Assembly: GCA_026004415.1 (NCBI GenBank)
Contig: BPJC01000001.1
Location: 62,001-126,000, forward strand
Direction of reading: 5' to 3'
Length of the DNA: 64,000 nt
Source: Patescibacteria group bacterium
GTDB taxonomy: Bacteria > Patescibacteriota > Microgenomatia > UBA1406 > GWC2-37-13
The notes under the pieces are model-generated. The model searched no databases, was not told the DNA's origin, and saw only the letters and a program-made list of their open reading frames with translations. The translations under genes were made by a program, and so were the position numbers. Below are positions 1 through 64,000 of the stretch, one piece after another; position 1 is the first letter of the stretch; the number at the start of each line of letters is the position of its first letter.

Positions 1-426
1 TGTAGGTTGCGGCGTTGGTGTGACCTCAGGATTGAAAAAAGTACAAAGCTCAGTTGAACCAGGATTTTCAGCAATAAGTTTAAAGTTCACATAAGCGTAG
101 ACGCCTGGTGATGAAATAGGAGTTGAGTTTGATCCTGCAATTAATAATCTGCCGGAAGATATACTCTCTGTAGAGATTGATTCAAAAGTATCTCCTGGAA
201 TAGCGCTTTCAAACTCCAAGTACTCAGTGTTGTACTCTAATCCAATAATTGTAGATGTAAGAGATTCGCCTTCAGGATCTATATTGATAGTAAAGGTTAC
301 TGTTTGACCTCTTTGCAAAAGTCCGCTTGGTGCAATAAGATCAAAGGTAACTGCAAATGTTGGGTTGATAAAAAAATAAAAATTTAAAACAAAGATTAAG
401 ACAAGCAATATTATTTTTTTTGACAT
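1..426 (-). CDS. Secreted cohesin-like domain protein, 3' part outside window
   Basis: Open from an ATG at 426-424 to the window edge (142 codons). It begins with a signal peptide (MSKK, hydrophobic stretch, then PTFA/VTF as a likely cleavage region). A beta-rich domain follows with spaced ILE/LEU/TYR patterns resembling cohesin-type modules (LQRGQTVTFTINIDPEG, GLEYNTEYLEFE), and a Thr-Pro linker (VTPTPQPT) starts at the edge. Such proteins are usually exported and sit on the cell surface. It is divergently transcribed from the yifB-like gene. The domain assignment is by pattern only; another Ig-like fold is possible. Confidence 0.6.
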   Translation of the reverse strand, partial: MSKKIILLVLIFVLNFYFFINPTFAVTFDLIAPSGLLQRGQTVTFTINIDPEGESLTSTIIGLEYNTEYLEFESAIPGDTFESISTESISSGRLLIAGSNSTPISSPGVYAYVNFKLIAENPGSTELCTFFNPEVTPTPQPT

Positions 427-483
427 ACTATCATTTTAACAGTCTTATATTTACAAAAGCAAGTATTTGTTGAAATAATTTTT

Positions 484-489
484 TATAAT
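484..489 (+). promoter_or_regulatory. -10 box TATAAT, leaderless promoter of yifB-like gene
   Basis: A perfect TATAAT ends six bases before the ATG at 496, so transcription should start at or next to the start codon. No Shine-Dalgarno sequence is present. The -35 region is weak. Confidence 0.55.
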
Positions 490-495
490 AGTTTT

Positions 496-2031
496 ATGCT
501 GTCAAAGCTCTATGGCGGTTCAGTTGTCGGTTTAGACGGTTTGTTGATTGAAGTAGAGGTTGATTTAATAACTAGAAAACTTCCAAACTTTACAATTGTT
601 GGTCTGCCTGCAAAGTCCATTGATGAAGCCAAAGAAAGAGTAAGATCTGCTATCAGAAACTCTGGTTTTGATTTTCCTGAACATAAGATTACTGTAAATT
701 TAGCTCCTGCAGATTTGCCAAAAGAAGGTGGTGGTTTTGATCTTCCTATTGCAGTAGGAATACTGTCTTCAGCAGGTGTTATTGACAAATCTGCAGTTTT
801 AGACTCAATGTTTGTCGGTGAGTTATTACTTGATGGAACTGTAAAAAAGGTAAATGGTGTTTTGCCTTTGTTGGATATAGCTGAAAAGAAAAAAATAAAA
901 CAGGTTTTTGTGCCGGTTGAGAACAGTAAAGAGGCTGTTTTTTTTAAAAACATTAAGGTTTATCCTGTTGCTAATCTGATAAGTTTGGTTTTGCATTTTC
1001 AAAACATTAAGCAATTAAGGCCTTATGAAGGTAGTTTAAAAGATTTGTTAGAAAGTAATGATGAGATTGTTGAGTATGATTTCTCATATATCTCAGGTCA
1101 AGATAAAGCAAAAAGAGCATTAGAGATCTCAGCCGCTGGGTTTCATAATATCCATCTTTATGGATCGCCTGGGACAGGAAAGACTATGTTGGCAAGAGCC
1201 TTTACAACTATTTTGCCTCCTTTAGATAAAGAAGAGATGCTTGAGGTTAGCAGGATTTATTCTACAGTTGGTCTTTTGCCTGAATCAGGTTTTGTAGATA
1301 AAAGGCCTTTTAGAAATCCTCATCACACTACCTCAAGAGTAGGGTTAATTGGCGGTGGTTCTAAACCCAAGCCAGGAGAGATTACTCTGGCTCATAGAGG
1401 AGTTTTGTTTTTGGATGAGTTTCCTGAGTTTCCAAGATCTGTTATGGAAGCCTTGAGGCAACCTATGGAAGATGGTTTTGTTGTTGTCTCCCGAGCTAAT
1501 GGTTTTGCTAAGTTTCCCTCAAGGTTTATTCTACTAGCCGCTTCAAACCCTTGTCCTTGCGGTTTTTATGGTCATCCTAAAAAAAGTTGTATTTGTAGCA
1601 GTTCTGCTATTCTAAAGTATAAACGAAGAATCTCTGGTCCGATAATAGATAGAATAGATCTGAATGTTGAGGTTTTTGATCTTCCAGTTGAAAAACTGTT
1701 ATCTTCAGGCTCAGGAGAAAAAAGTAAAAGCATTCAGCAGAGGGTAATAAAAGCGCTTGAGATCCAAAGCTATAGATTCAAAAAAGAAAAAATAAAGTTT
1801 AACTCAGAGATGAGTTCAGACATGGTAAAAAAGTATTGCAATCTTGAAGCTGAGGCTGAATCCTTATTAAAATCAGCTGTAGACAAGCTGAATTTATCGC
1901 CGAGATCTTATTTTAGAGTAATTAAGGTATCCAGAACTATTGCGGATTTGGCAGGTTCTGACTCTGTAAAAACAGATCATATTGCAGAGGCATTGCAGTA
2001 CAGATTTTCAGAACAATTTGGTAATATGTAA
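496..2031 (+). CDS. yifB: YifB/ComM-family Mg-chelatase-like AAA+ ATPase
   Basis: Full-length member of the YifB/ComM family (511 aa, usual size about 500). The N-terminal Lon-protease-like fold is recognisable from VGLDGLLIEVEVDL and FTIVGLPAKSIDEAKERVRSAI. The central Mg-chelatase AAA+ domain carries Walker A GSPGTGKT near residue 223, Walker B GVLFLDEFPEF, and a Cys cluster (NPCPCGFYGHPKKSCIC). In competent bacteria ComM is a hexameric helicase that extends heteroduplex during transformation; in this lineage the role is inferred. It is followed after 2 bases by a small membrane protein. Confidence 0.93.
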   Translation: MLSKLYGGSVVGLDGLLIEVEVDLITRKLPNFTIVGLPAKSIDEAKERVRSAIRNSGFDFPEHKITVNLAPADLPKEGGGFDLPIAVGILSSAGVIDKSAVLDSMFVGELLLDGTVKKVNGVLPLLDIAEKKKIKQVFVPVENSKEAVFFKNIKVYPVANLISLVLHFQNIKQLRPYEGSLKDLLESNDEIVEYDFSYISGQDKAKRALEISAAGFHNIHLYGSPGTGKTMLARAFTTILPPLDKEEMLEVSRIYSTVGLLPESGFVDKRPFRNPHHTTSRVGLIGGGSKPKPGEITLAHRGVLFLDEFPEFPRSVMEALRQPMEDGFVVVSRANGFAKFPSRFILLAASNPCPCGFYGHPKKSCICSSSAILKYKRRISGPIIDRIDLNVEVFDLPVEKLLSSGSGEKSKSIQQRVIKALEIQSYRFKKEKIKFNSEMSSDMVKKYCNLEAEAESLLKSAVDKLNLSPRSYFRVIKVSRTIADLAGSDSVKTDHIAEALQYRFSEQFGNM

Positions 2032-2033
2032 TT

Positions 2034-2498
2034 ATGAAAAAAATTTATATTTTGATAGGGTCAGTTTTTGCAGTATCGGTTTTTAATTTTATTTATGCTC
2101 AAGAGCAAGCAACCTCAAGTTTTAAAGTTTTTTCTCTTGCGTATATTTTGTCATTTATAATCAAACTGTTTTTTACAGGAGCTTTTTTGACTGCCTTGTA
2201 TTTTATGTTTATGGGTGCTTTTAAATGGTTAAGTTCCGGCGGAGATGAGGAGGCTATTAAAAATGCCAGAAGCCAAATTCAGTCATCAGTTTTAGGTTTA
2301 ATTATAATCTTTGTTGTAATTGCCATAGCAGTAACTCTGGAACAGTTTGTGTTTCAGGAAAATATTTGTTTTGGTTTCTCTTGTGATATTAAACTGCCCA
2401 AATTAAGTCAAACAGAAAGACAGACCAGTACTCAGGAAAACACTAGAGCGCCTCAGGACTATCCTGATGCTTTACAAAGATATCTTGACAATCGGTAA
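2034..2498 (+). CDS. VirB2/TrbC-like small membrane protein
   Basis: 154 aa with a signal peptide ending IYAQ, then two membrane segments around residues 40-65 and 83-105. They are separated by a short polar loop, SSGGDEEAIKNARSQI. That loop pattern (S-G-D/N-x-D/E-x-x-x-KAR/K) recurs in the proteins at 23740-24087 and 24100-24399, so the three are paralogues. It matches TrbC/VirB2 pilin-like proteins common in Candidate Phyla bacteria. The soluble tail contains two Cys. Whether it builds a pilus or only a membrane assembly cannot be told from sequence. Confidence 0.6.
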   Translation: MKKIYILIGSVFAVSVFNFIYAQEQATSSFKVFSLAYILSFIIKLFFTGAFLTALYFMFMGAFKWLSSGGDEEAIKNARSQIQSSVLGLIIIFVVIAIAVTLEQFVFQENICFGFSCDIKLPKLSQTERQTSTQENTRAPQDYPDALQRYLDNR

Positions 2499-2540
2499 TT
2501 AGTTTTGACAATAAGCTGTTATAAGTTTTTTTATCGGATT

Positions 2541-3170
2541 ATGGCATACTTAATTTTAGTTAGGCATGGTATTTCAGAGTGGAATAAAAAAGGGCTTTGG
2601 ACTGGATGGAAAGATCCAGAATTAGCAAAAGAAGGTTATGATGAAGCCAGAAGAGCAGGAGAACAAATTAAGGATATAAAAATAGATAAAGCTTATACAG
2701 CAGATCTTAAGAGAACTATTGCAACGCTTGAAGAGATTAAAAAAACTTTGGATCGGCCAGATTTAGAAACAATCATAGACTGGCATTTAAGAGAAAGAAA
2801 TTATGGTGATTTGGCTGGAAAGAATAAATGGGAGGTTAAAGAACAATACGGAGAAAAACAGTTTATGGCCTGGCGCAGAGGTTGGGATGAACCAATACCC
2901 AACGGTGAGACTTTAAAAGATGTCTACAACAGAGTTGTTCCATTTTATCAAGAAAAGATTTTGCCGGAATTGAGTAAGGGTTTGAATATTTTGATTGTTG
3001 CCAGTGGCAATAGTCTTAGAGCCTTAGTTAAGTTTCTAGAAAACATACCAGATGATCAGATCTCGAGTCTTGAGATTGGGACAGGAGAGGTTTATGTTTA
3101 TAAAATTGAAGGTAATAAAATAATTGGCAAAGAGATAAGGGCTGTTAATCAGATGAAAGGCAAAATTTAA
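2541..3170 (+). CDS. gpmA: 2,3-BPG-dependent phosphoglycerate mutase-like protein, second catalytic His replaced by Ser
   Basis: Start chosen at ATG 2541 (MAYLILVRHG), because the upstream 12 codons do not resemble the family. The phosphohistidine motif LVRHG, the substrate loops GLWTGWKDPELAKEG and RERNYGDLAGKNK, and the C-terminal GNSLRALVKFLE segment all fit GpmA. In GpmA the last segment reads AHGNSLRAL; here it is ASGNSLRAL, so the second active-site His is Ser (codon 3003-3005, residue about 155). About 209 aa, a little short. It may be a mutase with altered chemistry or a related phosphatase. Confidence 0.82.
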   Translation: MAYLILVRHGISEWNKKGLWTGWKDPELAKEGYDEARRAGEQIKDIKIDKAYTADLKRTIATLEEIKKTLDRPDLETIIDWHLRERNYGDLAGKNKWEVKEQYGEKQFMAWRRGWDEPIPNGETLKDVYNRVVPFYQEKILPELSKGLNILIVASGNSLRALVKFLENIPDDQISSLEIGTGEVYVYKIEGNKIIGKEIRAVNQMKGKI

Positions 3171-3223
3171 TTTTTACTCTTGTTTTATCTGCAAATATGT
3201 TAAAATCATTAAGTTAAGCAATT

Positions 3224-3229
3224 TATAAA
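3224..3229 (+). promoter_or_regulatory. -10 box TATAAA before the Gld-type ABC operon
   Basis: TATAAA lies six bases before the ATG at 3236, the same leaderless spacing seen at other genes in this window. Confidence 0.4.
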
Positions 3230-3235
3230 GATAGA

Positions 3236-3916
3236 ATGTTAAGTTTTAAAAATGTAGTTAAAGTATTTGGTTCAAAAACTGCCTTAAATAATGTTTCATT
3301 TAAGATTGACAAAGCAGAGATAGTAGGTTTTTTAGGTCTTAATGGAGCTGGAAAAACAACGAGTATGAGATTGTCTTTAGGTATTCAAAAACCTGTTGAA
3401 GGAGAGGTTAGGCTTTTTGGAAAAGATCCTGTCGAAAACCGAGCTGTTTTAATGGGACGCATTGGTTATTTGCCGGAGAATAATCCTTTATATACTTATC
3501 TTAAAGTAAAAGAGTATCTTGATTTTGTTAAAGAAATTAAAGGAGCTGGCAGTTATGATGATTTAGTTGCCAAGATCGGCCTTGAAGACAGACTTAATGA
3601 TAAAATAGAAAATTTATCAAGAGGATATAAGCAAAGAGTTGGTCTTTGTGCCGCTTTGATTGGCAATCCTGATCTTTTGATTCTTGATGAGCCAACTTCA
3701 GGTTTGGATCCACTGGAGCAGGAAAAAATTAGAGAGATTATTAAAAACGAGCAGAAAAAGAAAAGAAGTGTTATTTTTTCAACTCATATATTATCTGAGG
3801 TGGAGGATGTTGCAGATAGGTTAATAGTAATTCACAAAGGCGAGATTGTGTATGATGGCAAGAAACCAAAAGGCAAAGGCTCTGTTGAAAAGTTGTTCAA
3901 AAAATTAGTCAAATGA
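3236..3916 (+). CDS. ABC transporter ATP-binding protein, GldA-like
   Basis: 226 aa nucleotide-binding domain of the ABC-2 export class: Walker A GLNGAGKTT (residues 34-42), signature LSRGYKQR, Walker B LLILDEPTSGLDP, and the switch His in STHILSEVED. It overlaps the permease by ATGA (3913-3916) and is followed by a GldG-like protein, so the three form one operon. That gene trio is the Gld-type ABC system, linked to gliding in Bacteroidetes but widespread elsewhere with unknown cargo. Confidence 0.93.
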   Translation: MLSFKNVVKVFGSKTALNNVSFKIDKAEIVGFLGLNGAGKTTSMRLSLGIQKPVEGEVRLFGKDPVENRAVLMGRIGYLPENNPLYTYLKVKEYLDFVKEIKGAGSYDDLVAKIGLEDRLNDKIENLSRGYKQRVGLCAALIGNPDLLILDEPTSGLDPLEQEKIREIIKNEQKKKRSVIFSTHILSEVEDVADRLIVIHKGEIVYDGKKPKGKGSVEKLFKKLVK

Positions 3917-4620
3917 AAACAAGACAACTAATAAAAAAAGAACTTAAATTTTATCTGAATACCCTAACAGGTTATGTCTTAGTTTCTTTATTTGCTGTTT
4001 TGGTAAATATTTTCTTTCTTAAAGACTTGTTTGCAATACGAAGTTTTCAGATTAGCAATTTTTTCAGCACTATTCCATGGATATTTGTATTTTTTATACC
4101 AGCTCTTACTATGAGGTCATTGTCTGAGGAAAAGAAAAATAATACCTTTGAGGTTTTGCTTTCTTTGCCTGTAAAAGAATCTCAGATAGTATTATCTAAA
4201 TTTTGGACAGCTTTAATTTTAGTAATAGTTGGTCTTGTTCTTACTTTTCCTGCCCTTATTTTTGTAAAGATTGTTTCCAATGTTTATTTGCTGGAGATAT
4301 TGTCAGGTTTGTTAGGTGTTGTTCTAATTGCTAGCGCTTTTATTAGTTTTTCTTTGTTTGTCTCCAGCCTCACAGATAGTTATGTTGTGTCTTTTCTAAT
4401 TTCTTCAGTGGCTCTGATGTTTTTAATGTTTTTTCAAAGTTCTGTCTTTGAAGGAGTTATTTCAGACATGATCTTGAGACCAGTTGCGTTTTTGCTTCCT
4501 TACAGCCATTATCTTGACTTTACTAAAGGGTTAGTTGAGCTTGATTCAGTAATTTATTTTCTAAGTTTTAGTTTTGTGTTTTTAGTTGCTAGTATTATTA
4601 ATTTAGAAAGAAAAAATTAA
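3913..4620 (+). CDS. ABC-2 type permease, GldF-like
   Basis: 235 aa membrane protein with about six hydrophobic segments. It carries the ABC-2 hallmark block MRSLSEEKKNNTFEVLLSLPVKESQIVLSK between segments 2 and 3. The start overlaps the ATPase stop (ATGA), giving translational coupling. It should form the channel partner of the ATPase at 3236-3916. Confidence 0.88.
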   Translation: MKTRQLIKKELKFYLNTLTGYVLVSLFAVLVNIFFLKDLFAIRSFQISNFFSTIPWIFVFFIPALTMRSLSEEKKNNTFEVLLSLPVKESQIVLSKFWTALILVIVGLVLTFPALIFVKIVSNVYLLEILSGLLGVVLIASAFISFSLFVSSLTDSYVVSFLISSVALMFLMFFQSSVFEGVISDMILRPVAFLLPYSHYLDFTKGLVELDSVIYFLSFSFVFLVASIINLERKN

Positions 4621-4627
4621 GGTTTCT

Positions 4628-6085
4628 ATGTTAAGAGCAGTTCGTAGATACTTTTTAGGGTTATCGAATATCTTTACTGTTGTATTATTGTTGATTGTTT
4701 TCTTTGTGGTGCTTAATCTTTTGGCAGGTATTTTTAATTTTAAGTTGGATCTGTCAAAAGATAAAATTTATACTTTATCTCCAGCTACTTACAATGTATT
4801 AAAAAATGTTGATGATGTTATTCAGATTAAGTTTATTGCTTCTTCAAATATTCCCAAGCAGTTTATGCCTTTAAAAGACAGAGTTTTAGGTCTTTTGCAG
4901 GAGTATAAAAAGGCCAATCCTAATGTAACTGTGGAGGTTTTAGATCCTGATAAAGACAGTACAGCCGAAAAGTTAGTTTCTCAACAAGGATTGCCTCAAC
5001 TTCAATTCACAGAACAAAAAAGCGGACAACTGTCTTTATCTAACGCTTATTTTGGCATAATCATTCAGTATCTTGATAAATCTGAGATCATTCCTCAGGT
5101 TTTATCTGTCGAAGGCTTAGAGTATGATATAACATCAGCAATTTACAGATTGGTAAACAAAGATTTGCCTGAGGTGGGAGTGGTTGGTTATGAATCCTCT
5201 TTTGCTAATCAAAACTCAAGCATTACCAATCTAGACTCTGTTTTAAGAAAACAGTTTTTAGTAACTTATCCTCAACTTGAAGATGCTGATCTGAGCAGAA
5301 CAAAACTGCTTTTTATAATAGATGACGGTCAAAAATCATACTCTACCTCAGAAGCAAAGATTATAACTGATTACATCAATAAAAAAGGTAATGCCATTAT
5401 AATAGCAGATGGTGTTTGGGTTTCAGATGCGACCTTAACAACAACACCTGCAAACCACAATTTAAACGAAGTTTTAAAGAATTTTGGATTGGAAATTGAA
5501 CCTAATCTGATTTTATCTAACTCTGCAGAGTTAGTTAATTTTGGAGGAGGTCAATTAAGTTTAGTTTTGCCTTATAGATTTTGGGTTAAAACAAATGTGT
5601 TTAACCCTGATAAATCAATCTTTAATAATATAAACACCTTAACTTACCCATGGGTTTCCAGCATCAAAGTAAAAGACAACTCAATAGTTGAACCATTAGT
5701 TAAGACAACAAATCAGTCTTGGGCACAGACTAATGAGTTTAATTTAAGTCCAGAGACTGCCGCAGATCCAGTTCCAGAGGAGACCCAAAGTTTTGTTGTC
5801 TCAGCTTTAGCTGAGAAAAAATCTGCTGGCAAAGTTGCTGTGATTTCAAGCAGAAGATTTGTTTTAGACCAATTCCAATCTCAAAATGACAATCTTAATT
5901 TCATCTCAAATTTAGCTTTGAGTTTGACTAACAATCAGTTAGCAGGTATTCGCAACAAATCAGCAGGTGTTTATATTTTACCTGTATACAGTTATCCTTT
6001 TTCTGAGATACTTAAATACAGCTTAATTTTTCTGTTTCCAGCGTTATTCCTAATTTTAGGAGTTGTAAAGGCTGTCAGAAGATGA
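4628..6085 (+). CDS. GldG-like ABC-system extracytoplasmic protein
   Basis: 485 aa with an N-terminal membrane anchor (residues 14-36), a large soluble domain and a C-terminal membrane helix ending in basic residues (LFPALFLILGVVKAVRR). The N-terminal motif LDLSKDKIYTLSPATYNVLKNVDDVIQIKF is typical of GldG / ABC_transp_aux proteins. It lies 8 bases after the permease. A DUF4340 protein, a frequent partner of this system, is encoded at 14603-15478. Cargo is unknown. Confidence 0.82.
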   Translation: MLRAVRRYFLGLSNIFTVVLLLIVFFVVLNLLAGIFNFKLDLSKDKIYTLSPATYNVLKNVDDVIQIKFIASSNIPKQFMPLKDRVLGLLQEYKKANPNVTVEVLDPDKDSTAEKLVSQQGLPQLQFTEQKSGQLSLSNAYFGIIIQYLDKSEIIPQVLSVEGLEYDITSAIYRLVNKDLPEVGVVGYESSFANQNSSITNLDSVLRKQFLVTYPQLEDADLSRTKLLFIIDDGQKSYSTSEAKIITDYINKKGNAIIIADGVWVSDATLTTTPANHNLNEVLKNFGLEIEPNLILSNSAELVNFGGGQLSLVLPYRFWVKTNVFNPDKSIFNNINTLTYPWVSSIKVKDNSIVEPLVKTTNQSWAQTNEFNLSPETAADPVPEETQSFVVSALAEKKSAGKVAVISSRRFVLDQFQSQNDNLNFISNLALSLTNNQLAGIRNKSAGVYILPVYSYPFSEILKYSLIFLFPALFLILGVVKAVRR

Positions 6086-6648
6086 GCATTAAAAATGTTG
6101 TTAATAGCTATAGATTTTGTCCGCTTTGTGGAAAAACCAATCTCTTGCGGCAGGATGATTTCATGCTGAAATGCAAAGACTGCAGATTTATTTATTTTGA
6201 CAATCCTAAACCAGGCGTTTCTTGTTTGATTTTTAATCATAACAAACAGCTCCTGTTTACCAAAAGACTTAAAGAACCTATGAAGGGCAGTCTTGGTTTG
6301 CCCGGAGGGTTTGTTGACAGCAATGAAACTTTAGATGAGGCTATTATTAGAGAGATTAAAGAAGAACTGTTTTTAGACCTAAACCAATCTGATATTTATT
6401 ATTATGGCAGTAGCAAAGGGCATTTTGAGTATCAAGGTATATCTTATTTTATTGTTACAGCCTGGTTTATATGTAGAAAAACTGTTGATGAGCAGACAAT
6501 TAAGTTTGCCACAGATGAGATTGAGGATCTTGTTTTTCTAGATCCTGAAAAAATTGATTTTGATCTAATAAAATTGCCTGATGTAAAAAACTTAATGGTT
6601 AAGTTTATAAACAAAAAAGATTATAAAAAAATAAACTTCAAAATTTGA
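6082..6648 (+). CDS. Nudix hydrolase with N-terminal zinc ribbon
   Basis: 188 aa. It starts with a four-Cys zinc ribbon (FCPLCGK ... LKCKDCRF) and continues into a Nudix domain whose box runs GFVDSNE, seven residues, then REIKEEL, with Phe in place of the usual Gly after it. This layout resembles NudC/ADP-ribose pyrophosphatase-like enzymes that cleave nucleoside diphosphate derivatives. ATGA overlap with the preceding gene. Confidence 0.88.
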   Translation: MSIKNVVNSYRFCPLCGKTNLLRQDDFMLKCKDCRFIYFDNPKPGVSCLIFNHNKQLLFTKRLKEPMKGSLGLPGGFVDSNETLDEAIIREIKEELFLDLNQSDIYYYGSSKGHFEYQGISYFIVTAWFICRKTVDEQTIKFATDEIEDLVFLDPEKIDFDLIKLPDVKNLMVKFINKKDYKKINFKI

Positions 6649-6872
6649 TCTTAACCAGTTGTTTATTTAATATTACCTTTACTACACTGTTTTAGATAAT
6701 TAAAAACATCTTAAAAAATACTTATAATTTTAAACTTTTGTAAATCAAAACAAGTTAAGTTGATCTAATAAAAAAAAGAGACCTTGAATGATTTTAAAGT
6801 TAAATAGCTTTTGCTTGTCTATAACTGTGTTTCTTTTAAAGGTAGTTAGATCTGTGCAAACTAGATAGAGCC

Positions 6873-6901
6873 TTGATTATGCAGTTTTATAAATATATAA
6901 T
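6873..6901 (+). promoter_or_regulatory. Promoter TTGATT-17-TATAAT, leaderless
   Basis: -35 TTGATT (6873-6878), a 17-base spacer and -10 TATAAT (6896-6901), then 8 bases to the ATG at 6910. The predicted start site falls on the start codon. This is the clearest leaderless promoter in the window. The rest of the 261-base gap 6649-6909 shows nothing further. Confidence 0.65.
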
Positions 6902-6909
6902 ACACAAAT

Positions 6910-7278
6910 ATGAAAAAAAAAGATTTTGTTTCTTTTTTAGTTGACTTTATAAAAAAGACATTAAACTCAATGCCTAATGATGCTGATCTTGAAGATGAGG
7001 TTAAGATGATGTTGTTCAAAATTAGGCTAATAGAAGGGGATTTGTCAAAACTGCTTAAAAAAGACAAAAAAAATTTTTTAAGATTTGTTTGGTTAGTAGG
7101 AAAACTTAATGATTTGTTTGAACAAGAAGCCAATCTGTCTGAAGATGAAAAAAACAATTTAATTGATGCCTTTGTAAATATTTATAATAAAAAATTTTTA
7201 AATACAAAAACAAATCTTAAAGGTTCTTTGGAGATTGAGCTACTTAAACGAAGTCCTTTAAAAAAGTTTTATAATTAA
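6910..7278 (+). CDS. Hypothetical small helical protein
   Basis: 122 aa, no signal peptide or membrane segment, rich in Lys, Leu and Phe, predicted mostly helical (for example DLEDEVKMMLFKIRLIEGDL and KFLRFVWLVGKLNDLF-like stretches). It is not recognised. It has a good promoter and lies 2 bases before the exonuclease-like gene, so the two are probably co-transcribed. Confidence 0.6.
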   Translation: MKKKDFVSFLVDFIKKTLNSMPNDADLEDEVKMMLFKIRLIEGDLSKLLKKDKKNFLRFVWLVGKLNDLFEQEANLSEDEKNNLIDAFVNIYNKKFLNTKTNLKGSLEIELLKRSPLKKFYN

Positions 7279-7280
7279 GT

Positions 7281-7859
7281 ATGAGAAAACCTGTTGTTTT
7301 TGATTTAGAGACCAAATATACTCTAAAGGAAAAAGATAATGACAAATCTAAACTTGGAATCTCGGTTTTAGGTTTTTACGATTATCAAACAAAATCATTT
7401 GAGGTCGTTGGAGAAAAAGATCTATCCAAATTCTTTAAAGTTATAGAGCATAGCTCTTATGTTATTGGTTATAATATTATCTCGTTTGATCTACCTGTTT
7501 TGCAGGCATATTACTCTGGAGATTTAAGCTCGTTTCCTGTTTTTGATTTAATGGTGGATATAAAAGAAAAAACCGGGAAAAGATTTTCCTTAGATGATTT
7601 AGCTTCTGCTACCTTGGGAGAAACCAAATCCGGCAATGGTTTGTCTGCAATATTTTTGTATCGGGAAGGAAAACTAAATAAGTTAAAACAATACTGTTCA
7701 GATGATGTTGCTTTAACAAAAAATCTGTTTGAATACGGAGCCTTAAATAATCAAATTTTTTATCCTGATGTTTCTGGCAAGGTAGCTGTATCTGTTAACT
7801 GGAGCCAGTATATGAATGAACAGCCTAAACAAGATATAAATTTAACATTACCTTTTTAG
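7281..7859 (+). CDS. Predicted DEDDy 3'-5' exonuclease, PolB-exonuclease-like (RNase H fold)
   Basis: 192 aa. The three exonuclease motifs are visible in order: Exo I FDLETKY, Exo II GYNIISFDLPVL, and Exo III YCSDDVALTKNL with the YxxxD form. This matches the stand-alone family related to the proofreading domain of DNA polymerase B. Likely substrate is single-stranded nucleic acid. The gene runs directly into the DUF389 gene, whose ATG follows its stop. Confidence 0.8.
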   Translation: MRKPVVFDLETKYTLKEKDNDKSKLGISVLGFYDYQTKSFEVVGEKDLSKFFKVIEHSSYVIGYNIISFDLPVLQAYYSGDLSSFPVFDLMVDIKEKTGKRFSLDDLASATLGETKSGNGLSAIFLYREGKLNKLKQYCSDDVALTKNLFEYGALNNQIFYPDVSGKVAVSVNWSQYMNEQPKQDINLTLPF

Positions 7860-8522
7860 ATGTTATTTTTTAAATTGTTTAAAAAAGGAAAAACCGTTTT
7901 TATTGATGATCTTATAAGAGAGAGCAAAATAGATTTTGACTATCTTTTTATGTTAGGCGTCTCAACTGTTATAGTAACATTGGGTTTTGTTGTTGGAGAG
8001 ATTGCTATAGTAATCGGAGGCATGATAATCGCTCCTTTTTTGTTTCCTTTATTAGCTTTAAGTTTAGGTGTTGTGACTTTAAGTCTTAAGGCAGTAATTA
8101 GAGCTATGTACGGCATACTGATCTCTGTTTTGTGGGTAATTGTATTATCTTATGCAACCACTTTTTTTTTGGAGGATGTTCAATTTAGAGGAAGCGGATT
8201 TTTGTTTTCTATAAAACCTAATGTTCTCACTTTTTTGGTGGCGTTTTTGTCAGGCTTGTCTGCTTCTTATTCTTCTATAGCTCCCCATCTTTCAATGGTT
8301 TTGCCAGGTGTTGCTGTTGCTGTTTCTTTGGTCCCGCCTTTAGTAGCTGTAGGTATTTTTTTGCACCTTTCTGATAAAGTTATGTTTTTGAATGCTTTGT
8401 TGGTTTTTGCGCTTAATGCTTTAGGCATTATTTTATCTGGAATTATAGTTTATTTTTTTTCTGGATTAAGATCATTGCAAAACTATCAAGAACAAGTTAT
8501 TCAAGAAGAAAAAAATGAGTAA
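7860..8522 (+). CDS. DUF389 (TIGR00341) integral membrane protein
   Basis: 220 aa with about six membrane helices. The family signature VIGGMIIAPFLFPLLALSLGVV is present near residue 52. The second half has the expected LSGLSASYSSIAPHLSMVLPGVAVAVSLVPPLVAVGI. Function in bacteria is unknown. The C-terminus overlaps the gltX start by 8 bases. Confidence 0.85.
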   Translation: MLFFKLFKKGKTVFIDDLIRESKIDFDYLFMLGVSTVIVTLGFVVGEIAIVIGGMIIAPFLFPLLALSLGVVTLSLKAVIRAMYGILISVLWVIVLSYATTFFLEDVQFRGSGFLFSIKPNVLTFLVAFLSGLSASYSSIAPHLSMVLPGVAVAVSLVPPLVAVGIFLHLSDKVMFLNALLVFALNALGIILSGIIVYFFSGLRSLQNYQEQVIQEEKNE

Positions 8523-9942
8523 AGTTCAGGTTAGAACCAGGATTGCTCCTTCTCCAACTGGTCAGGAGATGCATATTGGCAATTTATATACAGCTTTAAT
8601 AAACTTTGTTTGGGCAAAGAAAAACAAAGGTAGGTTTATTGTTAGGATTGAGGATACTGATAGAACAAGGTATGTTCCTGGTTCAGAGCAAAGGTTGTTG
8701 CAGAATCTAAAAGATTTTGGTTTGTTTTATGATGAAGGTCCGGATGTCGGAGGCGAGTTCGGGCCTTATGTTCAATCGCAGAGACTGTCTCTTTATAAAA
8801 AATATGCTTTTGAGCTTGTGGAACAAGACTTTGCTTATCTTTGTTTTTGTTCTCAGCAAAGGCTGTCTGAACTGAGGCAAAAACAACAAGAGCAGAAGAT
8901 TATGCCGCCTAAGTATGATCGCTTTTGTCTTAAGACATATTCTAAACAACAGGCTTTAGAATTATACAAATCAGGCAAACCTGCTGTTGTCAGACTCAAG
9001 GTGCCGGAAGACCAAGTAATTGATTTTGTAGATGAGATTAGAGGCAAAATTAGTTTTGACAGCAATCTAATAGATGATCAGGTTTTGTTGAAATCAGATG
9101 GTTATCCAACCTATCATTTGGCTGTTGTTGTAGATGATTATTTAATGAAGATAAACTATGTGATTAGAGCAGAGGAATGGATTTCTTCAACTCCAAAACA
9201 GATTCTGCTTTACAGAGCTTTTAACTGGCCGGTGCCTAAATTTGTTCATCTGCCTGTATTGCGAAACCCTGATCGTTCTAAGCTGTCTAAACGAAAAAAT
9301 CCTGTATGGGTATCATGGTATCTGCAGGAAGGGTTTTTACCTGAAGCTGTTTTAAATTACCTATCATTGATGGGGTTTTCCCATCCTGAAGGCAAAGAAA
9401 TTTTTTCTCTTAAGGAGTTGATCAAAGTGTTTGATATAAAAAGGATAAACCCTGTGGGCCCTGTTTTTGATCTTGTTAAACTTGAGTGGCTTAATGGAGA
9501 GTATATCAGATCAATGCCTGACTCTGTTTTAAAAGATAAGATTATTCTTTACTATAAAAACTTTAAAGATAAACAGTTAGATCAGAGTTTAGTTGCAAAA
9601 ACTATTCCTTTAATAAAAGAACGAATTAAAAAATTATCTGATTACTGGTTTTATTGCAGTTTTTTTTGGCAGAGACCTGATAATTATCAATTAGATTTAA
9701 AAAGTTATAAAGACTTGATCTTAAAAATGTTGTCAAGATTGACAGATCTGAGCGAGTGGACTGCAGATAATATAGGTAATGAGATGACTAATTTGGCAAA
9801 ACAAGAAGGTTTGAGTATTGGAAAGTTTTTTATGATCTTGAGAGTTGCTATAACTGGACAGAAAATAACGCCGCCTTTGAATGAGTCAATGGAGATTTTG
9901 GGTAAAGATGAGTGTCTTGAAAGGTTGAGGTTAGTTGTCTAA
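8515..9942 (+). CDS. gltX: Glutamyl-tRNA synthetase
   Basis: 475 aa class I synthetase. The HIGH-type motif is PSPTGQEMHIGN (residues about 12-23) and the KMSKS-type motif is SKLSKRKNP (near residue 256). It charges tRNA-Glu with glutamate. Whether it also misacylates tRNA-Gln, for later amidation by GatCAB, cannot be judged here. Convergent with era, with 4 bases between the stops. Confidence 0.96.
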   Translation: MSKVQVRTRIAPSPTGQEMHIGNLYTALINFVWAKKNKGRFIVRIEDTDRTRYVPGSEQRLLQNLKDFGLFYDEGPDVGGEFGPYVQSQRLSLYKKYAFELVEQDFAYLCFCSQQRLSELRQKQQEQKIMPPKYDRFCLKTYSKQQALELYKSGKPAVVRLKVPEDQVIDFVDEIRGKISFDSNLIDDQVLLKSDGYPTYHLAVVVDDYLMKINYVIRAEEWISSTPKQILLYRAFNWPVPKFVHLPVLRNPDRSKLSKRKNPVWVSWYLQEGFLPEAVLNYLSLMGFSHPEGKEIFSLKELIKVFDIKRINPVGPVFDLVKLEWLNGEYIRSMPDSVLKDKIILYYKNFKDKQLDQSLVAKTIPLIKERIKKLSDYWFYCSFFWQRPDNYQLDLKSYKDLILKMLSRLTDLSEWTADNIGNEMTNLAKQEGLSIGKFFMILRVAITGQKITPPLNESMEILGKDECLERLRLVV

Positions 9943-9946
9943 TAAA

Positions 9947-10822
9947 TCATTCAAAGTATTTTTGCCAGTGTTTGTTTATCTGAACCTGAAGATCAAGAAA
10001 CACTTTTTTGTTTAGGAATAGTTCTATTTCTTTTCGCGCTGATTGGCCTATTTTTTTTATCATATTAGCGTTTTTGCCAATCAACATTCTTTTGTATCTA
10101 TCAGCTGTTGTATAAATTATTGCTTTAATATAAATCAGGTTGTTTTCTTTTTTTTCTATTTGTTCTACCTTAACATATGTGGTATAGGGTATTTCTTTTC
10201 TTGTTAATAAAAAAATTTTTTCTCTTATTAGCTCTTCTAGATAAACTCTACTGTTGATATTTAAAACAGGTAAAGGTTTTTCGTCGACAATCTCTTTTAA
10301 ATCTGAGTCTTTTTTTTCTGGTAGAAATCTAAAGATTGAATCTATAAGAGATTTAAGGTGTTTTCGTTTTAGAGCTGATATGATTTGGACATCGTCAAAC
10401 TCTTGAAATAAAAATTTGTATTGACTTAAGTATGAAGGTTTGAGTTTGTCTATTTTGTTTATAACCAAGATTTTTTTGGGTTTATTAAGTTGTCTGACAA
10501 TGCCTAAGACCTTTGATTCTTCATAATCTCTTTTGCGTGTGTGGTCTACCATATAGACAACTACATCTGCATCTTGGTTTAAGGTTTTTAAAGTGTTGTG
10601 GTTTATTTTCTGGCTTAATGCATCTTTTGTTTTGCCAAAAATTCCAGGTGTGTCTAAAAACAATATATAGCCTCTTTCATCTTGATAAACAGCTTGTATT
10701 GTGAATCTGGTCGTTTGAGGTTTGGGTGAAGTTATAGCTACTTTTTTGCCTATTAAATTGTTAATCAAAGTAGATTTGCCTACATTGGGTCTGCCGATAA
10801 TTAATACAGTTCCAGACTTCAT
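9947..10822 (-). CDS. era: GTPase Era
   Basis: 291 aa. G domain with G1 GRPNVGKS, G3 DTPGIFG and G4 NKID, followed by a KH RNA-binding domain (MLIGKNANMIKKIGQSARKEI). Era helps 30S assembly by binding the 3' end of 16S rRNA. Length is normal. Confidence 0.95.
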   Translation of the reverse strand: MKSGTVLIIGRPNVGKSTLINNLIGKKVAITSPKPQTTRFTIQAVYQDERGYILFLDTPGIFGKTKDALSQKINHNTLKTLNQDADVVVYMVDHTRKRDYEESKVLGIVRQLNKPKKILVINKIDKLKPSYLSQYKFLFQEFDDVQIISALKRKHLKSLIDSIFRFLPEKKDSDLKEIVDEKPLPVLNINSRVYLEELIREKIFLLTRKEIPYTTYVKVEQIEKKENNLIYIKAIIYTTADRYKRMLIGKNANMIKKIGQSARKEIELFLNKKVFLDLQVQINKHWQKYFE

Positions 10823-10846
10823 AGTTGGATTTCTAAATTTGCAGTA

Positions 10847-11962
10847 CTAAATTAGCCATTTGCCATTTTTAAAGACCAGTTTGCCATCTGCATAAATCAG
10901 GGAGTTTGGTTTTCTCATATCTTTAACAAGATCCCAATGTACCGCTGATTTGTTCGGGTTGTCAATAGATCCTCCTCTTTTGGTAGTATAAGACTTTCCT
11001 AAAGTTACATGTATTGTTCCTCCTATTTTTTCATCAAACAAAGTTTGCCTCATTGGTTTTTTGATTCCATAATTTAATCCCAGGCCTAGCTCGCCAAGAT
11101 ATTTTGCTCCTTTATCGGTTTCTAGTGTGTTTAATAAAACTTGTTCTCCTTGGTCTGCTTTGGCTTTTATTACTTTGCCATTTTTAAACTCCAAGTAAGC
11201 TCCTATAACATCAACACCGTCTTTAAAATTGGGTAGATCATAGTAAATATATCCTTCAGTCTTTGTATGAACAGGAGCTAAAAAGACTTCGCCATCTGGT
11301 ATATTATTTTTACCATAGGCATTTTCAGCAAGCCTTCCTGTAATATCAAGTTTAAGATCTGTTTTTTGACCTATAATTCTAATTATTTTAGTTTTGTCCA
11401 TAAGTTTGGTTAATTTTTCTCCATTCTTTTTTATCTGTTCATAATCTGTAAGACAGGCTTTAAAGTAAAACTCTTTTAGGCTTTCTTCAGACATTCCTGC
11501 CAACTGTGCCATGGCTGGTGTTGGGTAATAGGTTAAAACCCAATCTTTTTTATCAATTAAAGTATTAAAAAAACCTTCATAAGCCTTGTTGAAAATCTGC
11601 AGTTTTTTAGGATCTGATTCTGCCAAATGACTGTAATTATCGTAGTTTGTTATTCTTATAAATTTATCTCCCCAGTCTACTATATCAGAGTAAACCTTTG
11701 GAGGGTTCTTAAGTTGTTCTGCTTTTGCATAATCAAGGTAAGTCTTTGCTAGATCTCCCCAACTTGACCTGCCTAGAATCCAGTTTAAACCCATTATATC
11801 AAGGTAAACAAATGCACCTTTTTGAAGAGTCTGTTTTAGTAGTTGTCTGATAAGTTCTATTGGATATAGATCAGAGGTGCAGATAACGACCTTGTCTTTT
11901 GGTTTTACTTGAACTGAGTGTTCTATTAGTAGTTTGGCCAGATCAGCATCATAGCTTTTCAT
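10847..11962 (-). CDS. M29-family aminopeptidase (AmpS/PepS-like)
   Basis: 371 aa from ATG 11962-11960. An upstream in-frame TTG is possible, but a perfect -10 box overlaps it, so the internal ATG is the better start. Recognisable family elements are the N-terminal LAKLLIEHSVQVKPKDKVVI, the GRLAENAYGKNNIPDGEVFLAP core (the NIPDGE glutamate is a metal ligand in M29 enzymes), ADQGEQ, and the HVTLGKSY and SAVHWDLVKDM segments with His and Asp ligands. It should remove N-terminal residues from peptides in the cytoplasm. Confidence 0.88.
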   Translation of the reverse strand: MKSYDADLAKLLIEHSVQVKPKDKVVICTSDLYPIELIRQLLKQTLQKGAFVYLDIMGLNWILGRSSWGDLAKTYLDYAKAEQLKNPPKVYSDIVDWGDKFIRITNYDNYSHLAESDPKKLQIFNKAYEGFFNTLIDKKDWVLTYYPTPAMAQLAGMSEESLKEFYFKACLTDYEQIKKNGEKLTKLMDKTKIIRIIGQKTDLKLDITGRLAENAYGKNNIPDGEVFLAPVHTKTEGYIYYDLPNFKDGVDVIGAYLEFKNGKVIKAKADQGEQVLLNTLETDKGAKYLGELGLGLNYGIKKPMRQTLFDEKIGGTIHVTLGKSYTTKRGGSIDNPNKSAVHWDLVKDMRKPNSLIYADGKLVFKNGKWLI

Positions 11963-11971
11963 ACAGTTACA

Positions 11972-11977
11972 ATTATA
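11972..11977 (-). promoter_or_regulatory. -10 box TATAAT of the M29 peptidase gene
   Basis: TATAAT on the minus strand with 9 bases to the ATG at 11962. This spacing decides the start codon and implies a leaderless mRNA. Confidence 0.55.
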
Positions 11978-11998
11978 CAATTTTTTGCCAAAAAAAAT

Positions 11999-12116
<118 letters not shown>

Positions 12117-12164
12117 AATTACAATTATAACATAGTTTTGTTTATTTTGGTATATTTAATGTAT

Positions 12165-12717
12165 ATGGCTATTCAGCTTGAAAAGAAAAATAGATATTTT
12201 AATTCTTTTTGTCAGCTACCTGATGTTATTTTAGGCAATCAGATGAAGGATGAAAAGATATTATTGCTTTTGCGAGCTCATCCTATAACTCAGTTGTTTT
12301 GGGTTTTTAACTCAGTTGCGTTAATAATTGTGGTTTTTGTTTTAGAGTTTTTTATAGCTCAGTTTATCAATCCTTTACAGTTGTTTTATTTTAGATTATT
12401 TGTTTTTTTGTTTTGTGTTTTCTTATGCTTTAATTAATTTCACTAGTTGGTTTTTCAATGTTGGTTTAATAAGCAATTTTAGGGTTTTGGATCTTGATTA
12501 TATTCCTTTAAATTACAGAAATATCACAGAGACTAAAATCTTTAATGTAGAGGATATAACAGCAGAGGCCAATGGGCCTTTGGCTAGTATATTTCATTAT
12601 GGTGATATTTATATCCAGACAGCTGGTGAAAAAGGCAATATTGAGTTCCATAATGTTCCCGAACCGAATATTGCTATAAAGATAATTAATAGTTTAGTTA
12701 AAGAAAATCAGGATTAA
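12165..12717 (+). pseudogene. Bacterial PH-domain membrane protein, frameshifted at a T7 run
   Basis: The first frame starts MAIQLEKKNRYF (ATG 12165; TATATT at 12151-12156 lies 8 bases upstream). It reads through LLLLRAHPITQLFWVFNSVALII and a second membrane stretch. Near 12403-12409 a run of seven T breaks the frame. The next frame, open from 12400, continues smoothly with SYALINFTSWFFNVGLISNFRVLDLDYIPLN and a PH-like tail ending at 12717. One base fewer in the run restores a single protein of about 183 aa. It may be a real lesion, slippage-corrected expression, or an assembly error. Confidence 0.7.
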
Positions 12718-12941
12718 TGGAATTTATTGATTTTGCCAAGATTAACTCGCTAATCTTTAATCTGTTTGCAATTACTTTTGCAGTTATGTATCTGGTTTAT
12801 TCTATTTTTTATGTCTTTTCTATCAGAATCTTAAGGCAGACTTTAAGAACTCAGCTTAATTTTTTGTTTGTTGTTTTTGGAGTAATTCAGGTTGTTTTAG
12901 GTGTAATATTAGTTATTACAGCATTAATTCTGTTTTTATAG
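12717..12941 (+). CDS. Hypothetical 74-aa membrane protein
   Basis: Two membrane helices (residues about 10-33 and 48-72) separated by a basic loop RILRQTLRTQ. The start overlaps the stop of the PH-domain gene (TAATG) and the next gene begins 4 bases after its stop. It is tightly packed in an operon with the PH-domain and propeller-like proteins. Not recognised. Confidence 0.6.
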   Translation: MEFIDFAKINSLIFNLFAITFAVMYLVYSIFYVFSIRILRQTLRTQLNFLFVVFGVIQVVLGVILVITALILFL

Positions 12942-12944
12942 TAT

Positions 12945-14606
12945 ATGTATTATTTAAAGTCATTAGTGACTGTTAAAGATGAAGATAGTTTGAGAGTGTC
13001 TTATATCAAAGAAGAAAACTTTGTGGCCATTGTCAGAGCTGAGATCGATGAGGCTGTATTAAACAGTTTTTTGTACGAGATCTATGATCAGCTTGCAGAT
13101 AACAACTTAACCATAGAACAACTTGATCGCCTTGTTTCAGATAAAATACGACAGTTGTCTTTACCTCCATCACTTGATCTGTCTTTGGGTTTTTTAAGTA
13201 AAGATAGGTTTTTTATTAAAACAATCGGCACAGGAGTGATCTATGGAGTGTCTAATAATCAATTGGTTAAGATAATCTCTGCTGAAAAGACAGCAGTAGG
13301 AAGAGTTGATTCTGTTTCATGGTATGTCTTAAGTTTTTCTGATGAGGATTTAGCAGGTGTTAACTCTCTTGTTTTTTCAGATTATCAGGATTTTGCCAAC
13401 CAGATACATAATAATGCTTTACAGTTATCTGCTGTTTTTGTAAATGTCTCAAGTCTAATTGAGGCTGATAAAAAAAGCATCTCTGGCAGTAATTCTGGTT
13501 ATTATTCTAAACTTTTTTCTATTAACCAGACATATCTTAAGTTTGGTTTGTTGGTAATTATAGTATTAGCTTTAGTCTTTAGTGTGTACTTTGGTTATCA
13601 AAAAAGATTAACCCAAAAATATGAGAGTATTTTGTCTCAAACAAGCAGTGAGGTTTCAAATATACTGGCTGATGCTGAAAAAACTGTTTTAGTTAATCCT
13701 GAATCTGCAAGGGAGCTTCTTGCCAAAGCGCAACAAACGGTTTCTTTAGCCGATGACCAATTGCCTGATAAATATGCTCAACAGATCTCTGAGTTGTCTA
13801 ATCAAATACAAAAAAAGCAGGCTGAATTGTTTAAGGAAACTGAGGCAATGGGAGATGAGTTTTTTGATTTTAGTTTATTTGAGTCTGATTATAAAGCAGA
13901 ATATATTGGTTTGTCAGGCAATATCTTGGCTGTTGTTTCAAGTGATAATCAGATCTATACTTTAAATCTGGACACAAAAGAAAAAAATAAGATTGCAAGC
14001 AATGAGTTCAAGATTGATAAAGTAGCGCTTGAAGTAAGAGGAGGTTCTTTAACCAGTCTTTATGGTTTTGGCAAAGATGGTTTGTTTTCTTTTAATCAAG
14101 AAAAATGGGAAAAACTAGTTGATTCTGATTCACAATGGGTCAATATTGTTGATTTTGCCTATTATGGTAGGAATCTATATTTACTTGATGCTGGCGCAAA
14201 TCAGATCTTTAAACATACTCCTTTAGAGACTGGATACTCCCAAGGCCTTGAGTATTTAACAACAGATAATCTTAGTTTCTCGGATAAAGCCAGATTTGCT
14301 ATTGATGGTAGTGTTTATGTAGTTGATGGTAAAAAGGTATATAAGTTTCTCAGAGGAGCAAGTCAGAGTTTTGCAGTAGATCTGCCAGAGTCTGATTATA
14401 GTTTTGATTTGATTTACACTTCTGTTGATAGTTCTAATCTTTATTTGGTTGATAAAACCAATAAAAAGGTTTATATAATCGATAAAGAGACCGGTAGTTT
14501 AATTGAACAGAAAAATACACCTTTGGTTGAAAAAGCAATAGCTGTTTTTGTTTATAATCAGAAAATATATTTAGTAACAGAAGATAAAATATATACCTTA
14601 GATTAA
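12945..14606 (+). CDS. Membrane-anchored protein with C-terminal beta-propeller-like repeats
   Basis: 553 aa. The N-terminal 180 residues resemble a degenerate PP2C-like fold (FVAIVRAEIDEAVL, DRFFIKTIGTGVIYGV) without clear metal-binding Asp residues. One membrane helix follows (residues about 200-218), then a coiled-coil-like stretch (SNILADAEKTVL...SARELLAKAQ). Last comes an outer domain of repeated short strands (ILAVVSSDNQIYTLNLD, NLYLVDKTNKKVYIIDKE) typical of propellers. It could be an envelope sensor; the function is not known. Confidence 0.6.
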   Translation: MYYLKSLVTVKDEDSLRVSYIKEENFVAIVRAEIDEAVLNSFLYEIYDQLADNNLTIEQLDRLVSDKIRQLSLPPSLDLSLGFLSKDRFFIKTIGTGVIYGVSNNQLVKIISAEKTAVGRVDSVSWYVLSFSDEDLAGVNSLVFSDYQDFANQIHNNALQLSAVFVNVSSLIEADKKSISGSNSGYYSKLFSINQTYLKFGLLVIIVLALVFSVYFGYQKRLTQKYESILSQTSSEVSNILADAEKTVLVNPESARELLAKAQQTVSLADDQLPDKYAQQISELSNQIQKKQAELFKETEAMGDEFFDFSLFESDYKAEYIGLSGNILAVVSSDNQIYTLNLDTKEKNKIASNEFKIDKVALEVRGGSLTSLYGFGKDGLFSFNQEKWEKLVDSDSQWVNIVDFAYYGRNLYLLDAGANQIFKHTPLETGYSQGLEYLTTDNLSFSDKARFAIDGSVYVVDGKKVYKFLRGASQSFAVDLPESDYSFDLIYTSVDSSNLYLVDKTNKKVYIIDKETGSLIEQKNTPLVEKAIAVFVYNQKIYLVTEDKIYTLD

Positions 14607-15478
14607 TTCTGACTAATTAGATCTTGAGCGGGTTTATCTATTATATTCAGCTGGTTTTCTGCAATTTTATAGTCGTAATCGCCGATGTTGACAACAAAAC
14701 TGTCTTGATCTTTATAGAAATTATATTGATATTCCTTGTTTTTAGTTTTTATTGTCAAAGTTAGCACAGGATTAGTTCTTGTTTGTTTTAAAGCTATATC
14801 ATCTGCTCTCATATTAGTTAGGTCAAAGATGTAGTTGTTAATTTTGGTTAAGTCTGCTTTTTGGCCATTTACAGTCCAGTCATTATTGTTTTTGGTTATT
14901 GTCAATCTGTTATTGCCCTTAACTTCAATATTTTCTACTTCATCGGATTCATTTATAAGATGCAGATTTAGATCTCTGAAGTCTGTGGGCAAAAGCAAAC
15001 CGTTTAAGTTTTCGGCTATAAATACTGTTTTCTGTCCTTTGATATTAGCGTAAAGATCTCCTGATTGCGCAATCTTTCCTAAATATAGAGTAAAGGTTTT
15101 GTTGTCGTTGTTTTTTATTTGAATCTCTTTATTAAGTTCGAAAAAATCTTTGTTCTTATCTACATTTTTGCTAACAACATCTTTTATTTCCAATTTTTTA
15201 AGGTACTCAATTAGATCTGTAATTCGTTTTGATTCAGCTGGGTAATAGTTTTTGTCAATCTCAATAACCCATTTGTTATCTTTTAAAACTGCTTTTTGAG
15301 GTTGATCATCAAGCTTTAATGAGATCTCTGTTATAGTGTTTAAATTAGAAAAAGCTGGTTGTGGTTTGTAGTTTAGTTTTTTCAAAATCGACGGTGCGTA
15401 ATAAAGAATAACTAGTATAGTTGAGATTAAACCAAGCAATAATGCTCTTTTTTGATTCTTTGACAAGTTGTTAAACAT
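14603..15478 (-). CDS. DUF4340 domain protein
   Basis: 291 aa with one N-terminal membrane helix and a soluble region of the DUF4340 type: LKDNKWVIEIDKNYYPAESKRITDLIEYLKKLE and later NDWTVNGQKADLTKINNYIFDLTNMRADDI, a repeated W-x-(I/V) / A-D-x-x-x-I pattern. Proteins of this family often accompany the Gld-type ABC system, which is present at 3236-6085. Convergent with the propeller protein, overlapping it by 4 bases. Confidence 0.75.
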   Translation of the reverse strand: MFNNLSKNQKRALLLGLISTILVILYYAPSILKKLNYKPQPAFSNLNTITEISLKLDDQPQKAVLKDNKWVIEIDKNYYPAESKRITDLIEYLKKLEIKDVVSKNVDKNKDFFELNKEIQIKNNDNKTFTLYLGKIAQSGDLYANIKGQKTVFIAENLNGLLLPTDFRDLNLHLINESDEVENIEVKGNNRLTITKNNNDWTVNGQKADLTKINNYIFDLTNMRADDIALKQTRTNPVLTLTIKTKNKEYQYNFYKDQDSFVVNIGDYDYKIAENQLNIIDKPAQDLISQN

Positions 15479-15532
15479 AAGAATAAATTATAGCAAATTT
15501 GAAAAATTTTTGGCAAAATAGAAGTTGAGATT

Positions 15533-16078
15533 ATGACAGATAAAGAATTAATACAAAGGTTAAGGCAGGGCGATGAGTCTGCCTTTGAGATGTTTTATAA
15601 GGAGTATGCTTCAGCTCTTGCCAATTATGTAAGACGAAAAGTCTCTGATAAAAGCGCGGCAGATGAGCTTGTAAACAAAATCTTCTTTAGTTTTTTTGAG
15701 GCTTTAAGAGATTTTAAAAATGAGTCTAGTCTTAAAACTTTTTTGTTTTCCATTGCCAGATATAAGGTTATAGATTATTACAGAAGAAAGAAAATTAAAA
15801 AAGTGTTTTTGTCTAATATAACATTGCCTTTTGTAAACGGCGTGTTTTTTCTGATGGATGATGATATTCAAAAACAGGAATTAGTAGAGAAAATCGACAA
15901 AACATTTAGTATTTTGCCTAAAAAATACCATCAAATACTAAGGTTGAAGTATATAGAAGGTTTAAGGGTGTCAGAAATAGCCAATAAACTAAAGATGAGT
16001 TTTAAAGCAACAGAAAGTCTGTTGTTTAGGGCCAGGCAAGCCTTTGTTAAAGTTTTTAAATCTGAGTATGGTCAATAA
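15533..16078 (+). CDS. RNA polymerase sigma factor, sigma-70/ECF type
   Basis: 181 aa. Region 2 is clear (EMFYKEYASALANYVRRKVSDKSAADELVNKIFFSFF...YKVIDYYRRKK), as is region 4 (LPKKYHQILRLKYIEGLRVSEIANKLKMSFKATESLLFRARQAF). There is no region 1 or 3, so it is an ECF-type alternative sigma factor. The next small membrane gene overlaps its end, and such a neighbour is often an anti-sigma factor. That partner role is inference. Confidence 0.92.
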   Translation: MTDKELIQRLRQGDESAFEMFYKEYASALANYVRRKVSDKSAADELVNKIFFSFFEALRDFKNESSLKTFLFSIARYKVIDYYRRKKIKKVFLSNITLPFVNGVFFLMDDDIQKQELVEKIDKTFSILPKKYHQILRLKYIEGLRVSEIANKLKMSFKATESLLFRARQAFVKVFKSEYGQ

Positions 16079-16298
16079 ATCAAAGATAAAAAATTATTAC
16101 CGAGAAGTTTTTTTTCTGGAGCCTAATGACTTTAGTCTGCCTGTTTTTGATTGGTTTTTTCACAAAACAGTATCTATTCTTAAATCTTATACTTTTATAG
16201 TTTTTCTGCTGATTTCAAGTTTAATTACAGCTGGTTTGGTTTTTGTGTTTAGGTACTGGAGTGTAAAATTGGTAAGTTTCCTGCAACATGGAGTTTAG
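16068..16298 (+). CDS. Small membrane protein after the sigma factor, possible anti-sigma
   Basis: 76 aa starting at ATG 16068 inside the end of the sigma gene. A short soluble N-terminus (MVNKSKIKNYYREVFFLEPND) is followed by one membrane helix (about 42-63). Position and overlap suggest co-translation with the ECF sigma factor. No zinc-binding HxxxCxxC motif is seen, so a classical ZAS anti-sigma fold is not supported. Confidence 0.5.
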   Translation: MVNKSKIKNYYREVFFLEPNDFSLPVFDWFFHKTVSILKSYTFIVFLLISSLITAGLVFVFRYWSVKLVSFLQHGV

Positions 16299-16900
16299 GC
16301 CTGTTTTTAAGTCTTTTTTCTTGTTTCTAATCTTGGGTGTTAAAGAAAGTTGGGGGCTAATGTTTTATCCTTACAAGATTGTCAGAAGATTGGTTTTGTC
16401 TGGAGATGCGCATCTGTTTTTTATTTACTCTGTCATATTGTTTGTTTTTTTTGTTTTTCAGTCAAGAATAAAACCATTAGCCCTTAATGCCTATGAAAGT
16501 TTTTTGTTGTTTTGGTTTAATCTTTTTTTGAGTTGTTTATTTTTTTATATTTTTCTACGAATTCATAATCAAGGTTTGAATTTTGCAACTGTTGTTTCTG
16601 TTTACTCAAGCAGTCTTCTTCCTACAATTTTATTTTTTTATTCTAATCTGTTTTTTTTATTATTTATTGCCACCACCTAGAACATTAAGTTTGACAGGTC
16701 TTGGTTTTTCTTATGTTTATCTAACTTGGGTCTCTGCTTTAGTTTTTTGGAAGCTTTCTTTGGTTTATCTATGTTTGAGGTTTTTAGGACGGCTTAGTTT
16801 TTTTAATGTGATTTACCTAATTGTGCTTTATATATCAGTGTTTAGTGTTTATTATTTATATCTTTATCAGATTGGTTTTATCAGATTGCCTGTAATTTAA
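16288..16900 (+). pseudogene. Polytopic membrane protein, frameshifted at a T8 run
   Basis: The first frame (ATG 16288) encodes membrane segments up to YSSSLLPTILFFYSNLFFLLF, then stops at 16680. A second frame, shifted by +1 and overlapping from 16583, continues with LSLTGLGFSYVYLTWVSALVFWKLSLVYL and ends at 16900. The break falls in T-rich sequence around 16650-16660 including a T8 run. Joined, it would be a Yip1-like protein of about 200 aa. The lesion direction is the same as at 12403. Confidence 0.6.
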
Positions 16901-16934
16901 ATGACTGAACTTTGTTTATCCGACTTAATAAGTT

Positions 16935-18059
16935 ATGAAATTGCAAAGATTTAAAACAGTTGTCAAAAGAAGACAGGCTTTAGAAAAAGATTTAGGTTTG
17001 AAACTGTCAAAGATTAGCAAAGCATTGGTAGAGTCTGAGTCAAAGATCCATTGTGAAAACTTAATTGGAGCTACAATTTTGCCGTTAGGTGTTGCTGGTC
17101 CGTTGAGGTTTGCCTCTGTCTATACTGATCGAGTTAGGGAAGTTTATATACCTCTTGCTACAACTGAAGGCGCTTTAGTTGCTTCGGTTAACAGAGGTTG
17201 CAAGGCTTTGAGTTTGTCAGACTCTGTAAATATTTTGGTAGAAAAGGTAGGTATTAGTAGAGCTCCTGTTTTTTATATTGAAAATATAAGCAAGGGAAAG
17301 TATTTTGAAAATTGGTTAGAAAAAAACTTTGATAAGTTATCTGATGTTGTCAGATCAACCTCTAGTCATTTAAGGTTATTAAGATATGAGTTTTTTTTGT
17401 ATCCTCCTTATGCTTATGTTAGGTTTTTTTTTGATCCAGATCAGGCAATGGGAATGAATATGGCAACAATTGCTGTAAAGGCAATTTCTGAGTATGTTTT
17501 AAAGAAACTTAAGATAGATTGTTTGGCTTTATCTGGCAACTTGTGCGTTGATAAAAAACCATCTTTTTTGAATTTTGTAACAGGTCGCGGTTTTAAGGTT
17601 TGGGCTGAGGTTTTATTGCCAGATAAAGTTTTAAACAATATTCTCAAGACAGATGCCTCAAGGTTTTTGTCAGTGTTTTACAGCAAAAATCTATATGGGT
17701 CTTTAATCTCTGGATCTATTTCTGCCAATGCTCATTTTGCAAATATTGTCTCTGCTTTTTATTCAGCAGTAGGGCAGGATCTGGCTCATACTGTTGAGGG
17801 TAGTTTGGGTACTGTTTTTGCAGAAAAAAGAAAGGAATCTCTTTATTTTTGTGTTCATTTGCCAGCGGTTTTGCTTGGTGTTGTCGGAGGTGGCACAAAA
17901 CTTGATATTAAACAGGAGGCAATTAGTATAACAAATTCTGGCAATAGTATTGAGTTAGCTGAGGTCTTGGGTGGCGCGGTTTTAGCAGGTGAGTTATCTT
18001 TATTGTCTTCTTTGGCTGAAGGTAGTTTGGCTGGAGCTCATAAGAAACTTGGTAGATAA
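16935..18059 (+). CDS. hmgA: Hydroxymethylglutaryl-CoA reductase
   Basis: 374 aa catalytic domain without membrane anchor. Motifs in order: ENLIGATILPLGVAGPL, TTEGALVASVNRG (catalytic Glu), DQAMGMNM, GNLCVDKKP (the DKKP lysine), GQDLAHTVEGS, and GVVGGGTKL. The C-terminal LAGAHKKLG supplies the catalytic His. The DKKP form resembles class I enzymes of archaea and eukaryotes. It makes mevalonate from HMG-CoA with NAD(P)H and is the first gene of the isoprenoid block. Confidence 0.95.
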   Translation: MKLQRFKTVVKRRQALEKDLGLKLSKISKALVESESKIHCENLIGATILPLGVAGPLRFASVYTDRVREVYIPLATTEGALVASVNRGCKALSLSDSVNILVEKVGISRAPVFYIENISKGKYFENWLEKNFDKLSDVVRSTSSHLRLLRYEFFLYPPYAYVRFFFDPDQAMGMNMATIAVKAISEYVLKKLKIDCLALSGNLCVDKKPSFLNFVTGRGFKVWAEVLLPDKVLNNILKTDASRFLSVFYSKNLYGSLISGSISANAHFANIVSAFYSAVGQDLAHTVEGSLGTVFAEKRKESLYFCVHLPAVLLGVVGGGTKLDIKQEAISITNSGNSIELAEVLGGAVLAGELSLLSSLAEGSLAGAHKKLGR

Positions 18060-18087
18060 TGTTTGTTCTGTTTCAGCTTTGTCGTAA

Positions 18088-18510
18088 TTATTCTTTAAAA
18101 TTAAACAGAGTTAGTCCTGTTTCCTGATCATGGCTTTTTTTGAGTTCGGCTGTTTTGATTAAATAAAGTTCTAAGGTTGCTGATACTCTGGCTTCGACCA
18201 AATGCCCTGCAATTGTAGTCATATCATCTTTTGATAGTGTAGCATGGCAGTGAATAATTATGTCCTTTTCTTTGCCAATAGTACCTGAAAGATTGGATAC
18301 TTCAAGAGGTTGTTCAAATACCTTTGTTGTGTATTTTTTGCTTTTTACAGAGTAATGTGCTAGTTTGGCATAATCTACAGCACCAATGCCCAAAAACACT
18401 CCGCCTGTTATTTTGTGTTTAACACAAAAGTTGTTCAGCTCTTTTATAAACAGCTCTTTTCTTTCAAATCTTAATATCCAACTGTTTTTGTTGAGTTGTT
18501 TTGATTGCAT
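18088..18510 (-). CDS. DUF296/PPC-domain protein
   Basis: 140 aa. It has the PCC/PPC fold pattern: SWILRFERKELFIKELNNFC, GGVFLGIGAVDYAKLAHYS, and IIHCHATLSKDDMTTIAGHLVEARVSATLELYL, with the conserved His-x-His. In bacteria these small single-domain proteins may bind DNA or metal. It sits on the opposite strand between HMGR and HMG-CoA synthase, so it is not part of that operon. Confidence 0.85.
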   Translation of the reverse strand: MQSKQLNKNSWILRFERKELFIKELNNFCVKHKITGGVFLGIGAVDYAKLAHYSVKSKKYTTKVFEQPLEVSNLSGTIGKEKDIIIHCHATLSKDDMTTIAGHLVEARVSATLELYLIKTAELKKSHDQETGLTLFNFKE

Positions 18511-18584
18511 ACTGTAATTTTATCAGAATATATCTGTCATTTTTTAAATGATTTTAAATTTAAAAAGCGACTTAAATCCTACTT

Positions 18585-19610
18585 ATGAGATCTGGCATTT
18601 TGTCTATTGGAGTATATATTCCATCTTTAAGGTTAAAAACATCAGAGATTGCCAATGTCTGGGGTAAAGATAACTCTGTAGTTGCTTCTTTAGGTGTTTT
18701 GGAAAAATCTGTCGCAGATCTCGATGAGGACTCATTTACAATGGGTTTGGAGTCTGCCTTTAATGCCATCTCAAAGTTTAATATTGAAAAAAACAAAATT
18801 AAAAGAGTGTTTTTTGGATCAGAATCAGGCGCTTATGCAGTTAAGCCAACCTCGGTTATGATCGCTGATTATCTTGGCATTAAAGGAGAGTATCTTGCTT
18901 ATGATACGCAGTTTGCCTGTAAATCAGCTACCTCTGCCTTGATCTCAGCTTTTGAATCAACTTTTGTTAATAAAGATGAGTTCAGTTTGGTAATTGCTTC
19001 AGATAAAGCTTTGGGCAAACCTTCAGATGCTTTGGAGTTTACAGCTGGATCTGGCGCTGGTTCTGTTGTAGTTGGTTCATCTGATAATTTATTGCTTGAG
19101 CTTGAAGGTTATGCTAGTTTTGCCACTGACACCTCGGATTTTTGGAGAAAGCAACACAGCAAATTTCCTGCCCATGCTGGCAGGTTTTCTGGAGAGCCGG
19201 CGTATTTCTATCATATTAAATCAGCTGTAGCTATATTGTTTAAAAAAATAGATCTCAAGGTTCAGGACTATGATTATGTTGTTTTTCATACACCTAACGC
19301 TAAGTTTCCGGTCAAAATAGCTTTGAGTCTGGGTTTTAGTTTAGACCAGGTAACGCCGAGTTTGATTGTATCAAAGATTGGCAATTGTTACTCTGCCTCT
19401 ACTTTTTTATCTTTGTCTGCTGTTTTGCAAATAGTTAAGCCTGGAGACAGAATTCTTCTTGTTTCTTATGGTTCAGGAGCTGGGTCCGATGCCTTTAGTT
19501 TTAAGGTGTCTGATTTCATAAATGAGTATGAATCTGAGTTAGACAATTACCTAAATAATAAAAAATATATAAGTTATGTAGATTACCTTAAGGCAATAGG
19601 TCAATTATGA
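18585..19610 (+). CDS. Hydroxymethylglutaryl-CoA synthase, archaeal type
   Basis: 341 aa. The N-terminus SIGVYIPSLRLKTSEIANVWG and the nucleophile Cys112 in YDTQFACKSATSAL match the archaeal UPF0219-type HMG-CoA synthase rather than the longer bacterial or eukaryotic form. His235 in VVFHTPNAKF is the likely general base. It condenses acetyl-CoA with acetoacetyl-CoA. The stop overlaps the thiolase start, and DUF35 follows, reproducing the archaeal gene order. Confidence 0.93.
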   Translation: MRSGILSIGVYIPSLRLKTSEIANVWGKDNSVVASLGVLEKSVADLDEDSFTMGLESAFNAISKFNIEKNKIKRVFFGSESGAYAVKPTSVMIADYLGIKGEYLAYDTQFACKSATSALISAFESTFVNKDEFSLVIASDKALGKPSDALEFTAGSGAGSVVVGSSDNLLLELEGYASFATDTSDFWRKQHSKFPAHAGRFSGEPAYFYHIKSAVAILFKKIDLKVQDYDYVVFHTPNAKFPVKIALSLGFSLDQVTPSLIVSKIGNCYSASTFLSLSAVLQIVKPGDRILLVSYGSGAGSDAFSFKVSDFINEYESELDNYLNNKKYISYVDYLKAIGQL

Positions 19611-20743
19611 AGGTTTATATAAAAGATTATTATCAGACTAGGTTTGGAGAGTTGTGGGAGAGGTCTCTTACAGATCTAATCTTTGAGGTTGCAACAAGGT
19701 TGTTGGATAACAATGGTCTGTCTGTAAAAGATATCTCTGCGGTTTTTTTAGGGAATATGTTATCTGGTGTGTTAGACAAAAATCTTTTGTTATCGGCAAA
19801 AATCAATGAGGTGTTGGGCAATATCGGTTTGCCTGTAGTTAGATCAGAAGCCGCCTGTGCCTCTGGTTCTGTTGCTTTATATAATGCAGTTAATTTTCTA
19901 AAATCTGAACAAGGCAGGTATGTTTTGGTTTTAGGTGTTGAGAAGATGACTGATTTTTCAGTTGATGAAGTTACTACTGCGTTATCTGTGGCATTGTCTG
20001 GTTCTGAACAGATGTCTGGATTAACCTTTCCAGGTGTTTATGCTTTAATGGCTAGGCTTTATCTTGATAAATACAACTATACCGAAGAGGATCTGGCTAA
20101 GGTCGCAGTTATAAACCATTTTTGGGGAAGTCTTAATCCTAAAGCTCAGTTTAGAAATAGGATTACAATTGCTGATGTTTTAAACTCTGCTTATGTTGCT
20201 GATCCTTTAAAGGTATATGATTGTTCTCCTATATCAGATGGTTGCGCAGGTGTTTTGTTAACAACAGAGCAGTCTCAAGTAGAGATTGCCTCTTGTTGTG
20301 TGGCTACAGATTCTTTAGCTATAACTGAAAGAAAGGATTTGTTAAAACTACAGTCAGTTGTCAGATCTGGTCAACAGGCATTAGAAAAAGCTGGTATTGA
20401 CTTAGATGATATTGATTTGCTGGAGGTTCATGATTGTTTTACTATTGCTGAACTGTTGGTTTTAGAGTCATTAGGAGTTTGTAGTCAAGGCACAGCAGTA
20501 GAGTTTGTTTCTAAGTTTAATCAGGACAATCCTTTTGAGTTAAAGCCTGTTGTTAATACATCAGGAGGATTAAAATCAAGCGGTCATCCTGTTGGTGCAA
20601 CAGGGGTTAAGCAAATAGGTGAAATTTTTCTGCAGTTAACAAATCAAGCTGGAGAAAGACAGATTGATAATGCTAAGGTTGGTTTGGCTCAAAACACAGC
20701 AGGGTCTGGAGGATTATCAGTTGTTACAATTCTTAAAAAATGA
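19607..20743 (+). CDS. Acetyl-CoA C-acetyltransferase, archaeal SCP2-type thiolase
   Basis: 378 aa. Nucleophile Cys84 lies in RSEAACASGSVALYNAV. The His motifs are VHDCFTIAELL and NTSGGLKSSGHPVGATG. The end QNTAGSGGLSVVTIL follows the archaeal/SCP2 pattern rather than the CGGGG of PhaA-type thiolases. It makes acetoacetyl-CoA for the neighbouring synthase. ATGA overlaps with both neighbours indicate one operon and probably one complex. Confidence 0.92.
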   Translation: MKVYIKDYYQTRFGELWERSLTDLIFEVATRLLDNNGLSVKDISAVFLGNMLSGVLDKNLLLSAKINEVLGNIGLPVVRSEAACASGSVALYNAVNFLKSEQGRYVLVLGVEKMTDFSVDEVTTALSVALSGSEQMSGLTFPGVYALMARLYLDKYNYTEEDLAKVAVINHFWGSLNPKAQFRNRITIADVLNSAYVADPLKVYDCSPISDGCAGVLLTTEQSQVEIASCCVATDSLAITERKDLLKLQSVVRSGQQALEKAGIDLDDIDLLEVHDCFTIAELLVLESLGVCSQGTAVEFVSKFNQDNPFELKPVVNTSGGLKSSGHPVGATGVKQIGEIFLQLTNQAGERQIDNAKVGLAQNTAGSGGLSVVTILKK

Positions 20744-21045
20744 AAGCTGTTGTAAGTCCTGTAAAAATTTGGCGTAGGCAGTCTAAAATAAGTTCCTTGT
20801 TAGGAAAGACAGGCAGAGTGATAACTTATACTGTGATTAGATCAGCTCCAGCAGGTTATGCTAAATTTAGTCCCTATACAATTGTACTAGTAGAGTTTGA
20901 TGATAACAGTAAAGCAATTGGTCAGTATAGAGGGTCAACACCTGTTTTTGTTGGCATGAATGTTAAGGCGGTTTTAAGATTGGCTTTAGAAGAATCTGGA
21001 GATGAGCCTTTGGTTTACACAGTTAAGTTTGTTGAGGTTATATGA
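20740..21045 (+). CDS. DUF35 OB-fold scaffold protein lacking the zinc ribbon
   Basis: 101 aa between thiolase and mevalonate kinase with overlapping starts and stops. The OB-fold core is recognisable (GKTGRVITYTVIRSAPAGYAKFSPYTIVLVEF...GQYRGSTPVFVGMNVKAVLR). Archaeal DUF35 proteins bridge thiolase and HMG-CoA synthase so that acetoacetyl-CoA is channelled. Those carry an N-terminal four-Cys zinc ribbon; this protein contains no Cys at all. It is therefore a shortened, zinc-free version, if the role is kept. Confidence 0.85.
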   Translation: MKAVVSPVKIWRRQSKISSLLGKTGRVITYTVIRSAPAGYAKFSPYTIVLVEFDDNSKAIGQYRGSTPVFVGMNVKAVLRLALEESGDEPLVYTVKFVEVI

Positions 21046-21983
21046 AACAAATCTGCTATTCAGCTCCTGCAAAAATAATTCTTTCAGGCGAGCATTCAGT
21101 TGTTTATGGCAAACCTGCTTTGGCAACTGCGATTGATAAAAGGATTAAAATTAAATTAACTTCAGCAGTTTATAGCAGTACATCATGTAGGCCAAAGCAT
21201 TGGCAGTCAATGGAAGACTTTGTGAGAAAATATCTTAAACTATCAGATAAGTTTCCAGATTATAATGTAGATATTTATTCAGAAATTCCACAAGGTAGTG
21301 GGTTGGGATCGTCTGCGGCTTATTCTGTTGCTTCAATCGCTTGCTTGCTTCATTTGTTTACTAAAAAACCAGCTTCTGCGGAATTAGTAAACAAACTAGC
21401 TTTTCAAGCAGAAAAGATTTTTCATAAGAATCCATCTGGTATAGACAACTCAACTTCAACCTTTGGTGGTTTTATTTTTTATAGAAAAGAGTTTGAGTTT
21501 TTAAAGTTGGTTAGTAGGTTAAGTATTAAAATTCCAAACAACTTTCAAGAGCGTATGTTTTTAATTGATACAGGAAAACCTAAAGAAAGCACAGCTGAGA
21601 TGGTTGAGTTTGTTGGTAAGTTGTGGAATCAAAAAGGTTCCCAAGTTGAAAAAACTGTAAACGATATTGAAAAAACAACTAAGCGGTTGGTTATTTCCCT
21701 GGTGCAGGAGAACTTTAAGTTTTTTTGCAACTCAATTGCTGAAAACCAACGACTGCTTGAATCTTTAGGAGTTTTTTCTGATTATAGTAAAAATCTGTTA
21801 TCTCAAATTTCAGAGTATGGTGTGTATAAATTAGTTGGAGCAGGCGGAAGAGCTAAAGGATCTGGCTATGTTTTGTTTGTTGCGTCAGATAATGGTTTTG
21901 ACCAGGTTCTTGAAAAAAACAATTTTAAATTTTTTCCTTATAAGTTTTCCAATAAAGGATTGATTTATGAAAACTCTGGTTAA
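21042..21983 (+). CDS. mvk: Mevalonate kinase (GHMP family)
   Basis: 313 aa. N-terminal SAPAKIILSGEHSVVYGKPALATAID, ATP-binding motif PQGSGLGSSAAYSVA, and C-terminal motif KLVGAGGRAKGSGYVLFV (GHMP motif 3). It phosphorylates mevalonate to mevalonate 5-phosphate. It overlaps DUF35 by ATGA and the decarboxylase gene by 17 bases. Confidence 0.92.
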   Translation: MKQICYSAPAKIILSGEHSVVYGKPALATAIDKRIKIKLTSAVYSSTSCRPKHWQSMEDFVRKYLKLSDKFPDYNVDIYSEIPQGSGLGSSAAYSVASIACLLHLFTKKPASAELVNKLAFQAEKIFHKNPSGIDNSTSTFGGFIFYRKEFEFLKLVSRLSIKIPNNFQERMFLIDTGKPKESTAEMVEFVGKLWNQKGSQVEKTVNDIEKTTKRLVISLVQENFKFFCNSIAENQRLLESLGVFSDYSKNLLSQISEYGVYKLVGAGGRAKGSGYVLFVASDNGFDQVLEKNNFKFFPYKFSNKGLIYENSG

Positions 21984-22953
21984 GGTAAAGTCTCCTGCAA
22001 ATATAGCTTTTATAAAGTATTGGGGAAGACGAAACCACAAACTTATACTTCCTTGCAATAGTAGTTTTTCTATGAATTTATCAGACTGCAGTGTGACTGT
22101 TCAGATTAAAAAGATAGAAAAAGATAAAGGTAGTAGTTTGTTTATTAAAGAGTATGAGTCTGACAAATATATTAAAAACACAGACTCAGCTTATGAGAAA
22201 ACTATCAAGTTTTTTCAGACTGCTCAGGATTTTTTAGGCAAAAAAGCAGACTTTGACATTAGTGTAAAAAGTTCTATAACTTTTCCCCGATCAGCTGGCA
22301 TTGCTTCATCTGCGGCTTATTTTTCAGCTTTGGCATTAGGTTTTTGCAAACTGTTGGATGTAGAGCTTGATAAAAAACAGTTATCTATTTTAGCAAGGTT
22401 GTCGGGTTCAGGGTCAGCATGTCGTTCTGTTCCAGATGGTTTTGTGCTTTGGCATAAAGGCAATTCTTCAGAGTCTAGTTATGCTGAGTCTTTAGCCGAC
22501 CCTAAATTTTGGTCGTTAGTTGATGTTGTTGTGATAGTTTCTGATAAAAGCAAAAAGGTAGCGTCTGCTGAAGGTCATCAAGCCGCGGATACAAGTCCTT
22601 TATTTGATGAAAGAGTTTACGGAGTTGAAAAAAGACTTAAATTAATGCTTAAGGCTTTTGAGAATAAAGACCTGGAAAAGTTTGGTCATTTGTTAGAAGC
22701 TGAGGCTTTGTCAATGCACTCTGTTATGATGACTCAGAGGCCTAATCTGTATTACTGGAGTTTGGAAACATTTAAGCTAATGAAGTCTGTAGTTAAACTT
22801 AGAGAGTCCGGCTTGCCAGTTTTTTTTACCATTGATGCAGGAGCCAATCTGCATTTGATCACTGAGTCAAGGTACCTTAGCAAATTAAAACCAGCTATAG
22901 GTAAATACAAATTTATAGTAAACAGACCAGCGTTTGGAGCTAAAGTTTTATGA
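21967..22953 (+). CDS. mvaD: Diphosphomevalonate or phosphomevalonate decarboxylase
   Basis: 328 aa GHMP-family decarboxylase. N-terminal SPANIAFIKYWGRRNHKLILPCNSSFSMNL, the phosphate loop FPRSAGIASSAAYFSALAL, ARLSGSGSACRSVPDGFVLW, and the C-terminal TIDAGANLHLI with the catalytic Asp. Typical MvaD proteins read DAGPN here; this one has DAGAN. Because an isopentenyl phosphate kinase gene overlaps its end and no phosphomevalonate kinase is visible, it may decarboxylate mevalonate 5-phosphate instead. The substrate cannot be settled from sequence alone. Confidence 0.88.
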   Translation: MKTLVKVKSPANIAFIKYWGRRNHKLILPCNSSFSMNLSDCSVTVQIKKIEKDKGSSLFIKEYESDKYIKNTDSAYEKTIKFFQTAQDFLGKKADFDISVKSSITFPRSAGIASSAAYFSALALGFCKLLDVELDKKQLSILARLSGSGSACRSVPDGFVLWHKGNSSESSYAESLADPKFWSLVDVVVIVSDKSKKVASAEGHQAADTSPLFDERVYGVEKRLKLMLKAFENKDLEKFGHLLEAEALSMHSVMMTQRPNLYYWSLETFKLMKSVVKLRESGLPVFFTIDAGANLHLITESRYLSKLKPAIGKYKFIVNRPAFGAKVL

Positions 22954-23738
22954 ATGAGTTAATTTTAATCAAAATAGGAGGTAGTTTGATTGCTGATAAA
23001 AACAAGATCTACGAGATTAATAAACAGGTTGTTGGAAAACTGGTTTCGTCTATTTCAAAGTTTCTGGAAAAGAAGAAAAACAGCCAACTGGTTATTGCCA
23101 ATGGAGCTGGTAGCTTTGGTCATTACACTGTCATAAAATATAATTTAAACAGACTCAAAGGCGCTTATCTTACTGATCTGCAAAAATCTGGCATTGGTTT
23201 TGTTCACAGCAAAGTCTCTTATCTAAATGCTTATCTTAACAATGAACTGTCAGAACAAGGTGTTTCAGTTGTTTCTTTTTCTCCCATATCATATTTATTC
23301 AAAGACGAAGAGCTGTCTTTGTTTGCAAAGCCTTTGCTTTCAGCACTGAGTTTAGGTTTGAACATCTCGTTTTACGGAGATTTGATCTTTACAAAAGACA
23401 AACAGACAACTGTTGTCTCTACAGAACAACTGCTTGAGATTTTTGTTGATAAGCTTTTGGCCAAAACAGCGTTTAAGGTCTCAAAGGTTGTTTTTGTTAC
23501 TAATGTTTCTGGAGTTTTGGACAATCATGGTGATGTCATTAAAAAAATTACCCAGGACTTTTCTTCTGATCAAGTAAATATTTTTAAGGTAAAAAAAGAT
23601 GTTAGCGGTGGTATGAAGATAAAACTTAAAACAGCTTTACATTTTGCTAAACAAGGTATAAAAACCTATATCTGTGGTGTAAATGATTTTGAAAACTGTT
23701 TATTTGATCTGCCAGGAGGCTACACAGTTGTTGTCTGA
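22950..23738 (+). CDS. ipk: Isopentenyl phosphate kinase
   Basis: 262 aa amino-acid-kinase fold. KIGGSLIADKN at the N-terminus, ANGAGSFGHYTVIKYNL with the His that defines IPK in this superfamily, and a C-terminal VSGGMKIKLKTALHFAKQGIKTYICGV. It phosphorylates isopentenyl phosphate to IPP. The start overlaps the decarboxylase stop (ATGA). IPK is standard in archaea and rare in bacteria, where it points to the alternative mevalonate route. Confidence 0.92.
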   Translation: MNELILIKIGGSLIADKNKIYEINKQVVGKLVSSISKFLEKKKNSQLVIANGAGSFGHYTVIKYNLNRLKGAYLTDLQKSGIGFVHSKVSYLNAYLNNELSEQGVSVVSFSPISYLFKDEELSLFAKPLLSALSLGLNISFYGDLIFTKDKQTTVVSTEQLLEIFVDKLLAKTAFKVSKVVFVTNVSGVLDNHGDVIKKITQDFSSDQVNIFKVKKDVSGGMKIKLKTALHFAKQGIKTYICGVNDFENCLFDLPGGYTVVV

Positions 23739-23739
23739 A

Positions 23740-24087
23740 TTATTCACCAATTCGTGGCAAAAAAATGCCCCAGCCGCCATCTTCTGTTCTGGTTGCTATA
23801 CCAAGCATATCTGCGGCTACATATACATAGATTGAAAGTATTACAAAGATCATAATTAAGCCTATTACTGAGTAAAAAATTTTGTTCCTAGCTTTAGATA
23901 TAGCATCAGAGTCTCCAGAAGAGGTTATAAAATCATAAGCGCCCCAGAACATATAAAACAAAGCTGTGAGCGCGGCAACTAATAAGAATAACTTAATACC
24001 AAAATCAATTATAGTAGATACTGCCGCAGGAGCTGATGGGTTGTCGTATCCTATAGATATTTTAGGAGTGCCAAAGATTTTATCCAT
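23740..24087 (-). CDS. VirB2/TrbC-like small membrane protein
   Basis: 115 aa, two membrane helices (about 30-50 and 70-92) joined by FITSSGDSDAISKARNKI, the loop shared with the paralogues at 2034-2498 and 24100-24399. No cleavable signal peptide is evident. Convergent with the IPK gene, one base from its stop. Followed on the same strand by its paralogue, so the pair may be co-transcribed. Confidence 0.6.
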   Translation of the reverse strand: MDKIFGTPKISIGYDNPSAPAAVSTIIDFGIKLFLLVAALTALFYMFWGAYDFITSSGDSDAISKARNKIFYSVIGLIMIFVILSIYVYVAADMLGIATRTEDGGWGIFLPRIGE

Positions 24088-24099
24088 AATTTAACTTAA

Positions 24100-24399
24100 T
24101 TAAAAATAAACTGGTATTTTGAAAATATACGCCAGAACTCTAGATATAACAAGACTTAGAGTTACCAGAATAAAACCTATAACAGAAAAAGTAAATAAGG
24201 TTTTTGCTTTACCTACTTGGTCTGGATTGCCGCTTGAAGAGATTAACAGATATGTTCCATAAAGCCCTGCTGTTATAAACATAATAAAACCAACACCTAA
24301 AGCTAATCTGAAAAACAAAGAAAAGATAGTGTTTATGTCAGAGAATTGAGCAATAGGATTAACTTCAGGTTTTGAGAGATCAAGGGCATACACCTTCAT
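24100..24399 (-). CDS. VirB2/TrbC-like small membrane protein
   Basis: 99 aa, two membrane helices with the loop LISSSGNPDQVGKAKTLF. TACAAT lies 8 bases before its ATG on the minus strand, again a leaderless layout. Upstream of its paralogue at 23740-24087 with a 12-base gap. A VirD4-like ATPase gene lies close by at 25343. Confidence 0.58.
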   Translation of the reverse strand: MKVYALDLSKPEVNPIAQFSDINTIFSLFFRLALGVGFIMFITAGLYGTYLLISSSGNPDQVGKAKTLFTFSVIGFILVTLSLVISRVLAYIFKIPVYF

Positions 24400-24452
24400 A
24401 TTTTATGATTGTAATTTAAATGATTTTGTAAATCAAGACGACTTTTAAAATT

Positions 24453-25139
24453 ATGAGTTTAACTCACTTGGCAATAATTCCAGATGGTAATCGTAGATGG
24501 GCAAGGAGTAAGGGTTTGCCTGAATTTTTTGGCCACAACTATGCGGCTGAAAAAACTTTGCCTAAACTGCTTGAAAAGGTTAGAGCATTGAACATAAAGT
24601 ACTTTACATTCTGGGCAATGTCTTCTGAAAACTTAGTTAAAAGATCTCCAGATGAGCTAAAGAATTTGTTTAAACTTTTGGAAAAGATGCTTGATCTGAA
24701 AAAACAGGATTTTATTAAGCACAGAACACATTTTAATGTTATAGGCAATATAACACAACTTCCCGACAGAATACAAGAAAAAATTGATGAACTAAAAAAA
24801 GCCACTAAAGACTTTTCAGATTACTACTTTACACTAGCCATAAACTATGGCGGAAGAGATGAGATTGTAAGAGCAGTAAATAAATTTTTACAAGAAACAC
24901 AAGGAAAACAGTTAATTACAAAAGAGATTTTATCACAGCATTTAGACACAGCAGGAATGCCAGATCCGGATTTGATTATTCGCACAGGAAAAGAAAAACG
25001 GGTCTCTGGTTTTATGCTGTGGCAGTCAGAGTACTCAGAGTATTATTTTTCAAACAAATTCTTCCCAGATTTTAATGAGCAGGATCTAACTGATGCAGTT
25101 GTTGATTTTAATAATAGACAACGAAGGTTGGGCCGTTAA
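24453..25139 (+). CDS. uppS: Isoprenyl transferase (undecaprenyl diphosphate synthase family)
   Basis: 228 aa cis-prenyltransferase. IPDGNRRWA with the catalytic Asp near the N-terminus, YFTFWAMSSENLVKRSPDEL, and the C-terminal LIIRTGKEKRVSGFMLWQSEYSEYYF with Arg residues for IPP binding (RTGG is usual; here RTGK). It elongates an allylic diphosphate with IPP and makes the lipid carrier for wall polymers. It lies directly beyond the mevalonate block, which would supply its substrate. Confidence 0.94.
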   Translation: MSLTHLAIIPDGNRRWARSKGLPEFFGHNYAAEKTLPKLLEKVRALNIKYFTFWAMSSENLVKRSPDELKNLFKLLEKMLDLKKQDFIKHRTHFNVIGNITQLPDRIQEKIDELKKATKDFSDYYFTLAINYGGRDEIVRAVNKFLQETQGKQLITKEILSQHLDTAGMPDPDLIIRTGKEKRVSGFMLWQSEYSEYYFSNKFFPDFNEQDLTDAVVDFNNRQRRLGR

Positions 25140-25324
25140 AAAAACTTTTTTTATAACAAAATATAGGGTGTGTGTTAATTGTTAAATTGACACTATACTT
25201 AACTTTAATTAAACTTATAAATCTAAAAGTTTGATTTTTACAATAGTAGTTATAGTCTTTCTTGTTTTCACTAGATCAATTTGTTGTATTCAGAATATTG
25301 CTGATTTTACTGCTCTAATTTTGC

Positions 25325-25330
25325 TATAAT
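25325..25330 (+). promoter_or_regulatory. -10 box TATAAT before the VirD4-like gene
   Basis: TATAAT with 12 bases to the ATG at 25343. The remaining part of the gap 25140-25324 is AT-rich and shows no other feature. Confidence 0.45.
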
Positions 25331-25342
25331 AATTTAATCTTT

Positions 25343-27511
25343 ATGAAGAAACTTGCTTGTCTACAGATTAGAAACCCAAAAGATGACAAAAACTCGATAG
25401 AGTCTGCATTTCAATTCTTTTCTTCAATTATTCCAAAACAATCTTCTTTAATAAGAACATTATTTTTAGGTGAAGAAATCTTTTCGTTTGAGGTTTATAG
25501 TTTAGGTCAGACTATTTATTTTTATATAGTTGTTCCTTATGAAAGACAAAGTTTTATAAAAAGTGTTTTTCAGTCTGTATATCCTCAAGCAAAGATTGTA
25601 AACACTACAGATCCAATAGAGATTTTTTTTAAATTCAAAAATATGTCTTTGGGTCAATTGAGTTTGTCAGATAGTTATTATTATCCAATTAAAAGCTATG
25701 ATTCTTTTTCAAAAGTTGATCCTTTATCTTCAATGTTGGGTTTTTTGTCAAAACAAAGTTCAGGGGTAAACTTTGTTTATCAACTGGTTCTGGGACCAGT
25801 ATTTTTTAATTGGCAGAAAAAGTTAATTTCTTTATCGGAGAAGAGTAAAGAAGAGCTTCGTAAACAAAGTATAGATAGATCTTTTCAGAAGAGTAGTTTG
25901 ATTAAAAAGGCTAGTTCAGCAGGAGCAAGATTTGCTTTGCGTTTAGGTGTGTCTTTGATGAATGATCAGATTCAGGCTGATAGGTATTTAATTGATTTTG
26001 CAGGAACTTTTGGTGTTTTTAATGCTGGTGATGGCAATTCTTTTGTTTTTAAAAAAGTTAAACAATCATCTAGTTTGGTTAATAAACTGCGATATAGAAG
26101 TTTGCCAGTTTTTGGAAGTTCTAACCAAATATTGAATGCCGAAGAGTTAGCAACGATTTGGCATCCTGCAGGAGAGTCTTTATCAAATATAAAAAATATC
26201 TCTTGGGGAAAGACTTTAAAAGGAGAACCTCCAGAAAATTTGCCAACCTCTGATTATAAAAACAAAGAAGATATTAATTTTTTTGCCAAGACTGAGTTTA
26301 AAAATTCCCAAACGATTTTTGGTATTAAAACAGCAGATAGAAGAAAACATGTTTATATAATTGGTAAAACCGGCGCTGGTAAATCTACTTTGATTGCCAA
26401 TATGGCCATAGATGATATTAGAAGAGGTAGAGGCATTGGTATTATAGATCCTCATGGAGACTTGTCGGAGATTGTCCTTGACTATGTGCCTAAAAGGAGG
26501 GTTAATGATGTTGTTTATCTGGAGCCATTTGATACACAAAGACCTTTTTCTTTAAATGTTTTGGATGTGGCTAATAAACAGCAAAAAGATTTAGTTGCTT
26601 CAGGCATAGTATCAATTTTTTATAAACTATATAAAGATTCATGGGGACCAAGATTAGAGTATATTTTAAGAAATGTTGTTCTTACATTACTTGAGTCTGA
26701 TAACGCAACATTAGTTGATATTTTGCCTTTGTTGTCGGATAAAAAATTCAGACAGAAGGTTATTGAAAAGATCAAGGATGATGTTATAAAAAATTTTTGG
26801 TTGAATGAGTTTGAGAAGATGCCAGATAGGTTGAGGTCTGAGGCTGTGTCTCCAATTCAGAATAAAGTTGGTCAGTTTGCAAGCTCGAAGATGATAAGAA
26901 ATATAATTGGAAGTAAGAGATCTACTATAAATTTGGAGCAGATTATGAATGAAGGTAAGATCTTAATTTTGAATTTGTCTCAAGGCAAACTAGGCGAAGA
27001 TAACTCAGCTTTATTGGGAGCAATGATTATTACCCAGATGCAACTGGCCGCAATGAATAGAAGTTTTCAAAAAGAAGAAGAGCGTAAAGATTTCTTTTTG
27101 TATGTAGATGAGTTTCAAAACTTTGCTACAACCTCATTTGTCAAGATCTTGTCAGAAGCTCGTAAGTACCGCCTTTCGCTTACAATGGCTAATCAATATA
27201 TTGACCAGATAGATGAGAGTGTAAGAAGAGCTATTTTTGGCAATGTGGGAACCTTAATTTCATTCGTTGTTGGCGCTAAAGATGCTGAGTATTTATCAAA
27301 AGAGTTTGGTCGTTTGTATTCAGCTGATGATTTGGTTAATCTAGGCAAGTTTGAGATTGTGATGAAGTTGTCTATTGATGGTTTAACCTCTTCTCCATTT
27401 CCTGCCAACACATTACCTTTGCCGGATCAAAGGAATCATAATAAAGAAAAAATAATTCGTATATCTAAAGAAAGATATGGTAGGTCTTTGACCTCGGATT
27501 TTAAATCTTAA
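25343..27511 (+). CDS. VirD4/TraD-like type IV secretion-type ATPase
   Basis: 722 aa. The N-terminal 300 residues are not recognisable. The ATPase core starts with Walker A GKTGAGKSTLIAN near residue 341 and has IDPHGDLSEIVLDYVP, Walker B FFLYVDEFQNFATTSFVKIL, and the sensor-like AIFGNVGTLISFVVGAKDAEYL. This is the DUF87/TraG-TraD coupling-protein class widespread in Candidate Phyla bacteria. No relaxase or mating-channel genes are nearby, so DNA uptake or pilus work is as likely as conjugation. Confidence 0.8.
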   Translation: MKKLACLQIRNPKDDKNSIESAFQFFSSIIPKQSSLIRTLFLGEEIFSFEVYSLGQTIYFYIVVPYERQSFIKSVFQSVYPQAKIVNTTDPIEIFFKFKNMSLGQLSLSDSYYYPIKSYDSFSKVDPLSSMLGFLSKQSSGVNFVYQLVLGPVFFNWQKKLISLSEKSKEELRKQSIDRSFQKSSLIKKASSAGARFALRLGVSLMNDQIQADRYLIDFAGTFGVFNAGDGNSFVFKKVKQSSSLVNKLRYRSLPVFGSSNQILNAEELATIWHPAGESLSNIKNISWGKTLKGEPPENLPTSDYKNKEDINFFAKTEFKNSQTIFGIKTADRRKHVYIIGKTGAGKSTLIANMAIDDIRRGRGIGIIDPHGDLSEIVLDYVPKRRVNDVVYLEPFDTQRPFSLNVLDVANKQQKDLVASGIVSIFYKLYKDSWGPRLEYILRNVVLTLLESDNATLVDILPLLSDKKFRQKVIEKIKDDVIKNFWLNEFEKMPDRLRSEAVSPIQNKVGQFASSKMIRNIIGSKRSTINLEQIMNEGKILILNLSQGKLGEDNSALLGAMIITQMQLAAMNRSFQKEEERKDFFLYVDEFQNFATTSFVKILSEARKYRLSLTMANQYIDQIDESVRRAIFGNVGTLISFVVGAKDAEYLSKEFGRLYSADDLVNLGKFEIVMKLSIDGLTSSPFPANTLPLPDQRNHNKEKIIRISKERYGRSLTSDFKS

Positions 27512-27650
27512 AATAAACTTGTAGTTTTAATATGTCTTGATTTGTAGGCTTTTTTAATAATAAAATCTAAGTAACTTTGGATTTATAGTTCTTTTGCAAG
27601 ATTTAACTTAAGTTTTCAGTTTCTTTTAGTTTTACAAATGAGATCAATAT

Positions 27651-27656
27651 TATAAT
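27651..27656 (+). promoter_or_regulatory. -10 box TATAAT, leaderless promoter of the Fic gene
   Basis: TATAAT ends 8 bases before the ATG at 27665. Another ATG at 27661 is out of frame, so the spacing favours 27665. Confidence 0.5.
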
Positions 27657-27664
27657 ATTTATGT

Positions 27665-28711
27665 ATGTACAAACCAGTTTATTTAATTACAAACTCAATT
27701 TTGGTAAGCATCTCAAAGATTGAAGCCGCTGAAGAGGTGATAAAAAACGCTCCACTTTTGCCTTTGTGGGAAAAACAGTTTAAAGACGATGCAGTTTTAA
27801 GAGCTGTTTATCATGGAACTCATCTTGAGGGTAATCCTTTGTCCAAAGACGAAGCAGAGGATGTCTTGACTGGAAAACAGGTTGTTGCTAGATCTCGAGA
27901 TATTCAGGAGATTATAAATTATCGCAATGTTTTAGATTTTGTTGACCAAGAAGCAAAAAAGGGAATAAAACGCATTACAGAGCAGATTATTAAAAAGATT
28001 CATAGGATTTTGGTAGATAAAACCTTACCTGTTGAGCAATCTGGAGAATATAGAGATAAACAAGTTGTTGTGCGCGATATCCAGACCGGAGAGGTTGTGT
28101 TTAAACCGCCAGCGGCGCTTGAAGTGCCTTATCTTATGCGTGAGTTTGTTTACTGGCTTAATTACACAGATCCCAACAGTATTCATCCTGTTATTAAGGC
28201 AGGTATTTCTCATTATGAATTAGTCAGAATACACCCTTTTTTTGATGGCAATGGTAGAACAGCTAGGGTTTTGGCCACATTGATTCTCTTTTTAGGTGGA
28301 TATGATATCAGACGGTTTTTTTCATTGGAGGAATATTACGATAGAGATGCAGTCTCCTATTATGAAAGCCTGAGAAAAGCTCAGGCAGGAGATCTGACTC
28401 CTTGGTTGGAGTATTTTTGTTATGGAGCTTCAGTAGAGTTTCAGAGAATAAAAAATAAGGTCTTAAAGTTGTCAAAGGATGTAAAACTTAAGAGCAAATT
28501 TGGAGGCAAACAGTTGTTTTTAAATGAACGCCAGATTAAAATAATGGAGCATATTCAAGATGTTGGTTTTTTGCAAAATAAGATGTTTGCTAGTTTGTTT
28601 CCAGATTTATCGGAAGATACTGTCTTAAGAGAAGTAAAAGATCTTATAGATAAAGGTGTTTTGAAAAAAATTGGCAGAACAAAGTCTGCTCGTTATGTTT
28701 TAAATGATTAA
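27665..28711 (+). CDS. Fic-domain protein (AMPylase type) with self-inhibitory helix
   Basis: 348 aa. The Fic motif HPFFDGNGRTARVL is complete (near residue 190). An N-terminal YHGTHLEGNPLS matches the [ST]xxxE[GN] self-inhibitory helix of class II Fic proteins. A C-terminal winged-helix-like domain is suggested by LNERQIKIMEHIQD...VKDLIDKGVLKKIGRTKSARYVL. Such proteins transfer AMP to protein hydroxyls; the target is unknown. No separate antitoxin gene is needed given the internal inhibitor. Confidence 0.92.
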   Translation: MYKPVYLITNSILVSISKIEAAEEVIKNAPLLPLWEKQFKDDAVLRAVYHGTHLEGNPLSKDEAEDVLTGKQVVARSRDIQEIINYRNVLDFVDQEAKKGIKRITEQIIKKIHRILVDKTLPVEQSGEYRDKQVVVRDIQTGEVVFKPPAALEVPYLMREFVYWLNYTDPNSIHPVIKAGISHYELVRIHPFFDGNGRTARVLATLILFLGGYDIRRFFSLEEYYDRDAVSYYESLRKAQAGDLTPWLEYFCYGASVEFQRIKNKVLKLSKDVKLKSKFGGKQLFLNERQIKIMEHIQDVGFLQNKMFASLFPDLSEDTVLREVKDLIDKGVLKKIGRTKSARYVLND

Positions 28712-28712
28712 T

Positions 28713-30452
28713 ATGAAATTTAGTGATTTTTGTAAATATTTAGAAAAAATTGAAGCAACAGCAAGCAGGTTAGAGATGACCTCAATACTAGCTGATTTAT
28801 TCAAACAACTATCTGCAGATGATATAAAGCCTGGCGTTTATCTTTTGTTAGGTAGAATTGGTCCTTTGTATGAAGGCAAAGAGTTTGGTTTGGCTGAAAA
28901 AACAGTTGTTTCGGCCGCAGTTGCTGGATTGGGAGTTGAAAAAAAGGTTTTTGATAAGGTCTATCAACAACTTGGAGATGTCGGTGAGGTTGTTTATAAA
29001 TTAAAGCAACAGTCTAATTCATTATTTAAAACAGATCCTGATCTGAGTTTTGTGTATCAGAGACTGCGTAAGATAGCTGATTTGTCGGGCAAAGGCTCTT
29101 TGACTGCCAAAAAAGAGATCGTTGCAGATATGATTAGAGAGTATCCAGCTTTAACAGCAAAGTATCTGGCTCGGTTGATCTCTGGCAAATTAAGGCTAGG
29201 ATTTTCAGATATGACTGTGTTGGATGGTCTATCTTGGTTTTTAAAAGGCGATAAGAGTCTAAGGCCTTTGTTAGAACACGCTTATCATGTTAGACCAGAT
29301 CTAGGTTTGATTGCTTACCTGGTTAAGACTAAGAATCTTAATGGTATTGAAACAATAGAACCTGAGGTTTTTGTGCCTATTATAATGATGAGAGCAGAAA
29401 GAGTTAAGCAGATTCCTGATATTATTGAAAAACTTGGCCAATGTCTGGTAGAACCTAAGTATGATGGGTTTAGACTGCAGGTTCATAAAAAAGGTAACGA
29501 AGTAAAGATGTTTTCTAGAAATCTGGAACAAGTAGCTTATATGTATCCGGATTTAAAGCAGGCGGTTTTAGAACAAATTTCTGCTGAAAGTATTATTTTT
29601 GAAGGAGAAGCAATTGGTTTTGATCCTCAAACTGATGAGTTTTTGCCTTTTCAAGAGACCTCTCAACGACGCAGAAAGTATGATATAGAAGAGCTATCCC
29701 AAAAAATACCTTTGAAGCTGTTTGTTTTTGAGCTTCTTTATCTTAATGGCCAGAGCTTTATAAACAAGAAATTGATGGAAAGAAAGGCCAAGATTAGATC
29801 TATTTTAAAGTCTGAGCCAGAGGCTAATTTAGTTATTGCAGAGGATCATCTTGTTTCTAAAACAGAAGAGATTGAGGTTTTGTTTGATCAATATGTTTCA
29901 GAAGGTCTTGAAGGCATAATGGCTAAAAAAATAGATGGAGTATATAAACCTGGAGCTAGAGAGTTTAATTGGATTAAGTTTAAGGCAAGTTATAGCCAAA
30001 AGATAAATGACACAATAGATACAGTTGTTTTAGGTTATTATTATGGCAAAGGCAAGAGATCAGAGTTTGGTATAGGAGCTTTTTTAGTAGGAGTTTATGA
30101 CAAAAATTTGGACAAGTTTTGCAGTATTGCCAAGATTGGTACAGGAGTTTCAGACCAACAATGGAGAGAATTAAAACATCTATTTGATAAAAACAGATCG
30201 AGTAATAAACCTAAAGAGTATTTTGTAGATAGTCAGATTGTTCCAGATGTTTGGGTTGCTCCAAAATTTGTTGTTGAGGTGTCAGCAGATGAGATAACTT
30301 ATTCTCCTGTGCACACTGCTGGAAAATCTGCAGGCTATCATAAAAATTCAGGTTTTGCTTTAAGGTTTCCTAGAATGGTTAGATTAAGATCAGATAAAGA
30401 TGTCTATGATATTACTACAGTGCAAGAAATCGGGCGATTGGTCAAGATTTAA
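28713..30452 (+). CDS. lig: ATP-dependent DNA ligase, archaeal type
   Basis: 579 aa from ATG 28713 (an ATG nine bases earlier overlaps the Fic stop and is less family-like). The order is an N-terminal DNA-binding domain (LAEKTVVSAAVAGLGVEKKVFDKVY, LRLGFSDMTVLDGLSWFL), adenylation domain with nucleophile Lys in PKYDGFRLQVHKKG (near residue 249), EGEAIGFD, EGLEGIMAKKIDG, and an OB domain. This is the ligase I form of archaea rather than bacterial NAD-dependent LigA. It may serve replication or repair. Confidence 0.93.
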   Translation: MKFSDFCKYLEKIEATASRLEMTSILADLFKQLSADDIKPGVYLLLGRIGPLYEGKEFGLAEKTVVSAAVAGLGVEKKVFDKVYQQLGDVGEVVYKLKQQSNSLFKTDPDLSFVYQRLRKIADLSGKGSLTAKKEIVADMIREYPALTAKYLARLISGKLRLGFSDMTVLDGLSWFLKGDKSLRPLLEHAYHVRPDLGLIAYLVKTKNLNGIETIEPEVFVPIIMMRAERVKQIPDIIEKLGQCLVEPKYDGFRLQVHKKGNEVKMFSRNLEQVAYMYPDLKQAVLEQISAESIIFEGEAIGFDPQTDEFLPFQETSQRRRKYDIEELSQKIPLKLFVFELLYLNGQSFINKKLMERKAKIRSILKSEPEANLVIAEDHLVSKTEEIEVLFDQYVSEGLEGIMAKKIDGVYKPGAREFNWIKFKASYSQKINDTIDTVVLGYYYGKGKRSEFGIGAFLVGVYDKNLDKFCSIAKIGTGVSDQQWRELKHLFDKNRSSNKPKEYFVDSQIVPDVWVAPKFVVEVSADEITYSPVHTAGKSAGYHKNSGFALRFPRMVRLRSDKDVYDITTVQEIGRLVKI

Positions 30453-31149
30453 AAATGCCTTTGTTGTTTTTAAGGATCTGCTTGTGGCTGTTGATCATCT
30501 TTAACAGCCTGATATTATACTCAATAAAAAAAGAATGAGGTTTTTTAATAATTCTTCTGGCAGATGAATTTATTATAATTTCCTCTGCTATTTCTGCTTT
30601 GCCTCCAAGTTCAGCTGTATGAAAAAAAATATCAAAGTCTTCATGAACTTTTTTATCATCAAGGCATGTTTTTGGCAAAATCCTTTGCCAGAACTTAGAG
30701 TTAATCGCATAACTTGTAGATCCTACATTAAACCCAAATATTGAGCTTAATGTTTTGTAAAAGATCTGGTACAGTCTGACTGTGTTGATTTTTTTAAGGT
30801 CATAAGAAATTAAAAATCCCAAAAGAACCAAACTTTGATCATTTTTAAATCTTTGCTCAATTTTTTCAAGAAAGTCTTTATCAACAATAGTATCTGCATC
30901 TAATTTGACAAAAATATCTCCTTGAGCAGAACTAAACCCTTTGTTTCTAGCAGGAGTAATGCCCTGTCTAGTTTCTTTTATTACTTTGCAGTTGTATTTT
31001 TTGGCAATCTCTGCTGTTCTGTCTGTGCAGTTGTTGTCCACAACTATGATTTCAAAAGGTTTTTTTGTTTGTTTTGTCAATGATTTGAGCGTGGCTTCAA
31101 TGTATTTTTCTTCATTGTAAGCTGGTATTATCACTGATATTTTCATCAT
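30442..31149 (-). CDS. Family 2 glycosyltransferase
   Basis: 235 aa GT-A fold: ISVIIPAYNEEKYIEATLKSL, IIVVDNNCTDRTAEIAKKYNCKVI and the metal-binding DxD as FVKLDADTIVDKDFLEKI. No membrane helix. The C-terminal half is short, so this is a soluble or peripheral transferase. Its end overlaps the ligase gene end by 11 bases (convergent). Confidence 0.88.
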   Translation of the reverse strand: MMKISVIIPAYNEEKYIEATLKSLTKQTKKPFEIIVVDNNCTDRTAEIAKKYNCKVIKETRQGITPARNKGFSSAQGDIFVKLDADTIVDKDFLEKIEQRFKNDQSLVLLGFLISYDLKKINTVRLYQIFYKTLSSIFGFNVGSTSYAINSKFWQRILPKTCLDDKKVHEDFDIFFHTAELGGKAEIAEEIIINSSARRIIKKPHSFFIEYNIRLLKMINSHKQILKNNKGIFKS

Positions 31150-31830
31150 TGCTATTATACTACAAATTCAGTTAGTATTGGAAAATGATCGGAGTTGAGT
31201 TTTTCCGAGTCTAAATGAGTTGATTTTTTTTATATTTTTGTAAAGCACATAGTCTACTTTCATTCTTACTGGAATAAAGCCAAAGTATTTATTCTCATAG
31301 GTGTAGATTATGTTTTTAGTTGCTTCGCTTCAAGTTATTAGATCTAATAATGTATTCAAACCTTTTTCTGCCATAAGGGTAATTAAAGTCTCCTGTTATT
31401 ATAGTTGGGCAGTTCTTCTTCATAGGAGCTCTCCAAAATTTTTTTTAGCTGATTGGCTTTTTCAATATCAGCCGCCCAGGGCGATAAATGAACATTGTAA
31501 ACCGCAAAATCCTGTGTCTCTTGTTTTAAAAATTGAAATTATGTAATTTCTTGGAAACTGTTTTTTATTTAATAGTTTTAAGTATTTTTTCATACCAGCT
31601 TCTAGGCAATCTGAAGATAACTGGAGTTGAGCAGTTTTAGTTTGTTTTTATTGTAGAAAGGTTGAGATATAATACTCCTTTGCTATGTTTTAGAAAAGAT
31701 GGTTGCCTTTGTGCTAAACTGTCATAGTTTTTTTCAGCCATTAGTGTTTCTACTTTTTGGTTCTCTAAGATTTTCCTGAAAACAGAGTACATCTGGCGCA
31801 TATTTGCCGATTAGGTAGGGCACATCTAAT
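31150..31830 (-). pseudogene. Endonuclease/exonuclease/phosphatase family remnant
   Basis: Minus-strand translation in shifting frames gives APDVLCFQENLRE near 31790, then DFAVYNVHLSPWAADIEKANQLKKILESS, then TIITGDFNYPYGRKRFEYI, and an ending close to DHFPILTEFVV. These are the LCLQE, VHL, GDFN and DHFP landmarks of the EEP (DNase I-like) fold. At least four frame changes and several stops separate them, so it is dead. It lies directly after the 30442-31149 gene. Confidence 0.72.
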
Positions 31831-32623
31831 CATTCCCTTGTTAAAGTACAGGTTATAGTCTAATCAAGCTAATCTTCATAAGCCATATTATAGACTAATA
31901 TCATTTAGTTTGCCTGAGCTCGATTGTAAACGTCCACATACTATCCACTAACATTTTTAATTTATACACAATCTTGCCTTACAACAAGGCTAAATCTACT
32001 ACTTGAAACTATAAGATGCTTCCTATAGTTTGTGTTTTTAATTTGTTATAGGACTTGACAAAGATAAATAGCGTGGTGTATTCTTTAATTTAAGATGAAT
32101 AATCAAGTTAAAGCTAATAGTCGCAGGTTCTGATAAAAACAATGATGAAGGCTGTTTCTTTTGCCAAGGAGGTTTTAAACTTAAGTTCTAAAGGTTTAAG
32201 TTTAAATATAAAGAAGTTTATTTTATAACAACAAAAAAGAGCATCACTACCGCTCGCCTTCCCCTCCGCGACGAGTAGTAATGCCCTTCTAGCTAAAAAG
32301 GTTATCATATAGCTTGTTCTTTGTCAATTAGCTTATTTAGTGTTATCTGGTGTTTGATAACCTTTTATTTAGCGTAGATATTATGCTTTTGTTTTAAGAT
32401 GTTTTTTAGTTAATATTAGGTTGTAATTAATTATTGTTTTGGCATTCTTAGGTTTAGTGGTTGTTTGGGATAATTTTTTTATCTTATTTTAATCTTTGCA
32501 ATAATATAAATTGCTATTGATTTAGCAGGTTTAATTTGATAATATTGTATATTACATTTTATCTTACTGGGTAAACAAAAGTATAGACATTAGAGTCTAT
32601 ATTTATTTTGCACTTTAAGGTTG
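31831..32623 (+). other. Non-coding stretch upstream of tRNA-Ala/23S
   Basis: No convincing gene and no 16S rRNA sequence. One imperfect GC-rich inverted repeat stands out at 32241-32284 (arms GCATCACTAC and GTAGTAATGC with an inner CTCG/CGAG pairing), followed by AT-rich sequence that presumably holds the rRNA promoter. I could not fix a promoter with confidence. Confidence 0.4.
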
Positions 32624-32698
32624 GGGCCTATAGCTCAATTGGCTTAGAGCACCCGCTTTGCACGCGGGAGGTTAAGGGTTCGAGTCCCTTTAGGTCCA
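32624..32698 (+). tRNA. tRNA-Ala(TGC)
   Basis: Acceptor stem GGGCCTA/TAGGTCC (one G-U pair), anticodon stem CCCGC/GCGGG enclosing TTTGCAC with anticodon TGC, T-arm GGGTTCGAGTCCC. Discriminator A at 32698; CCA is not encoded. It precedes 23S by about 40 bases, the usual place for tRNA-Ala in an rRNA spacer, but no 16S lies upstream. Confidence 0.95.
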
Positions 32699-32735
32699 CA
32701 AGCACTTTAAAAGTTTGGTATTGAACAAAGAAAGA

Positions 32736-35690
<2,955 letters not shown>

Positions 35691-35726
35691 TTTGTTTTTA
35701 ACCAAACTTTTTTTAAGTTTTTTAAG

Positions 35727-36316
35727 ATTGAGATAGAAAAAAACTTTTACTTAATTCTTCCCAACTTAAGTCTTTACTTTCAGGAGCTAAATTTTAAAAA
35801 AAAATTAATTTAACAGATATTTACTATGATTATCCTAATTTTAAATTAATCAAAAAATTATGGTGGTTGCGAAAAAGAGGTAACAGTTGGCAGCTAAAGA
35901 TTGATGTAGGTAAAAATAGATTGAACGGAAGCGCTTCAGTTTTTCAAGAAATAACAGATCCTGACAAAATTGCTAAAAAACTTAAGATTGAAAGTCTTTC
36001 TATGTTAGATTCAGTAGGGATACAACAATATTGTAAAATCTCCACAGAAAGAAGTCATTATAAAAAGGATGAATTCACAGTTGTAGTTGATAAATGTTTT
36101 TATAATGATGACAAAGATTTTAATTATCAAATCTGCGAAGTAGAGCTTGTTGTAAAGGACAAAAGTTATATTAAAGAATCTGAGTTTAAGATTGAGAAGT
36201 TTATAAGGCAACATGGTTTTGAGCTCAAACCTGTTGTTGGTAAACTTCCTTATTTTTTAAAGGTAGAGAATCCCGAGATTTTTTCATTTCTTTCTAAAGT
36301 TTATGGTTTCAACTAA
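35727..36316 (+). pseudogene. CYTH-domain phosphatase, N-terminal part frameshifted
   Basis: The last 150 codons are open (from 35867) and read WWLRKRGNSWQLKID...YCKISTERSHYKKDEFTVVVD...YQICEVELVV, as in CYTH/thiamine-triphosphatase-like proteins. Upstream the frame continues as TDIYYDYPNFKLIKKLWW, then shifts at an A9 run (35796-35804) into NSSQLKSLLSGAKF. It shifts again at an A7 run (near 35737) into the IEIEK signature, which has no ATG before it. The gene starts almost on the 23S 3' end. Confidence 0.8.
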
Positions 36317-36363
36317 TAAATTCACCATTTTAATAAGGGAAATAGAAGAAAAGTTTTGAATAA

Positions 36364-36513
36364 TACAACAAAGGATATATCACAACCACTAAAATCAAAT
36401 GAACCTGGACACTTGTTTATTATGAAGCCTGTCTTTCAAAAGTTAAAGCCAAAAAAAGAGAAAAATATTTTAAAACAGGGTTTGGAAGAAGATTCCTAAA
36501 GCAAAGAATTTAA
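36364..36513 (+). pseudogene. GIY-YIG nuclease C-terminal remnant
   Basis: Translates as YNKGYITTTKIK, a TGA, then TWTLVYYEACLSKVKAKKREK and YFKTGFGRRFLKQRI, the conserved C-terminal part of small GIY-YIG (YhbQ/URI-like) endonucleases. The N-terminal GIY-YIG motif is gone. It ends just before tRNA-Asn. Confidence 0.75.
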
Positions 36514-36539
36514 CCCTATGCTATAATAGGTTATTAACT

Positions 36540-36614
36540 TCCGCGGTAGCTCAATGGTAGAGCAGCCGGCTGTTAACCGGCGGGTTGCAGGTTCGAGTCC
36601 TGCCCGCGGAGCCA
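36540..36614 (+). tRNA. tRNA-Asn(GTT)
   Basis: Acceptor TCCGCGG/CCGCGGA, anticodon stem GCCGG/CCGGC around CTGTTAA (anticodon GTT), T-arm with GGTTCGAGTCC. Discriminator G and an encoded CCA (36612-36614). Next to a recombinase remnant, it could mark an old integration site. No second copy of its 3' end was found in the window. Confidence 0.95.
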
Positions 36615-36633
36615 AATTGTATGTTGTTGTTCT

Positions 36634-36650
36634 GCCGCCCTACGGGCGGC
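36634..36650. repeat. GC-rich perfect hairpin after tRNA-Asn
   Basis: GCCGCCC, TAC, GGGCGGC: a 7-bp stem in AT-rich surroundings, 20 bases after the tRNA. There is no U-run on either side, so it is not a standard terminator, though it may stop transcription or act in tRNA 3' processing. Confidence 0.45.
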
Positions 36651-36652
36651 AA

Positions 36653-36856
36653 TCAGAAGTCAACATCAGGATTTTCTTTGAAAAAGGTTCGGATTTGGTC
36701 CAAAACACGGAGCCAGAGTTGACGAGAGGCTAAATTGAATATCTTGTTAAAGGGGTTTAGAAAGTGGTATCGGACTTTTTTACCTTCTAACTCTAAGTTC
36801 TGAAGTGTTAAATTCAAAAGTAGTCGTTTTCCATACTTGTTTTTAGTAACCTTCAA
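36653..36856 (-). pseudogene. Possible serine-recombinase C-terminal remnant
   Basis: 67 codons open, reading KRLLLNLTLQNLELEGKKVRYHF and ending RTFFKENPDVDF. The pattern KR-x-LL-x-x-L-x-x-NL-x-L-x-GKK resembles the C-terminal tail of recombinase-family proteins in Candidate Phyla genomes. No catalytic domain remains. Its position beside a tRNA gene supports, but does not prove, the idea. Confidence 0.4.
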
Positions 36857-36897
36857 TTTATTAATTTACTTATAGTTTTTAGCACCTGTGTTTTTCT

Positions 36898-37743
36898 ATT
36901 TTCTTCTTTTGGCAAAGTAGTAACCAATTAAACCGCTTTTTATGGCTTGATTACAAGCTATTTGAGCTCTTCTGCTTATTTTTAGGATTTCCAAACCGGG
37001 ATTTCCTTGCAGGATTCTCATTTGAGCATGCTCGCTTATTCTTTTTGAGGAAGGAAGTATACTTCTAGTATGATTTACAAAACATATAGTAGTAAAGCCA
37101 ATTTCTCCCAGATTGCTTCTGATTCGTCTACTCTCAAAATGCTTGGTAAGCACCAACCTCTTTTTATGCCTTCCAAGAGAGATTTTTCACTCTCATCCAA
37201 TGGTTCTCTTTCTAGGAACATGTAGCTTAGTACTACTTTTTCTGATGATTTAAGAACCCGATAAGTTTTTTTAAATAAGCTGAGTTTTATCATAAGAATG
37301 AACTTAACTCTGACAAAAAATAACCAAATCAAAAATTCCAGAAGAAAAAGCAGAATGATGATATTCTTCAAGGCTAGACCAAACATCCTTGTATAACGTC
37401 TTTTTACGATATTTCTCTGCGGAAGCTATTTGATTAGGAGAGATGTTAATTCCTATAACTTTGGTATCAGGATATTGGTTTTTTATTTCAAAGGTTAATG
37501 CCCCGGTTTCACATCCAGCATTTAAAACAATTGTGTTATGATTTATTTGGCGGACTTAATTAATTGTCTTGTAAGCTTTTTTACTTCCTCATAATCAGAT
37601 AGTCTCTTTCCCTCGACAGCAAACTCTCAATGTAAAGCATAAACATCTTCTATTTCCTCATCTTTACCTAAATTTCTATATGAGTTTTCTGATTCTAGAT
37701 AATAATTTCTAATGGTGTTTATAATCTCAATTTCTCGACTCAT
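36898..37743 (-). pseudogene. SAM-dependent methyltransferase, multiply broken
   Basis: From ATG 37743 the minus strand reads MSREIEIINTIRNYYLESENS...YALH, a TGA, then EFAVEGKRLSDYEE. After a shift come motif I as VLNAGCETGALTFEI, PDTKVIGINISPNQIASAEKY, and after further shifts VLKSSEKVVLSYMFLERE and the long C-terminal part ending in FAKRRK at 36898. It resembles cyclopropane-synthase/tocopherol-type class I methyltransferases. At least three lesions. Overlaps the end of the Nudix remnant. Confidence 0.75.
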
Positions 37744-38092
37744 AGCTTTTAAAATATTTGAGTATTCTCTTGAGAGTAAGCTTTAATTCAGGATAGGTTA
37801 GTAACGATAATGTTTTGTCTAGACTATACCAGCGAACCCATTCTATATCTTTATCTTTTGGATTAAGATAGCCACCTTTGGCGTTAAATAACAGAAGAAA
37901 CACTTTTGTTGACTCCTTATTTGAAAAGGGAGGTTTTTATATCTAAATTTGTGGATTAGTGGCGTCAAAAACAATTTTTCTTTTTCTATTTTCAAACTAG
38001 TTTCTTCAAAAAGTTCTCTTTCGGCAGCCTCAAAAAAATTCTCTAAAGGCTTTAGGTTTCCGCTAGGAAAAGTTACCGCATTACTGTGTAAG
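37733..38092 (-). pseudogene. Nudix hydrolase remnant
   Basis: Reads HSNAVTFPSGNLKPLENFFE and AAERELFEETS, an intact Nudix box (G-x5-E-x7-RE-x2-EE), but it has no start codon. It is frameshifted near 37880 into GGYLNPKDKDIEWVRWYSLDKTL. The end overlaps the following methyltransferase start, as in a former operon. Confidence 0.75.
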
Positions 38093-38130
38093 ATTTAATG
38101 AGTAAAAACATTATCTTATCTTGTTTTTTC

Positions 38131-38696
38131 TTATAATAAAATAAATATAGGATATTGTTGGTTATATCGCCGGTAATCTATTTGATAAGGAGGTTTTTCG
38201 TGTTTTGGTATATGGATTCCTGGCAGGGTAATAATCAACAATTCACCTTTGTTGGTCACTCTTGCGATTTCTGCCATAGCCAAGTTATCATTTTCTATGT
38301 GTTCTAATAATTCTGTGCAAATTACTGTGTTTATTGATGAAGATTGAATGGGCAAGCAACAAGCGTCAGCTAATAAATTCGGCAGTCTTTCAGGAACAGT
38401 TCTGTCTTCTGGTAGATAATAATCTAAGGCGATGTAAGCAGTATCTATTCCAAATTTTTCCATAATTTCTGGTTTGTACTTCTTCTTCCACAACCAAGAT
38501 CAAGAAAAGGGGGTTTGCAATCAAATCTATCAAGACAGTTGGTCACAAACTCGTGGATGTTTTGTCGGGGAATACTCCAGAGTCTTTTTAGTTCGTACTC
38601 TGTTAAGTATTCCAGAGCGACTTCTCTTATCTCTTGAGCGGTTGATCCTTCCAAAACTAATTTTCTAGCGAGGTTTTCTAACTCTTTATTTATCAT
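38131..38696 (-). pseudogene. Class I SAM methyltransferase, single frameshift
   Basis: The first frame (from 38696) contains motif I as PPFLDLGCGRR, then breaks near 38470-38490. The second continues GIDTAYIALDYYLPEDRTVPERLPNLLADACCLPIQSSSINTVICTELLEHI, a typical Methyltransf_11 sequence. One indel separates two otherwise good halves. It starts 3 bases after the glycosyltransferase stop. Confidence 0.8.
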
Positions 38697-38698
38697 AA

Positions 38699-39890
38699 TT
38701 ATAATTCCAATGTTTCCTCTAGGTGAGACAAGAAATTTTTAAAAAATTTGCCTGTATTTTGGTTATTTAAAAAATTTAGAGGAGAAGAACAAATAGATAA
38801 GAAAAAATTGATTTCCTCTGAGGTAAAAAATTCTCGAATTTTCTCGTTTGTTATGTCACCTAAAATAAGTGGTTGAAAAATGAAATTATTTAATACTTTA
38901 TAAATCATTTTGTGCCTATAATATTCCCAAGTTTCTTTTGGAATATTACTACAGGCAAAATCTAATAATTCAGATTCATCTTCTCTTATAACATTGAATC
39001 TTCCATTTGTAGAAAAACCTTCGGGGAAATAAGAGTTTTTACAATTATTTATAATTTCAAATAATTCTCTCCGCCTGTTTTTTATTACTTTACACTGCAT
39101 AGGAGCTATTTTATAACCACACTGCCTAATTCTATTTCCTAAATTATTCACTTCGCTTAATTTAATTCTACCACTTGGATCATATTCTTGTTTTATTCCC
39201 TTCCCATGGGCATAGGCAACTGCCGTAAAAGCACTATTAGGGCCTGACATTTTAATTAATACAATCCTATTTTTCTCAAAAAACTCTATTAAAGATGGAA
39301 TGATATTGAAGTAATGTTTAATTCCAGTGGCCCTTTCTATTTTTTCTTCTATTTCTTTTGAGGCCTCGTGGGTGCCAGCTAAGCACCCAATTTGAGGTCG
39401 GCTAAAACCATTAGCGATTTTTTCTAACCACTCTTTTGGTGGAATAGTATCTGCATCTGTTACTGCCAAAATATGGTGAAATTCTACATTTCTTTCGAAA
39501 AGTCTTTGTAAAACATTGTCCATACCTGTTTTTCTAGCAGTAGAAACACCTGGAACAGACTCCTCGATTAAATACAAGGGATAATTGGCTTGTTTTTTTA
39601 AAGTTTTCTATCTCTCTTATGGTCTCATCGGTACTTCCATTATCGACAACTACTAGCTCAAAAGCGCGATAAGATTGTTCATTAAAGGCTCGCAGACATC
39701 TTGTAATTATTTTTGCCTCATTGTAAGCAGGGATTACAACACTTACTTTCGTTTTTGGGTCTAAAGGATAGTTTGTTAATTGATAGTTACAATTATATTT
39801 TTCTAAATAATCCTTAATAACGATTTTAGGTGGATTATTTTTTAAAGAAGAAATTTTGTGTTTTGCCTGCTGTAACATTGTTTTTTTCAT
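38699..39890 (-). pseudogene. Family 2 glycosyltransferase, single frameshift
   Basis: The first frame from 39890 gives VSVVIPAYNEAKIITRCLRA and LVVVDNGSTDETIREIEN. Near 39580 the frame shifts to YLIEESVPGVSTARKTGMDNV, and DADTIPPKEWLEKIANGF supplies the DxD motif. The downstream 290 codons are open. The start overlaps the polyprenyl synthetase end, so both belonged to one operon. Unlike the intact GT2 at 30442-31149 it has a long C-terminal region. Confidence 0.82.
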
Positions 39891-40950
39891 CGGTTTTGCA
39901 ATAACAATGCTTTAGCTTGATTAATTTTATAATCAAACCAGTTTTGGCACAAAATAATGTATTCAGGTGCTACTATATTTTCCATAGTATTTAAAAATTC
40001 TTTGTAGTTTTCCAAAATTAAATTATATATTTCTTCTCTAGGTAATTTTCCAACAACAAACTCTAGTAGCCAATCTATTTGTTCTGGAATTAAGTTAGAA
40101 TTGCCAAAACAATCTTTCAATTTCTGTTTCTCTTCGGGAGTTGCTATCTCTCGTAAAGTAATCATGGGAATAGTAACTGTACCACTACGAATATCAGTAA
40201 ACAATCCTCTTCCGTAAATCTGTCAGGGCATAAGATCTTTGACATCATTTAAAATTTGTCCTGATCTATTAAGACAAAAGAGACCGTTTGTAACCATTGG
40301 AATTAATTTCTCTCTTTTACTACCAGCAAGTAAATCTTTTACGGGGTATTCGCAATGAAACCGTGCTTGGCGATCTATGTTGCGTAAGATTTCATCAGTA
40401 TTAGAGTCTATACTCCTTACTGCAGGATCTTCCAATGATTCAAGACTGTCATTTATGGTTTCTTCAAGCTATTGTGCTATTTGTGGAGATAAAATTTCTG
40501 CAGTTAAACCTTGAAGGATTTGAAAAGCAATGTCTGCTGACTTATAAGTTGTTTGTTCTTCATAAATGCTCCAGGCGGTTTTCTTGTTTGCTCGTAAATG
40601 GTCCCTATCGATAATGTCCTCAACCATTAGAGACAAACGCCAAAGCGAGTCTGTGCTTGCGGCAACAAACCTAGCTCTATTTATATCAATAGAGTTGCCT
40701 ATACTTATCCGTATATAAAAACAGGTTTTTATTTGGTAACTTGGGTGGTTAAAGTATGCAAAATAGGAGGATGTTGCTCAGTTGGAATCTAATTTAGGAT
40801 TTCTACTAAAGCCTGATTTGTTCCATTTCTAACGAATTCTGCATAAAGGTCTTTGACAATAGGAGTAAAAAGTCGTTCTTGAGTGAGGGTAGTTAGATTT
40901 CCGAGACTAAGTTCCAGAGCTGGGGGATAGTTTTTCAATACATCCTGCAT
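39887..40950 (-). pseudogene. Trans-polyprenyl diphosphate synthetase, multiply broken
   Basis: ATG at 40950 starts MQDVLKNYPPALELSLGNL. After stops and a frame change the enzyme core appears: SLMVEDIIDRDHLRANKKTAW (first Asp-rich motif as EDIIDRD), EYPVKDLLAGSKREKLIP, QILNDVKDLMP, a TGA, QIYGRG, and TDIRSGTVTIPMITLRE (typical C-terminal motif of GGPP-type synthetases). It is the first gene of a decayed five-gene minus-strand operon. It is the only trans-prenyl synthetase in the window. Confidence 0.78.
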
Positions 40951-40958
40951 CTCAAAAT

Positions 40959-40964
40959 ATTATA
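40959..40964 (-). promoter_or_regulatory. -10 box TATAAT of the decayed operon
   Basis: TATAAT with 8 bases to the pseudogene ATG at 40950, the same leaderless spacing as at live genes. The promoter outlived the gene. Confidence 0.5.
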
Positions 40965-41131
40965 ACATATTTACTTCATTTTAAGAAGATGTAGGCAATT
41001 TATTGACCTGTCTTAATGTGAACTTGCAATATTCAAATTCTTTTATGCAATTAGTTATTCGGAAAAATCATGCAATATTAGATCTAGATTGAATGATAGA
41101 GACCAATGTATATATAATTCTTTTGATTTTG

Positions 41132-41137
41132 TATAAT
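41132..41137 (+). promoter_or_regulatory. -10 box TATAAT before the structured element
   Basis: TATAAT about 19 bases before the outer stem of the candidate RNA at 41156. A start site around 41144 would transcribe the whole folded element. Confidence 0.4.
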
Positions 41138-41155
41138 AGTTCAAAAGCTGTTTAC

Positions 41156-41221
41156 AAGGTGGAGTTGTACACCACATAGGGTGCACGGCCATGAACTCAA
41201 CGAGGTTCATGGTCCCACCTT
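41156..41221 (+). ncRNA. Candidate structured RNA, three-way junction, upstream of a GIY-YIG gene
   Basis: The outer stem AAGGTGG (41156-41162) pairs exactly with CCACCTT (41215-41221). Inside it are two hairpins: GTACACC (41167-41173) with GGTGCAC (41180-41186, one mismatch), and CCATGAAC (41189-41196) with GTTCATGG (41205-41212, perfect 8 bp). It is GC-rich against an AT-rich background and lies 15 bases before the ATG of a GIY-YIG pseudogene. It is not a tRNA (no anticodon or T-arm) and no known riboswitch was recognised. Confidence 0.55.
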
Positions 41222-41235
41222 ACGATAAAATTTCT

Positions 41236-41496
41236 ATGTATTATGTATATGTTCTTCAAAGCTTAAGAGATAAAAAGTTGTATATATGATTTACTGTTAG
41301 TTTAAAACGTTGACTTAAAGAACACCAACAAGGAGACTCAAAATCTACTAAAGCTCGTAGACCATTTAGGCTTATTTACTACGAAGCTCATCTTTCTAAA
41401 AAAGATGCTCAAAGGAGAGAGGGTTATTTCAAAACAGAAAAAGTAAAGTCCACTCTTAGACAGATTTTAAGATGTGTTTTAAATAAATTAGAATAA
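41236..41496 (+). pseudogene. GIY-YIG endonuclease with two in-frame TGA codons
   Basis: A single frame of 87 codons reads MYYVYVLQSLRDKKLYI, TGA, FTVSLKR, TGA, LKEHQQGDSKSTKARRPFRL, IYYEAHLSKKDAQRREGYFKT. The family has LYIG at the first TGA (41287-41289) and an Arg-like position at the second (41311-41313). Everything else is well kept, so the lesions look recent. Because one TGA replaces Gly and the other Arg, recoding does not explain both. Confidence 0.85.
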
Positions 41497-41637
41497 AAGA
41501 AAAAGTATCTCAAGAAAGGTTAGTTTACAAATTCTTACTCAACATCCTAGGTGGAAAGTGGTCCCGTATATATTGTGGGTCAGTTTTGCAACAGTTTTTA
41601 ACTATTTTATTTTCATATTAAAATAAGTGATACTAAG

Positions 41638-42062
41638 ATGAGATTATGGACAATTCACCCAAAATATTTAGACTCTAAAGGTTTAGTAGCTTTATGGAGA
41701 GAAGGATTGCTTGCCAAAAAAGTTTTAGAAGGTAAAACTAAAGGGTACAAAAACCATCCACAACTAAACCGTTTTAAAACTCATAAAAAACCGCTGGAAG
41801 CGATCAATTCATATTTATTTAATATTTATAAAGAGGCTAAAAAAAGAGGATACAATTTTGATAAAAAAAAATAAAATTTTTTGAAATAAAGAATAAAATG
41901 CCTGTCACTTCAGGGCAAATTGAATTTGAATTTAAGCATTTGTTAAACAAACTTAAAGATAGGGACATTGAAATATATCAGAAGATAAAGTTTATAAAAA
42001 ATATTGAAATAAATTCTATATTCACCGTGGTTTTGGGACCGATAGAAGAATGGGAAATATAA
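41638..42062 (+). pseudogene. Pyrimidine-dimer DNA glycosylase (Pyr_excise family), frameshifted
   Basis: The first 78 codons read MRLWTIHPKYLDSKGLVALW and LEGKTKGYKNHPQLNRFKTH, diagnostic of the bacterial T4-endonuclease-V-like family. The frame breaks in an A-run near 41862-41870. The next frame continues MPVTSGQIEFEFKHLLNKLK and ends FTVVLGPIEEWEI at 42062, as expected for the family C-terminus. One base in the homopolymer separates a whole gene from this. Its end overlaps the opposite-strand gene by 85 bases. Confidence 0.8.
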
Positions 42063-42685
42063 TCCACCTCTAATTCAACCTCTGAGGTGAAAAGTGGATT
42101 TGAGTTTAAAGTTTTTTTTAAACATAAATCTAATAATAAATTGGATTTGTTTGCCTCATTTTCGTTTTTATGTATCTTAACAGCTTTATAAACTTTTTGC
42201 TTGATATATTCAAAAATTTGGTTACGCTTATATTTCTGATTAGAATTCTCCTTTTTATTGTCAATAATATAATTTATATTGTAAATTTTATCAACTTTGT
42301 CTATTTTGGGTGTCAATGTTTTTGTAATAATATATAAAAGAAAGTCTAGTTTATCAGCATTCAGCTTGTTTATACTGAGTTTGTTTGTTTTTAAATAAAA
42401 ACTTATTTTTCTCTGTAATTGTTTTTCTTCATATGGCGCATTATTTTTAAAGGCATTAACAATAGACAACAGTCTTTCTTTAAGTTTTTCGATTTGTTTG
42501 TTTTCTAGTTTTTTATTGAGATTAAATTTTTGTTTTGGAGAATTTTTGATTAACCGGCTAATCAATTTTGAATATTTTCTGTCTATTTCCAACTCTTTAA
42601 GCCAAAAATCTATTAAAAAATTTTCCGGTCCTTTTTTTATCAGCTCATTAAGATCATATTCTAATAAAGATTTGTAGTTGCCCAT
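41978..42685 (-). CDS. Hypothetical Lys/Asn-rich protein
   Basis: 235 aa, no membrane segment except a hydrophobic end (FISIFFINFIF). It is helical and very rich in Lys, Asn and Ile. It is not recognised. The last 28 codons overlap the end of the glycosylase gene on the other strand, so its true C-terminus may have been extended by decay. It shares a short divergent promoter region (42686-42736, with an AT dinucleotide run) with the gene at 42737. Confidence 0.5.
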   Translation of the reverse strand: MGNYKSLLEYDLNELIKKGPENFLIDFWLKELEIDRKYSKLISRLIKNSPKQKFNLNKKLENKQIEKLKERLLSIVNAFKNNAPYEEKQLQRKISFYLKTNKLSINKLNADKLDFLLYIITKTLTPKIDKVDKIYNINYIIDNKKENSNQKYKRNQIFEYIKQKVYKAVKIHKNENEANKSNLLLDLCLKKTLNSNPLFTSEVELEVDYISHSSIGPKTTVNIEFISIFFINFIF

Positions 42686-42721
42686 AATCTTTTTATATTA
42701 TCATTTTATATATATATATAT

Positions 42722-42727
42722 TATAAT
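42722..42727 (+). promoter_or_regulatory. -10 box TATAAT, leaderless promoter
   Basis: TATAAT with 9 bases to the ATG at 42737, just after an (AT)n run at 42710-42720. Confidence 0.5.
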
Positions 42728-42736
42728 TTCTAAATT

Positions 42737-43681
42737 ATGAAAGACCTCAACACTATATATAAAACTATCTATGAATTTGGAGATCTAAAAATATTAAGAT
42801 TAAATCAAGAAGATTTAGATAAAGTTAATAAGAAAATGCTATTAGAATTTCCCGTTATTCAGATTTATGGCAAAACTCCTTATGGAATTTATCACTCTGA
42901 AAATGTATCCTTTAATCAAAGAGTAAATTTCCAAAAAGATGCGTTTGAACATATTAGGTCAAAAAAAGAAAGAAAAGCTCTTCTTAAAAACTATAAATAC
43001 ATCGAATCTATGGGAATAAAAATTTCTGTTAAAAGAGCAAATTTAGAAGATTATAGAAAATTTGAGGAATTATACAATCAAACTATCGTTCTTAAACAGC
43101 GCTTTAAAAATATAAGTCTTAAAGAACAAGTTTTAAGCAAAATAGATGGAGGACTGGACGTTTTTTTTATCAATGCTACTCAAAAAGATGAATTATTATC
43201 GAGTTTAGCCTTTTATATAAGAAAAACCTCAGGCAAAAAAAAAGTCTACATAACAGTCAGAGCAAACAAAGAAATAAAAGAATTAAGATCTGGGCTTGTG
43301 GGGATTCTTGAGGTTGAGTTGTTAAAATTTTGCATACAAAAAAAGATTAGTGAAATATCGCATGGGATTTCTTTTAATCCGACTGGTTTGTTGGCCCCCA
43401 CCGGCATTTGGGAATTCAAAACTCGTTATGGAAATAGTCCTTTTCCAGCCGGTATGTTTTTATCAACATATATAAAATCAAGGCAAATTTCCTTATCAAA
43501 AGACATATTGTTTTTAACAATTGGTAATAACGACTTGGAATACACAATTGTTTGTGATGATAATAAACGAAATGAATATAAGTCAAGATATTTAACAAAA
43601 TATGTTAATAAAGTCCGATTTATATCTTGGCAAAAAGTAGAAGATGATTATAAGCGTTTTCTACAAAATATCAACGACTAA
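42737..43681 (+). CDS. GNAT/FemAB-like acyltransferase-fold protein
   Basis: 314 aa, intact within the decayed region. The central part (RKFEELYNQTIVLKQRF, ELLSSLAFYIRKTSGKKKVYITVRANKEIKELRSGLVGILEVELLKFCIQKKISEISHG) has the layout of the Acetyltransf_6/FemX-type GNAT domain, with the long helix before the acceptor loop. The substrate is unknown; aminoacyl or acetyl transfer is a guess. It has its own leaderless promoter. Confidence 0.5.
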   Translation: MKDLNTIYKTIYEFGDLKILRLNQEDLDKVNKKMLLEFPVIQIYGKTPYGIYHSENVSFNQRVNFQKDAFEHIRSKKERKALLKNYKYIESMGIKISVKRANLEDYRKFEELYNQTIVLKQRFKNISLKEQVLSKIDGGLDVFFINATQKDELLSSLAFYIRKTSGKKKVYITVRANKEIKELRSGLVGILEVELLKFCIQKKISEISHGISFNPTGLLAPTGIWEFKTRYGNSPFPAGMFLSTYIKSRQISLSKDILFLTIGNNDLEYTIVCDDNKRNEYKSRYLTKYVNKVRFISWQKVEDDYKRFLQNIND

Positions 43682-43974
43682 AATGAATCTGATGCTTAAA
43701 ATTTTATGAAAATCTCCGAACACCGAAATGTGCTTTACTTAATGATCTCTTATTTAAATAGTCAAAAACTATAGAATATTTCCTCCCTTTAAACTTCCAA
43801 AATTTTTACCTATTAGCTGAATTAAAAAAAAAGGTTTGTAAAATCAGTTAGTGTTGTTTATAATATGTTTTTAATATAATTTAGCGATTTAAATTAAATC
43901 AAAATCGTGTACTCTAAAGTAGAGTCAGAATTTTTTAAAGGTTTTTTTAGATAAGTTGGTAAAATAAAACAGAT
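43682..43974 (+). other. Intergenic, nothing recognised
   Basis: 293 AT-rich bases without an open frame or clear hairpin. An imperfect short palindrome around ACTCTAAAGTAGAGT (43911-43925) is the only structure noted. Confidence 0.3.
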
Positions 43975-44238
43975 ATGAGAGTCATTCACAAAAAAACTTG
44001 GCCAGAATGGTTTGCTTTAATAGAAGCAGGTAAAAAGAATATAGAATTTAGATTGGCTGATTTCGAAGTTGAAGACGGAGATATTTTAGTATTAGAATAA
44101 TGGGACCCAAAGCAAAAATGTTATACAGGAAGAGTAATTAAGAAAAGGGTGAGAATTGTCCATAAGATAAATCCTTTAGATTTTCATACAGCAAAGGAGT
44201 TTAAAAAACACGGAGCTTATCTTCTTGAATTGGAGTGA
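43975..44238 (+). pseudogene. ASCH/DUF3850-like protein with one in-frame TAA
   Basis: A single frame of 87 codons: MRVIHKKTWPEWFALIEAGK, NIEFRLADFEVEDGDILVLE, TAA (44098-44100), WDPKQKCYTGRVIKKRVRIV, HKINPLDFHTAKEFKKHGAY. The pattern matches DUF3850, a PUA/ASCH-like RNA-binding fold that normally continues VLEEWDP. A Glu codon turned TAA by one substitution is the simplest reading. No other lesion is seen. Confidence 0.8.
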
Positions 44239-44364
44239 ATTTTTTTGCTATCTTTGGAACCTAAAGAATCAATTGAAAGAAATCTTTTAATTAAAATTCA
44301 TCAAGGATATAATTTATTTCAAAGAAAATCGGTCTTTTTTACAAAAAATAAGACTACCTTTGCT

Positions 44365-44475
44365 GTATTGGTCATTTTAAGGATAACAAAAAACATGGAA
44401 AATGGATAAGATACAAACCCGACAGTAGCATTGAAAAAGAAGAAACCTTTCAAAACGGAAAGCTGGTTAAGTGAA
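44365..44475 (+). pseudogene. MORN-repeat (YwqK-like) fragment, copy A
   Basis: Reads GHFKDNKKHGKWIRYKPDSSIE and KEETFQNGKLVK, a MORN-type repeat, but no start or upstream repeats survive. It is a near-duplicate of copy B at 46542-46648. The flanks 44239-44364 and 44476-44872 hold nothing recognisable. Confidence 0.65.
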
Positions 44476-44872
44476 TTCTTTAAAAAGATTGAATATCAAC
44501 CGTGATGGGCAAAATGGGATAAATTAATTTAGATAATCAAATATCATAGAAAAACCAACCCAAAAATCTACACTCCCACATCTATAATCTTTTTTGCTAC
44601 AGTAAATATCAAACTAAAATCTAAATGAAGCACTATGCCAAGGAATCTCAAAAACAAAAATCTTTTTGCTGTTTTAAGCTGAAAATATTATTAGAAAGAT
44701 CATTTATGTGTGTAAATATTATGCGCTTTTCTTTTGGAGAATTGCTTATAAATAGAGAATTTTGTATAGAATGAAAATGAGAAAAAAATGTTTGTCTACA
44801 TTTTTATCATAGCAATAATTAAAACAACAAGTAAAAAAATTAAGGAAAGGCATCTAGAGAGAAAAGAAGAAC

Positions 44873-45622
44873 TTGAAAACTATCACTTTATATAACAAAA
44901 ATATAAAATATCACTATTTTAGTAAAAGCTCTGTGAAAATATTAAAAAAATTATTACACTTAAATAGATTTATTAATACTCTTATTATAACTATAGGGAT
45001 AATCCTTTTATTTGTAGGTGTAAAAATTGTTTACACTCTTTACACTAATACTAACAAGATTGACGCTAAACCCTGGCTTTCCTATGAAGGATCAGCGTGT
45101 TCTTTTAACGGATGTTGGACTTCTGAAATGAATCAAAAATATAACTATTGGAGAGATCAAGCTGTCAAACAAAGAAATCCAGATTTATGTAATAATGTAG
45201 AGGGTATTGATCATGGAGACTATTTTACTTCAAAAAAAATAGCTGTTTCAACATGTAAGGCGGAGTATGGAGGAATAATCGGCGATATTAATTATTGCAT
45301 AAACTTGAAGGATGCTAATGATCAAAAAATTTGCCTTAATATGCTTGCAGAGAAGGCTGAAAATATTAATACTTGCGAGAAACTTCCAAACCCTCACAAA
45401 TATAAATGTTATTCAATGATAGCGAAAAAAACTAAAAATCTCTCCATTTGTCAAAAAATTCCTGAAAAGGTGGTTGGTTACCATTATGAAAGAAAAGTTT
45501 GCATAATTAATCTTGGTAAAGTACTAAATGATACTAGTGTTTGCAATCTTATGAACGATAAAGAGCTTGTTAATGAATGTATTGAGGGTATAAAAAACCT
45601 TCAAAGGCATAAAAGATTTTGA
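44873..45622 (+). CDS. Membrane-anchored Cys-rich protein
   Basis: 249 aa if it begins at TTG 44873; the start is uncertain. One membrane helix (residues about 34-55) precedes an outer domain with about 15 Cys in repeating units such as INYCINLKDANDQKICLNMLAEKAENINTCEKLP and LSICQKIPEK. The repeated C-x(6-9)-C-x(3)-A-x(6-8)-C spacing suggests a disulfide-rich solenoid outside the cell. Not recognised as a named family. Confidence 0.5.
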   Translation: MKTITLYNKNIKYHYFSKSSVKILKKLLHLNRFINTLIITIGIILLFVGVKIVYTLYTNTNKIDAKPWLSYEGSACSFNGCWTSEMNQKYNYWRDQAVKQRNPDLCNNVEGIDHGDYFTSKKIAVSTCKAEYGGIIGDINYCINLKDANDQKICLNMLAEKAENINTCEKLPNPHKYKCYSMIAKKTKNLSICQKIPEKVVGYHYERKVCIINLGKVLNDTSVCNLMNDKELVNECIEGIKNLQRHKRF

Positions 45623-46541
45623 ATAAAATAAAACGGTCATTACTCTAATAATTGAGTAGTATTATTTTACTTAAGAATTGTTTAAAATCTTATCTTTCTT
45701 GAAAGCTACTGTTCTATAAATTTTATTAGAATAAATAAATTCATCCTAGATGTATAATAAAACAATTTCTCAACTAGTTAGTCTAAGAGTTTCAATTCCG
45801 ATTATAACTAAAGTTCATCTTTAATGACAGCTATGATTATGTCTATAGTTACAACTAAGATTTTTAGGATTTTTGATTGGGATTGCTAAAAACTTTCTGT
45901 ACCCCTAAATTTTATTCATTTAATTTATTATCTAATTACCTTTTTAGTTTCTTTTTTAAAAAGTTAATTTTAGACCAAAAACTGTTCTCTTTTGATATAA
46001 CTAATATAATTTTCTTTTGTTAATTACATATCCAAGTTTGTCAAACGAACTTGGAAAAACCATGAAGTTTATTAAAGTATAGAGAAGAAATAAAAAAATG
46101 TGAAAACCAGTTTTCATGGTTATCAACTAAAGCAGGGAAAAAGTTTGAAGGATGGTTTTTAAGCATCCAGTTTTTTTCACTACATAAGCTTACAGCCTAT
46201 CTTTGAAGTTTTGATATCATTAATGGAAGTAGAAATTATAATGAGAGATTAATTTGGGGTCGATACCACAAAACAAAGAATTATAAACAGAGTTTAGAAA
46301 ATTAACAAGCAACCTTCTTTACTCTAATCCGATAGCTAATTTTGTATAATTGTTATTTTAAACCATATCTAGTCAAATAAACAGTCTTCCTAAAGTAGAG
46401 AATTTAAGAATCCATACAGATAAAAAAAGAATAAGAATATCTGATCATATTGAAAAACTTAATTAAGAAGATCAAAACGCTTTAAATGCAATAAACAAAC
46501 AGTGGTAATAAGCTTTTATGGACTTTTAAATTTTCCTAGTT
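45623..46541 (+). other. Decayed intergenic region with an unidentified gene remnant
   Basis: A 67-codon frame at 46102-46305 reads ENQFSWLSTKAGKKFEG, FFSLHKLTAYL, TGA, SFDIINGSRNYNERLIWGRY. It looks like real protein with one nonsense codon, but the family is not known. A second scrap near 46385-46465 reads LPKVENLRIHTDKKRIRISD. The rest is AT-rich without signal. Confidence 0.4.
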
Positions 46542-46648
46542 ATATTGGTCATTTTAAGGATAACAAGAAGCATGGAAAATGGATAAGATACAAACCCGAC
46601 GGAAGCATTTAAAAAGAAAAGCAATTTCAAAACGGAAAGCTGGTATAA
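46542..46648 (+). pseudogene. MORN-repeat fragment, copy B
   Basis: Reads YIGHFKDNKKHGKWIRYKPD, GSI, TAA, KEKQFQNGKLV. It aligns base for base with copy A at 44365-44475 over about 105 bases with roughly ten differences, so the two come from one duplication. Confidence 0.65.
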
Positions 46649-46795
46649 TCTTCTTTGCTATAGTTTAAAAAGAAAACTTTTCTTAAATAAAACCAATGCC
46701 CTAAAAGATTTAAAAATGCTTTTAGTATTTTTAATTAGATAGCCATCTAAGCAATTGTTTTTAAATTTCAAAAAGTATAAAATTAGATAATTGCT

Positions 46796-47713
46796 ATGCC
46801 AATATTTTCAATTAAGCAAAATAAACTAGAACGAATAAAAGAAATCTCTTTTAAAAATGAAAAAGAAATTCAAAAAATAACTGAATCTAACCTGCAAAAA
46901 ATATTCAATTTGGATTTTGTAAAGTCTGAAGTCTCTTTGGGAAATTTAAGAATAGACACTCTCGCATTTGATGAGGAAACGAAATCTTTTGTAGTTATTG
47001 AATATAAAAAGGATAAAAATTTTAGTGTAATAGATCAAGGATATGCTTATCTTGCTTTATTATTAAATAACAAAGCTGATTTTATTCTCAAATACAATGA
47101 ATGTAAAAATAAAATTTTAAAAAAAGGAGATATAGACTGGTCGCAATCAAAAGTCATTTTTATTTCTCCACAATTTACAAAATATCAAAAACAAGCAATA
47201 AATTTTAAAGATCTACCCATAGAACTTTGGGAAATTAATAAATATGAAAACAACACAGTGCTTTTTAATCAACTTAAATCTCCTGAAACAAGCGAATCCA
47301 TAACTAAGATAAGCTCAAAAAGTGACCTTGTTCAAAAAATTAATAGAGAAATAAAGGTGTACACAGAAGAAGATCATCTTCAGGGAATACCAAATAATAT
47401 TGTAGAAATTTATGAAGAATTAAAAGAAAGAATTTTAAATTTAGGAGATAACGTTGAGATTCTACCTAGAAAACACTATATTGGTTTTATTGCAAATACA
47501 AATTTTGCAGATATTCATCCCCAAAAATCACAGATTAAAATTTGGATTAATTTAAACAAAGGAGAATTAAATGATACAAAAAATTTGGCGAGAGATGTTT
47601 CCAAAATAGGACACTGGGGCAATGGTGATTACGAAATAGTCATAAAATCTAACTCAAATTTAGATTACATAATGACTTTAATAAAACAATCCTACAAAAA
47701 ACACTCTTTCTAA
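46796..47713 (+). CDS. PD-(D/E)XK-type nuclease-like protein with DUF5655 domain
   Basis: 305 aa, intact. The N-terminal half has the nuclease core [28 protein letters not shown], giving the Asp...Glu-x-Lys triad of the PD-(D/E)XK fold (DUF91-like). The C-terminal part ([28 protein letters not shown]...[17 protein letters not shown]...[12 protein letters not shown]) matches DUF5655. A DNA-processing or defence role is plausible. It stands alone among pseudogenes. Confidence 0.75.
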
Positions 47714-48083
47714 ATCTAGATATAATTCTACGAGTTATTAATCGATTCAAATCTTATATGTTTCACTCGTGCGATTTTTTATTATTTAATCCAAAGTCTT
47801 TTAAGGTTATCTCCAGACAAAGTTCGCCTTGTTGATGTTTTTTCAAGAGATGTTGTAGAACATCCAGAAGCATATTCTCCAGAATTCAGTTCACAAAACT
47901 AACTTTAATATATCAGTATTCCACCTCCGGAATGAAAAAAAGTCTATCTTATAGGTATATAAATCTCTTCTTTAACCACTGAGAAGAGGAAAGTGAGTAT
48001 ACTATTTCGTAGACATTATCTTATAATCTAACAACTTCATTTTTGGAGACAAAATTTATAAACTAATGCAGTTGTCTTTCTTT
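47714..48083 (+). other. Intergenic with an unidentified coding scrap
   Basis: Around 47800-47900 the plus strand reads LSPDKVRLVDVFSRDVVEHP, EAYSPEFSSQN, which looks like former protein. No start, no full domain and no family could be assigned. Confidence 0.3.
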
Positions 48084-48834
48084 TCAAGTGCTTTTGTCAA
48101 TTCCGCTTTCAGCAATTATTCTTCTTGCCTTATTTTTTGTAAGCTTCTTGGAATAAACTAGTCTCGCATACTTTATTATTCCTTCCATCAGAGAATTTTT
48201 AACAAGTTGTTTTTCGTTTTGGTAAATATATTGGCTTAAAAAAACGGCCAAAATTTTTGGTTTTTATCTGATCAGGAAGTCTGATTAAATCAATAACAAA
48301 AGAATTTGTCTTTGGCTTTGGATAAAATTTTTCCTTAGTAACTTCAAAAAGAACTTTTGGTTTAAAAAATGAAGCAAAAATAGCATTTTTCTCAATGCTT
48401 TTCAAAAATTTAACAGGAATCATAAGAATAACTTTGTCATATGCAACAAAGGTCAAGTTATGAAAAAACGGCTCAATAAAAGAATAAGGCAGATTGGAAA
48501 CTACTTTGTTGTACTCTTTCCTTTTGAAAAATTTTCCGCGGAGTTGAACAAAATCTCAAGCACTTTTAAAATGGACTTCAACATTTTGAGGCAGTTTTGC
48601 TAAAAAGGGTTTAAACCGTTCATCAATCTCAAAAGCAATTACTTTTCCTGATCTTTTCGTTAATTCGCTAGTTAGATTGCCAATCCCTGCTCCAATTTCC
48701 AAAACAACATCATTTTTGTTCAAATCAGCAAAACTAACCATTTTTTTAATAACTCTATAATCAGCTAAGAAAAACTGATCCTTTAATGGATCTGGTTCTA
48801 TTCTGTGTTTTTTAAGAAGTGTTTTTATAGCCAT
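48084..48834 (-). pseudogene. rRNA adenine dimethyltransferase (KsgA/Erm family), broken
   Basis: From 48834: MAIKTLLKKHRIEPDPLKDQ, motif I as NDVVLEIGAGIGNLTSELTK, KVIAFEIDERFKPFL, then a TGA (48556-48558). The same frame resumes LRGKFFKRKEYNKVVSNLPY, the NLPY catalytic motif, and runs on to KPIYLPKR at about 48215. A frameshift then leads into the C-terminal helical part ending near 48084. One nonsense codon and one indel. If this was the only RsmA copy, 16S dimethylation is lost; Erm-like 23S methylation is the alternative. Confidence 0.8.
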
Positions 48835-49224
48835 TTCTCAATTGAAAAAAATCTTAAGATTTTGAGACATTGCTTAAATTAAAAACTCTTTTTATTTAAG
48901 ACATTCAAAAGTTTACGATTATATAATTCATTTAATCTTTGGATTTATAAGAAGGTAAAAATTTTACTTTTTTCACAAGACTTAAATTTTAAAGACCAGT
49001 TATAATTTAAAGGTTTCTTAAATAATCTAATAATAAACAAAAATTAGCGATAAAATTTCTAAGTTTTTAAAAGACTTAAAATATAGTTATCAAAAATATA
49101 TCTCAATATGATACTTGATGAGGTTTAAGGCAACATTACACAATAAATTTAATTAATAGAATAAGGTGTTTGTTAATTAGAAAATCAATGGTGGTTTAAT
49201 TTTTGTATTTTGTTGATAAGTTTG
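48835..49224 (-). other. AT-rich intergenic, nothing recognised
   Basis: 390 bases of very AT-rich sequence with stops in all frames. No tRNA, hairpin with U-run or repeat was seen. Confidence 0.4.
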
Positions 49225-49902
49225 TTAGTTTTCTTTATAAAATTCAAAAGGAAGATTTCTTGCTAAAACATATGCTACTGGAATAAAGTCATTATGCGAG
49301 AGAATACCCCGATTAAAGCATTCAGGGACCCTAATACCTTTGATATGATTTAGCGGATATTCTAGAGGGTTAATATTTGTTACTGTAGTTTGTTGCTGTT
49401 TATGCATTAATCTCAAAACACAGTCAGAATTAAGTGATCTTAAAATGTTATCAGTATAGTTAGTTTCACAAATTACTTCTGGATATTGGTGGGATGGTTC
49501 GCCTCTAGCTAAACTCCCAACAGTTAAAAGTCTGGCTTGGATTATAGGTAAGTTACTTAAATTAAGTAGTTTTTCATCATCATATGCATAATCTAACTTT
49601 ATTATTAAATCTGGATAATAAAAATATGATTGTAGATATGAAATAACTTTCTTTGCTTTTTCAAACAACTCTTGCAATATCTTATATTCATGTATACCAT
49701 TTGAGTCACCGCCAATCAAAGCTCCCTTTTCATTAAGACCAAAACTCCAAGCACCTCTTGGAGGCAGAGCTGAATGGGCGATATCAAAAATATAATAAGG
49801 TTCTTGATTTTGATTATAATCATTAATAATACTTATATATCCAACAAATTCTGGACCGGCGACTGCTTCTTGGTTAACATTAGAAGTCTTAAAAAAAATC
49901 AA
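49225..49902 (-). CDS. Hypothetical protein, possibly N-terminally truncated
   Basis: 225 aa from TTG 49902. In the same frame an ATG at 49977 (with a TAGAAT -10-like box upstream) gives MITAINLEKKIELQGVTQTN, then a TAG at 49908-49906. The original protein was therefore probably about 250 aa and is now interrupted or restarted. The region LIIKLDYAYDDEKLLNLSNLPIIQARLL loosely recalls the end of the PEP-synthase ATP-binding domain (LQAR), but this is weak. No signal peptide. Confidence 0.45.
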   Translation of the reverse strand: MIFFKTSNVNQEAVAGPEFVGYISIINDYNQNQEPYYIFDIAHSALPPRGAWSFGLNEKGALIGGDSNGIHEYKILQELFEKAKKVISYLQSYFYYPDLIIKLDYAYDDEKLLNLSNLPIIQARLLTVGSLARGEPSHQYPEVICETNYTDNILRSLNSDCVLRLMHKQQQTTVTNINPLEYPLNHIKGIRVPECFNRGILSHNDFIPVAYVLARNLPFEFYKEN

Positions 49903-50077
49903 ATGCTAATAAGGATAATTTGTTTGTGTAACACCTTGTAATTCTATCTTTTTTTCTAAATTTATTGCTGTTATCATGTGCCTTTTTATTCTATTTTGAA
50001 GATATAAAAACTATTTAAGTAAGGTGAGATAATAAATAATAGCTAATTTAATAGCTAAAAATTTTTGATTAACAAAG

Positions 50078-50290
50078 ATGAAATGCCTAAATTGTGAAAC
50101 CCAAATGGTTAAAGGAGTTATTATAAAGGGTGGTTGGTATGGAGAAACATTTGCAAAACTTAATAAATTTGCCGTAGAAAAATTAAATTTCGGAAGATTC
50201 GTTTCAGCTTATAGGTGACCAAAATGTGTCAAAATTGAACTTTATGCCGATCCGGATTGAAACAGTAAGGACTGGCAAAATCTAAGGTAA
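50078..50290 (+). pseudogene. Small zinc-ribbon protein with two in-frame TGA codons
   Basis: One 70-codon frame: MKCLNCETQMVKGVIIKGGW, FGRFVSAYR, TGA (50216-50218), PKCVKIELYADPD, TGA (50258-50260), NSKDWQNLR. The first Cys pair CLNC is intact. The second pair would be CPKC, so the first TGA replaces Cys, and the second probably replaces Trp. Confidence 0.65.
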
Positions 50291-50293
50291 GCT

Positions 50294-51088
50294 TTAGCAG
50301 GCTATCCCATCGCCTATTCCAACTGCATCTAAATTCATAGGATCATAATACTTTGTAAAACCACAGCAGATGAAAAACTCTTGAGCCTTTGCTTGGGTTT
50401 TAAAGTCCTTGCAGTCTCTATCAGGACCGTTGCAGTCATATTTACAGTTTCTGCTTCCTAAAACCTTTTTTTCCTTACAAGCCTGAGGATCCCACAAACC
50501 TTTGTTTTTCTCTCTTGCTTGCCTTTCAGCCTGCAAAAACCTTTCCTGATATTTTACATCCGGCGGAAAACTCACAGCCTTAGCATAACCTTCCCTTACC
50601 AAATACTCATTTACAAAAATATCTTCCACATAAACATACCTTAAAAGCCTTCCGTATTTGTCTCTTTCAGAAACATCCTTTTCCAACTTAACCTTTTTCC
50701 CTAAAACTAGTCTCTCATTTGCCTTTTTTGCTTCAAGCGCAAAACACTCTGGATCACCCCTTTCTGTATTCAGCTCCGGAGTATCAATGCCAATATATCT
50801 CACCTTCTCTCCATTCTCCAAAACAATCGTATCGCCATCGATTACTTCAACTACTTTATAAAACTCTTGAAAGGGTGTTGGGTTAACTTTATTTTTTACA
50901 ATAGAAGAAGGAGTAGAACTCAAAGTAATTGAAATCTTCTGATATTCTGTTTCTTTTAAGATATTATTACTTTGATAGTCATTTTTTCTGCTGAATAAAA
51001 CAAGAGTAAAGAAAATAACTCCTATAAAAATCAAGAAGGCTTTTTTGCGTTTGAAAAAATTAGCTAATTTAGCGCTTATCATATACAA
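50294..51088 (-). CDS. Secreted thermonuclease (SNase) with Excalibur-like C-terminus
   Basis: 264 aa. A basic N-terminus and membrane helix (about 16-30) export it. The staphylococcal-nuclease domain has YKVVEVIDGDTIVLENGEKVRYIGIDTPE, DKYGRLLRYVYVEDIFVNEYLVREGYA and an ERDKYGR Arg. The C-terminal DRDCKDFKTQAKAQEFFICCGF...DAVGIGDGIAC is an Excalibur-type calcium-binding motif. It likely degrades external DNA or RNA for nucleotides, which suits a CPR lifestyle. Confidence 0.92.
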   Translation of the reverse strand: MYMISAKLANFFKRKKAFLIFIGVIFFTLVLFSRKNDYQSNNILKETEYQKISITLSSTPSSIVKNKVNPTPFQEFYKVVEVIDGDTIVLENGEKVRYIGIDTPELNTERGDPECFALEAKKANERLVLGKKVKLEKDVSERDKYGRLLRYVYVEDIFVNEYLVREGYAKAVSFPPDVKYQERFLQAERQAREKNKGLWDPQACKEKKVLGSRNCKYDCNGPDRDCKDFKTQAKAQEFFICCGFTKYYDPMNLDAVGIGDGIAC

Positions 51089-51156
51089 ATTTAACTTTAG
51101 ACCAAAATCGTCTAATAAAAGTATAAACTAAAAGAGATCATTTAAAAGGAATGTAG

Positions 51157-51714
51157 TTATCTATTGACTTCTTTCCACCATTCTTAAGGATCTGATTTTA
51201 AAATCTCTTTAAATAACTTTTTTCCTGATTTTGTGCAGAGTTTTTTGCTGAGATTTTCCAACCATTGTTCCGCTTGCTTATGACCTTGCTGAATATACTC
51301 TTTAGCATTTAAAGCATTTTCAAGATAATCAGCATCTTTTAGGATCTTCCCAAAAAGACCTTTCTTTTCATTTAAATCTCTCATCCACTCTACAACCTCT
51401 GGCAGAAAGTCCTTTGCCTGATCTTCAATTGCTTTGTCTTCGTTACCCTTTGGGGCAGATATTTTCTGCTTAACAAAGTTAAGTCTCCAATTCTTGTCTC
51501 TCCGATCTCATGAAAAACAAGGGCAGTTGCTACTTTTTCAGGATTAGGATATCCTTCTAATTTTGCCAAGATATATCCAATCTGGGCAGTTCTTAAAGAA
51601 TGTTCGGCGATTGTTTCAGGATCTTTAATGCCAATATAAAGCCAGCCTGCTTAGGAAGAGTTTTTAAACTTTCCCATTCATAAAGCCTTTTAATTATTTT
51701 TTAAGATCTAACAT
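51157..51714 (-). pseudogene. HD-domain nucleotidase (YfbR-like), broken
   Basis: Fragments in order: AGWLYIGIKDPETIAEHSLRTAQIGYILAKLEGYPNPEKVATALVFHEIGETRIGDL (the H...HE metal motif), QKISAPKGNEDKAIEDQAKD, KILKDADYLENALNAKEYIQ (the distal Asp), then TAA and EWWKEVNR. The N-terminus is scrambled by indels and a shift occurs near 51475. The open 66-codon piece at 51184-51384 is only its C-terminal part. Confidence 0.78.
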
Positions 51715-51718
51715 AATT

Positions 51719-52288
51719 TTATTTTACTTTATTTTTTAAGTACCTTCCCATTAACTCTCCCTTAGCCAGAATATGACCATCAATAGCTCTTAAAAGTTCT
51801 TTTCTTCCTACAGAAGGATCAAGTTCTAAAACAGTATCAAGAGTATAAACCTTAAAAAAGTATCTATGCTCTCCAGAGGGCGGACAAGGCCCACCATAAG
51901 AGTTTTCGCCAAAATCATTTCTGCCAACAACCGCATCTTCAGGCATAGAGTTTTCTGCGATTTTTCCTACAGAAGGGCTAATATTCCAGACCAGCCAATG
52001 AGAAAAAGTTCCCATAGGCGCATCAGGATCATCAACAATCAAAACCAAACTTTTTGCCTCCTGAGGTACTCCGCTTATTTCAAGGTCAGGATTTATATTT
52101 TCTCCATCGCAGGTGTATCTGGAAGGAATCAAGCTTCCGTTTTCAAAAGCAGAACTTGTAACTTTTAGAGTATGTTTAACCTCCATAGTATTTTGTTTGA
52201 AATTATAACTGGTTCTGCTTTTCCAAAAATAAAATGAGAAAATTGCGAGAAACAATATTATGCCTCCAATTAAAACACTAAATCGCAT
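51719..52288 (-). CDS. YbhB/YbcL-family PEBP-like protein, membrane anchored
   Basis: 189 aa: an N-terminal helix (about 5-22), then the PEBP domain with SRYTCDGENINPDLEISGVPQEAKSLVLIVDDPDAPMGTFSHWLVWNI and YGGPCPPSGEHRYFFKVYTLD, the two ligand-pocket motifs. Bacterial members have no agreed function. Divergent from the gene at 52345. Confidence 0.9.
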   Translation of the reverse strand: MRFSVLIGGIILFLAIFSFYFWKSRTSYNFKQNTMEVKHTLKVTSSAFENGSLIPSRYTCDGENINPDLEISGVPQEAKSLVLIVDDPDAPMGTFSHWLVWNISPSVGKIAENSMPEDAVVGRNDFGENSYGGPCPPSGEHRYFFKVYTLDTVLELDPSVGRKELLRAIDGHILAKGELMGRYLKNKVK

Positions 52289-52344
52289 CTTACTTAAATT
52301 TTAACAAACTAAACAAAAATCAGAGTTTGCTACAATGAAAATTG

Positions 52345-53037
52345 ATGGAAAAAGGAATCCTTAAAATCTTTCTTTTTCTTTCATTTATAGGCTTTGCTCT
52401 TTTTGTAATTAAATTACTTTTCGACAAACCGCCGGTGATAAAATCTCTTTTTGTTATAAAGGAGGATCTGGCTCAAGATTCAGGATACTCCTCAGAGTAT
52501 GGGCCAGTTTTACCCTTTGGAACAATCTTAAAAGGAGAAGGAAAAGAAACTCTTTCACCCACTATAGAGTTTTATCTTAAAAAGGAGGCTTTAGTTTACA
52601 GCCCAATAGATGGAACAATCACAGAAATAAGATATCAACCAGAGGATAAAGATTACTATATCTGGATAAAGCCAAGATTTTGGTCTGACTGGCTTGTTGA
52701 GATCGATCATCTTACAGCTCTTCAAGTAAAAAAAGGAGAAAAAGTTTCCGCAGGCCAGGTGCTTGGAAAACCCGGCAGATGGTATCCAGAATATGGTGTA
52801 GGAAGAGTAGAGTTAATGATAATTAAAGAAGGAAGACTAGATCATTACTTTTGCCCCTCGCTTTTTTTAGCAAAAGAAGTGAAAAGAGATTACGATGAAT
52901 TCTTTAGCTATGCCTTCAAAGATTCAACAAGAAAAGAAGAACTGCAAAAGATGAATCCTTTAGGCTGTTTGTTTAAAGAATTAAAGGATAAAACAGTAAT
53001 CATCAAAAATCATCAAAATCTAATTGTTGTCAATTAG
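52345..53037 (+). CDS. Membrane-anchored M23-like fold protein without metal ligands
   Basis: 230 aa from ATG 52345; TACAAT at 52331-52336 lies 8 bases upstream. One N-terminal helix, then beta-rich sequence VYSPIDGTITEIRYQPEDKDYYIWIKP...VEIDHLTALQVKKGEKVSAGQVLGKPG, as in LytM/M23 or lipoyl-like folds. The HxxxD and HxH zinc ligands are not evident. The C-terminal end GCLFKELKDKTV is duplicated at 54210-54284. Confidence 0.6.
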   Translation: MEKGILKIFLFLSFIGFALFVIKLLFDKPPVIKSLFVIKEDLAQDSGYSSEYGPVLPFGTILKGEGKETLSPTIEFYLKKEALVYSPIDGTITEIRYQPEDKDYYIWIKPRFWSDWLVEIDHLTALQVKKGEKVSAGQVLGKPGRWYPEYGVGRVELMIIKEGRLDHYFCPSLFLAKEVKRDYDEFFSYAFKDSTRKEELQKMNPLGCLFKELKDKTVIIKNHQNLIVVN

Positions 53038-53108
53038 GCACAAAAAAATAAGATATTAACCTTTTACTTACCAACCCCAATTATTTATCTTTATTACTAC
53101 TCATTAAT

Positions 53109-53270
53109 TCAGAAATTCAGATCATCTTCATTTGGGATTAACTTGTCTTTATCTTCTTTATCTTTTTTATTCGGGATTAACTTGTCTTTATCTTTATAAT
53201 TCAGATCATCTTCCTTCGGGATTAAATTGTCTTTATTTGGATATAATTCGGGCATTATTTTTTCTGCCAT
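53109..53270 (-). CDS. Short Asp/Lys-rich repeat peptide with strong ribosome-binding site
   Basis: 53 aa from ATG 53270: MAEKIMPELYPNKDNLIPKE, then units around KDKLIPN and EDDLN (KDNLIPKEDDLN, DKDKLIPNKKDKE, DKDKLIPNEDDLN). No signal peptide, no Cys, highly charged, probably disordered. AAAGGAGGTGA at 53279-53289 is a near-perfect Shine-Dalgarno, unlike the leaderless genes elsewhere, and decides the start. Its promoter and 5' leader resemble those of the peptide at 53774-54106. Not recognised. Confidence 0.65.
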   Translation of the reverse strand: MAEKIMPELYPNKDNLIPKEDDLNYKDKDKLIPNKKDKEDKDKLIPNEDDLNF

Positions 53271-53322
53271 GTAAAATCTCACCTCCTTTCTTTCTATAGT
53301 ATTTTTAAATTTATAAAAACAA

Positions 53323-53351
53323 ATTATATCATTATAATCACATCTGCACAA
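53323..53351 (-). promoter_or_regulatory. Promoter TTGTGC-17-TATAAT of the 53-aa repeat peptide
   Basis: -35 TTGTGC (53351-53346), 17-base spacer, -10 TATAAT (53328-53323). A second TATAAT lies at 53336-53331. The predicted 5' leader is about 46 bases. Confidence 0.55.
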
Positions 53352-53354
53352 CAA

Positions 53355-53773
53355 AAATACCCTTTTAAAACATATTGAAACGCAGAGGATGAATCATCTA
53401 AACTTTTTTCAAAAAATTTAAGATTAGAAGCTAAAGCTAACCGTCATCAACTTATCGCAAAATTTTAACCTTCATTTCTACAATATGATACTTTCAAATA
53501 TTTCTATCAATTGCTTAAAAAATAAACCCTAATTTTGTGGCCCAATTTCTACTATTTATCTCAATTTATCCTTACCTGCTTTGCAACTTTGTTATTAGTT
53601 TTTTTAACTACTTTCCGTCTTAAGTAATCCCGATTCTCTTTTCTTTTAGGTTTTATGTTCTCTTTTCCTTGTTCTACTTCAAATCAGGCGATTTTTTAGG
53701 TGGGATAGGATTTTTTTCTCTTCTCTTAACGCGTCAGGGCTTATCACTTCCTCTTCTCTTAACTTACCAGGAC
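53355..53773 (-). other. Intergenic with a former repeat tract
   Basis: At 53690-53770 the minus strand, out of frame with the upstream peptide gene, reads SPDAISPGKLREEEVISPDAL and REEKK, with the repeated units CCTGACGCG and TTAAGAGAAGAG in the DNA. It looks like a third repeat type that once extended the 53774-54106 protein before a frameshift. The rest is unremarkable. Confidence 0.4.
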
Positions 53774-54106
53774 TTATCGCGTCAGGCTATCCTTTTTATA
53801 TTTCATGTTATTGTTCAGATCAGGCGGTCTTAAAGGGTTTTCAGGATATTGCACATCAGGCTGTTCTAAAGGGTTTTTAGGATATTTCACATCAGGCTGT
53901 CCTTTATTTATTTCATTGTTATTGTTCAGATCAGGCTGTCCTTTATTTATTCTATTATTATTGTTCAGATCAGGCTGTCCTTTATTTATTTCATTGTTAT
54001 TGTTCAGATCAGGCTGTCCTAAAGGGTTTTCAGGATATTGCACATCAGGCTGTCCTTTATTTATTTCATTGTTATTTTTTACAGGCTGGCTGATTTCACC
54101 TTCCAT
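53774..54106 (-). CDS. Asn/Gln/Pro-rich tandem-repeat protein with strong ribosome-binding site
   Basis: 110 aa from ATG 54106 (a GTG three codons earlier overlaps the ribosome-binding site). After MEGEISQPVKNNNEI it is made of two interleaved units: a 13-residue NEINKGQPDLNNN (39-base DNA repeat, three copies) and a 12-residue GQPDVQYPENPL (36 bases, three variants), sharing the QPD core. It is disordered, with no signal peptide and no Cys. AAAGGGGGGTGAA precedes it. The frame ends abruptly in KKDSLTR where a further repeat tract is now out of frame. Confidence 0.65.
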   Translation of the reverse strand: MEGEISQPVKNNNEINKGQPDVQYPENPLGQPDLNNNNEINKGQPDLNNNNRINKGQPDLNNNNEINKGQPDVKYPKNPLEQPDVQYPENPLRPPDLNNNMKYKKDSLTR

Positions 54107-54165
54107 AAATTTCACCCCCCTTTCTAAACAATCAATAAAATTTAAACTTATTTTTTGTTTTTAAT

Positions 54166-54194
54166 ATTTTACAATACGGAAAAATTACAGTCAA
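54166..54194 (-). promoter_or_regulatory. Promoter TTGACT-17-TAAAAT of the tandem-repeat protein
   Basis: -35 TTGACT (54194-54189), 17-base spacer, -10 TAAAAT (54171-54166). The predicted leader is about 53 bases and ends in the strong Shine-Dalgarno. This is the best full sigma-70 promoter in the window. Confidence 0.6.
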
Positions 54195-54209
54195 GGCTAT
54201 AAAAGATTT

Positions 54210-54284
54210 AGTCTTTTAGGCTGTTTGTTTAGAGAATTAAAGGATAAAATAGCTGACCATCAGGTGTTGATGGTTGTAAATTAA
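54210..54284 (+). pseudogene. Duplicated C-terminal fragment of the 52345-53037 gene
   Basis: Reads LLGCLFRELKDKIADHQVLM, VVN and stop. The first 38 bases are almost identical to the end of the upstream gene, with one change. No start is present. The two copies flank the pair of repeat-peptide genes. Confidence 0.7.
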
Positions 54285-54336
54285 GACCTTTAAGTTTTAG
54301 GCATCTTTGCAAAAACAGATTCATTTTTTGTCTTAT

Positions 54337-54909
54337 TTATATTATCTCAAATACATCATTTTTTCTTATTCTTGGTTTTTTGTCAGATTCTAAAATGTCA
54401 TTTGGAGCTTTAGCATAGTCTCCTAATTTTCCCAATGCTATCATTACCCAAGGTTGATGATTTTCGTCAACTAGTTTTTTTGCTTTATCTTTGTTGAATC
54501 CTCCCATCTGATGTGTGTAATAGTCCAAAATCTGTGCTTGATAAACCAAGGTTGCCACAGCCTGACCTAAATCATACTGAGCATAGGCGTTTTCTCCATA
54601 ATCATCTTTGTTTATATAACAACCTAATATTAGCACTCCTGCGTTTTTAGCCCATAAATTGCCTTGCATAAGCAGTGAAGATAGTTTTTCAAATCCTTTA
54701 GATCCATTCTTAGCTACATAAAAATACCAGGGCTGGCGGTTATAGCTTGATGGTGTCCAACGAACTGCTTCAAAAATAATTTTGAGGTCATCATCTGAAA
54801 TGTTGCTGTTAACAAAGAATTTAGGACTAAATCTTTTTTTAAAGCAATCAGAAATACTTAATGATGTTTTGTTTTCGTGTATTTTTAGGATGTCTTGATT
54901 TTTAAACAT
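54337..54909 (-). CDS. Nitroreductase-family FMN oxidoreductase
   Basis: 190 aa. KKRFSPKFFVNSNISDDDLKIIFEAVRWTPSSYNRQPWYFYV is the FMN phosphate-binding start. YAQYDLGQAVATLVYQAQIL and the C-terminal WVMIALGKLGDYAKAP complete the fold. Likely a dimeric NAD(P)H-dependent reductase of unknown substrate. Divergent from the peroxiredoxin gene, so the pair could form a redox-stress neighbourhood. Confidence 0.9.
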   Translation of the reverse strand: MFKNQDILKIHENKTSLSISDCFKKRFSPKFFVNSNISDDDLKIIFEAVRWTPSSYNRQPWYFYVAKNGSKGFEKLSSLLMQGNLWAKNAGVLILGCYINKDDYGENAYAQYDLGQAVATLVYQAQILDYYTHQMGGFNKDKAKKLVDENHQPWVMIALGKLGDYAKAPNDILESDKKPRIRKNDVFEII

Positions 54910-54961
54910 ATAAAACTTATACTTAATTTGTAATAGTTATTATAATTTATCAAAGAAAATT

Positions 54962-55426
54962 ATGAAAGCAATAGATTTTTTATTACCGGATCAAGACAAT
55001 AATTTTCATTCATTGAAGGATTACAATGGTAAATGGGTGCTATTATATTTTTACCCTAAAGACAATACTCCAGGTTGCACTAAAGAAGCCTGTGGTTTTA
55101 GAGATAGTTTTGAAGAACTAAAAAAACATAATGTAGTTGTATTAGGTGTTTCTGCTGATTCTGTTTCATCTCATAAAAAGTTTGCTGAAAAGTTTAAATT
55201 AAATTTCCCTTTGTTATCTGATACTTCAAAAGAGATTATTAAAAAGTATGAGGCTTGGGGTAAGAAAAGGTTTATGGGTAGAGAGTTTGAGGGTATTTTG
55301 CGAATTAGTTATCTTATAAACCCTGAAGGTAAGGTTGTTAAAAAGTATGATAAAGTTAAACCTGAGGTTCATGCCAAAGAGGTTCTAGATGACATAAATA
55401 AGTTTAAGTCTGACAAAAAAGATTGA
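54962..55426 (+). CDS. bcp: Thiol peroxidase Bcp (peroxiredoxin Q)
   Basis: 154 aa. WVLLYFYPKDNTPGCTKEACGFRDSF holds the peroxidatic and resolving Cys five residues apart, as in Bcp. VLGVSADSVSSHKKFAEKFKLNFPLLSD is also typical. It reduces hydroperoxides using thioredoxin. TATAAT at 54941-54946 lies 15 bases before the ATG. Confidence 0.95.
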   Translation: MKAIDFLLPDQDNNFHSLKDYNGKWVLLYFYPKDNTPGCTKEACGFRDSFEELKKHNVVVLGVSADSVSSHKKFAEKFKLNFPLLSDTSKEIIKKYEAWGKKRFMGREFEGILRISYLINPEGKVVKKYDKVKPEVHAKEVLDDINKFKSDKKD

Positions 55427-55427
55427 T

Positions 55428-55583
55428 ATGACTGCAAAAACCACATTAAACAAGATAAAGTACGCAAATAGATTATTGCCTACACAGAATTGTCCAATGT
55501 GCGGCAGTAAAATCTCTGCTTTGCCTGGAACTAGAGATGCTGTTTGCAAAAACTGCGGTTTTAAAGATCCTTGTTGTGAATAA
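55428..55583 (+). CDS. 51-aa zinc-ribbon protein
   Basis: MTAKTTLNKIKYANRLLP, then CPMCGSKI and CKNCGFKDPCCE. Two CxxC pairs form a zinc ribbon, and the end carries two more Cys. It starts one base after the bcp stop, so it is co-transcribed with the peroxiredoxin. Too short for standard gene callers but with good coding character. Confidence 0.7.
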   Translation: MTAKTTLNKIKYANRLLPTQNCPMCGSKISALPGTRDAVCKNCGFKDPCCE

Positions 55584-55745
55584 CTTGCTTTAGTATTACT
55601 TGTTGTTTTTATAGTTGAAGGTTCTCTCCTCATCAGCATTTGTTATGATTTGTCTATAATTTGGTTTTGAAAATAATTGTTGAAACACTGGCAATGTTGT
55701 TTTGTTGTATTAAATCTTTTGATCAGGATAATAAGTTTTTAGAGA

Positions 55746-57272
55746 TTATTTTCTTATTCTTCCTCCAATAATCCTTGGTTTTTTAATATCTTGAAATCCT
55801 TTTGTTTGTGTTTTTTCTATTCCGTTCTTGTCAATGTTTTGTTCTTTGAACTTTGGGCTCTGATTATTAGTTATTTCACCTGTATTGGTTTGTTTACTTG
55901 GAGTAAAGATAATGTTGGCTGTTGAACCATTTGCTCCAGTGCCTATCAACTGAATGCTCTTGATTTGTCCATTAGTATTGCCTAAGGCTTCAATAATTGC
56001 GGCTGTTATAAGATAAGATGCTGGAGTTTTCCCAGACATAGCATCTTTGACTGCAAGTGAGACACTCTGCGCTCCATCTTCTGTCTCTATAAGAATCATC
56101 CATACAGCATCCTTGGTATATTTATAATCATTATGAAGTTTGTGTTCAATTTCATTAGTTAAATTTATAATGGTTTGAATTATTAAGTCGAAATCTCTTA
56201 GACTATAAAGGTTTGGTTTTTTAACTTTTTCAATTAAGATTCTAATTTGGTTAGTTATATCAATAAAGTCATTGTTTAATTGTTCTGCTGTTGCTATCTG
56301 AATTATTAGACCATCATAGGGTGGTTTGTCTAATATTTTTTGTAGTTCTTCTCCTCTGATTATTGTTATCTTGTTATTGCCAAGATACATAAATACTGGA
56401 GGAGAGTCTGGGTTGTCAAGGTCTCCTTCATACTCTGAATAAGTGATTATTTTTCCATTTCGGATTTCAAAAATTCCGGTGGCTGGTATTGCATCGTTGT
56501 TTGGTGTTATATCACCGTAGTATAAAGGTGAGCCTTTGTACTCTTCTTCTAATTCAGGTCTTGGTTTGTTCCAACCAAAGCCAAATGTTATTTGTGTACC
56601 ATCTATGGTAAGTGCAATAGCCGCGGCGTTAGTATGCGCTGTAAAAGGATTGGTCCCAATTTGAAATAAGTCGCCTTTGCGTCTTTGATCAGGGTCTGGT
56701 ACAGCTAAATAAATATTGGGAGACGCAGAGCGTCCTGTCATTTGTTCAGGTAAAAGAAGTTCAGGTGTCCATTCTTTTAATTTAAAAGATGCTATCTGTA
56801 CTTTGCCTCTGTTTGTAGAGTCTGTGTATTCAGTTATTATAATTTCTGGAGGTATCCAATCTGGTTTGCCTTCTGCAGTAGCAATTTTTTGAAAAGCGTT
56901 AGTAAAGGGTAGGTCGTCGGGAAAGGGTTTTGAGAGATAATCTCCTCTTGTTTTTTCAAAATAATCTATAAATGTTTCTGTTGGGTTTTGAGGCAATCTA
57001 TTAGATGCCTGAATTATTCTATGTATAAGTTCATTGGCTTCAGGATCTACTTCTAATTCCTTATAAATCTGGTTTAGAGATTTTTTCAATATTTCTCCTA
57101 ATACAGTGTCTGAGAAATTTCTTTCTCCTGTTATGGGATCGTATGGAGCTGTGTGTTGATTGGCAAAATTTAGGCTAATTAGCACTAAGGCTAAGCAGAG
57201 AAGTCTTTTAAGTTTTTCTCGTATTTCTTTTTTTTGTTTGTCTTTTGGTTGATGTTTAGGCTGTTCAATCAT
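55746..57272 (-). CDS. Large hypothetical protein with N-terminal membrane anchor
   Basis: 508 aa. The basic N-terminus and helix (about 23-39, LLCLALVLISLNFA) place the rest outside the membrane. The long soluble part is beta-rich early (IIITEYTDSTNRGKVQIASFKLKEW) and helical later (LRDFDLIIQTIINLTNEIEHKL), with a disordered basic C-terminus (PRIIGGRIRK). A PTGERNF-like ITGERNFSDTVLGEIL segment follows the anchor. No known family was recognised. Its region 55584-55745 downstream is empty. Confidence 0.6.
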   Translation of the reverse strand: MIEQPKHQPKDKQKKEIREKLKRLLCLALVLISLNFANQHTAPYDPITGERNFSDTVLGEILKKSLNQIYKELEVDPEANELIHRIIQASNRLPQNPTETFIDYFEKTRGDYLSKPFPDDLPFTNAFQKIATAEGKPDWIPPEIIITEYTDSTNRGKVQIASFKLKEWTPELLLPEQMTGRSASPNIYLAVPDPDQRRKGDLFQIGTNPFTAHTNAAAIALTIDGTQITFGFGWNKPRPELEEEYKGSPLYYGDITPNNDAIPATGIFEIRNGKIITYSEYEGDLDNPDSPPVFMYLGNNKITIIRGEELQKILDKPPYDGLIIQIATAEQLNNDFIDITNQIRILIEKVKKPNLYSLRDFDLIIQTIINLTNEIEHKLHNDYKYTKDAVWMILIETEDGAQSVSLAVKDAMSGKTPASYLITAAIIEALGNTNGQIKSIQLIGTGANGSTANIIFTPSKQTNTGEITNNQSPKFKEQNIDKNGIEKTQTKGFQDIKKPRIIGGRIRK

Positions 57273-57361
57273 TTTTGTATTTTAATAACTTTGTTTTAAA
57301 TAATATCTTATTTTTAACAAAACAGCAGATGCAGTTATATTAAAAATGTTAAGATATTAAA

Positions 57362-57979
57362 ATGTTAAAAATATTTTTGGCAAGGCATGCTCAAGATCAG
57401 GATAATGCTTTAGATATTATCAATGGATTAAGAGACTTGCCGTTGAGTAGTTTAGGAGTTTTGCAGGCCAAAAAGTTAGCTCGGTTTTTTTTGAAAAAGC
57501 AGTTGAGGTTTAATAAAGTTTATGCATCACCGCTTGTAAGAGCCAAGCAAACAGCAGATATTATCTCTAGTTTTAGTTTTCAGGTAGAGTATGAAGTTTT
57601 GGATTTGTTAATTGAAAGAGATTTTGGTATTTTGACAGGAAAATCTAGATTTGATATACCAAAATATTGTAAAAAAACAGAGTTTATTAAAAACAACAAT
57701 GGATATTTCTTTTTCAATTGCGGATCTGCTGAAAGTATTGATTCAGTAGCTGAAAGAGCTAGATTGGTAATTTCTTATTTAAATCAAAGATTTAATGACG
57801 GCATGGTTTTGTTAGTTTCACACGGTGTTTTTGCGCAAGTTTTTTACAGTGTTTATTACCAAATTCCATTAGAGCAGGTGGTTAAAAAGATTCATCTTAA
57901 CAACACTGATGTTCTTTTGTTTCAAGATCCTAACAAAGAGCCCGCAAACCCATTTTATTATAAATCTTCTTTGTTTTGA
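57362..57979 (+). CDS. Histidine phosphatase superfamily protein
   Basis: 205 aa. The catalytic motif is ARHAQDQDN (RHA instead of RHG), with SPLVRAKQTADII, the acidic LLIERDFGILTGKS, and the second His in LLVSHGVFAQVF. It is a phosphatase or mutase-like enzyme related to CobC/PhoE. Unlike the mutase at 2541, both active-site His residues are present. Confidence 0.9.
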   Translation: MLKIFLARHAQDQDNALDIINGLRDLPLSSLGVLQAKKLARFFLKKQLRFNKVYASPLVRAKQTADIISSFSFQVEYEVLDLLIERDFGILTGKSRFDIPKYCKKTEFIKNNNGYFFFNCGSAESIDSVAERARLVISYLNQRFNDGMVLLVSHGVFAQVFYSVYYQIPLEQVVKKIHLNNTDVLLFQDPNKEPANPFYYKSSLF

Positions 57980-58041
57980 GGTTGTTGAATTGATATTGAC
58001 TTTTTAAATTTGTTTTTCTAATATTTAATTATATAAATAAT

Positions 58042-58449
58042 ATGTCTGCCGAATCTTCAAATTTTGTAAGCAACTGGCCTAATAAAATCATAAATTTTAT
58101 AGGATGGTTTATTCTGCTTTTGGGTATTTATGCTGTTTTAAAAACAACTTTTAATATCTTATATTATGAAAAGTATCCCACAGATCCTGTAATTGGATTT
58201 GGCATCAGTTATCCAAGATATGAAGAAGAGTGCTATGATCAAAATAATTATCCTTTATATAATGAAAAAGGTGAGATAAGGTCTCCTTCTGAACAGGAAA
58301 AAAGAATTTTTCAGGAGAATGTAAAGAGGTGTCTTGATAAATTGGAAAAAAATAGGCAGATTAATAAATTAAATGATATTTGGTTTTCTTTTATGTTGGT
58401 TTTTTTAGGCGGTGGAATTCTCTTTACAAAAAGGTTTTATCTTAAATAA
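58042..58449 (+). CDS. Hypothetical two-helix membrane protein
   Basis: 135 aa, helices at about 14-34 and 113-130 facing an outside loop of about 75 residues that contains two Cys (EEECYDQNN, NVKRCLDKL), perhaps a disulfide. Not recognised. Preceded by AT-rich sequence with a TATATAA-like box. Confidence 0.5.
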   Translation: MSAESSNFVSNWPNKIINFIGWFILLLGIYAVLKTTFNILYYEKYPTDPVIGFGISYPRYEEECYDQNNYPLYNEKGEIRSPSEQEKRIFQENVKRCLDKLEKNRQINKLNDIWFSFMLVFLGGGILFTKRFYLK

Positions 58450-58532
58450 AATTTTTTAGATTTTTTTCCAAAAGATTGAGTTTTTTCATCTGTTGAAAAT
58501 CCTTCTTGGTCTTTGTTATTCTTAATCTTAAT

Positions 58533-60569
58533 ATGCATAAATTTTTTTCACCAAAATCAATAGCTGTAATAGGAGCTTCTTATGATAGTAAAAAAGTAGG
58601 ACATATAGTTGTTTCAAATTTGTTGAAACAGGGTTATGGCGGTAGGTTGTTTTTAGTTAATCCTAAAGGAGGAAGGTTGTTTGATCACAAGGTTTATAAA
58701 AGTTTTTCTGAGATTAAGCATAGCGTTGATTTGGTTGTTTTTGCAGTTTCTTCGGATTTGGTAATTAAACTATTGCCTGAGATAGTCAGGTCTGGAGTAA
58801 AAAACTTTGTAATTTATGCTGCTGGTTTTAAAGAGGTAGGTGATTTGCAAAAAGAACAGGTTATTAAAGATCTGTCTGAAAAAAACAGCTTGTTGATATT
58901 GGGCCCTAACTGTATTGGTTTTGTAAACACAGTGGATAAAATAAACTTAACCTTTTTAAAAGGTAGAGTCAAATCAGGAAATATTGGTATGGTTTCTCAG
59001 TCTGGCGCGATTGGAAGCTGGTTGGTTGATTATTTTGCCGATCATTACAATCTTGGTTTTTCTTATTTTATATCTGTTGGTAATCAAACAGTTATAGATA
59101 CAGCTAAATCTTTAAGATTTCTTGCAGATGATATAAAGACTAAAGTCATAGCTTGTTATTTGGAAGGTGTTGTTGATGGTGGCGAGTTTAGATCTGCTTT
59201 AAGTTATGCTGTAACTAAAAAGCCAGTTATCATTTTAAAGTCTGGAAAAACCGAAAAAGGAGCTGAGGCTGTGTCATCGCATACAGGTAGTCTTGTTGGT
59301 TCAGACTCTGTTTTTCAGGCTTTGTTTGATCAGTTAGGAGTTATTAGGGCAGAGAGTTTGTCTGAGTTTTTGTTTCTGCTTAAACTTTTCTCCTATGAAA
59401 GACAACCGAAGTCAGAAAACTTAATGGTTATTACCAATGGAGGTGGTGTTGGTGTTTTATTGACTGATGATCTTATATCAGAAGGTGTTAATTTGGTTTA
59501 TTTGTCTAAAGAAACTGTTCATAAACTTAAAACCGGTTTTAATTTAAAGAGAGTCTCTATTCACAATCCTCTTGATATTTTAGGAACTGCCAATGCTGAT
59601 GATTTTAAGTTGGCTATTGAGTCTGGTCTTTTGGATTCTAGTGTTGGAGCAGTTGTTGTTTTGCTAACGCCTCAAGCCAATACAGAGATTGTGCAAACAG
59701 CTCGGGTTGTTGTTAAACAACAGAAAAAATCTAATGTCCCAATCTTGCCAATTTTTTTAGGAGGTAAAAGTGTTGATAAAAGTTTAGATCTGTTTGAAAA
59801 GCATAAGATAGTTGGTTTATCTGATTTTTCTTGTTTGCCTTCAAGTCTTAAAAAGGTTTTTAATTGGCAAAGGTGTCTAAAGAAAGATTACAGCCTTTTG
59901 CTTAAAAATCTGATTCAAACAGAATCTTATAAAACAATAAAAATTGATTTTAAGCAGGACAATTGCTTGAGTAAAGCTTTGGGATTTTTGTTAAAGAACA
60001 ACTTTCCGGTACTTGATTTTGCAGTTGTCTCCAATGAAAAACAACTTGTTTCTGCTATGAAAAAACTTTCTGCTCCTTATGTTATCAAGGCAGATCTGGA
60101 GAGTAGTTTGCATAAAACAGACAAACAAGCAGTAAGGGTTGCAGTAGATAGTAAAGACCTTGTTGAAGCATTTTATGATTTGAAAAATAAAGGGTTTGAG
60201 AGGTTGGTTTTGCAAAGTTTTTGCAAAGGAGCCGAGTTTTTTATTGGCTTAAAACAGGATCCTAATTTCGGAGTTGTTTTGGCTTTGGGACTTGGCGGAG
60301 TTTATGTAGAGACTTTAAAATCCTTCATATCGCTAGTGCATCCTTTTGATTTTTTTGATTTCAAAAGGGCTTTAAAATCAGCAGAGTTTTACAACATTCT
60401 TTCAGGTCAAAGAGGTTTAGTAAAGACTGATCTTTTTAGTTTATATAACCTAATCAGCAGAATTACAAAATTGGTTGTAGATAATAATGTTAAAGAGCTT
60501 GATCTTAACCCTGTTATCTTCCAAAAAGATAAATTTTTTATAGCTGATGCGAGGTTTGTCTTTAAGTAG
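58533..60569 (+). CDS. ADP-forming acetate/acyl-CoA ligase, fused alpha and beta subunits
   Basis: 678 aa from ATG 58533 (the nine upstream codons are not family-like). CoA-binding domain SIAVIGASYDSKKVGHIVVSNLL, ligase domain with SQSGAIGSWLVDY, the phospho-His loop SSHTGSLVGSD, and a C-terminal ATP-grasp domain with PYVIKADLESSLHKTDKQAVRV and DLNPVIF. It makes ATP from ADP and acyl-CoA in the acid-forming direction, a common energy step in fermentative CPR bacteria and archaea. Confidence 0.92.
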   Translation: MHKFFSPKSIAVIGASYDSKKVGHIVVSNLLKQGYGGRLFLVNPKGGRLFDHKVYKSFSEIKHSVDLVVFAVSSDLVIKLLPEIVRSGVKNFVIYAAGFKEVGDLQKEQVIKDLSEKNSLLILGPNCIGFVNTVDKINLTFLKGRVKSGNIGMVSQSGAIGSWLVDYFADHYNLGFSYFISVGNQTVIDTAKSLRFLADDIKTKVIACYLEGVVDGGEFRSALSYAVTKKPVIILKSGKTEKGAEAVSSHTGSLVGSDSVFQALFDQLGVIRAESLSEFLFLLKLFSYERQPKSENLMVITNGGGVGVLLTDDLISEGVNLVYLSKETVHKLKTGFNLKRVSIHNPLDILGTANADDFKLAIESGLLDSSVGAVVVLLTPQANTEIVQTARVVVKQQKKSNVPILPIFLGGKSVDKSLDLFEKHKIVGLSDFSCLPSSLKKVFNWQRCLKKDYSLLLKNLIQTESYKTIKIDFKQDNCLSKALGFLLKNNFPVLDFAVVSNEKQLVSAMKKLSAPYVIKADLESSLHKTDKQAVRVAVDSKDLVEAFYDLKNKGFERLVLQSFCKGAEFFIGLKQDPNFGVVLALGLGGVYVETLKSFISLVHPFDFFDFKRALKSAEFYNILSGQRGLVKTDLFSLYNLISRITKLVVDNNVKELDLNPVIFQKDKFFIADARFVFK

Positions 60570-60584
60570 TCTTTTGTTAAGTTT

Positions 60585-61145
60585 TCAGTTAAGGCCTAGT
60601 TTGTCTTTTATAGTTTTCATTGCTGAAAGAACTATTTCTATATGCTGTTCCAATGGAATGTTTAGGTCTTTAGCTCCTTTTTCGATGTCTTCTCTATTGA
60701 CGCCAGAGGCAAATCGTTTATCTTTCCATTTGTTTAAAATGCTTGAGACTGTTACATTGTCTAATTTTCTGCCTTTGACAAGGGCTACCGCTGTGATAAG
60801 TCCAGTTAATTCATCGACAGCTCTCAAGGTTTTTGCCATTAAAGTTTTTGGTTCTTCTTCAAACTCAAACCCATGAGATAAAATAGCATTTAATATATCA
60901 TCATCAACATTAAGTTTTTTTAAATGATCAACTATTATTTTAGGATGTTGATCTGGGTATTTTTCCCAGTCTGCATCGTGCAGTAATCCTGATATTTGCC
61001 ATTTTTCAATCTCATCAGGATTTGTTATGCCAAACTGTTGAGCATAGGCTTTCATTGCAGAGGATACTGCAAGGCAGTGTTTTTTTAGGTTTGGATTGTC
61101 AAGAAATTGGTCTAATATTTTTTCAGCTTCTTTTAAACTAATCAT
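60585..61145 (-). CDS. HD-domain hydrolase
   Basis: 186 aa from ATG 61145; TATAAT lies 12 bases upstream. HD motifs: NLKKHCLAVSSAMKAYA, GLLHDADWEKYPDQHPKIIVDHL, ILSHGFEF and RAVDELTGLITAVALV. It is the HDIG-like family of predicted phosphohydrolases, often described as tRNA-nucleotidyltransferase-like HD proteins. Convergent with the acyl-CoA ligase. Confidence 0.88.
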   Translation of the reverse strand: MISLKEAEKILDQFLDNPNLKKHCLAVSSAMKAYAQQFGITNPDEIEKWQISGLLHDADWEKYPDQHPKIIVDHLKKLNVDDDILNAILSHGFEFEEEPKTLMAKTLRAVDELTGLITAVALVKGRKLDNVTVSSILNKWKDKRFASGVNREDIEKGAKDLNIPLEQHIEIVLSAMKTIKDKLGLN

Positions 61146-61295
61146 AAACAAGTTTAAATTATAAAGATTTTTTCAGGATCTGTCAAAACCTATTGACAAG
61201 ATCATTTTGCAAACAAAACTTCTGGTTGTTTTATTTTTGCAATTGAATAAAAGCTGGTTTAAGTGAATGGTCTATAGATCAATTAGTATTTCAAG

Positions 61296-61323
61296 TTGCA
61301 ATTTTTAAGTCTTATAGTATAAT
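61296..61323 (+). promoter_or_regulatory. Promoter TTGCAA-16-TATAAT of the leader region
   Basis: -35 TTGCAA (61296-61301), 16-base spacer, -10 TATAAT (61318-61323), then 10 bases to the ATG of the leader peptide. Confidence 0.55.
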
Positions 61324-61333
61324 GTGGTTTACG

Positions 61334-61390
61334 ATGAAAAAACAGGTGGTTTTATCACTTATCGTTCTTTTTGTTCTTATCCTTGCCTAA
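61334..61390 (+). CDS. 18-aa hydrophobic leader peptide
   Basis: MKKQVVLSLIVLFVLILA then TAA. It starts 10 bases after a good -10 box and ends 40 bases before a terminator hairpin that precedes the gene at 61482. The size and position suit an attenuation leader peptide. A truncated signal peptide of a lost exported protein is the main alternative. Confidence 0.45.
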   Translation: MKKQVVLSLIVLFVLILA

Positions 61391-61425
61391 TGGCGGGGTG
61401 GGAGGATGACAGGTGATAAAATCAC
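61343..61425 (+). repeat. Two copies of an operator-like palindrome
   Basis: CAGGTGGTTTTATCACTT (61343-61360) and CAGGTGATAAAATCACTT (61410-61427) match at 14 of 18 positions, and each is itself a near-palindrome (GTGAT...ATCAC). They could be regulator binding sites, or in RNA two hairpins that can also pair with each other. The first lies inside the leader peptide frame. Confidence 0.5.
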
Positions 61426-61430
61426 TTTAA

Positions 61431-61458
61431 AACCCGCCCCGCAGGGCGGGTTTTTTTT
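61431..61458 (+). terminator. Rho-independent terminator upstream of the 448-aa protein gene
   Basis: AACCCGCCC, loop CGCA, GGGCGGGTT, followed by eight T: a strong intrinsic terminator 24 bases before ATG 61482. GGCGGG at 61392-61397 can pair with CCCGCC at 61433-61438 and would then break the terminator, an attenuator-like arrangement. Confidence 0.75.
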
Positions 61459-61481
61459 ATAAGTTGTTTATTGTTTTAATT

Positions 61482-62828
61482 ATGGGGAAAAAAAGATCTG
61501 CCTATGATAGGTGGTTGGAAAAAAAGTTTAAATCAGAAGGTGTATTTGAAGATACAATAGGATTAGAGTTAGCTATTTCTACAAGATTTCAAGAGTTAGA
61601 AGCAAACCTACCAGATCATTTGAGACAAATTAGAAGATTAGTTAGAAAAAAATTTTTAATACCAGAAGATGGACCTGCAATTGTCTTAGGAGAGCAAAGT
61701 GTGGGACTTCTAGAGCCATCTGTTGTTTTGGGGAAAAGATTAGTTGCTGCTATCTTTAGAAATAAATTTAGCGTAGTAGATTATCGAGCTCAAACAGATG
61801 TAGCTGGAAGTGAACCTGGGTTAAATAGGGTGGTATTACCGAATCCATATACGGAAATTGGAGCAAAATCTGTCTCTATAGTTCCAGAACGTCTTAGAAG
61901 ATTGTCTACAACAAATATTTATTCAACTGATATTAATTTTGAGCGATTGGAAGGAGAATTATCTAAAATATACTGGAGTTCAAAAAATCCTAGAGTTCAA
62001 GAGTTTTTGGAGTTAATGAGATCATCTCAAAAGAAGAATCCTACTTTTGCAGGTTTGCAAGATTGTCTTTTTTATCATTTTGTTCATGGAGAATTGGGTG
62101 TTCCTGTGCCTTCGCATACAATATCGGATTTTTATTTTGATACATTTGTTTTCTTAAATGGTGGTTATGATTGGATGAAAGAAAACTGGTTTGATGTTGT
62201 AAATTTATCCCGAGAGGTTCAAGGAAAACTAGATGTACAATATTGTAGAGTGCCTGAAGTAACAGAAGCTCCTTTTTTTGTTATTTTGAACCAACCAGGT
62301 GCCCCTCGAGGGGTATTATATCACGACGGGGAATTTTCTAATTTTACTTTGCAATTAGGAAGAAAAACAGAATTTACATTTTCAGAAAAAGATCTTTTAA
62401 ATGCGCTTTTAAATAGAAAATGTTTTATTTCTTTGCGTGCAATTCCAAGAGCTTGGTTTTTAGCTTGTATTTTTGATGGGCATATTTCTGGAGGAGGCGC
62501 GCTTTATAACATTGTAGTTAAACCACCTTTTGAACGATTAACAAAGTGTTCTTATTGGCCTATTGGATTTTTACTTCCTTATGATAAAGAAGGAAATGGA
62601 ATAGTGCAATATAAAAGTGCAGCCCTTCGTAAAACCACTGCGCCTTATTTAGAGCAAGCTCAGGAAGCCGTAAGAAGAAATACAGTATCTTTATTAGATC
62701 TTTTTTTGAGTATTAATCCTGAATTAGCAGCTCAAGAAGTGGCAAGTTTTATAAGTTGTTATAATAATATTGGATTGCCTTTTGATGCACGATTAAAATT
62801 ACCTGAGGAATGTTATATTCATCGTTAA
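61482..62828 (+). CDS. Unrecognised 448-aa protein linked to a deacetylase and a glycosyltransferase
   Basis: ATG 61482 (MGKKRSAYDRWLEKKF) is preferred over a TTG six codons earlier that sits next to the terminator. Soluble, no signal peptide. Notable segments: PTFAGLQDCLFYHFVHGELGVPVPSHTISDFYF, PRGVLYHDGEFSNFTLQLGRKTEF, AIPRAWFLACIFDGHISGGGALYNIVVKPPFERL, and LLPYDKEGNGIVQYKSAALRKT. These look like enzyme active-site stretches, but no family came to mind. It is followed after 22 bases by a BshB1-like gene, so it may act on the same amino-sugar product. Confidence 0.6.
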   Translation: MGKKRSAYDRWLEKKFKSEGVFEDTIGLELAISTRFQELEANLPDHLRQIRRLVRKKFLIPEDGPAIVLGEQSVGLLEPSVVLGKRLVAAIFRNKFSVVDYRAQTDVAGSEPGLNRVVLPNPYTEIGAKSVSIVPERLRRLSTTNIYSTDINFERLEGELSKIYWSSKNPRVQEFLELMRSSQKKNPTFAGLQDCLFYHFVHGELGVPVPSHTISDFYFDTFVFLNGGYDWMKENWFDVVNLSREVQGKLDVQYCRVPEVTEAPFFVILNQPGAPRGVLYHDGEFSNFTLQLGRKTEFTFSEKDLLNALLNRKCFISLRAIPRAWFLACIFDGHISGGGALYNIVVKPPFERLTKCSYWPIGFLLPYDKEGNGIVQYKSAALRKTTAPYLEQAQEAVRRNTVSLLDLFLSINPELAAQEVASFISCYNNIGLPFDARLKLPEECYIHR

Positions 62829-62850
62829 AAGTTGTTAATTTAAAATTAAT

Positions 62851-63609
62851 ATGAAAAAATCACAAAAAATAAATGTTTTAGCAGTAGGAGCTCACCCTGA
62901 TGATGTTGAAGCCTGTGCTGCTGGATTCTTAATTAAAGCAAAGAAAAAAGGACTAACTACTGGAATAATTGATATGACCTTAGGGGAAAGTTCTAATTTT
63001 GGCACAGTCGCAGAGAGAAAAAAGGAGGCAAAAGAAGCAGCCAAAATTTTAAATTTAGATACAAGAGTTAATCAAAGAATACCAGATGGACATGTTTTGG
63101 TTTCAGAAGAAAATATATTTAGCATGGTTAAAGCGATAAGAAAATTGCGCCCAGATATAATTTTAGCTCCTTATTATAATGATTTGCACCCTGATCATGC
63201 AAATACAGGGTTAATAGTTAAAAAAGCAACTTTCTTTGCAAAAATCCAAAAGTATAGCCCAATAAATAATTTAGAACCTCATCAGCCCGGTATGTTGCTT
63301 TTTTATATGTTGCATACAGAATTTACTCCTAGTTTTATTTTAGATATAAGTGAAGAATATCAAACTAAACTTAGAAGTATTTATGCACATAAATCTCAGT
63401 TCTTTAAAAAGGGTAAAACTGGTTATACTAAAGAGTTTCATAATCCAGATTTCATGGAGTTTTTTAACTCAAGATCGAGGGTTTATGGCTACAAGATTGG
63501 GGCAGAATATGGGGAGCCGTATTTGTTAGAAGGATATCTTGGATTGAAAGGTTTTGAAGATTTGATGAGTGGTAGTTTAAGAAGTTTAGCTTCATGGAGA
63601 AAATATTAG
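62851..63609 (+). CDS. PIG-L/LmbE-family deacetylase, BshB1-like
   Basis: 252 aa. Zinc motif GAHPDDVEACAAG, GIIDMTLGESSNFGTVAERKKEA, IPDGHVL, and HPDHANTGLIVKKATFFAKI with the third ligand. The match is closest to BshB1, which deacetylates GlcNAc-malate in bacillithiol synthesis; MshB-like or other GlcNAc deacetylation is possible. It lies between the unknown 448-aa gene and a GT-A glycosyltransferase, suggesting a small-molecule glycoside pathway. Confidence 0.88.
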   Translation: MKKSQKINVLAVGAHPDDVEACAAGFLIKAKKKGLTTGIIDMTLGESSNFGTVAERKKEAKEAAKILNLDTRVNQRIPDGHVLVSEENIFSMVKAIRKLRPDIILAPYYNDLHPDHANTGLIVKKATFFAKIQKYSPINNLEPHQPGMLLFYMLHTEFTPSFILDISEEYQTKLRSIYAHKSQFFKKGKTGYTKEFHNPDFMEFFNSRSRVYGYKIGAEYGEPYLLEGYLGLKGFEDLMSGSLRSLASWRKY

Positions 63610-63657
63610 GTTAATTAGGATTAATTTAATTTATTAATTTTAAAAACTTTTATATCA

Positions 63658-64000
63658 ATGTTACGCTTTTATAATTTATTAACAGAGAAAAATAATAAAG
63701 GAATAAGTAAAAGAAGAGACGAATATTTAGAACAGATTTTTGAAAGGAAAAGAAAATTAGGTTTATCAATTGGAATAATTGTCCCTACTTTAAATGTGGA
63801 AAGCACTGTTGGAGAATTGTTAGATATGATTAAAGAATATTTTATGAAGAAGGATTTAGTTTTAGTTGATGAGGTTATAGTGGTAGATAGTGGTTCTATT
63901 GATAATACTAAAGAAGAAGTTATCTCGAGGGGTTTTCCTTTTTATAGAGATATTGATATAGGACCTAAATTAAGTAAAGAAAATGTTGTTCATGGAAAAG
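63658..64000 (+). CDS. GT-A glycosyltransferase, GpgS-like, cut by window end
   Basis: 114 codons are visible: MLRFYNLLTEKNNKGISKRR, then LGLSIGIIVPTLNVESTVGELLDMI and LVLVDEVIVVDSGSIDNTKEEV. The spacing and DSGS motif resemble glucosyl-3-phosphoglycerate synthases. The catalytic domain continues beyond the window. It is 48 bases downstream of the deacetylase gene on the same strand. Confidence 0.75.
   Translation, partial: MLRFYNLLTEKNNKGISKRRDEYLEQIFERKRKLGLSIGIIVPTLNVESTVGELLDMIKEYFMKKDLVLVDEVIVVDSGSIDNTKEEVISRGFPFYRDIDIGPKLSKENVVHGK

Follow-up and report, generated by a model that had tools for sequence, protein, structure and literature searches.

A mevalonate operon from a Patescibacteria group bacterium with a candidate phosphomevalonate decarboxylase/isopentenyl phosphate kinase route

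The window, that is, the whole stretch of 64,000 nucleotides of a Patescibacteria group bacterium analyzed here, carries, in a small-genome organism, a mevalonate operon that most likely (roughly 0.85) leads from mevalonate 5-phosphate via isopentenyl phosphate to isopentenyl diphosphate (IPP) through an MvaD homologue and isopentenyl phosphate kinase (IPK); we infer both substrate and flux from sequence. In this route, thiolase, HMG-CoA synthase (HMGS) and a DUF35 protein would form HMG-CoA, HMG-CoA reductase (HMGR) would convert it to mevalonate, and mevalonate kinase would yield mevalonate 5-phosphate. The MvaD homologue would then phosphorylate mevalonate 5-phosphate at C3 and decarboxylate it to isopentenyl phosphate, which IPK would convert to IPP, with UppS and two prenyl synthases as the putative consumers.

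The gene content is established. The first-pass annotation had described a block of HMGR, HMGS, thiolase, DUF35, mevalonate kinase, MvaD-like, IPK and UppS genes lacking phosphomevalonate kinase (PMK) and IPP isomerase; all of these genes were recovered at the positions given below, and neither of the two missing ones is present in the block. On the forward strand we identified a class I-like HMGR (16935-18059; PF00368, 6e-94, 315 bits; TIGR00533, 1e-100, below its cut-off), an archaeal-type HMGS (18585-19610; NF003274, 417.6 bits against a cut-off of 244), an archaeal-type acetoacetyl-CoA thiolase (19607-20743; NF004720 and NF053570, both below cut-off), a DUF35/OB-fold protein expected to be the partner of thiolase and HMGS (20740-21045; PF01796, 1.9e-11), mevalonate kinase (K1; 21042-21983; TIGR00549, 172.5 against a cut-off of 163), the MvaD homologue, most likely a phosphomevalonate decarboxylase (PMD; 21967-22953; TIGR01240, 227 against a cut-off of 171), and IPK (22950-23738; NF040647, 126.8 against a cut-off of 120). 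From HMGS through IPK the end of each gene overlaps the start of the next, as in one transcript. UppS, a cis-prenyltransferase, follows on the same strand (24453-25139; TIGR00055, 202 bits against 109.6; PF01255, 1.7e-68). Archaea have a channelling complex of thiolase, HMGS and a DUF35 protein; the same three genes are neighbors here, with HMGS and thiolase nearest to archaeal-type models, a likeness at the level of the genes.

The families of the two kinases are likewise clear. The IPK carries the GAGSFGH motif and the conserved His58 (23121-23123), and its seven PDB matches, led by 7lnt (3e-19), are all IPKs or IPK-like. The kinase at 21042-21983 carries the mevalonate-kinase signature EKIFHKNPSGIDNS, common to the K1 kinases of the GTDB family, with the motif E..FH..PSG.D as in solved mevalonate kinases, and its best PDB matches are mevalonate kinases in 11 of 11 cases. 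Many relatives have a second kinase with the motif QG.GSGFD.A, which resembles the QG-GS-D-A stretch of solved PMKs. As this second kinase obtains its top scores with mevalonate-kinase models, a swap of the PMK and mevalonate kinase assignments was considered possible; such a reversal, which would overturn the present reading, was excluded by the signature motifs and by comparison with solved PMKs.

A search of the source genome (G000, 99.58% complete) for PMK and idi, the check proposed with the first-pass annotation, returned no PMK of the GHMP type. A PF00288 scan found only two GHMP proteins, mevalonate kinase and MvaD, whereas the same scan gave at least three in many relatives. Bacteria are not expected to possess the animal-type, P-loop PMK. 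The archaeal-type route, with an aconitase X-like phosphomevalonate dehydratase and anhydromevalonate phosphate decarboxylase, would not be needed given the MvaD homologue. Neither IPP isomerase was found by its model (IDI-1, TIGR02150; IDI-2, TIGR02151), nor was IspH (PF02401). The Nudix genes were considered as a hidden IDI-1 and rejected: TIGR02150 recognized none, and the frames that could be read (one site gave no readable frame) resemble other Nudix hydrolases. The absence of a recognizable isomerase, first noted for the operon, thus extends to the whole genome; it leaves the pathway incomplete and does not speak for the decarboxylase/IPK route. Because no IDI was found, the pathway as annotated yields no DMAPP.

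Comparison with relatives established that PMK and IPK alternate. Within the same GTDB family, 42 genomes with MvaD were searched for IPK. A second kinase with the PMK signature lies beside MvaD in 29 of them, only one of which also has IPK; in the remaining 13 this kinase is absent from beside MvaD, and IPK is present in 12. In the MvaD tree the window-type enzymes form one clade (support 100/100), while the operons that carry them do not form one clade by HMGR, HMGS, thiolase and mevalonate kinase (AU p 7e-5), and the same type of decarboxylase therefore occurs in several different operon backbones. In every such backbone the PMK-like kinase is missing and IPK is in the genome. Movement of IPK and window-type MvaD as one cassette was not supported, as the IPKs from these operons fail to form a single clade (AU p 0.0009). 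A single clade of all IPK-linked MvaDs was not rejected (p 0.17), so that one or two origins are both possible. Since the PMK/IPK split requires only two changes on the MvaD tree, residue and gene content provide one or two independent comparisons at most, and a statistical test of residue 21 (below) against gene content has no power. A wider proposal, unlikely when its two parts are taken together, is that PMK and decarboxylase/IPK modules are interchangeable within one operon across the family, and that carotenoid-type and polyprenyl isoprenoids are made from an IPP-only mevalonate/IPK route that dispenses with both known IPP isomerases. In such an IPP-only supply, DMAPP might come from a novel isomerase, perhaps one that converts the monophosphate ahead of the IPK step, or be imported from a partner cell.

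The decarboxylase itself is more ambiguous. In the PDB it matches 6n0x, the phosphomevalonate decarboxylase of Anaerolinea, best (214 bits, vs 167 bits for the best solved diphosphate enzyme); however, PMK-linked MvaDs are closer still to 6n0x (296 bits), and nearness to a known PMD is thus not by itself diagnostic of substrate. A lysine of diphosphomevalonate decarboxylase (DMD) and a histidine of PMD have been named as specificity markers (PMC11052028). The window enzyme has Arg21 (22027-22029) at the position of DMD Lys21 and His204 (22576-22578) at that of the DMD methionine; it lacks the DMD lysine and retains the PMD histidine, with Arg21 ambiguous as to specificity. Residue 21 is K or R in all 38 PMK-linked enzymes (Arg in 15), and uncharged (Q, N, M or F) in 11 of 13 PMK-lacking relatives; the decarboxylase of the same-genus genome G001 has Gln. 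The PMD-type histidine at 204 is found throughout two IPK-associated clades (14/14), but is not decisive alone because 10 of the 38 PMK-linked enzymes share it. The first-pass annotation had also taken DAGAN, in place of the usual DAGPN, as support. The motif is present and contains the catalytic Asp290 (22834-22836), but the argument fails: the characterized Anaerolinea PMD has DAGPN, and IPK-linked relatives have DAGEN, DAGAN or DAGPN (PMK-linked ones DAGPN, DAGPH or NTGQD). DAGAN was accordingly rejected as a marker of monophosphate specificity. Scores of curated models were also rejected as a test of PMD versus DMD, as neither TIGR01240 nor NF040704 separates IPK-linked from PMK-linked enzymes. 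NF040704, the curated model of haloarchaeal PMD, gives the window protein 116 bits against a cut-off of 475 and PMK-linked relatives about 200; it is a narrow model that does not discriminate here. PMK-linked and PMK-lacking enzymes alike pass TIGR01240, the model for diphosphomevalonate decarboxylase, and automatic annotation would, because of this pass, name such proteins diphosphomevalonate decarboxylase. The decarboxylase/IPK route proposed in the first pass has survived the genome search and is favored by the alternation of PMK and IPK, while its support from DAGAN has been lost and Arg21 is ambiguous.

In a classical route, the decarboxylase would act on mevalonate 5-diphosphate supplied by an unrecognized PMK or by a mevalonate kinase that acts also on mevalonate 5-phosphate, and IPK would serve in salvage of isopentenyl phosphate. 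Arg21 is positively charged like Lys21 of DMD, Arg is common here in PMK-linked enzymes, and many relatives have IPK without any MvaD or HMGR, so that a separate role of IPK is possible; the pass with TIGR01240 also agrees with this route, but is uninformative for the reason given. We consider it improbable, given that the genome has no GHMP kinase beyond mevalonate kinase and MvaD, that the window kinase has the signature of a plain mevalonate kinase, and that PMK-like kinase and IPK are almost mutually exclusive among relatives. A mevalonate 3-kinase or a Thermoplasma-type route is hardly credible: the proteins belong to the same superfamily and there are weak matches to the models of mevalonate 3-kinase (NF040848, 19.8 bits) and bisphosphomevalonate decarboxylase (NF040847, 39.5 bits), but both lie far below cut-off, and Asp290, the catalytic residue missing from mevalonate 3-kinases (PMC9254496), is present in the window protein.

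A decarboxylase acting on both mono- and diphosphate, as an intermediate state, would be a refinement within the decarboxylase/IPK reading, with flux still running through IPK for want of a PMK, and has a minor but real chance of being correct. As regards the two published markers, the pairing of Arg21 and His204 is a mixed state, and dual activity has been described for Chloroflexota enzymes (PMC11052028). However, the Roseiflexus enzyme had no measurable MVAPP activity in the eLife 2013 assay (PMC3857490), and the second activity would be useless in a cell that makes no diphosphate.

The decarboxylase/IPK route resembles the alternative mevalonate pathway of Roseiflexus castenholzii and Anaerolinea (Chloroflexi) and of haloarchaea (PMC3857490; PMC9254496) in having mevalonate kinase, an MvaD homologue and IPK but no PMK (here, none of the GHMP type), and in that, among PDB entries, the Anaerolinea enzyme is the closest to the window decarboxylase. 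It differs from both in the lack of IDI. It differs from Chloroflexi also in that IPK adjoins MvaD, whereas in 80 Chloroflexi loci phmmer with CPR IPK queries found none within 6 kb of MvaD, and in residue 21, which is Asn in 76 of the 80 Chloroflexi enzymes. Among CPR bacteria, a near-complete set of mevalonate genes has been described from Peribacteria (PMC4736985, PeerJ 2016); in the available part of that account the PMK step and IPK go unmentioned, and the last step is read as acting on mevalonate-5PP. The literature searched, which does not include the key CPR survey of Hoshino and Gaucher (2018), contained no report of a decarboxylase/IPK route in candidate-phyla bacteria.

The classical (eukaryote-type) operons of sister genera share order and flanks with the window operon (HMGR-HMGS-thiolase-DUF35-mevalonate kinase-...-MvaD-two small membrane genes-UppS), but have a PMK-signature kinase, often with an IDI-1-like Nudix gene, between mevalonate kinase and MvaD, and no IPK. 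One bacterial family thus holds, in otherwise similar operons, either a PMK-like kinase with MvaD or MvaD with IPK, and one active-site residue follows. The switch between PMD and DMD can thus be tested on naturally paired enzymes, among them the one from the window, whose Arg is ambiguous.

Two further features, three genes in all that the first-pass annotation left out, lie on the reverse strand. A gene for a PCC/DUF296-domain protein (18088-18510; PF03479, 2e-24) is located inside the operon; it has no match in related loci, including L121 (phmmer, E<=1e-4), or in G001, and probably stands outside the mevalonate pathway. Two small membrane-protein genes (23740-24399) lie between IPK and UppS, and similar pairs are found between MvaD/IPK and UppS in relatives with listed genes.

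All eight genes of the mevalonate cluster proposed in the first-pass annotation were recovered where it had placed them, and from HMGS through IPK the gene ends overlap the next starts in the fashion of one transcript. The genes encode HMGR (PF00368), HMGS (NF003274), an archaeal-type thiolase, a DUF35/OB protein (PF01796), mevalonate kinase (TIGR00549), the decarboxylase MvaD (TIGR01240), isopentenyl phosphate kinase (IPK, NF040647) and UppS (TIGR00055), and these family assignments are far beyond chance. In addition, we identified three genes absent from the earlier annotation: one with a PCC domain, which lies between HMGR and HMGS on the opposite strand, and a pair of small membrane genes ahead of UppS.

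For phosphomevalonate kinase (PMK) of the GHMP type and for idi, the lack reported for the cluster held across the genome that contains the window (G000; 1.01 Mb, 14 contigs, 99.58% complete). The GHMP-kinase family takes in mevalonate kinase, bacterial and yeast PMK and MvaD, and its scan returned two matches only, the kinase and the decarboxylase of the operon; searches for IDI-1, IDI-2 and IspH in G000 found none. DMAPP may be supplied by an unrecognised isomerase, by a partner from which it is taken up, or by a gene that escaped the searches. The organism very probably uses isoprenoids, since one of its two intact prenyl synthases lies in a carotenoid-type cluster (L186:1727-6899, contig C2 at about 99.7-104.9 kb) together with CrtI (phytoene desaturase), a CrtB/squalene-synthase-like protein, a lycopene-cyclase-domain protein and a photolyase. 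A third prenyl synthase is a remnant with two in-frame stops (window 40067-40687, minus strand).

Annotated loci were compared in all 45 available MvaD-bearing genomes of the window's GTDB family, where two dominant layouts occupy one and the same locus. One reads HMGR-HMGS-thiolase-DUF35-mevalonate kinase-second kinase-(IDI-1-like)-MvaD-UppS and has no IPK; the other lacks the second kinase and has IPK adjoining MvaD. A third group keeps HMGR to mevalonate kinase together, with MvaD-IPK elsewhere. In the 42 of these genomes that were screened for IPK as well, the second kinase is present in 29, one of which (G046) has IPK, and missing from 13, of which 12 have IPK. Genome-wide GHMP scans of six of these 12 (G000, G001, G003, G004, G014 and G017) gave two proteins each.

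Mevalonate-kinase models give the second kinase its highest scores, and the assignment of the two kinases was therefore put to the test. The window kinase and its orthologues share the motif E..FH..PSG.D with the mevalonate kinases of rat and human, whereas the motif of the second kinase, QG.GSGFD.A, is similar to those of solved PMKs (QGNGSCGDIA in Lin0012, RGDNGSMGDLA in 1k47). The second kinase also scores much higher than the window kinase with PMK models (TIGR01220, about 98-116 bits versus 43). Based on these motifs and scores, the window appears to retain mevalonate kinase and to lack the PMK-like gene.

The closest solved relative of the window MvaD is the Anaerolinea phosphomevalonate decarboxylase (PMD) 6n0x (214 bits; best diphosphate enzyme 167). 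Another deposited form, 6n0z, differs from it over the aligned region by N24->K and H200->M (chain numbering). As N and H prevail in natural Chloroflexi enzymes (76/80 and 77/80), we take 6n0x to be natural and 6n0z to be, in all likelihood, the engineered diphosphate variant mentioned in PMC9254496. PMC11052028 likewise names these markers, absence of the lysine of diphosphomevalonate decarboxylases and a PMD histidine, and a table in eLife 2013 lists Lys21 in diphosphate enzymes versus Leu or Met/Tyr in monophosphate enzymes. Across the family and its outgroups, the residue at this position is K in 23 and R in 15 PMK-linked enzymes, and 11 of 13 PMK-lacking enzymes have Q, N, M or F, the exceptions being Arg in G050 and in the window enzyme, which has the PMD histidine and the catalytic Asp. 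Its DAGAN variant of DAGPN, previously taken as support for a mevalonate 5-phosphate route, carries no information. NTGQ replaces DAGP in 21 of 38 PMK-linked MvaDs (including L136, L139, L141-L143, L145, L146 and L148), placing Asn at the catalytic Asp position; according to PMC9254496, the Sulfolobus enzyme is still active with the D281N substitution.

With both specificity columns masked, window-type MvaDs form a single clade of eight (support 100/100), all from genomes with IPK; the best tree sets another IPK-associated group apart from it, although a single origin was not rejected. One clade was rejected for the upstream genes of window-type operons (AU p 7e-5) and for their IPKs (p 0.0009), support in these trees being moderate in places. 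The window-type decarboxylase thus appears to occupy several backbones, the PMK-like gene missing each time, which we read as functional coupling.

Mevalonate would accordingly be converted through mevalonate 5-phosphate and isopentenyl phosphate to IPP, the best reading of these sequences (probability about 0.85) and one compatible with a dual-specific decarboxylase. A classical route via mevalonate diphosphate is unlikely, because no known gene product of G000 makes the diphosphate. The pathway type itself is already known. Genome size and the character of its GTDB phylum sample suggest that the organism belongs to the CPR; the literature searched, which did not extend to the main survey of that group, contains no account of the route there, and we claim no priority.

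Several relatives depart from these layouts. G034 has a guanylate-kinase-like P-loop protein after MvaD at the expected IPK place (L132:9382-9975); its genome gave no match for IPK, and the loci read from it lack a PMK-like gene. In family f75, the MvaDs of loci L177 and L178 carry Chloroflexi-like YWGN and His markers; the PMK-like gene is absent at the locus and IPK unmatched in the genome. IPK without MvaD (L151-L160 and the phylum sample) occurs in about 10 family genomes, also without HMGR in the family sample, and in 14 of 380 phylum genomes; UppS often adjoins it. A single open frame in G043 (L131:7574-8899) fuses IPK and IDI-1, each above its curated cut-off. At the same locus in G016, G007 and G015 (L138, L142 and L150), MEP-pathway genes replace HMGR to mevalonate kinase (IspH by model; DXR-, IspD-, IspE-, IspG-like and in part IspF-like frames on visual inspection), and the PMK-like kinase and MvaD are retained downstream in what appears to be a chimeric MEP/mevalonate operon.

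Follow-up and report, generated by a model that had tools for sequence, protein, structure and literature searches.

Two small repeat-peptide genes with exceptionally strong Shine-Dalgarno sites in a Patescibacteria genome

Two adjacent small genes of a Patescibacteria group bacterium, here called A and B, encode peptides built from tandem units and are preceded by Shine-Dalgarno (SD) sites whose calculated duplex energies lie far beyond those of the reference ORFs of the genome, in which most gene starts look leaderless. After weighing the sequence evidence, we hold with moderate confidence that both are genuine protein genes, young and specific to their lineage, whose repeat-expanded products would be abundant, cytosolic and disordered and may act by bulk or multivalency.

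Repeat genes and their initiation signals

Both genes are located on the minus strand of the window (the 64,000-nucleotide stretch of DNA that was analysed), with A as the downstream neighbour of B. Gene A (53109..53270), for which we chose the SD-preceded ATG as the start, encodes a 53-aa repeat peptide, MAEKIMPELYPN...KDKLIPNEDDLNF, with the units KDKLIPN and EDDLN. Gene B (53774..54106) encodes a 110-aa repeat peptide in which the N-terminus MEGEISQPVKN is followed by units of GQPDLNNNNEINK (13 aa) and GQPDVQYPENPL (12 aa). The original prediction of two small adjacent repeat ORFs, together with the units that it named, was borne out by the ORFs, the codon table and the TRF scores, which were 153 for A (39-bp period, 2.9 copies) and 270-314 for the arrays of B. 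The repeat units measure 36 or 39 nt and keep one frame in the codon table. In the 464 kb of genome that we read, comprising the window and 20 further stretches, other arrays with a period of at least 15 scored no higher than 78, and no higher than 86 when the loci of six relatives were added, with the same 357-bp array at a contig start as the exception in both cases. That array (start of G000:C2, L071:1-4641) consists of 13 perfect consecutive copies of a unit whose product we take to be a GIY-YIG-like protein; ARAGORN found zero tRNA in it, and it may be a true tandem array or an assembly artefact. The repeat fraction was 0.72 for A and 0.84 for B, and all 85 other strong-SD ORFs had lower values, the highest being 0.55.

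The SD site of A is the full 10-nt AAGGAGGTGA (53279..53288, minus strand), 8 nt from the ATG, and that of B is AGGGGGGTGA (54112..54121, minus strand), 5 nt from the ATG. SD strength was calculated as the energy of the RNA duplex between the 22 nt upstream of a start and the anti-SD tail, for which we used a presumed sequence. The resulting values, -20.5 kcal/mol for A and -16.9 kcal/mol for B, were matched by 0/328 reference ORFs (ATG-started, at least 150 aa), among which the best energy was -10.9 and the median -1.5. Both genes were assigned to a strong-SD class on the basis of this distance from the reference ORFs, and the earlier description of their SD sites as near-perfect was thereby strengthened.

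We then asked which other genes share this class. Genome-wide, the pattern AAAGGRGGTGA ahead of an ATG was found at eight places, or seven without the copy of A on a second contig, C12, and the reversed pattern used as a control was found at none. Besides A, these places belong to HU, Hsp20, two S20 proteins, a glyoxalase-like protein and one secreted protein, presumably DUF2680-like; L7/L12 of this genome has a comparable SD site. The duplex energies of the named genes range from -16.8 to -20.5 kcal/mol, and the genes are absent from the 328 reference ORFs because all of them are shorter than 150 aa. When the search was extended to 72 genomes of the family, an SD pattern of slightly greater length occurred at 125 places in 56 genomes, compared with 2 for the reversed control. 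We read 90 of the 125 loci and by eye put 28 of them into six families: HU (6), DUF5679 (6), RRM (5), DUF3276 (5), Hsp20 (4) and L7/L12 (2). One protein per family (two for HU) was checked against Pfam, and the checked Hsp20, L7/L12 and one HU came from the window's own genome. No A- or B-like peptide was present among the other 89 loci read. The original prediction had called the A and B products highly made; membership of an SD class common to HU, Hsp20, S20 and L7/L12 supports this part indirectly and suggests that the products are probably made in quantity. The two S20 genes (G000:C7:6304 and G000:C9:12012) are different genes of one assembly, each with a strong SD, and may be paralogues or may indicate a contig of a second organism. 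Literature titles and abstract beginnings yielded nothing about this locus or about how the group uses SD sites.

The promoters of A and B are unremarkable and average for the genome. Gene B is preceded by the promoter-like site TTGACT-17-TAAAAT (54166..54194, minus strand; score 10/12) and gene A by TTGTGC-17-TATAAT (53323..53351, minus strand; 9/12), which has a good -10 and a poor -35. Within 120 nt, a score of at least 9 is reached in 203/323 genes and one of at least 10 in 61/323, and the special status that had been claimed for these promoters was not confirmed. The leaders had been estimated at about 50 nt, in agreement with the distance from the end of the -10 hexamer to the ATG (52 nt for A and 59 nt for B).

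That most starts in this genome look leaderless was also supported. SD 4-mers were present 4-13 nt ahead of the start in 8% of the 328 ORFs compared with 13% of 291 internal-ATG controls. Additionally, -10-like hexamers peaked 6-9 nt before the ATG (7.9, 4.0, 6.4 and 5.8% per position), whereas most other positions showed about 1-3% and the internal-ATG controls 0-1.4%. Together, the scarcity of SD 4-mers and the -10-like peak near the ATG support mostly leaderless-looking starts, with the strict-match peak accounting for only about a quarter of genes and some reference starts being wrong because first-ATG starts were used. Taken as a whole, the 464-kb sample describes a mostly leaderless-looking genome with a few full-SD small genes, in which internal ATGs are preceded by SD motifs more often than gene starts are.

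Both peptides are acidic (pI 4.7 and 4.9), very hydrophilic (GRAVY -1.5 and -1.7) and free of Cys and Trp. Ser/Thr residues number three in B and none in A, and glycine accounts for 0% of A and 5.5% of B. AlphaFold2, run on single sequences, returned a mean pLDDT of 54.9 and zero secondary structure for B and a mean pLDDT of 65.2 with short helices for A; low confidence obtained without an alignment is weak evidence, but it is in line with the composition and suggests that both peptides are disordered. No Pfam family, LEA included, matched either peptide at the cut-off of E 0.001, and at E 1 or better just two sub-threshold hits appeared, both to B (E 0.047 and 0.22). A PHROG hit to B (E 9e-4) was rejected, as it covered 9 low-complexity residues.

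Repeat decay and genomic surroundings

The repeats of B continue past its stop. The unit runs across the stop codon with 44/49 nt matching and a one-base deletion, after which PDAISPGKLREEEVISPDALREE and then NPIPPKKSPDLK are read in successive frames, followed by a stretch of 40 open codons, rich in Lys and Arg and in the frame of B itself (53564..53683, minus strand), which may be a former C-terminus. By frames and unit alignment, this decayed continuation spans 53677..53786 (minus strand), with PDAISPGKLREEEVISPDALREEKK in one frame and then NPIPPKKSPDLK in the next. The tract reads best as a lost, decayed C-terminal part of B. An out-of-frame SPDAL/REE tract had been described here as a third repeat type; the tract is present, but the 44/49-nt match makes it better understood as the continuation of B. 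Sequencing error as the sole cause was discounted: when the lost base is restored, a TAA and a TAG remain, and contig C12, which may share reads with the window contig, agrees.

C12 (G000:C12; 7535 bases) is 99.93% identical to window positions 49870-57400, with 5 mismatches and no gaps; it is a redundant near-identical contig, likely from a strain variant that the assembler retained. Its only difference within B is synonymous. No length variation was seen because C12, a single near-identical contig, has the same repeat number. Between the copies of the B units (three full units of each type; partial units left out), we counted 1 synonymous and 5 nonsynonymous nucleotide differences, where the expected synonymous share is 0.21. 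The probability of at most one synonymous change among six is 0.64, a comparison of little power, and thus no codon-level constraint is visible.

An intact M23-type gene (52342-53037) and a nitroreductase gene adjoin the pair. A second copy of the M23 3' end (54201-54262), which matches 52946-53005 within the intact gene at 85% over 62 bp, stands beside B's promoter, so that A and B lie between the intact gene and the remnant of its duplicate. From the DNA match and the frame read from the sequence, the remnant (54201..54284, plus strand) comprises a C-terminal tail, LGCLFRELKDKIADHQVLMVVN, whose frame runs uninterrupted up to a stop of its own at 54284, and it is located a few bases from B's -35 site. 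The flanking M23 protein had no confirmed match in the contig scan and, among 6 genomes, was found in its own genome only; a 508-aa protein was found in its own genome only, among 2, and neither protein gave an outside anchor. ORF cover falls from 0.94 in 0-31 kb to 0.54 in 36-52 kb, and it is 0.83 in 52-64 kb. The pair adjoins the stretch of low coding density, which contains broken genes, in a variable and decay-prone part of the chromosome. In the parts of a genus mate (G001) that were compared, matches to the window end near 31 kb and start again at about 58.5 kb, the point at which contig C4 of the mate ends. These parts were a 10-kb terminal piece of C4, the initial 20 kb of each of seven contigs, an inner and a terminal 20 kb of C5 and the terminal 20 kb of C3, with the ends of C1, C2, C6 and C7 outside the comparison.

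Several other features of the window were recorded. A glycosyltransferase-like gene (38699-39890, minus strand) and another gene (51184-51569, minus strand) look frameshift-split, and positions 46796-47713 (plus strand) strongly match the PADLOC candidate defence family PDC-S18 (E 3.6e-137). The rRNA genes are unlinked (23S at 32733-35689, plus strand; 5S at 12000-12114, minus strand), and upstream of the 23S there is no 16S, only tRNA-Ala.

The main rival explanation, which we regard as possible but doubtful, treats the two genes as neutral remnants left from a larger repeat gene or an imported cassette, decaying with their initiation signals kept and their products idle. It draws on the loss of frame beyond B's stop, the M23 tail adjoining B's promoter, the drop in ORF cover between 0-31 kb and 36-52 kb and the absence of visible codon constraint. 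The genome's only ksgA-type match over the cut-off (PF00398; window 48199-48834, minus strand) is also damaged: an in-frame stop interrupts it, and its parts lie in different frames. However, both ORFs are open and have intact top-class SD sites, which two adjacent decaying genes would both have had to retain, and the single change that separates the two contigs within B is synonymous. The decay next to B and the broken genes around it nevertheless allow that the locus as a whole is dying.

Searches for relatives and the relation between A and B

Homologues of B were sought outside its own genome in 37 relatives and in 83 genomes of the order, and none was found; the same result was obtained in one contig scan of 84,980 species and in viral contigs, phages and plasmids. 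For A, no homologue was found outside its own genome in 372 genomes of the class or in viral contigs. These searches used exact peptide words or filtered tblastn, which are weak for low-complexity repeats, and some of the searched collections may lack the window's own record. At the DNA level, the locus gave one 48-base plasmid match (E 0.009) among phages and plasmids, which appears chance-like. A DNA match to the leader of A (G000:C3:131090; 85%, 40 bases) was set aside as an AT-rich chance match within an ordinary gene region.

A and B are not demonstrably related to each other. Their alignment score was reached by 1620/2000 shuffles, and the leader of A resembles that of B no more closely than it does 29/29 other strong-SD leaders; therefore, one family comprising A and B is unproven. 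With no further member found, the proposal of a fast-evolving repeat-protein family did not hold. The original prediction had also made its case depend on homologues and on codon-level constraint: no homologue was found, and no constraint is visible, as far as six differences can tell. Overall, what had been observed was partly confirmed, and its interpretation was partly supported.

Proposed role and comparison with known systems

We propose that each of A and B arose by in-frame duplication of a 36-39-nt unit behind a strong initiation signal and that the 3' part of B later decayed via a frameshift and nonsense changes. The products would be abundant cytosolic, acidic and disordered peptides. 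Judging from composition alone, the peptides would most likely act by bulk and multivalency rather than catalysis, with many weak copies of a Pro-Asp/Glu...Leu/Asn motif binding or shielding a common partner, or with the peptides crowding and hydrating the cytoplasm. This bulk or multivalent role is the weakest step of the model. Selection would be weak on sequence and strong on expression. Against this reading, we count the absence of codon constraint, the average promoters and the lack of length variation in C12.

A more far-reaching proposal, which we consider unlikely, is that in a bacterial lineage whose genes mostly start without an SD site, the full SD serves as a dedicated high-output switch for a few small abundant proteins and that two newborn, fold-free repeat genes acquired this switch. 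The result would be an abundant disordered peptide layer, multivalent or protective, that evolves by repeat turnover and not by point-sequence conservation. If A and B are made in quantity, they would be a clear example of orphan repeat genes that joined the strongest initiation class of a reduced genome as soon as they arose. Regardless of A and B, the contrast between an SD-poor genome and a few full-SD small genes offers a simple way to predict from sequence which proteins of uncultured bacteria are abundant, and such predictions can be checked against metaproteomes.

Other functions fit the data less well. Repeated short units after a short non-repeated N-terminus, with nitroreductase and M23-type genes adjoining, would suit multi-core precursors of a natural product that is made on the ribosome and then modified, with the repeats serving as cores and spacers. 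We think this very unlikely: Cys is absent and Ser/Thr are nearly so, and Pfam detected no typical modifying enzyme among 17 flanking ORFs in 36-58 kb, a scan with broken genes and small ORFs outside it. Moreover, the nitroreductase belongs with a peroxiredoxin pair, because the two genes are adjacent in 5/6 relatives' loci read. It is slightly less probable still that the RNA or DNA repeat is functional, as a structured RNA or regulatory array, and not the peptide. The leader of A does fold better than shuffles (z -2.8; -1.8 for B), but zero Rfam families reached threshold, each unit length is divisible by three and an SD site leads the reading frame. We give least credence to putative mimicry of the SSB C-terminal tip by peptide A to bind SSB partners, since the likeness of its end EDDLNF (53109-53126, minus strand) to the DDDIPF end of an ORF of this genome that we take to be SSB is probably chance, A lacks the Pro ahead of the last Phe, its internal copy EDDLNY is not C-terminal, and B has no such end.

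Compared with known systems, our preferred reading of A and B as abundant disordered peptides finds partial parallels. Hydrophilins are defined by more than 6% glycine together with high hydrophilicity. Like hydrophilins and LEA-like stress proteins, A and B are small, very hydrophilic, disordered by prediction and repeat-built, but the glycine content of each is below the 6% of the hydrophilin definition, and neither matches LEA in Pfam at the threshold used. With multi-core RiPP precursors, A and B share short peptides and repeated units, and differ in lacking the common modification residues and any modifying enzyme seen nearby.

The amino-acid tandem-repeat (aaTR) proteins of Borg elements are described as having in-frame tandem units, almost no Cys, little Phe, disorder and recently formed repeats, and short linear motifs are proposed for them (PMC9879509). 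A and B resemble them in these features, with the disorder predicted and the linear motifs proposed, and the tandem units within their ORFs have lengths divisible by three (36 and 39 nt). Borg aaTRs are perfect repeats inside otherwise conserved proteins (PMC9879509), whereas the copies in A and B differ and no homologue was found; in A and B, moreover, the whole protein is repeat, the genes are chromosomal in a bacterium and the SD is strong. The closest likeness in initiation is to HU, Hsp20, L7/L12 and S20, whose SD sites are equally exceptional in this SD-poor genome; those proteins are conserved and folded, whereas A and B are orphans that are predicted to be disordered.
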